A stretch of 22,959 nucleotides of DNA from a virus: positions 1 through 22,959 of IMG/VR virus record IMGVR_UViG_3300022752_000411, one strand, 5' to 3'. Below, piece by piece: positions 1 to 22,959 of this stretch. Within the stretch, counting starts at the first letter, position 1, and each line of letters opens with the position of its first letter. The notes under the pieces were generated by a model. The model ran no database searches. It saw nothing but the letters and a program-made list of their open reading frames with translations, and had not been told where the DNA came from. The position numbers were made by a program, and so were the translations under genes.

Positions 1-1298
1 GCATCCACGATATCGCCTGTGGTCACCTTGGATCGGGCGACATGGATTGCCTTAAGCACGTGCTTTGCCACGTCTTCAGTGCAACCCGTGTGACGCACAA
101 CCGCTTCGACCTCTTGTCTCATGGGCAGATATTCAAAGTGAACGACACGGGCAAAGCGGTCAATCAAAGCGCTGTTCATGGTTCGTGTACCAGCGTACCG
201 ACCTGAGTCATCGCCATTGCCCAACGTGTTATCAGCGGCAAACACCAGCACCCCGTTGGCTTTGCGGCGTACCGCACCGCCATAGGACACTGCGCTGTTG
301 GGCTCAAGAAAACCATTGAGCGGGGCAAGTTCACCAGCATCAGCGTTGGTCACCTCATCCAGCAGAATGATTGTGCTTGGCGTGGTGTAGGCCGTCAGAA
401 AATCTTTAGGCTGAAACACTGTCTCGCCATTGACCAAGCCAACCGCACCCAAATAATCCTCTGCGCTGGTGTACTTGTGGAAGTTGATCCGCACGTAATT
501 GCGTCCAGTGCGAGCGGCAAATTGTCGGGCGGTTTCGCTCTTACCCGTACCCTTTTCGCCGCCAAACCACAAGTGCTCACCCGTAGACTGAGACAACAAC
601 AATTGTTTCAGAATGGACTCAGTCCAAATGAAGTTGGGGTCAATCGCAGGGGCATTGGGGTGATTCCACACGTCAACGTTGACAATGTCACCCTTGGCAT
701 TGCGCACGTCAACACCGAAAACCTCACGCACCGACTTGACTTCAGACACGTAGACTCCAGCAATGTCAGCAACATCGGTCATCGCCTCGACAGTCGCCGC
801 CTGTTTAAACGGGGCAAAGGTATCAGCAACCGCCTTTGCGACCTGCAATTGCAGGGCATCAGGGTCAACCTCACCCCGTACCTCGCCAAGCTTTTGATTC
901 AGCGAGCGCTCAAGCTTGGTCAACTTGGTATCCATCTCCATGCTCATGTCAGCCACTGTGCTGACACGGGTCACAAGGTCATTCAATCCCTGCTTGGTGT
1001 TTATCGCAAGCTGGTGCGCTTCCAGTGCGGCATCCATCGATCGGTTGGCAGTGGCCTCCATTGCTTTGACAGCGGGGTCAGTGCTATTAGTTGAAATAAT
1101 TGTCGGCAGGGGAGTGGCGGCTTTGATCGCCGCCAAGGTGATATCGCCACGGGCAACCGCACCTGCGAGGTTTGTTGCCATTTCGGGGACGCTGGTGCTG
1201 TTCGCACCAAAACAACTCATGTGTGCGCCCCTTATAGCCGCACTGCCAAGGCGGCTAATTTCCACTGCGATTCTGCTGATTTCGGCTTTTGTAGTCAT
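1..1298 (-). CDS. CobS/MoxR-like AAA+ ATPase (C-terminus beyond left edge)
   Basis: The reading frame is open from an ATG at 1298 to the window edge (432 codons, no stop), so the C-terminus is missing. A Walker A motif, GEKGTGKSE, lies at about residues 246-255 (Lys253) and a Walker B, IILLDEV, at about 310-316 (Asp314, Glu315). Further on, a stretch with NTLGNGDDSG, a GTR turn and ALIDRF resembles the sensor/arginine-finger part of CobS-type ATPases. Residues 60-180 look helical and may be an oligomerisation or partner-binding segment. In the family, CobS is the ring ATPase of cobalt chelatase, but phage homologues are common and their role is unknown; cofactor synthesis should not be assumed. 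It is the last gene visible in the leftward block, 13 bp past the SprT-like gene, with the leader GAAAGAAACC before the ATG. The AAA+ call is firm; the CobS subgroup is from motif memory. Confidence 0.88.
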   Translation of the reverse strand, partial: MTTKAEISRIAVEISRLGSAAIRGAHMSCFGANSTSVPEMATNLAGAVARGDITLAAIKAATPLPTIISTNSTDPAVKAMEATANRSMDAALEAHQLAINTKQGLNDLVTRVSTVADMSMEMDTKLTKLERSLNQKLGEVRGEVDPDALQLQVAKAVADTFAPFKQAATVEAMTDVADIAGVYVSEVKSVREVFGVDVRNAKGDIVNVDVWNHPNAPAIDPNFIWTESILKQLLLSQSTGEHLWFGGEKGTGKSETARQFAARTGRNYVRINFHKYTSAEDYLGAVGLVNGETVFQPKDFLTAYTTPSTIILLDEVTNADAGELAPLNGFLEPNSAVSYGGAVRRKANGVLVFAADNTLGNGDDSGRYAGTRTMNSALIDRFARVVHFEYLPMRQEVEAVVRHTGCTEDVAKHVLKAIHVARSKVTTGDIVD

Positions 1299-1311
1299 GG
1301 TTTCTTTCAAG

Positions 1312-1896
1312 TTAAATGTTAAAGGTTTCGCCATCAGTCGGGCAGATCGGGAGACCCTGCGCCAACCACTTACCAGTGAGGCGGACGGTATAACCACAGG
1401 CGGGACATGAAGCTTTGATCATGCGTGTGCCCTGCACTTTGCGGTCTGAGTACGACAGTTCGCCATGCGGGTATGCACCCAACCCTGCGATCAGGTCAGC
1501 GTAAGCGGCGGCAAACTCTGACGTACCACGGGTTGACTTCCATGCATTCTTAACGGCGGGGTTGCCCGTTGGTTCAAGCAACATAGCAGTGGCGGCTTTT
1601 TGGAAGTTGACCCCGTGATTCATTGCCCCGCTGGTGCTATGGCATAACTCATGCACCAGCACTGCGAATACATCGACAGGGTCAGCGATGGTAGGGCTGA
1701 TTAGAATTTCAATGGTCTTGTCAGCGCTGTTGTCAGATGCCCAGCATTCGCCAATAGCTTTGGATCGCTTGGCATTCAAAGGAAAGCCACACGCCACACG
1801 TATGCGCTTTGGCAGGGGCTTGCCAATCAAGTCAAAGCTGGTGCGCAGTTCATTGACCCCAGCCTGTAGCCACTCTTCACGGGTTTGATAAGTCAT
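1312..1896 (-). CDS. SprT-like zinc metallopeptidase-fold protein
   Basis: 194 aa. The HELCH motif at residues 82-86, with a further His at 94, fits the HExxH metal site of SprT/Spartan-like proteins. A C-terminal Cys pair (Cys164, Cys167) and Cys185 look like the SprT zinc ribbon, but the usual fourth Cys is absent. SprT-family proteins act in DNA-protein crosslink repair or are of unknown role; which applies here cannot be told. The frame extends upstream to 1941, but the ATG at 1896 is preferred: it has the GAAAGAAAC leader shared by the other leftward genes, and the upstream part overlaps the candidate promoter/operator at 1920-1962. It lies just upstream of the AAA+ gene and probably shares its transcript. 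Confidence 0.75.
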   Translation of the reverse strand: MTYQTREEWLQAGVNELRTSFDLIGKPLPKRIRVACGFPLNAKRSKAIGECWASDNSADKTIEILISPTIADPVDVFAVLVHELCHSTSGAMNHGVNFQKAATAMLLEPTGNPAVKNAWKSTRGTSEFAAAYADLIAGLGAYPHGELSYSDRKVQGTRMIKASCPACGYTVRLTGKWLAQGLPICPTDGETFNI

Positions 1897-1919
1897 GATG
1901 TTTCTTTCGGTTTCGTTGG

Positions 1920-1962
1920 TGCTAGTGAAAGTATAACGCAAATCACTAGCAATGGTTTACAC
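1920..1962 (-). promoter_or_regulatory. Candidate leftward promoter/operator upstream of the SprT-like gene
   Basis: On the minus strand a TATACT -10-like hexamer (1930-1935) sits inside TGCGTTATACT, with CGTGTAAAC about 14 bp upstream. A perfect 9-bp inverted repeat, TGCTAGTGA (1920-1928) and TCACTAGCA (1943-1951), brackets the -10, as expected for a repressor site. The same TGCGTTATA and GTGTAAAC pair occurs at 3820-3851. No good sigma-70 -35 is present. This is inference from sequence pattern. Confidence 0.5.
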
Positions 1963-1971
1963 GGGTTGAAA

Positions 1972-2121
1972 TTATTTTTCGTTTAAAGCTTCAGTGGTCA
2001 CGTGACCAAAAAAGAATCCGCCGATCACCAGCATGGCGATCCACAGATATCCAGCGTCAGCCTCAGACGCACCGATAAAAATGAACACGGCGCTTGCGAG
2101 GGTCATAAGAATGTAGTACAT
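1972..2121 (-). CDS. Small two-segment membrane protein
   Basis: 49 aa from the ATG at 2121, which is preceded by the leader GAAAGGAAAAACC. A longer frame to 2208 exists, but it would overlap the neighbouring gene and lacks such a leader. Two hydrophobic stretches (about residues 3-17 and 25-39) separated by a short acidic turn (SEADAG) suggest a hairpin in the inner membrane; the tail is charged. I do not recognise the family. It lies between the 98-aa gene and the SprT-like gene in the leftward block. Possible roles such as membrane modification or superinfection effects are speculation. Confidence 0.6.
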   Translation of the reverse strand: MYYILMTLASAVFIFIGASEADAGYLWIAMLVIGGFFFGHVTTEALNEK

Positions 2122-2132
2122 GGTTTTTCCTT

Positions 2133-2429
2133 TCAAGGTTGGATTGTTTGAACTGCTGACTTCACTGCACGATTCCATTCGGTGATGGTCACTGCATTGG
2201 GCAACCATTCGGGACGCTTACGCTGATGGATCTGCTCTGCACCGAATGGCAAAGCCACGCCGTTTAAAAAGACTCTAGTGCGCACGTCATAGCCCCAACC
2301 CATTGGAGTGCCATAGTCAAAAAGTTCTACTCGTGCTTCATCCTGTTTAAACGCAACAGAAGTAGAGTTGATGGCGGGGGCGGTGCGGATGACCTGATCC
2401 GCTTTGGTCATGTTGATGAAGTACTGCAT
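2133..2429 (-). CDS. Hypothetical protein, 98 aa
   Basis: The start at the ATG at 2429 is chosen because it follows the block's typical leader GAAAGGAAAACC; the open frame continues to 2504 but would then overlap the next gene's end and the hairpin at 2467-2498. The product is soluble-looking with mixed charge and no transmembrane segment or known motif that I can see. The centre (VELFDYGTPMGWGYDVRTR) reads like a small beta-rich fold. It lies 11 bp upstream of the small membrane gene. Function unknown; it is probably an early or accessory gene, given its position left of the candidate origin. Confidence 0.6.
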   Translation of the reverse strand: MQYFINMTKADQVIRTAPAINSTSVAFKQDEARVELFDYGTPMGWGYDVRTRVFLNGVALPFGAEQIHQRKRPEWLPNAVTITEWNRAVKSAVQTIQP

Positions 2430-2466
2430 GGTTTTCCTTTCAAAAGTACTGGTTTCAGTGGGGAAT

Positions 2467-2498
2467 CCACTGGTATGCCCCGTAAGGCATACCGCTGG
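2467..2498. other. Intergenic hairpin between two leftward genes
   Basis: A perfect 8-bp inverted repeat, GGTATGCC (2472-2479) and GGCATACC (2486-2493), has a 6-nt loop and extends imperfectly to 13 bp (2467-2498, two mismatches). No U-run follows on either strand, so it is not an obvious intrinsic terminator; an mRNA processing or stability element, or a protein site, is possible. It lies between the stop of the 83-aa gene and the start of the 98-aa gene. Confidence 0.4.
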
Positions 2499-2500
2499 AA

Positions 2501-2752
2501 TCACAGGGAATCGATCAATGCGTGGGCAGACTTGATCAAGCGGCGGGTGCGCAGGGTCTTGGACTGCAACACCATACGGCGGTCACGTGCGGCATCCAAT
2601 TCGGCGTAAAGCTTTGCCACGTAGGGGTGACCAAGGTCACGGTCATACAAAGCAAGGGTCACGTTGATATCTGCGATGGCGTACTCGCATTGAGCGAGGG
2701 TGTAGCGGCTGAATTTGTCAGCGGCGGTGCGGTTCAAGTCGGTGTAGGTCAT
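2501..2752 (-). CDS. Hypothetical protein, 83 aa, helical and basic
   Basis: The frame is open far upstream (to about 3214), but that part only mirrors the DUF6011-type gene. The ATG at 2752, preceded by CCCGAAAGAACCT, gives a non-overlapping 83-aa protein beginning MTYTDLNRTAADKF. The sequence is mostly helical, with a run of Arg and Lys in the last third (ARDRRMVLQSKTLRTRR). This could be nucleic-acid binding or a coiled coil, but no family is recognised. It lies 28 bp downstream of the 212-aa zinc-motif gene and is probably cotranscribed with it. Confidence 0.6.
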   Translation of the reverse strand: MTYTDLNRTAADKFSRYTLAQCEYAIADINVTLALYDRDLGHPYVAKLYAELDAARDRRMVLQSKTLRTRRLIKSAHALIDSL

Positions 2753-2780
2753 AGGTTCTTTCGGGTTGTTTAAATAGGAA

Positions 2781-3419
2781 TTACCAGCCAAAGCGGTCAG
2801 CACAGATCGGGCCGATGCCACGGGCGATGGACTCAGGATCGGACAGGGTACGTGCGCACACTGAGCATTTGCCGAATTCTTTGCCATAGGCGATGGCGGC
2901 TTGCATGGGGTCACGGCTGACGCTGACAATGGATTGCTCTTGGTCAACAGTGCAGGATGCCACTGCGAAAAGCTTACCGCCGACAACCTTGCCAAGGTAG
3001 GTCTCACCCTCTTTGACATAGATCGCACCAGCGTTTTTGCCCGTGTCGGGGGCAGGGCTGAAAGTGAAAACATCCAAGCGCAGTTTCGGGCGCAAGATAC
3101 CAGCGGCTTTCGCCTTGGCAAAGGCTTGCTCCACGGGTTCAAGTGAAACAGCGGGGGCGGCGGCATGGCGGGTTGATTGAAGCTTGCGCTTGGCGAGAAT
3201 GCGTTGCACTGCACCCAATTGGTTGTCGGTCAGTCTGCCCCACTTGCGCAGGGATGAGAGCAGAGAAGCGGCAAAGTCGAATGAATCTGCGCTGTCGGTC
3301 AGCCATTGGTATTCGGCGGGGTTGGCATCGATCCACGCAAGCATGGCGGGTGACGCACCTCTGACGGGTGCATTGGCTACGGCTTGGCGGTCAGCGGCGG
3401 TGTAATTGGTGTAGTTCAT
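2781..3419 (-). CDS. DUF6011-type zinc-motif protein
   Basis: 212 aa. The C-terminus carries CSVCARTLSDPESIARGIGP followed by IC (Cys185, Cys188, Cys206). This matches the short treble-clef-like motif of DUF6011 proteins, found in many phage and actinobacterial proteins, where the Cys residues probably bind zinc. The middle (about residues 110-180) looks like a small beta domain (YLGKVVGGKLFAVASC) similar to nucleotide- or DNA-associated folds, but I cannot place it. Residues 25-80 are helical and may be a separate N-terminal domain. The start at 3419 follows the leader CCGAAAGACCAACC. In the DUF6011 family the function is unknown; a role in DNA replication or transcription would suit its place left of the origin. 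The domain name is from memory. Confidence 0.7.
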   Translation of the reverse strand: MNYTNYTAADRQAVANAPVRGASPAMLAWIDANPAEYQWLTDSADSFDFAASLLSSLRKWGRLTDNQLGAVQRILAKRKLQSTRHAAAPAVSLEPVEQAFAKAKAAGILRPKLRLDVFTFSPAPDTGKNAGAIYVKEGETYLGKVVGGKLFAVASCTVDQEQSIVSVSRDPMQAAIAYGKEFGKCSVCARTLSDPESIARGIGPICADRFGW

Positions 3420-3440
3420 GGTTGGTCTTTCGGTTGGTTG

Positions 3441-3641
3441 TTAAGCAGTGGCAATGGTTTGCAATTCAGCGAGGGTGACAATGCGGACAGTGCCGTTGTC
3501 CATAGCAAGATTCCAACGCTTGGCGTAAACAAACTGGACGGCTTGCTTAATTGTCAGGGGGATAGTCTTGACAGACCATGTGTTGTCATAGTCGCTGTAC
3601 ATGACAACGACATGGTTTTTTTTCCAAGAGGTGCTTTTCAT
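3441..3641 (-). CDS. Hypothetical small protein, 66 aa
   Basis: A short frame with the ATG at 3641 preceded by CTGAAAGGTATCACC, in line with the leaders of its neighbours. The product starts with a basic patch (KSTSWKKNH) and continues with alternating hydrophobic residues typical of a small alpha/beta fold. No motif is recognised. It lies between the 43-aa ORF (11 bp upstream) and the zinc-motif gene (21 bp downstream). Coding is supported by the tight spacing and shared leader; the role is unknown. Confidence 0.55.
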   Translation of the reverse strand: MKSTSWKKNHVVVMYSDYDNTWSVKTIPLTIKQAVQFVYAKRWNLAMDNGTVRIVTLAELQTIATA

Positions 3642-3652
3642 GGTGATACCTT

Positions 3653-3784
3653 TCAGATGGTGGACAAAAAACGTTCGACTGAAGAGTCGATCCAGTATTC
3701 AGCGGTGAGGGTCTCACGCACTTGAATGAGGGTGAAGCCTTGCGCAAGCAGGGTTTCGATAACTTGTTTAAGTGACTTGGTCAT
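3653..3784 (-). CDS. Very small hypothetical ORF, 43 aa
   Basis: An ATG at 3784 opens 43 codons ending with TGA at 3653-3655. The translation, starting MTKSLKQVIETLLAQGFTL, has a plausible amphipathic helix followed by a second one (YWIDSSVERFL), like a minimal DNA-binding or antirepressor fold. It would be the first gene of the leftward transcript, directly after the candidate promoter/operator at 3786-3851. Its leader (AGGACTAGCAAC) is the only one in the block without GAAAG, which fits a first gene. It is short, so coding is not certain. Confidence 0.5.
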   Translation of the reverse strand: MTKSLKQVIETLLAQGFTLIQVRETLTAEYWIDSSVERFLSTI

Positions 3785-3785
3785 G

Positions 3786-3851
3786 TTGCTAGTCCTAGTG
3801 AATGTTGCGTTGATAGGACTATAACGCAAGTGTTGACGGGTTCGTTTACAC
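3786..3851 (-). promoter_or_regulatory. Candidate leftward promoter/operator at the head of the leftward block
   Basis: On the minus strand, CGTGTAAAC (plus-strand GTTTACACG from 3844) lies 15 bp before TGCGTTATAGT, giving a TATAGT -10-like hexamer at 3818-3823. The -10 overlaps a near-perfect inverted repeat: TTGCGTT at 3805-3811 with AACGCAA at 3823-3829, and inner ATAG/CTAT. A CTAGTGAA element (3795-3802) is shared with the other operator near 1920. This is the likely start of leftward transcription; no classical -35 is seen. Confidence 0.5.
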
Positions 3852-4105
3852 GATCTTAAAAAAAGTTAAAAATAGTTGAAGTGAAGACTCACTAACTTAG
3901 GTGCTTGGATTTGCGATGTATTCTTATATGTTGATGCTGGTTCTAAGAGTTTGTATACGATATGATTACTTTTACATGGAAAATAACTTAAGTACACTAA
4001 AACGCTTAAAACGGCCTACAAGGCGGGGAAAATTAAAAGGTAAGGGGTAGGTGAGGGTAAAAATAAAAATCGCTTCTAGGGGTGTTTAAATCGATCCTAG
4101 AGGCA
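3852..4105. other. Non-coding AT-rich stretch beside the DnaA-box cluster
   Basis: No gene is supported here. The segment is rich in A/T runs, including a purine-rich stretch on the plus strand around 4021-4070 (gggaaaatta, aaaataaaaa). A short inverted repeat, TCTAGG (4075-4080) and CCTAGA (4096-4101), surrounds GTTTAAAT. As an AT-rich flank to clustered DnaA boxes it is a candidate unwinding region, but this is inference. Confidence 0.4.
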
Positions 4106-4266
4106 TGTGGATAAGGTCAATACCAGTGTGGATAAGTTGTTATGCACAGCAGTGCTGAGGTTGTCCACAGAAACGCTGACTTGTTCACATTAATAACCTG
4201 TGGATAAGATAACAACCTGTGGATAACTTTGGAGTTGTCCACAAGCGAGTAATAACCTGTGGACAA
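4106..4266. other. DnaA-box cluster, candidate replication origin
   Basis: Four exact copies of TGTGGATAA (complement of the DnaA box TTATCCACA) lie at 4106-4114, 4127-4135, 4199-4207 and 4218-4226. A TTATGCACA at 4140-4148 also fits the TTWTNCACA consensus. Three one-mismatch boxes (TTGTCCACA or its complement) lie at 4161-4169, 4235-4243 and 4258-4266, and a weaker TTGTTCACA at 4181-4189. TAATAACCTGTGGA is repeated exactly at 4191-4204 and 4250-4263. The cluster sits where leftward and rightward transcription diverge. Known biology: DnaA binds such boxes at oriC. Inference: the phage recruits host DnaA here to start replication. Confidence 0.7.
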
Positions 4267-4339
4267 TGCGAACAATACTGTTTAAACTACCAGCATGGGG
4301 ATTTGTACAGGCAATAGCTGTTGATAGAGGATTATCACT

Positions 4340-4960
4340 ATGCAAAAGATATCAAAAGAAGAGTATTTGAAGGCGCTTGAGGTTGCCGATCAAAATGATG
4401 ATGATGATCAAATTGATAATGATGATGGGCTGGGCAATATCAGCGAAGCGGAGCGGTTGGCGGCTCATGCAGATGCACCAATACTAAGGGCAGATGGTAA
4501 GCCACACGGGTCAGAGTCATACACAAGGGTAAGAGCGCTATCAGTAAGTCAACTCGCATTCGCACAGGGGCTGATACAAGGGAAGACGTACAAACAGAGT
4601 TATAAGGATGCCTACCCAAATGCACAAGGCACTGACGCAAGTATCACCACAAGCGCTTACAGACTCAGCAGAGACCCACGCATTGCAGAGATGGTGAGGG
4701 ATGCACTGGAAGAGACAGCAGAGCACCTTGCGGAGGATCGAGCGGCAACTCAAAGGTATGTGTTGCGGCAGTTGGTTGCACATAGTAAGACAGCTAAACA
4801 AGAGGGCACAAAACTAAAAGCACTTGAACTACTTGGTAAAAGCACAGGGTTGTTCATCGATAAAGCAGAGGCTGACGCAAAGCCTGTGAGCGCAGAGCAG
4901 TTGAAGCGGGAGTTGGGAGTGCACCTCCGACTGCTGAAGAGTGACAAGCGCAGTGCGTAG
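4340..4960 (+). CDS. Terminase small subunit candidate
   Basis: 206 aa. An acidic N-terminus (runs of Asp at about 20-30) is followed by a helix-turn-helix-like stretch at about 67-115 (QLAFAQGLIQGKTYKQSYKD, then a second helix ending RLSRDPRI). This resembles DNA-binding N-domains of phage small terminases, followed by a helical segment (about 115-175) suitable for ring assembly. Small terminases recognise the viral DNA and regulate cutting by the large subunit. The gene is the first rightward ORF after the origin region and lies about 540 bp before the large terminase, separated by a C-rich gap and a LexA-like gene. ATG at 4340 with AGAGG upstream. The call rests on the pattern and position; identity with a named family is not shown. 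Confidence 0.7.
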   Translation: MQKISKEEYLKALEVADQNDDDDQIDNDDGLGNISEAERLAAHADAPILRADGKPHGSESYTRVRALSVSQLAFAQGLIQGKTYKQSYKDAYPNAQGTDASITTSAYRLSRDPRIAEMVRDALEETAEHLAEDRAATQRYVLRQLVAHSKTAKQEGTKLKALELLGKSTGLFIDKAEADAKPVSAEQLKRELGVHLRLLKSDKRSA

Positions 4961-5274
4961 TGTGTGCGTGGTTTAGTGCAGTGCGCATCCTCACATCGGT
5001 CATCAGTAGCGTGCGATGCGTTTACACGTCATTTGGTGTTTAAACGATTTGCGCTGGTGTGACCCCTGCCGTACCCCGACCCCCCAGATTGGCGTTGAGG
5101 CTCCCCTCCGCCACTTACACTCTATTCCACTCCCCCAATTATCTTCCCCCAACCTATGCAAACGTTCGCACACAAACACCCCCCGGTAGTGTTTATTTTT
5201 ACAAGGGTACGGGGGTATATATTTTTTCGTTTAAACCCCTTGCGAACGTTCGTGAGAACGTTTAAACTATACAA
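4961..5274. other. Intergenic region with C-rich tract and repeated AACGTT sites
   Basis: No convincing gene. From about 5066 to 5184 the plus strand is very C-rich with several CCCC runs, ending in ACCCCCC (5178-5184), which can pair with GGGGGT (5211-5216). GTTTACAC (5020-5027) and three GTTTAAAC palindromes (5038, 5229, 5260) are present. AACGTT occurs at 5161, 5245 and 5257, and GAACGTTC (5244-5251) is palindromic. A cos/pac site or regulator binding region is possible because terminase genes flank it; neither is shown. Confidence 0.45.
5193..5223 (+). promoter_or_regulatory. Weak candidate rightward promoter before the LexA-like/terminase genes
   Basis: TATATA at 5216-5221 (or TATATT at 5218-5223) could be a -10, with a poor -35 (TTATTT, 5193-5198) at 17 bp. 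Transcription would start close to GTTTAAAC at 5229 and pass through the AACGTT/GTTTAAAC sites at 5244-5267, which could act as operators. Inference only. Confidence 0.3.
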
Positions 5275-5505
5275 ATGACCCCTCGCAGACAACTCGTTCT
5301 AGACTTCATCAAGGCTTACATTCGTATCCACGGCATAGCGCCGTCTTACGAAGTTATTGCCAAGGGTCTTGGTATGAAGTCAAAGGCGAATATCCACAGG
5401 ATCATCCATAGATTGCAAGCTGACGGATTCCTTACAACTAAGCCACACAAGTTTCATTCCATAAAGATTGTGGATCGCAGTGTTAAAGAAATGGCTTCCC
5501 TGTGA
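5275..5505 (+). CDS. LexA-type winged-helix DNA-binding protein (no peptidase domain)
   Basis: 76 aa covering just a LexA N-terminal DNA-binding domain. Helix 1 is MTPRRQLVLDFIKAYI, then HGIAPSYEVIAKGLGMKS (helix 2 and turn), the recognition helix at about 36-50 (KANIHRIIHRLQADGFL), and a short wing. It ends at 76 residues, whereas full LexA is about 200 and has a self-cleaving S24 peptidase domain; that domain is absent, so RecA-triggered cleavage is not expected. Its TGA overlaps the large-terminase GTG by 4 bp (GTGA), suggesting translational coupling. Possible jobs are local repressor, late-gene regulator or a DNA-recognition accessory to packaging. No strong Shine-Dalgarno precedes the ATG. 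Domain assignment is firm, role open. Confidence 0.85.
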   Translation: MTPRRQLVLDFIKAYIRIHGIAPSYEVIAKGLGMKSKANIHRIIHRLQADGFLTTKPHKFHSIKIVDRSVKEMASL

Positions 5506-7013
5506 CCTTGCTGACCAAGTCAGAAATTGGAGAGTATCTGTCCATAGTGGACACATTGCCTGAAGCTGAGAGAAACAAGGTTTACAGGTTATTGGAGTTG
5601 GACAGGGTTGAAAGATGTCGGGAGAGCTACCTTTACTTCGTCACTCAGATGTGGCCCGGGTTTATTTCGGGTAAACACCACCAGATCATGGCAGATGCCT
5701 TTGAACGTGTTGCGTCGGGTCAGCTTAAGCGTCTTATCATTAACATGCCTCCTCGTCATACAAAGTCAGAGTTTGCGTCATACCTGTTGCCATCATGGTT
5801 TCTTGGTAAATACCCGCAGAAAAAGATCATTCAGACTGCCCACACCGCAGAATTAGCTGTTGGATTTGGACGCAAGGTCAGGAATCTTGTGTCATCAGAA
5901 GCGTATTCAAAGGTGTTTGACACTAAGCTGTCCTCGGATTCAAAGGCCGCAGGACGGTGGAACACTGACGCAGGTGGAGATTACTTCGCTATTGGTGTTG
6001 GTGGAGCCGTTACCGGTAAAGGTGCAGATGTATTGATCATTGATGATCCTCATTCTGAGCAAGAGGCAAGACAAAACAACCCCGCAGTGTTTGATAGTGT
6101 GTATGAGTGGTACACATCTGGCCCTCGCCAGCGTTTACAACCCGGTGGATCTATCATTATTGTGATGACCCGGTGGTCTAAGCGGGATCTGACCGGGCAA
6201 ATCCTCAAGAATTCAGAAAAAGAAGGCGTAAACGACTGGGAAGTGATTGAATTTCCTGCGATTTTGCCGTCAGGAACCCCTTTATGGCCCAATTTCTGGA
6301 AAAAAGAAGAGCTTGAAGCCATTAAGGCTGAGATTCCTTCAGCTAAATGGGAAGCGCAGTACCAACAAAACCCCACCGGCAACGAAAGTGCCATCATCAA
6401 GCGGGATATGTGGAGGATTTGGGACAAAGAGACTCCCCCTTCCTGTGATTATTTGATCCAAAGCTGGGATACTGCCTTTGAGAAGAATAACCGCGCAGAT
6501 TATTCAGCCTGCACCACGTGGGGAGTGTTTCAACATCCCGATACGCAGGGCAATTTAAAGCCCAACATCATCGTCTTGGATTCGTTTAAACAGCGGATGG
6601 AGTTCCCAGAGCTAAAACAGAAAGCTATGGAGATGTGGAAGGAATGGAACCCAGACACATTGATCATTGAGAAGAAGGCAGCAGGCGCTCCTTTGATATA
6701 TGAGCTTCGGATGATGGGCATTCCCTTACAAGAGTTCACACCAAGCAAAGGAAACGATAAGATAGCGCGTGTAAACGCAATATCAGACCTGTTTGCATCT
6801 GGCGTGGTCTGGTGTCCAGAAACCCGCTGGGCTGATGAGCTAATGGAAGAGCTCGCAGCTTTCCCCTATGGCGACAACGATGACCTTGTTGACTCAACAA
6901 GTCAGGCATTGATTCGATACCGGCAGGGCGGGTTCATTGGAATAGATTCAGATGAGCAGGACGAAGTTAAGTACTTCAAAGGCCGCAGAACCGAACGGTA
7001 TTACACAGTTTAA
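5502..7013 (+). CDS. terL: Terminase large subunit
   Basis: 503 aa, the usual size. The N-terminal ATPase has a Walker A variant, PPRHTKSE (83-90), and a Walker B, LIIDDPH (178-184, Asp181/Asp182), with the coupling motif IVMTRW near 220-225. The C-terminal RNase H-like nuclease shows Asp323 in SWDTA, Glu390 in LIIEKK and an Asp-rich GDNDDLVD (457-464). The enzyme drives DNA into the procapsid and cuts it. The start is GTG at 5502, overlapping the LexA-like gene's stop; no good Shine-Dalgarno is seen, consistent with coupled translation. The portal gene follows after 9 bp. All key residues are intact. Confidence 0.97.
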   Translation: MTLLTKSEIGEYLSIVDTLPEAERNKVYRLLELDRVERCRESYLYFVTQMWPGFISGKHHQIMADAFERVASGQLKRLIINMPPRHTKSEFASYLLPSWFLGKYPQKKIIQTAHTAELAVGFGRKVRNLVSSEAYSKVFDTKLSSDSKAAGRWNTDAGGDYFAIGVGGAVTGKGADVLIIDDPHSEQEARQNNPAVFDSVYEWYTSGPRQRLQPGGSIIIVMTRWSKRDLTGQILKNSEKEGVNDWEVIEFPAILPSGTPLWPNFWKKEELEAIKAEIPSAKWEAQYQQNPTGNESAIIKRDMWRIWDKETPPSCDYLIQSWDTAFEKNNRADYSACTTWGVFQHPDTQGNLKPNIIVLDSFKQRMEFPELKQKAMEMWKEWNPDTLIIEKKAAGAPLIYELRMMGIPLQEFTPSKGNDKIARVNAISDLFASGVVWCPETRWADELMEELAAFPYGDNDDLVDSTSQALIRYRQGGFIGIDSDEQDEVKYFKGRRTERYYTV

Positions 7014-7022
7014 GGATTAAAA

Positions 7023-9518
7023 ATGGCAACAAGTTCAATGGATAAAGGTTTGTACGCAGCTCCTCTGGGGCTTGAGCAAGATATGGGGGCTCCTATTGAG
7101 ATTGAGATTGAGGATCCCAAGGCGGTGCATATTGGAATTGGAGATCTCCAAATTGATATGGAGCCACAAGAAGAAACATCAGAGGATTTTGATGTCAACC
7201 TTGCGGAGTACATGGACAACTCCGAGCTTGGAAGCCTGTCATCAGATTTGATTGATGATTTTGAAAAGGATACTCGCGACCGCAGAGATTGGATTCAAAC
7301 CTACGTCGAGGGCTTAAAGCTTCTAGGTCTGCGCTATGAAGATAGGACAGAACCTTGGCAGGGAGCCTGCGGTGTATTCCACCCAATGCTGACCGAGTCT
7401 GTTGTCAGGTTCCAGTCAGAAGGTATTACAGAGACATTCCCAGCTATGGGGCCTGTCAAGACAAAGATTATCGGCAAAGAAACTCCAGAGACTGAAGAAG
7501 CTGCGCAGAGAGTTCAGGAAGACATGAACTATCAGTTGACGGAAGTGATGACTGAGTATCGCCCGGAGCATGAAAAACTGCTGTGGTCTCTGCCAATCAC
7601 CGGATCAGCCTTCAAAAAGGTCTATTACGACCCATCAAAAGGCCGCCAAATGGCTGTGTTCATCCCCGCAGAGGACTTAGTTGTCCCTTATGGCGCAAGG
7701 GATATTGAGTCTTCAGAGCGTGTTACCCACGTAATGCGTAAGACCAAAAATGAGGTTTTGAAGCTTCAGGAGTCGGGTTTCTATCTAGACACAGATTTAG
7801 GTGACCCAAGCTACGAGCTTGATGATGTTGAGAAACAAAAGTCAGAAGAAAGCGGAATGTCTGCTATTCAAGATGATCGCTATCGCATTCTTGAAATGCA
7901 CGTAGACATTGATTTAAAAGGCTTTGAGCATAAAAACGACAAGGGTGAGAAGACAGGTATCGCTCTTCCCTACGTCGTAACGGTTGAAAAACAATCAGGT
8001 GAAATTCTTTCAATAAGGAGAAATTGGTATGAAGGAGATGAACTTCACATCAAGCGACAGCACTTCGTCCACTACCAATACATCCCCGGTGATGGATTCT
8101 ATGGTTATGGTCTTATCCACCTTATCGGGGGATATGCGAAGTCAGCTACGATGCTCATTCGACAGCTCGTTGATGCTGGGACGTTATCTAACTTACCCGG
8201 AGGTCTTAAATCTCGCGGCCTGCGCATTAAGGGGGACGACACCCCCATCCAGCCCGGAGAATTCAGGGACGTAGATGTGCCTTCCGGAAGCATCCGTGAC
8301 AACATCTTACCGCTGCCTTACAAAGAACCAAGTCAGGTTCTGTTTGCTTTATTCCAGAATATCGTTGAAGAAGGCCGCGCTTTTGCCAACGGCGGGGACA
8401 TGAATGTTTCCGATATGTCTGCGCAGGCTCCTGTAGGCACAACATTGGCAATTCTGGAGAGAACCTTAAAGGTTATGGGAGCAGTTCAGTCCCGTATGCA
8501 TTTCTCCATGAAGCAAGAATTCAAGCTTTTGAAGGTGATCATTGCCGACTATGCGCCTGAAGATTATGACTACGAGCCGCAAGAGGGTAGCCGCACCGCC
8601 CGCAGATCAGATTACGACAGCACGGACGTTATCCCCGTCAGCGACCCCAATGCATCCACAATGGCGCAGAAGATTGTCCAATATCAGGCAGTCCTTCAGT
8701 TGGCTCAAGGTGCGCCACAGTTGTATGACTTACCCCTGCTGCACCGCCAAATGATTGAGGTTCTTGGTGTAAAGAATGCTAATAAGCTGGTCAAGACAGA
8801 AGAGGATCAAGTTCCTACTGACCCGATTCAGGAAAATCAAAATGTTCTGACGGGCAAGTCAGTAAAGGCTTTTGTGGAACAAAACCACCAAGCGCACATT
8901 CAGATTCACATGATGGCAATCCAAGACCCTAAGATTGCCCAAATCATTGCTCAAAACCCGCAAGCGCAAATGATTCAAGCCGCAATGCTTGCCCATATCA
9001 ATGAACATACTGGGTTTCAGTACAGACTTGAGATTGAAAAGCGCATGGGCATGTCACTGCCAAGCGAAGAGCAATCCAAGCAAGTTCCTCCAGAAATGGC
9101 AGATCACCTCGCCATCATGGCGGCGCAAGCAGCCAAACAACTGTTTCAACAAAACAGCCAAGAGGCTCAACAGCAACAAGCTCAGCAACAACTGCAAGAT
9201 CCTATTGTTCAGATGCAAATGCAAGAACTTCAGATCAAGCAAGGCGAATTGCAGCTTAAACAGCAAAAACAACAGATTGACGCGGCAGCCAAGGCTGATC
9301 AGATCCGCGTTGAGCAGGCTCGTATTGAGGCGCAAAAAGAAATCGCCGCTATGCAAGTATCGGCAAAAGCTGCTGAGAGCAAAGATCGTTTAAACAAACA
9401 AATGGAATTAGATGGATCACGCTTAGGTGTGGACATCGCCAAACACCGATCCCAAATGTCGGTGCAAGCCGCGCTAAGAAATGCGCAACAACTTCCTAAC
9501 AGACCCAAGAAAGGTTAA
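7023..9518 (+). CDS. Portal protein, P22/SU10-like
   Basis: 831 aa, larger than many portals, in the size class of P22-type proteins. It has an acidic N-terminus (about 24-70) and a central region typical of podovirus portals, with FVHYQYIPGDGFYGYGLIHL (about 348-367), a Gly-rich loop SNLPGGLKSRGL, and APVGTTLAILER (469-480). A long Gln-rich helix at about 700-800 corresponds in position to the P22 barrel/crown. Twelve copies form the ring through which DNA enters and leaves the head. It sits 9 bp after terL with AAGGA before the ATG, and overlaps nothing downstream (2-bp gap). Family placement is by pattern and context, which are strong together. Confidence 0.92.
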   Translation: MATSSMDKGLYAAPLGLEQDMGAPIEIEIEDPKAVHIGIGDLQIDMEPQEETSEDFDVNLAEYMDNSELGSLSSDLIDDFEKDTRDRRDWIQTYVEGLKLLGLRYEDRTEPWQGACGVFHPMLTESVVRFQSEGITETFPAMGPVKTKIIGKETPETEEAAQRVQEDMNYQLTEVMTEYRPEHEKLLWSLPITGSAFKKVYYDPSKGRQMAVFIPAEDLVVPYGARDIESSERVTHVMRKTKNEVLKLQESGFYLDTDLGDPSYELDDVEKQKSEESGMSAIQDDRYRILEMHVDIDLKGFEHKNDKGEKTGIALPYVVTVEKQSGEILSIRRNWYEGDELHIKRQHFVHYQYIPGDGFYGYGLIHLIGGYAKSATMLIRQLVDAGTLSNLPGGLKSRGLRIKGDDTPIQPGEFRDVDVPSGSIRDNILPLPYKEPSQVLFALFQNIVEEGRAFANGGDMNVSDMSAQAPVGTTLAILERTLKVMGAVQSRMHFSMKQEFKLLKVIIADYAPEDYDYEPQEGSRTARRSDYDSTDVIPVSDPNASTMAQKIVQYQAVLQLAQGAPQLYDLPLLHRQMIEVLGVKNANKLVKTEEDQVPTDPIQENQNVLTGKSVKAFVEQNHQAHIQIHMMAIQDPKIAQIIAQNPQAQMIQAAMLAHINEHTGFQYRLEIEKRMGMSLPSEEQSKQVPPEMADHLAIMAAQAAKQLFQQNSQEAQQQQAQQQLQDPIVQMQMQELQIKQGELQLKQQKQQIDAAAKADQIRVEQARIEAQKEIAAMQVSAKAAESKDRLNKQMELDGSRLGVDIAKHRSQMSVQAALRNAQQLPNRPKKG

Positions 9519-9520
9519 CT

Positions 9521-9718
9521 ATGGATGCAACTCGTGTCTTACAGCACGTGCGAACTGAGCTAGAAAAAATCCGACAGGAGCAAGTGGATTTCCTAGCCAG
9601 CGGGAGACTGACTGATTTTGCCGAGTATCGGCATGTCTGCGGGGTGATTCGAGGTCTTGGTCACGCAGATGGTTTTATATCCGACCTTGCGAAGAAAATG
9701 GAGTATTCCGATGACTGA
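9521..9718 (+). CDS. Small hypothetical protein, 65 aa
   Basis: ATG at 9521, 2 bp after the portal stop, with AAAGG upstream inside the portal's last codons. The product is mainly helical (DATRVLQHVRTELEKIRQEQ) with an acidic C-terminus. I recall similar small ORFs behind portal genes in environmental phages but know no function. Its last 8 bp overlap the start of the GroES-like gene (ATGACTGA), so the two are probably translated together. Confidence 0.7.
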   Translation: MDATRVLQHVRTELEKIRQEQVDFLASGRLTDFAEYRHVCGVIRGLGHADGFISDLAKKMEYSDD

Positions 9719-10121
9719 ATTTGATGTTGAGGGGGTTGATCTGTCTGGCATTTTGAACGCAACTGCTGAACAAAAAGCCAAACAATTACCTGACCCCACG
9801 GGTTTTATGCTGCTTACCGTCGTTCCGGAAGCAATGGAAGAGTACGCAGAAAGCGATATTGGGATTGTTAAGTCCAGCCAAGCTATTTGGAAGGAAGAGA
9901 TTTTGACCCCCGTGCTTTTTGTTGTGAAGCTCGGCCCAGAAGCCTATAAGGACACAACTAGGTTCCCGTCAGGGCCTCGTTGCAAGGTTGGTGACTTTGT
10001 CATCGTCCGACCCAATTCAGGAACCCGCCTGAAGATTCATGGTCGTGAATTCCGTCTCATTAACGATGATTCGGTTGAAGCGGTTGTGGAAGACCCAAGA
10101 GGCATCACTCGTGCAGCATAA
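9711..10121 (+). CDS. GroES-like co-chaperonin-fold protein
   Basis: 136 aa. The pattern of GroES is visible: a beta start (FMLLTVVP, 32-39), a loop with DIGIVKSS (49-56) in the place of the GroES mobile loop (which carries an Ile-Val-Leu-type contact), VVKLGPEAY (71-79) matching the VLAVG strand, KVGDFVIV (92-99), and INDDSVEAVVEDP (117-129) at the end. Known phage precedent: T4 gp31 replaces GroES on host GroEL to fold the coat protein. Here the gene lies between portal and scaffold/coat, so a role in coat folding with host GroEL is plausible but inferred. ATG at 9711 is chosen (upstream in-frame start at 9657 lies inside the previous gene); it overlaps that gene by 8 bp. Confidence 0.72.
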   Translation: MTEFDVEGVDLSGILNATAEQKAKQLPDPTGFMLLTVVPEAMEEYAESDIGIVKSSQAIWKEEILTPVLFVVKLGPEAYKDTTRFPSGPRCKVGDFVIVRPNSGTRLKIHGREFRLINDDSVEAVVEDPRGITRAA

Positions 10122-10131
10122 GGAGTAATAC

Positions 10132-11097
10132 ATGGCAACATCAATTGAAAATGATACATACGAGTTTCCGGATGAAAAGGAAGCTAAAGCCTCAGAAGAG
10201 AAGTTTGAGGTAGATATTGAAGACGATACGCCTATCGCAGATAGGGGTCGTAAAAGCGCTGGCCCGATAGATGAGCCCGCAGATGAAGAGCTTTCCAAGT
10301 ACAGTAAGGATGTACAAGAGCGCGTAGGAAAACTCAAGCGCGGCTACCACGATGAGCGCAGAGCCAAAGAGAAGTCTGAGCGAGAGCGCTTGGCGGCAGA
10401 AGAGTTTGCTGCGCAGGTTTATGAGGAAAACAAGCGTTTAAAGGGGCAACTCAAGTACGGCAGTGAAGTTTTCATTGAGCAAAACAAGTCTACAGCCCAG
10501 ATGTCTCTGGACGCAGCCAAGAAACGCTACAAGGAAGCCTATGAATCTGGCGATTCCGATGGCGTGGCTGAAGCTCAAATGGAGATTACCAAAGCAACGC
10601 TCAGGATCGACCGGGCAGAGCAAATGCGCCCAGTTGAAGAGCCTGAAATCTTTAGACCAGCTCCCCAACAACCCGTTCAAAATATTTCGCCTAGAACCCA
10701 GCGATGGGTTGAAGCCAACTCTTCGTGGTTTGGTGCAGACGAAGAAATGACAATGGCGGCTATGGGCCTTGACAGGAAACTGAAAAAGGAATATGGTGAC
10801 GACTATGCGGGTACTGAAGAGTACTTCCAAACCATCGATAAAACGATGCGCAAAAGATTTCCTGAGAACTTTGATTCTCAGCGCCATGAGGACGATGATA
10901 CCTCCTATAAGTCATCAGAATCGGATGAGGAATCCCCTCGCCGCGCCAAGCCTGCTTCTGTCGTAGCTCCGGCTACACGTAGCACCCCACCCAATCGCGT
11001 AAAACTATCAGCATCTCAAGCCACCATTGCGCGTCGGCTTAATGTGCCTATAGAAGAGTATGCGAAAGCGGTTGCAAATTTAAGAAGGAATGCTTAA
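10132..11097 (+). CDS. Scaffolding protein
   Basis: 321 aa, strongly charged and helical, with AAGGAG before the ATG. An acidic, disordered N-terminus (residues 1-55) leads into a long coiled coil (about 58-165) rich in Lys, Glu and Arg, then a Pro-rich linker. The C-terminus ends with a short basic helix containing ATIARRLNVPIEEYAKAVAN, a form common at the ends of phage scaffolds, where it binds coat protein. Scaffolds shape the procapsid and then leave or are degraded. The position between portal and coat genes is typical. No protease domain is seen. Confidence 0.8.
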   Translation: MATSIENDTYEFPDEKEAKASEEKFEVDIEDDTPIADRGRKSAGPIDEPADEELSKYSKDVQERVGKLKRGYHDERRAKEKSERERLAAEEFAAQVYEENKRLKGQLKYGSEVFIEQNKSTAQMSLDAAKKRYKEAYESGDSDGVAEAQMEITKATLRIDRAEQMRPVEEPEIFRPAPQQPVQNISPRTQRWVEANSSWFGADEEMTMAAMGLDRKLKKEYGDDYAGTEEYFQTIDKTMRKRFPENFDSQRHEDDDTSYKSSESDEESPRRAKPASVVAPATRSTPPNRVKLSASQATIARRLNVPIEEYAKAVANLRRNA

Positions 11098-11098
11098 A

Positions 11099-11569
11099 AT
11101 GGATCAAGTACAAGTGTCTGACAAGACAAATCGTAAGCCCCGTGAGCTAGAAGCCCGTCAAGAGATGCAGCGACCAACGTCGTGGCGTTTACCTGATGCC
11201 CTTCCCTCTCCTGACAACCGACCCGGCTGGTCGCATCGTTGGGTAAGAACAAGCACATTGGGGACAAATGATCCGTCCAACATTTCATCTAAATTTCGGG
11301 AAGGATACGAACCCTGCAAAGCAGAGGAGTATCCAGAGCTAATGATGCACGCCTCAACTGATGGACGCTTCAAAGGCAATATTGAAGTTGGTGGTTTGAT
11401 TCTTTGCCGTATTCCGGCTGAGTTTATGGAGCAACGGGAAGATCATTTCTCCCGCCAGAACAAAGCGCAGATGGAATCGGTGGACAACACCTACATGAAA
11501 GACAACGATCCACGGATGTCAAAGTTCGCGGAAAGATCGTCAAAAGTAACATTTGGCACAAGTTCTTAA
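11099..11569 (+). CDS. Conserved head-module protein of unknown function, 156 aa
   Basis: Two starts are possible: 11090 (ATG overlapping the scaffold end) and 11099. The second is preferred because AAGAAGGA lies 9 bp before it but directly abuts the first. The product has a Trp/Arg/Pro-rich middle (RPGWSHRWVRT) and GGLILCRIPAEFMEQREDHF near residue 96, and no transmembrane segment. I recall similar proteins between scaffold and capsid genes of environmental podoviruses, without a known role. It may be a minor virion or assembly protein. The 21-bp gap to the next gene contains AAAGGAG. Confidence 0.65.
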   Translation: MDQVQVSDKTNRKPRELEARQEMQRPTSWRLPDALPSPDNRPGWSHRWVRTSTLGTNDPSNISSKFREGYEPCKAEEYPELMMHASTDGRFKGNIEVGGLILCRIPAEFMEQREDHFSRQNKAQMESVDNTYMKDNDPRMSKFAERSSKVTFGTSS

Positions 11570-11590
11570 ATTTTTTTAAAGGAGTCTTAA

Positions 11591-12415
11591 ATGGCTTATC
11601 CGGTAATTGAAGCCCCTTACGGGCTAAAGCCGATCAACTTGATCGGAGGTCAGGTATTTGCGGGTTCTACTCGTGAATATCCGATCACTAACGGTTACTC
11701 TACGAACATTTTCTACGGTGATTACGTAGGTTTGTCTCGTGGTGAAATCGTCCGTCTGTCTGTGTCTACTGGCACAGCAGGTAACCAAACAGGCATCTTT
11801 TTGGGATGTTCGTTTACTAACCCCGTCACAAAACAAAAGCAGTTCCAACAATACTGGCCCGCATCAACTGCGGCTGGTGATGCAGTTGCTATTGTTGCTG
11901 ACGATCCTGACCAAGTGTTCAAGGGTGTTGTTTGCTCTGCTACTACCGCTGTTGCTTCTGGCGCTCGCGCCATGATCGGTCAAAATTTGGCTATGATCAA
12001 CAACACAGGTAGCACCGCAACCGGCAACTCCAAGAACGCAATCTTGGCTCCTAATGACACTCCTGCCACTACTTCTTCCTTGCCCGTTCGCGTGCTTGGT
12101 TTGGTGACTGACACGGCTGTTTCGCTTGGTACGGCAACGTACACCAGCATTTCTACTGCTACTGTGACCTGTTCGGCTCTGCCTTTCGCGTTACCTGTTG
12201 GTACTGATGTTGGATCGCTCGATTCAAACGGAAACTATGTTTCTGCCGGGTCGTTTGTTGACACCGCCGCAGCCGCTGGCGCTACTTCTTTTATTCTTAA
12301 CCAAGCTCCTGTTGCTACATTGAACAGCACTATTGTGTTCATGCAGTATCCAGAGATTCTGGTCAAGATTAACTTTGGTCAGCATCAGTATTACGCTGGC
12401 ACTAGCATTGCTTAA
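11591..12415 (+). CDS. Putative capsid-associated (decoration-like) structural protein
   Basis: 274 aa with AAAGGAG before the ATG. It starts MAYPVIEAPYGLKPINLIGG and is rich in Thr, Ser, Ala, Gly and Val with a beta-strand pattern, as in virion surface proteins; charged residues are scarce. It lies immediately upstream of the coat gene (13-bp gap), where many phages encode a decoration or head-stabilising protein. The C-terminal part (PEILVKINFGQHQYYAGTSI) looks like the end of a beta-sandwich. The function is inferred from position and composition; no named family is claimed. Confidence 0.6.
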   Translation: MAYPVIEAPYGLKPINLIGGQVFAGSTREYPITNGYSTNIFYGDYVGLSRGEIVRLSVSTGTAGNQTGIFLGCSFTNPVTKQKQFQQYWPASTAAGDAVAIVADDPDQVFKGVVCSATTAVASGARAMIGQNLAMINNTGSTATGNSKNAILAPNDTPATTSSLPVRVLGLVTDTAVSLGTATYTSISTATVTCSALPFALPVGTDVGSLDSNGNYVSAGSFVDTAAAAGATSFILNQAPVATLNSTIVFMQYPEILVKINFGQHQYYAGTSIA

Positions 12416-12428
12416 GGAGTAACATAAA

Positions 12429-13340
12429 ATGGCTATTTCACGTGCACAACTACTTAAAGAGTTGCTCCCCGGCTTGAATGCCTTGTTTGGTATGGAGTAC
12501 GCTCGTTACGGTGAAGAACATAAAGAAATTTATGAAACCGAAACTTCAGAGCGTTCTTTTGAAGAAGAAACCAAACTGTCTGGCTTCTCAGCCGCACCTG
12601 TCAAAAACGAAGGCTCTGCCATCGCTTATGACAATGCTCAAGAGGCATGGACTACTCGCTACAACCACGAAACCATTGCTTTGGGTTTCTCAATCACTGA
12701 AGAAGCGATTGAAGATAACTTGTACGACAGCTTGTCTGCTCGTTACACCAAAGGTCTGGCTCGTGCTATGGCTTACACCAAGCAGGTTAAAGCTGCTGCT
12801 ACTCTCAACAACGGTTTCTCTGCCGCTTATGTCGGTGGCGACGGTGTTGCTTTGTTTAGCACTGCTCACCCCTTGGTTTCTGGTGGAACCAACTCCAACC
12901 GTCCTGCCACTGCTGCTGACTTGAATGAAACTTCGTTGGAAAACGCTGTTATTCAGATCGCTGCATGGACAGACGAGCGTGGTTTGTTGATCGCCGCCAA
13001 GCCCAAGAAGCTGATTGTTCCCCCTGCATTGCAGTTCGTGGCTACCCGCCTGTTGGAAACCAACCTCCGTGTTGGCACTGCTGACAACGACATCAACGCA
13101 TTGAAGAACAACGGCTCTATCCCCGAAGGCTACACCATTAACCATTACCTGACCGACACAAACGGCTGGTATTTGACTACTGATGTACCTAACGGTTTGA
13201 AGCATTTCGTTCGTTCACCCCTTGCCAACAGCATGGACGGTGACTTTGATACCGGCAACGTCCGTTACAAAGCCCGCGAGCGTTATAGCTTTGGTTGGTC
13301 TGATCCATTGGGAATTTATGGCTCCCCCGGTTCGTCTTAA
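12429..13340 (+). CDS. Major capsid protein (Mu gpT-like, HK97 fold)
   Basis: 303 aa. The sequence follows the pattern of Mu-like head subunits: an N-terminal helix (SRAQLLKELLPGLNALFG), an acidic extended-loop region (about 35-75, ending in DNAQEAWTTRYNHETIALGF), the A-domain marker LFSTAHPLVSGGTNSN (142-157), KPKKLIVPPAL (191-201), and a C-terminal strand DTGNVRYKARERYSFGW. These proteins form the icosahedral shell. AAGGAG lies upstream. A perfect rho-independent terminator follows the stop, ending the head operon. No cleavage site or delta domain is obvious; a separate scaffold is present, in agreement. Confidence 0.9.
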   Translation: MAISRAQLLKELLPGLNALFGMEYARYGEEHKEIYETETSERSFEEETKLSGFSAAPVKNEGSAIAYDNAQEAWTTRYNHETIALGFSITEEAIEDNLYDSLSARYTKGLARAMAYTKQVKAAATLNNGFSAAYVGGDGVALFSTAHPLVSGGTNSNRPATAADLNETSLENAVIQIAAWTDERGLLIAAKPKKLIVPPALQFVATRLLETNLRVGTADNDINALKNNGSIPEGYTINHYLTDTNGWYLTTDVPNGLKHFVRSPLANSMDGDFDTGNVRYKARERYSFGWSDPLGIYGSPGSS

Positions 13341-13351
13341 TCAGGCAATGT

Positions 13352-13377
13352 AAAAAAGGAGCTTCGGCTCCTTTTTT
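13352..13377 (+). terminator. Rho-independent terminator after the capsid gene
   Basis: A perfect 11-bp stem, AAAAAAGGAGC (13352-13362) and GCTCCTTTTTT (13367-13377), closes a UUCG tetraloop, and the right arm itself ends in six Ts. It lies 12 bp past the capsid stop and could work in both directions because the left arm starts with a run of A. Confidence 0.95.
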
Positions 13378-13390
13378 ATTGTTTAAACTC

Positions 13391-13419
13391 TTGTATTGAA
13401 CGTTTAAATGGTGTATATT
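13391..13419 (+). promoter_or_regulatory. Sigma-70-type promoter for the 178-aa surface gene
   Basis: TTGTAT (13391-13396) and TATATT (13414-13419) are separated by exactly 17 bp, a good host-type promoter, placed just after the terminator. GAACGTTTAAA (13398-13408) lies within the spacer and is shared with 5256-5266 in front of the LexA-like gene. TATTGAACG is repeated at 13394-13402 and 13416-13424, 22 bp apart, on both sides of the -10, as a regulator site might be. Confidence 0.65.
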
Positions 13420-13440
13420 GAACGCATTCCGAGAATCATC

Positions 13441-13485
13441 GGTGTATCAAACAGTCTCGGCTGACGACATGCAGATTGATACGCC
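13441..13485 (+). promoter_or_regulatory. Stem-forming 5' leader of the 178-aa gene
   Basis: GGTGTATCAA (13441-13450) and TTGATACGCC (13476-13485) can pair over 10 bp with one G-U pair, enclosing a 25-nt loop that has its own short CAG/CTG pair. It would sit in the mRNA between the predicted start (near 13426) and the ribosome site (GGAG, 13495-13498). It may protect the mRNA or regulate translation; inferred. Confidence 0.4.
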
Positions 13486-13505
13486 ACAACGCATGGAGAA
13501 TTAAA

Positions 13506-14042
13506 ATGGCAAATACTACATTTAGCGGCGCAGTACGCTCGCAAAACGGTTTTGAGACTGTTTCAGTTAATTCAACTACTGGCGCAGTCACTACCACTTC
13601 TACTTTTGGCACTGCTACTAGCGTGACCACCTTGGCTGCTACAACCGTAACAGCTACAAATCTTGTTTACACAGATCAGAATCACCCAACAACTGCGGCT
13701 ATTAACGCCACAGCAACAGCCACCGCAGCACAAGTTGCTACAGGCTACATCACCTCTACTTCTGCTGCTGCAACGACCATTACTATGCCTACCGGCACTT
13801 TGCTTGGTGCGGCTTTAAGCGCTACCGCCGGTACTGTGATGGATTTGTACATTGACAATACCGCTGGCGCAAGCACCGTGACTATTGCTGTGGCTACAAA
13901 CGGCATTCTGTCTGCCGCAGCAGCCGCTGGCTCTGGTGCTGGTGCAGGTCTATTGACTGTGCCATCTGGCGTAACAGGCTTGGCCCGTTTCACCATCATG
14001 TTCTCTAGCGCAACAGCTTACGTCTTCACTCGTACAGCCTAA
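13506..14042 (+). CDS. Putative virion surface (decoration/fibre-like) protein, 178 aa
   Basis: The ATG at 13506 is chosen for GGAG 7 bp upstream; an in-frame earlier start at 13476 has none. The product is almost entirely Thr, Ala, Ser, Gly and Val in alternating strands, with MPTGTLLGAALSATAGTVMD (about 95-115) and a low number of charged residues, typical of exposed phage head or fibre proteins. It starts MANTTFSGAVRSQNGF, a start I associate with structural proteins of environmental phages. It has its own promoter and is bracketed by two UUCG hairpins, suggesting separate, high expression from the coat operon. The precise place in the virion is unknown. Confidence 0.65.
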   Translation: MANTTFSGAVRSQNGFETVSVNSTTGAVTTTSTFGTATSVTTLAATTVTATNLVYTDQNHPTTAAINATATATAAQVATGYITSTSAAATTITMPTGTLLGAALSATAGTVMDLYIDNTAGASTVTIAVATNGILSAAAAAGSGAGAGLLTVPSGVTGLARFTIMFSSATAYVFTRTA

Positions 14043-14050
14043 TTGATCTT

Positions 14051-14070
14051 GGGGGCTTCGGCTCCTTTTT
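14051..14070 (+). terminator. Second UUCG hairpin with T-run, possible attenuator
   Basis: GGGGC (14052-14056), TTCG loop, GCTCC (14061-14065), then five Ts (14066-14070): a terminator with one G-U pair in the stem. Its right arm CTCCTTTT (14062-14069) can instead pair with AAAAGGAG (14071-14078), the ribosome binding site of the next gene. The two structures exclude each other, so read-through and translation of the 98-aa gene may be linked. Confidence 0.75.
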
Positions 14071-14085
14071 AAAAGGAGATTGATT

Positions 14086-14382
14086 ATGTCAATGCAGACA
14101 GATGTAAAAAGTGCTCATTTAAGCGCTGCTGGCTCTTACTACGTTGGAAGAACACGCCTTAAAGGGTTTGTCGTTAGCCCAAAAGCAAGCACAGCCGCAA
14201 CATTTGAGATTAGAGATGGTAGCTCTACAGCCGCCGTTCTTTACACAATGGACATTGCAAGTCTTGGAACGCCAAACACATTTTATGTGCTAGTCCCCGG
14301 TGAAGGTATTTTGGCCTCTACGGGTTTATATCTGACAACAAGTGTTGGTTCTGTTACCGGCATATCGGTGTTCTATGGCTAG
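14086..14382 (+). CDS. Small structural-type protein, 98 aa
   Basis: ATG at 14086 with GGAG at 14075-14078 (7-bp spacing); a TTG six bases upstream would be inside the hairpin and is not preferred. The protein is a compact, beta-rich sequence (RLKGFVVSPKASTAATFEIR, then LYTMDIASLGTPNTFYVLVP) without charged tails or signal peptide. This is in line with a virion protein; similar small proteins follow capsid genes in other phages, as far as I recall. Its end overlaps the next start by 8 bp, beginning a chain of overlapping genes. Confidence 0.62.
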   Translation: MSMQTDVKSAHLSAAGSYYVGRTRLKGFVVSPKASTAATFEIRDGSSTAAVLYTMDIASLGTPNTFYVLVPGEGILASTGLYLTTSVGSVTGISVFYG

Positions 14383-14695
14383 CCCAGCATGGACGCGCAA
14401 AGAAGGGAAGAATCCGAGCGGAGGTTTGAACGCCAAAGGTCGGGCTTCCTACAACGCAGCAAATCCGGGGAAGCCGGGGTTGAAAGCTCCTCAACCCGAG
14501 GGTGGCAAACGCCGCGACTCTTTCTGCGCCCGTATGAAAGGGATGAAAGCGAAATTGACGAGCGCAGAAACCGCAAGGGATCCAGATTCGAGGATTAACA
14601 AGAGTCTTCGTGCTTGGAACTGCGCTGATGGCGGGTATGTAACGCAAGCTGATGGTTGTGCTACCAAAGGCAAAACAAAGGGTAGGTTTGTATGA
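14375..14695 (+). CDS. Small basic phage protein with shared C-terminal motif (possibly DUF6321-like)
   Basis: 106 aa from ATG 14375; the frame opens at 14342 with a start inside the previous gene that is less likely. The N-terminus SPAWTRKEGKNPSGGLNAKG, the middle SFCARMKGMKAKLTS and DPDSRINKSLRAWNC follow a family I recall from marine and freshwater phages (DUF6321-like; the name is from memory). Four Cys are present (one in each of those two stretches counting Cys51, Cys83, plus Cys94), but the last lies in the tag ADGCATKGKTKGRFV. That 15-residue end is identical to the end of the gene at 16019. The gene is basic and overlaps its neighbours on both sides. Function unknown. Confidence 0.7.
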   Translation: MASPAWTRKEGKNPSGGLNAKGRASYNAANPGKPGLKAPQPEGGKRRDSFCARMKGMKAKLTSAETARDPDSRINKSLRAWNCADGGYVTQADGCATKGKTKGRFV

Positions 14696-14898
14696 CTGAG
14701 CAAACAGACACCGTAAAAAACGTACTGGATGTGGTGGCAGTTTTTACCACTCTCGGTACATTTTTGAACTTACTTACTCCTGTGTTCGGTTTGATCGGTG
14801 CAGTAGTCGGTGTCATGCGCATCTACGAGATGGCTACAGGCAAAGAGTTTTCAACACTGTGGCGTAAAAAGGAAGACGACGATGCCAGCGAAAAGTGA
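14692..14898 (+). CDS. Putative holin-like membrane protein, 68 aa
   Basis: ATG 14692 overlaps the previous stop (ATGA). Residues 11-43 are strongly hydrophobic (VLDVVAVFTTLGTFLNLLTP, then VFGLIGAVVGVM) and may form one long or two short membrane segments; the C-terminal third is charged (WRKKEDDDASEK). Size and shape fit a small phage holin, which opens the inner membrane at lysis, but no endolysin is present in the window to support this. It could also be a virion membrane-interacting protein delivered during infection. Its end overlaps the next gene by 17 bp. Confidence 0.5.
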   Translation: MTEQTDTVKNVLDVVAVFTTLGTFLNLLTPVFGLIGAVVGVMRIYEMATGKEFSTLWRKKEDDDASEK

Positions 14899-15343
14899 AA
14901 AACAAAAGACCTTTATGGACGCCGTGGCTCATAACCCAGCGTTCGCAAAGAAAGTTGGAGTCCCCCAATCTGTGGGTAAAGACTTCAGTGAGGCCAGCAA
15001 AGGCATGAAGTTTGGTAAAGGATCTGTGACTCGCGCAGATTCTCAAACAATTAACAATCCCAAAACCAATCAAGGTAAGCAGGAATTTTTTAAAAAAGGT
15101 GGCATTATGGCAACGAAAATGAATCCCGGATTTATGGCAATGATGGCTAAGAAAAAAACTGGAGCCAAATCAGAGATGCCCTCAAAGATGGGCAAACCTG
15201 TGATGAAAAAAGGCATGGACACTGCCAAAGATGGCATGAAGATGGCTAAAGGCGGTTCAGCCTCTGCCCGTGCCGATGGTGTTGCTCAAAAGGGCAAGAC
15301 TAAGGGCAAAATGCTCGCCAAAGGCGGCAAAGCGTATTGTTAA
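14882..15343 (+). CDS. Basic Met/Lys/Gly-rich protein with shared C-terminal motif, 153 aa
   Basis: ATG 14882 (GAAGACGACG upstream) is favoured over the earlier in-frame start at 14810, which lies within the holin-like gene. The N-terminal half (PAKSEKQKTFMDAVAHNPAF, VGVPQSVGKDF, ASKGMKFGKG) matches a small protein type I recall from many phages. The second half starts at Met76 (15107), has its own AAAGG 8 bases before it, and is rich in Met, Lys and Gly (MATKMNPGFMAMMAKKKTG). It ends RADGVAQKGKTKGKMLAKGG followed by KAYC, a variant of the shared tag. Two fused or separately started products are possible. Role unknown; strongly basic, so nucleic-acid or membrane contact is plausible. Confidence 0.68.
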   Translation: MPAKSEKQKTFMDAVAHNPAFAKKVGVPQSVGKDFSEASKGMKFGKGSVTRADSQTINNPKTNQGKQEFFKKGGIMATKMNPGFMAMMAKKKTGAKSEMPSKMGKPVMKKGMDTAKDGMKMAKGGSASARADGVAQKGKTKGKMLAKGGKAYC

Positions 15344-15358
15344 TTTAAGGAGCAAATC

Positions 15359-16009
15359 ATGGCAAAAGCAAGAGATTTAGCAGCATTGGCAGGACTTGCG
15401 GGTCTTGCTTATGCCATGCGCAATAAAGATAAGGGTATGACTCCCGAGCAAAATGACACTTTGGCAAATGCCAATAGAGTCAGCAGAATGTCTGACGACA
15501 GCGATACTTTAGCTCGTGTAAATCGCAATATGTCTTCCGGGCAAAATGCGGTTGATGACACCAATGCTGGCGTTTTAAACGCAATTCTTAGACCCAAGGC
15601 AAGTGCTGATACTGGCGTAGATGACACAACCGCAGAAATGTACCCATCTGGAGTGATGGGCGGGGCTAGACAGCAGACTGCCTCAAAACCTGCGGCAAGA
15701 CTCAAGTCAAAACGTATGTCTGATGCTCAAAATGACATGTTGGCAAAAGCCGGGAGAGATCTTGCTGGTTACCGTAATGAAGATTATGGCAATGAGTCAA
15801 TGCGCCCTGTAACTTCAACGCCAACAATGCTGCCCGGATCTGACCCATTTGAACCGCTTAGAAGCGGTACACGTCACCCAAGAACGGGTCGAATGATGAA
15901 CAAAGGCGGCTCAGTTAAAAAAATGGCTTCAGGCGGAATTACATCATCTGCGTCTAAACGTGCTGATGGTATTGCCACTAAAGGCAAAACACGCGGCAGA
16001 ATTTGTTAA
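15359..16009 (+). CDS. Basic protein with N-terminal hydrophobic helix and shared C-terminal motif, 216 aa
   Basis: AAGGAG precedes the ATG. Residues 4-20 (ARDLAALAGLAGLAYAM) form a small hydrophobic helix followed by RNKDKG, a possible membrane or signal-like anchor. The centre is polar and looks disordered, with two related stretches (EQNDTLANANR near 30 and AQNDMLAKAGR near 121), so an internal duplication is likely. The end is NKGGSVKKMASGG followed by SKRADGIATKGKTRGRIC, a clear copy of the motif at the ends of its neighbours. I recognise no enzyme domain. It could be an internal or ejected virion protein; this is inference from context. Confidence 0.65.
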   Translation: MAKARDLAALAGLAGLAYAMRNKDKGMTPEQNDTLANANRVSRMSDDSDTLARVNRNMSSGQNAVDDTNAGVLNAILRPKASADTGVDDTTAEMYPSGVMGGARQQTASKPAARLKSKRMSDAQNDMLAKAGRDLAGYRNEDYGNESMRPVTSTPTMLPGSDPFEPLRSGTRHPRTGRMMNKGGSVKKMASGGITSSASKRADGIATKGKTRGRIC

Positions 16010-16018
16010 GGAAAAACC

Positions 16019-16477
16019 ATGAAAAAACGTTATGACGAGGGTGGATACATCCCCAAATCAATCTTCAACCAAGAAGGCACTGACATAGCTGATGTTGGCG
16101 AATCAAGGTATATGGCTGGGCCATCTGAAGAAGAACCCAATGCCAAGAAAAAACCTAAAGTTGCTCGTAAAGAAAATTACAGCAACGAGGGGCGAAGCTC
16201 TAAGCCAAAAGAAGAAATGAAGCAGATTTCCGAGCCAGAGTCATATAAGACTCGCTCAAAGCTTGACCCCTATGGCGTGATTGAGGGCGCAGCCAACAAG
16301 GTTAAAGGCGCAGCAAGCAGTATTGGCGACGCTTTGTCTAGTCCCTTCCGCGCAATCCGTGAGGCTGGCAACCGTGGCAATCCTGACGCCAAGAAAATGG
16401 CTTCTGGTGGTATGACTGCTTCTAGTCGCGCTGATGGCTGTGCTACTAAGGGCAAGACCAAGGGTCGATTTGTATGA
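16019..16477 (+). CDS. Basic protein with shared C-terminal motif, 152 aa
   Basis: AAGGA lies upstream of ATG 16019. The start MKKRYDEGGYIPKSIFNQEG resembles the openings of many short phage proteins with an (x)xGG turn. The middle is low-complexity and very rich in Lys, Glu and Ser (about 45-85). A short amphipathic stretch, VIEGAANKVKGAASSIGDAL (about 89-108), could be a membrane-active helix. The end KKMASGGMTASSRADGCATK, then GKTKGRFV, is the shared motif; the last 15 residues equal those of the gene at 14375, but the codons differ. Its last bases overlap the next gene (ATGA). Unknown role. Confidence 0.65.
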   Translation: MKKRYDEGGYIPKSIFNQEGTDIADVGESRYMAGPSEEEPNAKKKPKVARKENYSNEGRSSKPKEEMKQISEPESYKTRSKLDPYGVIEGAANKVKGAASSIGDALSSPFRAIREAGNRGNPDAKKMASGGMTASSRADGCATKGKTKGRFV

Positions 16478-17055
16478 TGTCTTCTCGCGGTATGGGCGCA
16501 ATCAACCCCAAGAAGATGCCGGGGAAGAAGGAGATCACCCGTAAGGATGATCCGAACAAAGTTGCCATGTACAAAAAGGGTGGCTTGGCAAAACAAGCTG
16601 CTACCGCCATAGCCATGAAAGCGGCAGGCAAGAAGCCAAAGAAAATGAAAGAAGGTGATTTGGTTGATGATGTCAGCGTAAAGCCAAATTATATTGAGCT
16701 AGATAAAAACTTTAAGGCTATTGGCGCTAGGCTTGAGGGTAAAAAGTCTTTGGGAAAAGATTCTGAATTGTCAGCGTACATGGATTTGGATGCAATGAAA
16801 GCTGGCAACCAATCAACAAAAGCAAGCGCCTCAAAAATTGGTGTTAACTACACAAAAAGATTTTCTGATGGCGGAAAAACAAAATCCAAAGTAAACGAGG
16901 CGGGTAATTACACCAAGCCAGAGTTACGTAAACGGATTTTCAACAGCGTCAAAGCTGCGGCAATCGTGGGTACAGGCGCAGGGCAGTGGAGCGCGAGAAA
17001 AGCGCAGGTAATGGCTAAACGCTATAAAGCTGCTGGCGGCGGGTATCGTGATTAA
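16474..17055 (+). CDS. Basic protein with conserved C-terminal KxQWSARKAQ domain, 193 aa
   Basis: The ATG at 16474 overlaps the preceding TGA; a second ATG at 16477+1 (16477-16479 region) would remove one Met only. Residues 1-37 (INPKKMPGKKEITRKDDPNK, then MYKKGG) are common in this class of phage proteins. The C-terminus (about 139-193) carries NEAGNYTKPELRKRIFNSVK and GQWSARKAQVMAKRYKAAGG, a conserved segment I have seen in marine virus proteins. It looks like a small helical, probably nucleic-acid-binding domain. The middle is an acidic to neutral linker. The next gene starts inside its last codons (GTG at 17048, 8-bp overlap). Confidence 0.65.
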   Translation: MMSSRGMGAINPKKMPGKKEITRKDDPNKVAMYKKGGLAKQAATAIAMKAAGKKPKKMKEGDLVDDVSVKPNYIELDKNFKAIGARLEGKKSLGKDSELSAYMDLDAMKAGNQSTKASASKIGVNYTKRFSDGGKTKSKVNEAGNYTKPELRKRIFNSVKAAAIVGTGAGQWSARKAQVMAKRYKAAGGGYRD

Positions 17056-17284
17056 AAAACCTCAAAAATCCCTAAAGGATTGGGGAAACCAAGATTGGAC
17101 AACTAAAAGTGGTAAAAAATCTTCTGATACGGGTGAAAGATATCTTCCAAAAGCTGCAATTAAAAGTCTCAGCGCTTCTGAATACGCTGCGACAACACGT
17201 GCAAAACGTGCTGGCAAAGCTAAAGGGAAACAATTCGTAGCCCAACCTAAAACAATTGCAAAGAAAACGGCAGGATTTAGATAA
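17048..17284 (+). CDS. Small basic conserved phage protein, 78 aa
   Basis: Start is GTG at 17048, overlapping the previous gene by 8 bp, and the stop TAA overlaps the following ATG by one base. Very basic: the sequence contains SLKDWGNQDWTTKSGKKSSD, TGERYLPKAAIKSLSASEYA and TRAKRAGKAKGKQF, and ends KTIAKKTAGFR. This set of motifs (Trp pairs, GERYLP, Ala-Lys-rich tail) is recurrent in phage and giant-virus small proteins, to my recollection. Probable DNA or RNA contact because of the charge; no function is established. Coding is supported by stop/start overlaps on both ends. Confidence 0.65.
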   Translation: MIKKPQKSLKDWGNQDWTTKSGKKSSDTGERYLPKAAIKSLSASEYAATTRAKRAGKAKGKQFVAQPKTIAKKTAGFR

Positions 17285-18228
17285 TGGCAAACACTTCCGG
17301 CGCATCGTCGTTTAACCTAGACCTAACTGAGTTGGTCGAGGAGGCGTTTGAGCGCGCTGGTGGTGAGCTTCGCACCGGATATGACCTGCGCACAGCCAGA
17401 CGCAGTTTAAACATCATGTTTGCTGACTGGGCAAACCGTGGTATTAACTTGTGGACGATTGAGACCGGCACGATTAATCTGGTTCAGGGTCAGAATACTT
17501 ACGCCCTGCCCAATGACACCATTGATTTGCTTGAGCATGTCATTAGAACACAGGCAAATGTTGCCGCAACTCAGGCTGATTTGAGTATCACTAGGATTAG
17601 CGTTTCTACCTACGCTACGATTCCCAACAAGATTACCCAAGCCAGACCTATTCAGGTTTGGATTCAACGATATAACGGACAGACTAGCCCTATTTCATCT
17701 ACGCTAACCACGACAATCACAAGTACATCAAACACAATTGTGTTAAGTGATGTTACGGGTTTACCCGCATCTGGGTTTGTAAAGATTGATAACGAGATCA
17801 TTAACTACGGATACATTACTCAGAACACAAACGCTGTATCTGGGACTTTAAATAATTGTTTCCGTGGACAGCAAGATACTATTGCGGCGGCACATACGGC
17901 TGCGGCTACCGTCTATTGGCAGCAAGTCCCCGCGATCACCGTTTGGCCTACCCCAGACAATGCACAGCAATACCAATTTGTGTATTGGCGCTTGCGACGT
18001 ACCCAAGACGCAGGCGGCGGTGTCAATATCATGGATGTACCGTTCCGTTTTATTCCTTGTATGGCGGCTGGCCTGTCATACTATATCGCTGGCAAAGTAC
18101 CAACAGGTATGGAGCGCTTACCCATGCTAAAACAGCAGTATGACGAGGCGTGGGAGCTTGCCGCATATGAAGATCATGAAAAGGCAGCATTACGTTTAGT
18201 TCCTAGGCAGACCTACATTGGGAGGTAG
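17284..18228 (+). CDS. Head-to-tail adaptor-like protein, with inserted beta domain
   Basis: 314 aa. The N-terminal part (FNLDLTELVEEAFERAGGEL, then DLRTARRSLNIMFADWANRG) is the helical start seen in podovirus adaptor proteins of the P22 gp4 / SU10 adaptor type, and the last 70 residues (FRFIPCMAAGLSYYIAGKVP and a helix to the end) match the other half of that fold. Residues about 138-212 (LTTTITSTSNTIVLSDVTGL, then IDNEIINY and CFRGQQDTIAAAHTAAATV) look like a separate beta domain of the kind common in phage fibres. Adaptors sit below the portal and close the head. Position before a second adaptor-like gene (19079) fits. The family name is from pattern memory, not a search. Confidence 0.72.
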   Translation: MANTSGASSFNLDLTELVEEAFERAGGELRTGYDLRTARRSLNIMFADWANRGINLWTIETGTINLVQGQNTYALPNDTIDLLEHVIRTQANVAATQADLSITRISVSTYATIPNKITQARPIQVWIQRYNGQTSPISSTLTTTITSTSNTIVLSDVTGLPASGFVKIDNEIINYGYITQNTNAVSGTLNNCFRGQQDTIAAAHTAAATVYWQQVPAITVWPTPDNAQQYQFVYWRLRRTQDAGGGVNIMDVPFRFIPCMAAGLSYYIAGKVPTGMERLPMLKQQYDEAWELAAYEDHEKAALRLVPRQTYIGR

Positions 18229-18230
18229 TC

Positions 18231-18620
18231 TTGAGTAATCGTTTTGCTTCTGGCAAGAATGCAATTTCGGAGTGTGACCGCTGTGGTCAGCGGTTCAAGT
18301 TAAAGGTTCTTAAGACTGAGATCATCAAGACTAAGAACTACAACTTGTTGGTGTGCCCTGAATGTTGGGATCCAGACCATCCGCAGTTGCAGTTGGGTAT
18401 GTACCCCGTGGATGACCCACAGGCTCTGAGGAATCCTAGACCTGACCGCAGTTATGTGACTTCGGGTTTGTTGGCTGACGGCAAGGCGGGCGGTGGTAGT
18501 CGAATCTTTCAATGGGGCTGGGCTCCAGTTGGAGGTGCAAGCAGTTTTGATGCGGCATTGACGCCAAATAATTTGAATTTGGTTGTACAACTTGGTACAG
18601 TAACGGTAAGCGTAACCTAG
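18231..18620 (+). CDS. Zinc-ribbon protein in the tail module, 129 aa
   Basis: The start is TTG at 18231, chosen because GGAGG lies 5 bases upstream and no ATG fits. Cys15, Cys18, Cys42 and Cys45 (CDRCGQRF, CPECWD) form a classical four-Cys zinc ribbon, followed by LQLGMYPVDDPQALRNPRPD and a beta-rich C-terminus (SFDAALTPNNLNLVVQLGTV). Proteins of this form occur in phage structural regions in my memory; the job is unknown. The zinc ribbon may bind DNA or stabilise a virion part. Located 2 bp after the first adaptor gene. Confidence 0.7.
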   Translation: MSNRFASGKNAISECDRCGQRFKLKVLKTEIIKTKNYNLLVCPECWDPDHPQLQLGMYPVDDPQALRNPRPDRSYVTSGLLADGKAGGGSRIFQWGWAPVGGASSFDAALTPNNLNLVVQLGTVTVSVT

Positions 18621-18629
18621 GAGTTAAAA

Positions 18630-18809
18630 ATGGACAAAGCGGATTTAAAACAAGACAAGAAGATGATTGCTGGCGCAGTGCATAAGCACGAGAAAAAGCT
18701 GCATCCCGGCAAGCCTATGACCAAATTAGCCAAAGGCGGCAAGACCAATGAAATGATGTTGAGCATGGGTCGTGGTATGGCTAAAGTTGCAAATCAGCGA
18801 GGCAGATAA
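18630..18809 (+). CDS. Small basic protein, 59 aa
   Basis: ATG 18630 follows TAGGAG with 7 spacing. The 59-aa product is Lys/Gly/Met-rich: MDKADLKQDKKMIAGAVHKH, EKKLHPGKPMTKLAKGGKT, and a Met-rich tail (NEMMLSMGRGMAKVAN). The KLAKGG turn is similar to the GG turns of the 14.9-16.5 kb proteins. I recall near-identical short proteins in other phages; no function known. Its stop overlaps the next start by one base. It is real on grounds of coupling and ribosome site, despite its small size. Confidence 0.65.
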   Translation: MDKADLKQDKKMIAGAVHKHEKKLHPGKPMTKLAKGGKTNEMMLSMGRGMAKVANQRGR

Positions 18810-19075
18810 TGGCTAAATTCAGCGACAAACGAATGGGCAAAGAGGTTGGCAACGCTATGGTGTACGCACAACCACACAACATGTCTGGCAAGGCTGTGGG
18901 TATTGAGCCCAACCCCGGCAAAATGCCAAATCGCAGCAAAGCCGACACGGTTGATATGACTATTGGCAACATCAGCAAATCTGCTGGTAACGAGCCTATC
19001 AAAACCGACGGCATCAAAATGCGTGGTACTGGCGCGGCTACCAAAGGCTTAATGTCTAGAGGGCCAATGGCGTAA
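18809..19075 (+). CDS. Small basic protein, 88 aa
   Basis: The ATG shares its first base with the TAA of the previous gene. The product runs KFSDKRMGKEVGNAMVYAQP, GIEPNPGKMPNRSK and ends with MRGTGAATKGLMSRGPMA. The end resembles, more weakly, the ATKG-type tag of the proteins at 14375-16477. Predicted soluble, basic, without transmembrane segments. It lies 3 bp before the second adaptor-like gene. Function not known; a small virion or assembly-associated protein is a reasonable guess. Confidence 0.62.
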   Translation: MAKFSDKRMGKEVGNAMVYAQPHNMSGKAVGIEPNPGKMPNRSKADTVDMTIGNISKSAGNEPIKTDGIKMRGTGAATKGLMSRGPMA

Positions 19076-19078
19076 TAC

Positions 19079-20002
19079 ATGACCTATGCCGAGTTAAAAG
19101 CAGCCATTCAAGCGTATACGGAGAATACCGATACGAGCTTTATTGCGGAGATTCCGGTCTTCGTGGAGCAGGCTGAGCAACGCATTTATAACTCGGTACA
19201 GTTCCCGTCTATTCGTAAGAACGTGACAGGTGTTGTATCTTCAGCGACACCATACCTTAGTGCGCCATCTGACTATCTTGCCTCATATTCTTTGGCGGTG
19301 GTTGATGGTGATGGTAACTATGAGTACTTGCTAAATAAGGATGTGAATTTCATCCGTCAGGCATATCCCAAAACTACGGATACTGGGTTGCCTAAGTACT
19401 ACGCGTTGTTTGGGCCTACTACAACAAGCAGCACTATTACCAATGAGCTGTCGTTTATGCTTGGCCCCAAGCCAGATGCAAACTACACAGTTGAATTGCA
19501 CTATTACTATTACCCAGAATCTATTGTTCAAACTCCTGTAGTCACGTTTGGCGCGATTACAGGGGGCAGTGCTTACACTAATGGCACTTATTTAAACGTG
19601 CCTTTAACAGGTGGCGCAGGTTCAGGCGCAGTTGCCAACATTGTGGTTTCTGGCGGTGCGGTTACTTCTGTTACTTTGACGCAAGGCGGTACAGGGTATG
19701 TTGTAGGGAACACATTAAGCGCAGCGGCCTCCACGATTGGCGGCACGGGTACATCATTCTCTATTCCAGTTGCCACCGTGGGTAATGCTCTTGGCACTTC
19801 TTGGTTGGGGGACAACTTTGATACGGTTCTTTTGTACGGTTCATTGTTAGAGGCTTACACCTACATGAAGGGTGAAGTTGATATGATGCAGTTGTATAAC
19901 CAGAAATACATGGAAGCGTTGTCATTGGCAAAACGTTTGGGCGATGGTATGGAGCGTCAAGACGCTTATCGTTCTGGGCAGTACAGACAGGCAGTAGGGT
20001 GA
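19079..20002 (+). CDS. Second tail adaptor/nozzle-like protein, with inserted domain
   Basis: 307 aa. The start MTYAELKAAIQAYTENTDTS, then FVEQAEQRIYNSVQFPSIRK, is the pattern of SU10-type adaptor/tail proteins, and the C-terminus (SWLGDNFDTVLLYGSLLEAY then TYMKGEVDMMQLYNQKYMEA) supplies the closing helices. Between them, residues about 154-234 carry GGSAYTNGTYLNVPLTGG, SGGAVTSVTLTQGGTGYVVG and TLSAAAST, a Gly-rich beta repeat unit often present in phage fibres and here probably inserted into an adaptor fold. In a podovirus it would lie below the first adaptor and link to the needle or fibres. No Shine-Dalgarno is clear; the gene starts 3 bp after its neighbour. Placement by motif memory. Confidence 0.7.
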   Translation: MTYAELKAAIQAYTENTDTSFIAEIPVFVEQAEQRIYNSVQFPSIRKNVTGVVSSATPYLSAPSDYLASYSLAVVDGDGNYEYLLNKDVNFIRQAYPKTTDTGLPKYYALFGPTTTSSTITNELSFMLGPKPDANYTVELHYYYYPESIVQTPVVTFGAITGGSAYTNGTYLNVPLTGGAGSGAVANIVVSGGAVTSVTLTQGGTGYVVGNTLSAAASTIGGTGTSFSIPVATVGNALGTSWLGDNFDTVLLYGSLLEAYTYMKGEVDMMQLYNQKYMEALSLAKRLGDGMERQDAYRSGQYRQAVG

Positions 20003-20007
20003 TATAG

Positions 20008-20451
20008 ATGGCATTTACCGGAAACTTCACCACAAATACTTTCAAGACTGGCTTACTTGACGGGGTGTTTAACTTTGATACTGGGACGTCTCAAGTATTC
20101 AAGATTGCTCTCTACACCAACGCGGCTACATTGGATGCAACCACTACAGCTTACACAAGCACAGGCGAAGCATCTGGCGGGAATTATTCAGCAGGTGGTC
20201 AGATTTTGACCATTTCTCAGGTTCCCACTATAGGGAATCAAACAGGTATGGCAACAACATATCTGTCTTTTGCAAACGCCGCATGGACAGGATCAATCAC
20301 CGCAAGAGGCGCATTGATTTACTTGGCTAACGGTACAACCAACCCAGCAATCTGTGTATTAGATTTTGGGAATGACAAGACTAGCGCCAGCACGTTCACC
20401 GTACAATTTCCCGCAATCACCAATACGTCTGCAATCATACGTATTTCGTAA
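20008..20451 (+). CDS. Putative tail/appendage structural protein, 147 aa
   Basis: Starts at ATG 20008, 5 bp after the adaptor stop. The protein is beta-rich: FTGNFTTNTFKTGLLDGVFN, SQVFKIALYTNAATLDATTT, AYTSTGEASGGNYSAGGQIL, then a stretch ARGALIYLANG. This type is common in environmental phages' structural modules, I recall, with no signal peptide or catalytic motif. It probably forms a small beta-sandwich in the tail or fibre. A 18-bp gap with AAGGAG follows before the next gene. Confidence 0.62.
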   Translation: MAFTGNFTTNTFKTGLLDGVFNFDTGTSQVFKIALYTNAATLDATTTAYTSTGEASGGNYSAGGQILTISQVPTIGNQTGMATTYLSFANAAWTGSITARGALIYLANGTTNPAICVLDFGNDKTSASTFTVQFPAITNTSAIIRIS

Positions 20452-20469
20452 TCCAATCAAGGAGTTTTT

Positions 20470-21033
20470 ATGACCATCGAAAAAATCACCGCAAATGTTT
20501 TGTGCGAAGCGGCAACTAAATACAATACCATGCCTGAAGACCAAATGTCTATTCATGGCACGTACCACGCTGTTTGCTATGACGCCAACGGTAATGTGAA
20601 GTGGGAAGACGACATCATTAACTTGGTCACCACCGTGGGCAAGAACTTCACACTAGACACTACGCTGGGTAATACCGCTGGCGGGGCAGTTGTAATGGGT
20701 CTTAAAGGCACTGGAACGGCTGTTGTGGCAGATACTCAAGCATCTCACGCATCTTGGTTGGAAGTCGGCTTGGCTAACGCTCCTACATACTCAGGCAACC
20801 GTCCTACACCATCGTTTAGCTCAGCTTCATCAGGCAGCAAGACTACGTCCTCAGCCGTGTCGTTCTCAATGACCAGCACTGGAACTGTGGCTGGATGCTT
20901 TATCAACATTGGCGGCAGCGCTACGAAAGACAACACAACAGGGACATTGTTCTCTGCTGGTGACTTTTCTAGTTCCAAGTCTGTTGTTAACGGCGACACA
21001 ATTGCGGTTACCTATACTGCCACATTGACTTGA
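20470..21033 (+). CDS. Putative structural protein, 187 aa
   Basis: AAGGAG precedes the ATG. An N-terminal part (EDQMSIHGTYHAVCYDANGN, then WEDDIINLVTTVGKNFTLDT) contrasts with a Ser/Thr/Gly-rich, low-charge C-terminal half (SFSSASSGSKTTSSAVSFSM) typical of phage surface proteins. Two Cys (11 and 35) may pair or be buried. The genes around it are fibre- or tail-like, so it is likely a virion part. The next gene begins 1 bp after its stop. Confidence 0.62.
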   Translation: MTIEKITANVLCEAATKYNTMPEDQMSIHGTYHAVCYDANGNVKWEDDIINLVTTVGKNFTLDTTLGNTAGGAVVMGLKGTGTAVVADTQASHASWLEVGLANAPTYSGNRPTPSFSSASSGSKTTSSAVSFSMTSTGTVAGCFINIGGSATKDNTTGTLFSAGDFSSSKSVVNGDTIAVTYTATLT

Positions 21034-21034
21034 T

Positions 21035-21991
21035 ATGGCATACGGCTGGGGTGATAATACTTGGGGCGCATTTGGCTGGGGCGGTGTAACCGTCTATGCT
21101 GATTCCGTCACTGAGACTGCCGCCCTAACCGATGCTCAAGCAGCACAAACAGCCTTTACAGCTTCTGTTACAGAAACAGCGGCTTTAACTGATTCTCAGG
21201 TTGGTGGATTAGTTCTTGCGGTATCTGTTACTGAAACAGCAGCCACATCTACAACAGAATCTGTAGTCGCAACATTTGCAGGAAGCATTACCGAAACAGC
21301 GGCAACAAGCACCACGGAATCTGCCACCGCCAACTTTCCTGTATCCCTGACAGAAACAGCAGCCACATCCACGACTGAGAGCGTGGCAGCCACATTTGCC
21401 AAATCAATTACAGAGACGGCAGCAACCAGCACAAGTGAGAGCGTAGCAGCTACGTTTGCACAGTCAATTACGGAAACTGCGGCAATTGCGGAAACTAATG
21501 CGGCTGCAACGTCTTATACAACCACGGTAGAGGACAGCTTAGCTACCAGCACAACCGAGTCCGCAACGGCTAACTTTGCCGCATCTGTAACTGAAACGGC
21601 TGCAACATCAACGACAGAATCAGCGGCTGCCACGTTTATTAAGAGCATTACCGAGACGATGGCGGCTACGGATGAGATCTTCTTTAGCTGGCTTGCTTCT
21701 ATAAATGAGTCTGCGGCTATTGCAGATATAAATGTAGTAGGCACGTATTACATATTGAGCGTCAGCGAAACCACTGCAATTGCTGATAATCTAGCGGCAA
21801 TAACAAATTATAAAGTAAGCCGCACTGAAACGGCTGCAATCACGTCTACCGAGACAGGTAGAAATCTATGGGTAATTATTGATGACAGTCAGACCGCAAA
21901 CTGGCAAAATATCAGTAATCCACAAACACCGGGCTGGTCTGTTATAAACAACGCAGAAACAGCCAACTGGTCAACAATTTCTACAGTGTAG
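21035..21991 (+). CDS. Repetitive fibre-like protein with thirteen 20-residue repeats
   Basis: 318 aa: a 23-residue Gly/Trp-rich head (AYGWGDNTWGAFGWGG), thirteen repeats (residues 24-281) of the type SVTETAATSTTESVAATFA, and a 37-residue tail with spaced Trp residues (TANWQNIS, TPGWSVIN, TANWSTIS). All repeats are 20 residues but one of 18; positions Ser1, Glu4, Thr5 and Ala6 are most kept. Such regular repeats form a fibrous stalk or beta-solenoid in phage fibres, and similar repeat proteins are known to me from environmental phages. The start is 1 bp after the previous stop. Likely host-contact or spacer part; the exact fold is not shown. Confidence 0.7.
   Translation: MAYGWGDNTWGAFGWGGVTVYADSVTETAALTDAQAAQTAFTASVTETAALTDSQVGGLVLAVSVTETAATSTTESVVATFAGSITETAATSTTESATANFPVSLTETAATSTTESVAATFAKSITETAATSTSESVAATFAQSITETAAIAETNAAATSYTTTVEDSLATSTTESATANFAASVTETAATSTTESAAATFIKSITETMAATDEIFFSWLASINESAAIADINVVGTYYILSVSETTAIADNLAAITNYKVSRTETAAITSTETGRNLWVIIDDSQTANWQNISNPQTPGWSVINNAETANWSTISTV
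21104..21877 (+). repeat. 13 tandem 60-bp coding repeats
   Basis: The 20-residue repeats in the preceding gene correspond to 60-bp units in frame (one unit of 54 bp). They are diverged at the DNA level, many differing at synonymous sites, so they are old rather than recent slippage. Each unit encodes SxTETAA-type starts. Confidence 0.85.
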
Positions 21992-21999
21992 GAGCTTAA

Positions 22000-22812
22000 A
22001 TGGCAAACACATCCCTTATCGGTTTAACGCTACCCACAACAGGCTCTTTGTCTGGTACGTGGGGCGATACCGTCAACAACGCTATTTCTGAAATTGTTGA
22101 TGCTGCTGTAGCTGGCACACAAGTTATTTCTACTGACGCTGACATCACGCTGGCTCTTACGACCGGTAGCTCATCAAGCACTGGCCTCACAGGAAATAGC
22201 TCTCAATATGCCATAATTCGTTGGACTGCTGGGGGAACAGCAACTCGCACTATTACAGTGCCTGCCCAGTCTAAAACCTATGTGGTGATTAACAACACCA
22301 GCAGCACCCAGTCAATCCTTATTAAAGCGGCTACAGGCTCTGGCGTAACTGTTACGGCTGGTACACGAGCAATCGTTGCTTGGGATGGTACTAACTTTGT
22401 AAACGTAGGTGGCGGCACGGCTGGCGGCTCTACAACTCAAGTTCAGTACAACAGTAGCGGTGTATTTGCCGGTTCCGCAAACATGACGTTTGACGGTACT
22501 AAGTTGACTGTTGGAAACATTCTTGATTCAGGTCTTACAGCAAGCAAGCCCGTTTTTACCGATGCAAGCAAGAACTTGGTATCTACTGGAACATTGGCTT
22601 ATGACCAAGGCGGTACGGGCCAGTCTAGCGCGTTTACACAGTATGGCGTAACGTATGCTTCTACCACATCCACATTGGCAACAACTGCGGCTGGCACGGC
22701 TGGTTATGTTTTGACTGCTAACTCAGGATCAGCCCCGACATTCCAAGCACCCGCAGCTTCTGGCGTAACTCAAGCCAAAGCAACAATGATTAACTTTATT
22801 TTTAGCATTTAA
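22000..22812 (+). CDS. Tail fibre-like protein, 270 aa
   Basis: TAGGAG lies upstream of the ATG. The N-terminal third (LIGLTLPTTGSLSGTWGDTV, NAISEIVDAAVAGTQVI) matches a start common in phage tail fibres. The middle has IIRWTAGGTATRTITVPA and INNTSSTQSILIKAATGSG, a beta-sandwich pattern. Then STTQVQYNSSGVFAGSANM and MTFDGTKLTVGN, and a C-terminal GTGQSS and GTAGYVLTANSGSAPTFQAP unit, all commonly found in fibre shafts. No chaperone domain is visible. It likely binds the host surface or forms a shaft; which receptor is unknown. Confidence 0.75.
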   Translation: MANTSLIGLTLPTTGSLSGTWGDTVNNAISEIVDAAVAGTQVISTDADITLALTTGSSSSTGLTGNSSQYAIIRWTAGGTATRTITVPAQSKTYVVINNTSSTQSILIKAATGSGVTVTAGTRAIVAWDGTNFVNVGGGTAGGSTTQVQYNSSGVFAGSANMTFDGTKLTVGNILDSGLTASKPVFTDASKNLVSTGTLAYDQGGTGQSSAFTQYGVTYASTTSTLATTAAGTAGYVLTANSGSAPTFQAPAASGVTQAKATMINFIFSI

Positions 22813-22821
22813 GGAGCTATC

Positions 22822-22959
22822 ATGGCAAATCCAAACCTTCTAGCCGCGACCACAGCTTCCGGCACAACCACGTATTACACCCCGGGCGGCACTACTGCTG
22901 TTGTCCTTTTGGCTAACGCCGCATCTAGCGGTCAGGTCTACAAGATTAACCAGATTGTT
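22822..22959 (+). CDS. Fibre/structural protein, 5' part only
   Basis: Starts at ATG 22822 with AAGGAG 8-9 bases upstream and runs off the right edge (46 codons, no stop). The visible start ANPNLLAATTASGTTTYYTP is Thr/Ala/Gly-rich and similar in style to the fibre-like proteins before it. It continues the tail-appendage gene cluster. Family not identifiable from so little sequence. Confidence 0.6.
   Translation, partial: MANPNLLAATTASGTTTYYTPGGTTAVVLLANAASSGQVYKINQIV

Follow-up and report, generated by a model that had tools for sequence, protein, structure and literature searches.

A conserved array of predicted DnaA boxes and a LexA-type site at the probable late promoter of a tailed-phage group

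The window, i.e. the whole stretch of DNA analysed here, is a 22,959-bp virus record and represents a fragment of a genome that measures about 61-65 kb in relatives. Its genes are arranged in two opposing directions. The leftward genes, which end at 3419/3641, encode a DUF6011 protein, an SprT-like protein and a MoxR-type AAA ATPase. The rightward genes start at 4340 with the terminase small subunit (TerS, 4340..4960, PHROG 51, 3.8e-11), which is followed by a 76-aa protein with a LexA DNA-binding domain (5275..5505, PF01726), the terminase large subunit (TerL, 5502..7013, PHROG 38, 4.5e-105), the portal protein (7023..9518, PHROG 1216, 4.2e-27), a GroES-like protein (9657), the major capsid protein (12429..13340, PHROG 371 and PF25209) and an SU10-type adaptor (19079). 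TerS is the first gene of a late operon that runs through the 76-aa protein, TerL and portal to the capsid gene. The SprT-like and MoxR-type genes form a leftward operon (window 3-1941; 4993-8708 in the relative L089), and in the relative G001 this operon is followed by a gene for a CobT-like VWA protein, giving a phage-borne MoxR-VWA pair.

Megablast finds no close relatives of the window among named phages. The nearest named relatives are 023Pt_psg01, HTVC023P, HTVC027P and DSL-LC04, whose TerL proteins are 49-58% identical and whose genomes measure 58-62 kb. They share with the window a related TerL and portal and the order of the GroES-like and capsid genes, but differ from its clade in encoding their own DNA polymerase A, in lacking the LexA-domain gene and in lacking the array described below (34-41 kb of each was read). 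The phage family that carries the array is large and mostly unisolated. The host search returned a single match, the Burkholderiales-binned MAG contig CAIKVH010000110.1, which is a relative with both DnaA boxes and a LexA-type site; it is a weak hint of the host, as the contig may be mis-binned.

The intergenic region between the two gene directions harbors nine matches to the pattern TT[AG]TNCACA within 161 bp (4106-4266), and the pattern is absent from the rest of the window. Reading from left to right, TTATCCACA is found at 4106-4114 and 4127-4135 (both minus strand), TTATGCACA at 4140-4148 (plus), TTGTCCACA at 4161-4169 (plus), TTGTTCACA at 4181-4189 (plus), TTATCCACA again at 4199-4207 and 4218-4226 (both minus), and TTGTCCACA at 4235-4243 (plus) and 4258-4266 (minus). 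Additionally, an exact 14-bp direct repeat, TAATAACCTGTGGA, starts at 4191 and at 4250. The sequence-only reading had reported nine DnaA-like boxes on both strands, exact 14-bp repeats and a position at the divergence of transcription, and all three hold in the pattern scan and the gene map. When up to one mismatch is allowed, the window contains 13 copies of TTATCCACA, where 5.0 are expected, and no shuffle reached this count; eight of these sites fall into the array, where about 0.035 are expected, and the other five are scattered singles. Chance is ruled out as the source of the array by the shuffles together with motif-free 9-mer counts, and coding constraint by its intergenic position. 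An RNA element was rejected as well, as no Rfam match and no tRNA were found.

The conservation of the array was followed through a TerL search of IMG/VR, which gave hundreds of relatives, of which 80 were kept. Clustering of TerL at 93% identity left 18 groups with enough upstream sequence, and boxes are present upstream of TerL in all of them, with at least two strict boxes in 18 and at least three in 15. Among the loci with at least 2 kb of upstream sequence, 40 of 43 have three or more boxes in the 2.5 kb preceding TerL, as compared to a density of 0.07 boxes per 2.5 kb away from this region. With no motif assumed, the commonest 9-mer at the locus is TTATCCACA itself, which is found in 45/45 loci (0.25 expected). 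The one-letter variants that are kept are A3>G, C5>G, C5>T, C5>A, C6>A and T1>N, and positions 2, 4 and 8 are almost fixed. The sequence specificity of DnaA is well established, and the substitution profile is the one expected of this protein, which supports the boxes as DnaA sites. Conservation and substitution profile together strongly support their prediction as sites for host DnaA. A phage-encoded DnaA is ruled out as the ligand by the absence of a Bac_DnaA_C domain from 13 records, and contamination of the clade with a host oriC by the terminase, portal and capsid genes beside the array.

The number, order and spacing of the boxes vary among the TerL groups, some of which are down to two or three, so that the array as such persists although its layout keeps changing. 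Two conserved blocks to the left of the array (window 4020-4105), TAAGGGGTAGG and TTTAAATCGATCCTAG, recur in most relatives. Extra DnaA boxes nearer to TerL, in or just before the LexA-domain gene, are seen in L048 (-97 and -30 relative to TerL), in L038 (-309 and -298) and in L030 and L032 (-100 in both).

In the alignment of relatives the array leads into a sigma-70-type promoter. The probable -10 element of the window (GACAAT, followed by a conserved TGCGAAC, 4262..4273, plus strand) sits within the last DnaA box. Its -35 element is weak, and a generic promoter scan did not single out the site at 4262-4273; the relative L018 shows TTGACA, a 17-bp spacer, GATAAT and then GCGAAC at the same place. 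ATGCGAACA is found in 28 of 45 loci, with 0.25 expected. A DnaA box overlaps the promoter core, taken as the 45 bp before the start site, in all 16 groups in which the promoter motif was found. The median distance from the last box to the motif is 11 bp, a figure that is biased because the search for the motif was made in the vicinity of that box. The array thus overlaps the predicted late promoter of the TerS-capsid operon, a feature that the sequence-only reading had missed.

The overlap bears on the suggestion that the array is a decoy, which would soak up host DnaA and thereby halt host initiation or alter the DnaA regulon with no effect on the phage promoter. E. coli contains about 200 DnaA monomers per origin (PMC5835720), and simple arithmetic suggests that this pool could be bound once some tens of phage genomes, with nine boxes apiece, are present. 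A decoy would be free in its location and would not need to overlap a promoter, yet a box does so wherever the promoter was found, and arrays in other phages favour the region upstream of TerL. We regard a decoy as improbable. Titration of host DnaA, which had been proposed as an alternative to DnaA-dependent initiation, is to be expected of such an array without necessarily being what it is for.

Directly downstream of the predicted -10 element lies a LexA-type SOS box, TACTGTTTAAACTACCAGCA (4276..4295, plus strand), with the CTG-N10-CAG core at 4278-4293. Scored with a matrix of E. coli LexA sites, it reaches 18.4 and is the best site of the window, the next one scoring 10.8 and real sites 13.6-26.7. 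In 38 of 47 loci the LexA-type site at the promoter outscores all others of the locus, and its offset from the promoter is fixed in 12 of the 16 groups with a promoter motif. Several relatives carry two LexA-type sites that are 18 bp apart. The sequence-only reading had passed over this box as well, and likewise the LexA DNA-binding domain that the operon encodes.

The 76-aa protein encoded in the same operon was assigned to the LexA DNA-binding domain by profile (PF01726, 8.9e-11, over the curated cut-off), and its length leaves no space for a peptidase domain. Its gene is present in 72/72 relatives with enough sequence and in 11 of 13 long clade records, the remaining two apparently being without that region, and in none of five named relatives. 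In nearly all relatives it overlaps the TerL start by 4 bp (distance -227). Judged by these gene positions, the pairing of the putative regulator with the terminase is unusually fixed. The recognition helix, KSKANIHRI, is unlike that of E. coli-type LexA in the alignment, and either the CTG-N10-CAG site or the conserved TGCGAAC may be the target of the protein.

Both parts of this arrangement have counterparts in known systems. In E. coli, uvrB, recN and dinJ are co-repressed by DnaA and LexA (PMC6015884). These promoters resemble that of the window in combining DnaA boxes with a LexA box in front of a single operon, and the DnaA box over the promoter core is shared by all 16 groups with a recognisable motif. 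They differ in that they drive host repair genes and have fewer consensus boxes, whereas the window places up to nine in front of a phage late operon, where repression is predicted. In phage GIL01 the late promoter P3 has LexA boxes in tandem, and its activator, gp6, is a truncated LexA homologue (PMC6182141). A LexA-type box at the late promoter, found in the window and in its relatives, and a phage-encoded LexA DNA-binding domain that lacks the peptidase domain are common to both. GIL01, however, is a tectivirus-like temperate Bacillus phage with gp6 in its early region, whereas the gene described here lies within the late operon of a tailed phage, and the DnaA boxes are additional to what is found at the GIL01 late promoter. 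A tblastn search of phage records with the 76-aa protein did not recover GIL01. A search of the open literature brought up no description of DnaA-box arrays at late promoters of tailed phages; one Pseudomonas phage paper shows a putative origin with DnaA boxes predicted by software (PMC11512268).

The reading we favour, at a probability of slightly under one half, is that the array is part of a late-promoter switch that senses host DnaA and LexA and that may double as an origin. Host DnaA would bind the array as the control region of the promoter for TerS, the LexA-like protein, TerL, portal and capsid. Early in infection, the promoter core would be occluded by DnaA bound to the boxes over the -35 and -10 elements, and host LexA, possibly together with the phage 76-aa protein, would occupy the SOS box at the start site, so that both proteins would jointly hold the late genes off. 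Subsequently, phage copies with many boxes each would accumulate and spread the free DnaA thinner, and replication or recombination intermediates could trigger the cleavage of LexA. The late operon would then open, gated by copy number and damage signalling, and the same site may also act as an origin. From the sequence features we infer the binding of DnaA and LexA, the repression, the effect of copy number and the role of the 76-aa protein. Counted against this switch are that nine boxes over 161 bp exceed the needs of simple repression, that the -35 element of the window is weak and that a clade without a polymerase fits an origin equally well. Conserved predicted sites for a host replication initiator and a damage repressor, combined on a late promoter, offer a directly testable answer to how phages without a recognisable polymerase decide when to stop replicating and begin packaging. 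The arrangement suggests that two host proteins serve these phages as cues for the timing of the late genes, or for the initiation of DNA replication.

An origin is the main competitor of the late-promoter switch and is possible, though ranked after it; the two functions may coexist. DnaA would oligomerise on the array and open the nearby DNA, after which the TOPRIM-DnaB primase-helicase of the phage and the host replicative polymerase would assemble. As in oriC-type origins, the window has a cluster of several consensus DnaA boxes on both strands of a short intergenic region. Boxes of equal density over the whole genome, named in the sequence-only reading as evidence against an origin, were not found: the boxes of long relatives are gathered mainly in a single cluster. 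The gene content points in the same direction. G001 is probably complete, because it has an exact 123-bp terminal repeat at its ends, and when its early region and most of its remaining proteins were searched for known families, the matches included a TOPRIM-DnaB primase-helicase, a Sak annealing protein, an exonuclease and RusA, with neither a DNA polymerase nor a DnaA DNA-binding domain among them. Polymerase A is also absent from 12 further long clade records, whereas the four named relatives encode polymerase A and lack the array. This association of the array with a missing polymerase fits a reliance on the host replisome, as seen in one clade against few relatives. If the array is an origin instead, it would be a clear case of a tailed-phage group that is started by host DnaA.

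The skew and the base composition across relatives are compatible with an origin yet lend it no support. In eight of nine long genomes the third-position GC skew depends on the gene strand (regression), and the side relative to the array has no consistent effect across the nine; a weak skew, in a phage, would be compatible with an origin. The cumulative skew minima are scattered among these genomes. G001 has a minimum at 3.3 kb from the array, which is explained by gene strand in the third-position regression, and skew was therefore rejected as proof of an origin. A skew minimum at the locus, put forward earlier as a check, is unsupported after gene strand is accounted for. An AT-rich flank had also been described. 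It exists in the window, where A+T content reaches a local maximum of 70-72% at 3840..4020 and the least stable 60 bp lie at 3942-4001, as a possible unwinding element in this record only, which speaks for an origin. Near the array of relatives, A+T content rises only slightly (53-59% versus 49.5% overall), and no AT-rich element around the array is clearly conserved across them. The array differs from oriC-type origins in that an unwinding element is not clearly conserved and that the skew shows no change beyond that of gene strand. Of the host-style origin proposed earlier, the box cluster stands, and it draws no support from the skew or from a conserved unwinding element. A bipartite origin with an AT-rich spacer was considered for L071, L072, L073, L077 and L079 and rejected, as the spacers have just 49-55% A+T. 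Further points against an origin are that some groups have only two or three boxes and that the array is tied to a promoter and not to replication genes, the arrays of other lineages likewise lying beside terminase genes.

These other lineages were found by a scan of IMG/VR for three exact boxes in the same orientation within about 90 bp, which returned at least 120 contigs. Of 79 newly fetched array contigs, eight belong to the clade and 71 lie outside it. TerL was found in 31 of the 71, and the array is upstream of it in 30. It lies within 2 kb of TerL in 24 of the 31, as compared to a mean of 7.7 and a maximum of 18 under random placement (5000 trials); the TerL proteins fall into about nine lineages at 40% identity, one of which holds 22 loci, so that the counts are not independent. 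Terminases predominate among the gene families beside these arrays, and some replication and lysis genes are also found. Dense arrays are thus shared by many other viral contigs, where they lie mostly upstream of the terminase if one is in reach, and are not peculiar to this phage. Their late-side preference, as judged from gene order, argues for control of a promoter, or for packaging, rather than for a generic origin.

Packaging would require that DnaA bends or marks the DNA beside terS for the initiation of packaging, in the way that IHF acts at lambda cosB. The array is placed suitably, directly upstream of terS in the window and upstream of TerL in other phages. Long contigs, however, end away from the array, which lies at 1.7 to 47 kb in the records, so that there is no sign of fixed ends and a fixed packaging end at the array was rejected; the sigma-70 promoter and the LexA box would also need a separate explanation. 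We consider this role very improbable, even more so than that of a decoy.

The preference for the terminase-upstream region makes the question of late timing a general one. Host DnaA could serve as a copy-number sensor: several unrelated lineages would have put arrays at the terminase-upstream promoter, and titration by the rising number of phage copies would open the packaging and capsid genes. In the clade of the window, LexA and an uncleavable LexA domain of the phage would be part of the same gate. This extension of the late-promoter switch is tentative and rather unlikely. A LexA box beside non-clade arrays was seen in L236 and L290 only, and its absence from most other lineages means that the DnaA and LexA parts need not act together. 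Among the unrelated viral contigs with dense arrays (L215-L293, e.g. L220, L245, L247, L248, L252, L281 and L293), several carry 9-12 boxes.

Follow-up and report, generated by a model that had tools for sequence, protein, structure and literature searches.

A conserved C-terminal peptide that probably addresses a changing set of proteins to the particle of an aquatic phage lineage

A conserved ending of about 25 residues, carried by a large and mostly freshwater group of phages, probably acts as an address label that places a changing set of proteins in the virus particle, as judged from the genes. This peptide (the tag) is modular, C-terminal and selected at the protein level, is restricted to a single locus and a single lineage of capsids, and is found on protein bodies that turn over fast. 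It is almost certainly a real recognition module. A first-pass annotation had proposed a shared recognition signal on unrelated proteins, and the proposal is strongly supported by the modularity, position and protein-level selection of the tag and by its recurrence in more than 100 loci. The window analyzed here is the whole 22,959-nt stretch of IMG/VR record IMGVR_UViG_3300022752_000411, with reading frames called mechanically (Table 1). Because its capsid gene is preceded, in the same orientation, by the terminase and portal genes, the shell is that of a phage head and not of a cellular encapsulin. Elsewhere in the window, the minus-strand gene at 1312-1941 resembles, by eye, an SprT-like zinc metalloprotease (HELCH motif, zinc-binding CPACGY), and the product of 21035-21991, with repeated (S/V)xTETAATSTTES units, is probably a fiber or surface protein.

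Table 1. Features of the window in and around the tagged interval
Feature	Position	Strand	Basis or remark
Terminase	5502-7013		
Portal protein	7023-9518	+	phrog_1216, E=4.2e-27
GroES-like co-chaperonin in the portal-scaffold gap	9711-10121		By position; counterparts in cultured relatives annotated GroES
Probable scaffold	10132-11097	+	By position; phrog_28737, E=1.1e-29 (PHROG of unknown function)
Major capsid protein	12429-13340	+	phrog_371, E=7.5e-23; candidate receptor by co-occurrence and Mantel tests
Tagged gene 1: DUF6321 (residues 11-81) and C-terminal tag	14375-14695	+	Pfam PF19846, E=5e-19
Gene 1 tag add-on, ADGGYVTQADGCATKGKTKGRFV	14624-14692	+	Core 14648-14692; Cys at position 4
Tagged gene 2: KSxxQ-type N-terminal domain and long-type tag	14882-15343	+	phrog_16759, E=4.6e-18, residues 1-43
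Gene 2 long-type tag, ADGVAQKGKTKGKMLAKGGKAYC	15272-15340	+	Last residue is the protein's only Cys
Tagged gene 3: N-terminal hydrophobic Ala/Gly helix and short tag	15359-16009	+	Body without library relatives
Gene 3 short tag, ADGIATKGKTRGRIC	15962-16006	+	Ile at position 4; last residue is the protein's only Cys
Tagged gene 4: basic low-complexity body and short tag	16019-16477	+	No credible Pfam or PHROG match
Gene 4 short tag, ADGCATKGKTKGRFV	16430-16474	+	Same fifteen residues as in gene 1, with different synonymous codons
Conserved untagged gene adjoining the tagged cassette	16474-17055	+	phrog_17747 domain, C-terminal
Conserved small basic untagged gene at the cassette boundary	17048-17284	+	phrog_14910
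Adaptor/connector-region gene, downstream limit of the tagged interval	17284-18228	+	Named by position and by annotated adaptors of relatives

The four motifs described by the first-pass annotation are all present in frame and are each followed by a stop codon, at 14648 (ADGCATKGKTKGRFV), 15272 (ADGVAQKGKTKGKMLAKGGKAYC), 15962 (ADGIATKGKTRGRIC) and 16430 (ADGCATKGKTKGRFV). A degenerate DNA pattern of the core matches exactly these four sites in the window, compared with a mean of 0.00 in 100 dinucleotide-preserving shuffles. Three of the proteins stop exactly three residues past the motif, and the copy at 15272 has eleven more, ending in ..GGKAYC. The copies, described as alike, do share one core, but the copy at 15272 belongs to a long type of tag and not to the short type. 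A profile of 176 tags comprises a GG-rich lead, (S/T)-S-A-S-(K/S)-R, and [AG]DG[CI]A-x-[KR]-GKT-[KR]-G-[KR]-[MFI]-[VC]; the core as first reported is real, but it is part of a longer conserved stretch of about 25 residues. Apart from the tag, the four proteins are unrelated by BLAST, Pfam and PHROGs, as had been noted. Gene 14375 is a member of DUF6321 (69.2 bits against a gathering score of 28.5) and also matches phrog_3477 and other PHROGs, while the other three tagged genes do not belong to this family; the second matches phrog_16759, the body of gene 15359 has no match in Pfam and none below E 0.3 in PHROGs, and no credible match in either library was found for gene 16019. A weaker form of the motif, GAATKGLMSRG, had also been read at the end of the gene at 18809. 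This gene was rejected as a tag carrier: it belongs to a separate, single-copy C-terminal motif family (window 18809-19075, GIKMRGTGAATKGLMSRGPMA) whose RGTGAATKG is found in 60 loci, lies at a constant distance from the C-terminus in 59 of them and never matches the tag HMM.

A scan of the viral collection with the degenerate DNA pattern returned at least 120 stretches and at least 203 tagged reading frames; among the matches listed, 137 frames end exactly three residues past the motif and about 50 end 9-21 residues past the core (counts from several of the collection scans are likewise among the matches listed, and the contig sets overlap partly). Conservation of the core in this set is by construction, because the pattern fixed the core residues, but the end position is informative, because the pattern left it free. 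The tag profile also picks up tags outside the DNA pattern (GDGIAQRGKTRG and others, 133 ORFs), and variants outside the search pattern still keep DG, GKT and G. In the profile search that the first-pass annotation had suggested, the tag proved to be C-terminal on otherwise unrelated genes, with 220 of 353 closed tagged ORFs ending 0-1 residues past the model. Fourteen ORFs of about ten families show a truncated tag, ..A-I-R-G-K-T-[R/K]-A, at the stop codon (loci L004, L008, L009, L043, L050, L062, L086, L091, L136, L152, L158, L179, L190 and L213). One small family of proteins of about 60 residues, encoded downstream of the adaptor in eight loci of the capsid-centered set (e.g., L153 and L190), bears the motif near its N-terminus (MAFTKSADGIAKKGKTEGKN...), and a free C-terminus is thus not a strict requirement; the C-terminal part of these proteins is shared with window gene 18630 (18630-18809).

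In bacterial and archaeal genomes (257 Gb), the pattern was found in 11 stretches; four of these (L207, L209, L213 and L214) have tag-like C-termini and resemble phage contigs in metagenome bins, and the remaining ones are chance matches. The tag was not found in plasmids. Among 50,697 phage records, it is present in a single 65-kb cyanophage genome type, represented by three records: Planktothrix phage Pag-Yong1, a cultured relative, and its twins MinM2 and Pra-JY27. The tagged protein of this type has 308 residues, ends in GGMIGRDGCAKRGRTKGRFI and is encoded in the cement-adaptor interval, as in the window; the C-terminus of Pag-Yong1 protein UMO75986.1 reads ..RDGCAKRGRTKGRFI. A search of papers for the tag peptide gave its sole match in an unrelated remote-sensing paper.

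The modularity of the tag is clearest in DUF6321 (PF19846), of which gene 14375 is a clear member. As a rule, its members stop short of the tag: 174 of 208 complete copies are untagged, their last residue being the conserved Cys of ..RAWNC or ..RWKC, and about 15 of the 208, including that of the window, run on for 15-23 residues, which constitute the tag. The tag did not originate in DUF6321, which is one of its carriers. BLAST sorts the 320 tagged bodies with 30 or more residues into 104-126 families, including 71-91 singletons, a number that depends on the clustering; disordered proteins diverge fast, and true relatives could look unrelated by BLAST. A single homologous domain covering most of each protein, the alternative against which the first-pass annotation had set its reading, was rejected on the basis of these families. 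In the largest cluster (104-121 of the 320 bodies), low-complexity bodies stand together with the KSxxQ family; of 116 copies in the KSxxQ family itself, 73 have the long-type tag and a single one has the short type. Tagged proteins range from 67 to 453 residues, and untagged homologues exist for only 5 of 104 body families. When sequences of the window clade were compared anchored at the C-terminus, one C-terminus was common to 36 of the 114 unrelated gene families of the capsid-adaptor interval, with 1136 cross-family matches versus 1, 2 and 3 in shuffles, and a diverged form of the tag occurs in 11 families of the Pag-Yong1-like clade.

The bodies are disorder-rich and mostly basic (median pI 9.6; 88% net positive), as expected for proteins near packaged DNA. 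Homology-based comparison of 96 tagged proteins with Pfam, PHROGs and PADLOC revealed only DUF6321, the KSxxQ domain and marginal matches; within these libraries, the bodies matched no known host-takeover or anti-defence protein. About 12% of the bodies, at a loose threshold, begin with a hydrophobic Ala/Gly/Leu helix (LAALAGLAGLAYAMRNK and similar; window 15359-16009, L065, L088, L174 and L191), which is possibly membrane-active.

Between tags, four-fold sites differ at 0.54 within a phage and 0.60 between phages, compared with a random expectation of 0.65, and the core DNA is identical in only 3 of 112 within-locus pairs. Synonymous sites inside the tags are therefore near random, which implies that selection acts on the peptide. 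At the protein level, tags of one phage are more alike (16.6 of 25 positions, versus 14.95 +/- 0.33 when shuffled), as expected for a shared partner, although shared ancestry may contribute.

In loci fetched through the capsid, the conserved gene order is terminase, portal, GroES-like, scaffold, two genes, capsid, small genes, DUF6321, tagged genes, the phrog_17747 gene, the phrog_14910 gene and adaptor; candidate cement genes directly precede the cassette, and the adaptor comes after it. Tags were found in 35 of 37 capsid-to-adaptor loci, with 71 tagged genes inside the interval and 8 outside, the latter comprising the family with the N-terminal motif and one inverted locus. Gene content of the tagged interval turns over almost completely, while the flanking genes keep 60-88% identity. 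Two loci have on average 1.2% of their short-tag bodies in common (none in 428 of 435 locus pairs), whereas the capsid (88% mean identity), DUF6321 (67%) and the adaptor (62.5%) are present in every locus compared.

The tag is also associated with a particular capsid. Thirty of 49 tag-bearing records found independently of the capsid encode a relative of the window capsid, usually 82-92% identical, and nearly all records long enough to show a capsid are of the window type; the longest tag-bearing record without a capsid gene (L024) has its tags close to where the stored sequence begins. The tag has a diverged form in a clade at 71-82% capsid identity, and in the clades at 63% and 56% the shared tag was not found, apart from one case in the former (L342). 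Mantel tests of tag against capsid distance gave a rho of 0.50-0.61 in most paired tests, better than for portal, scaffold and terminase, which contribute little (0.14, -0.02 and -0.09, respectively) when capsid distance is held constant. The exception is gene 18231, which is not a capsid gene, retains 0.34 and correlates with tag divergence as well as the capsid or better; its product (18231-18620) contains two CxxC pairs (Cys 15, 18, 42 and 45) and is zinc-ribbon-like. Because the capsid correlation mostly reflects the separation of two clades, with a weak relation within that of the window (rho about 0.1-0.24), it is a pointer and not proof. The major capsid protein appears to be the candidate receptor, with the portal and the probable scaffold as possible alternatives. 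Targeting to the virion, whether to its interior or to a capsid surface, was among the functions first suggested and is plausible, being weakly favored by synteny and co-divergence with the capsid. The capsid and the first cement-position protein have no match among solved structures, and the second has matches with E>0.1 only. The AlphaFold2 model of the DUF6321-tag protein (mean pLDDT 57, tag below 50) fits disorder of the lone peptide and does not prove it, and that of the capsid (pLDDT 37) is unusable.

The placement of cysteine in the tag follows a rule: most tags have a single Cys, either at position 4 or at the very end, and hardly ever in both places. Among 217 short tags, Cys is found at position 4 in 102, at position 15 in 51 and at both positions in 2, versus about 24 expected (Fisher p 4e-14, or 8e-8 on unique 15-mers, in tests that treat related tags as independent). 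Tags with Cys at position 4 and tags with Cys as last residue coexist in one phage, as in the window, and in one body family. Long-type tags have a Cys within the last three residues in 74 of 94 cases, and 185 of 208 DUF6321 copies end in Cys. Per residue, Cys is found at 0.0013 in the bodies versus 0.027 in the tail region, and in the window no Cys is encoded by the capsid gene, the scaffold gene or the pair of small genes that follow the capsid. If the tag formed a hairpin turning at GKT, positions 4 and 15 would come to lie opposite one another, and the Cys may have a thiol function, such as a disulfide formed outside the cell and opened inside.

Several other explanations of the tag were weighed against targeting to the head. 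It could be a nucleic-acid-binding tail, with the basic GKTKGR binding the genome, and serve for passive entry into the head with the DNA or for DNA condensation. Several Lys/Arg residues lie in the 15-residue core, the bodies are basic, and the same cassette holds other small basic proteins (16474, 17048 and DUF6321 itself). However, K and R are freely interchangeable at the basic positions, and strong conservation extends to uncharged ones, so the tag is more sequence-specific than charge alone needs, and a purely electrostatic tail need not follow the capsid lineage; this explanation is considered unlikely. The tag could also anchor variable proteins on the outside of the head or neck, for decoration or host-surface binding, with which the candidate cement genes before the cassette and the adaptor behind it would agree; hypervariability fits surface adhesins too. 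Such anchoring seems quite unlikely for bodies that are basic and disorder-rich, and in which the libraries show no beta-rich or adhesin-like domains.

A more conservative explanation holds that no tag was acquired and that the carriers are old paralogues, few in number, of one disordered protein (internal or scaffold-like) whose body has changed past recognition and of which only the C-terminal binding site stayed fixed. Disordered bodies would indeed diverge fast, and both the scarcity of untagged homologues and the size of the largest BLAST cluster are in line with such descent. Nevertheless, the conserved domain DUF6321 occurs both tagged and untagged, the lengths of tagged proteins differ widely, and locus pairs share almost no short-tag bodies. 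Paralogy is thus a rather poor prospect as a full account, and even if it were partly true the C-terminus would remain a recognition site. The tag could instead direct processing or be read by the host, as a maturation protease site, a degron or a membrane-targeting signal. This would suit the C-terminal placement and the hydrophobic N-terminal helix of some bodies, but it is highly improbable. Protease processing, another early suggestion, is disfavored because, unlike in a cleaved site, conservation reaches the last residue and no maturation protease was recognized in the window (the record is a fragment); a host-directed tag, in turn, need not follow the capsid lineage. Finally, four similar DNA stretches within 2 kb of the window might suggest a DNA element, i.e., a recombination linker translated by accident. 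The near-random synonymous sites within a phage and the rarity of identical core DNA leave this explanation next to no chance, and a recombination or DNA repeat or a mobile element was rejected, since the copies are not similar at synonymous sites.

Targeting of proteins by short peptides is known from other shells. The capsid-targeting sequence (CTS) of phage T4, present in IPI-IPIII and Alt, is N-terminal and about 10 residues long, acts via the core and is removed by gp21 (PMC9026906; PMC9391042). The CTS is known to bring cargo into the head. Like the CTS, the tag is a short peptide common to otherwise unrelated proteins of one phage. Unlike the CTS, it is C-terminal, spans about 25 residues and follows a Cys rule, and no protease was recognized in the window, a fragmentary record. 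In T4, a restriction system is inhibited by IPI, and one particular host strain requires IPIII (PMC9391042), which fits with a variable cassette. In phage P1, an N-terminal capsid-targeting signal sends the internal protein DarB and a fused reporter into the head (PMC9024508); this signal was described for one protein, whereas the C-terminal tag occurs on many families. In Family 1 encapsulins, C-terminal peptides select unrelated cargo for an HK97-fold shell (PMC8346489). Like these cargo-loading peptides, the tag is short, conserved and C-terminal, and its unrelated carriers are encoded close to the shell protein. However, the shell here is a phage head, the peptide is different, and encapsulin cargo consists of folded enzymes, whereas the tagged bodies look disordered. 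By analogy, and as tested, the tag appears to share the logic of the T4 CTS and the encapsulin peptides while belonging to neither.

Targeting to the head, with the tagged proteins as interior cargo, is given about an even chance. Late in infection, the capsid-adaptor cassette would yield variable small proteins, mostly basic and disorder-prone, that end in the tag. The tag, presumably unstructured alone, would dock at a site that recurs on the head during assembly, most likely on the inward-facing side of the major capsid protein, and the tagged proteins would enter the head together with the DNA and be delivered with it at infection. The single Cys near the chain end may make a reversible disulfide or a metal contact. 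That the tag docks on the capsid, that its carriers lie inside and are delivered, and what the Cys does are parts of the mechanism that we infer. A bolder version, which is doubtful, is a general packaging code in an abundant aquatic phage lineage: a capsid-read C-terminal tag would load dozens of interchangeable host-directed proteins, with the single Cys as a reversible lock whose disulfide forms outside the cell and is released in the reducing cytoplasm.

If true, the tag would be a sequence-readable marker for particle-borne unknown genes in a very common aquatic phage group, and around a hundred anonymous gene families would become candidate injected proteins. It would also represent a C-terminal counterpart to the capsid-targeting sequence of T4 and offer a simple handle to load foreign proteins into phage heads.
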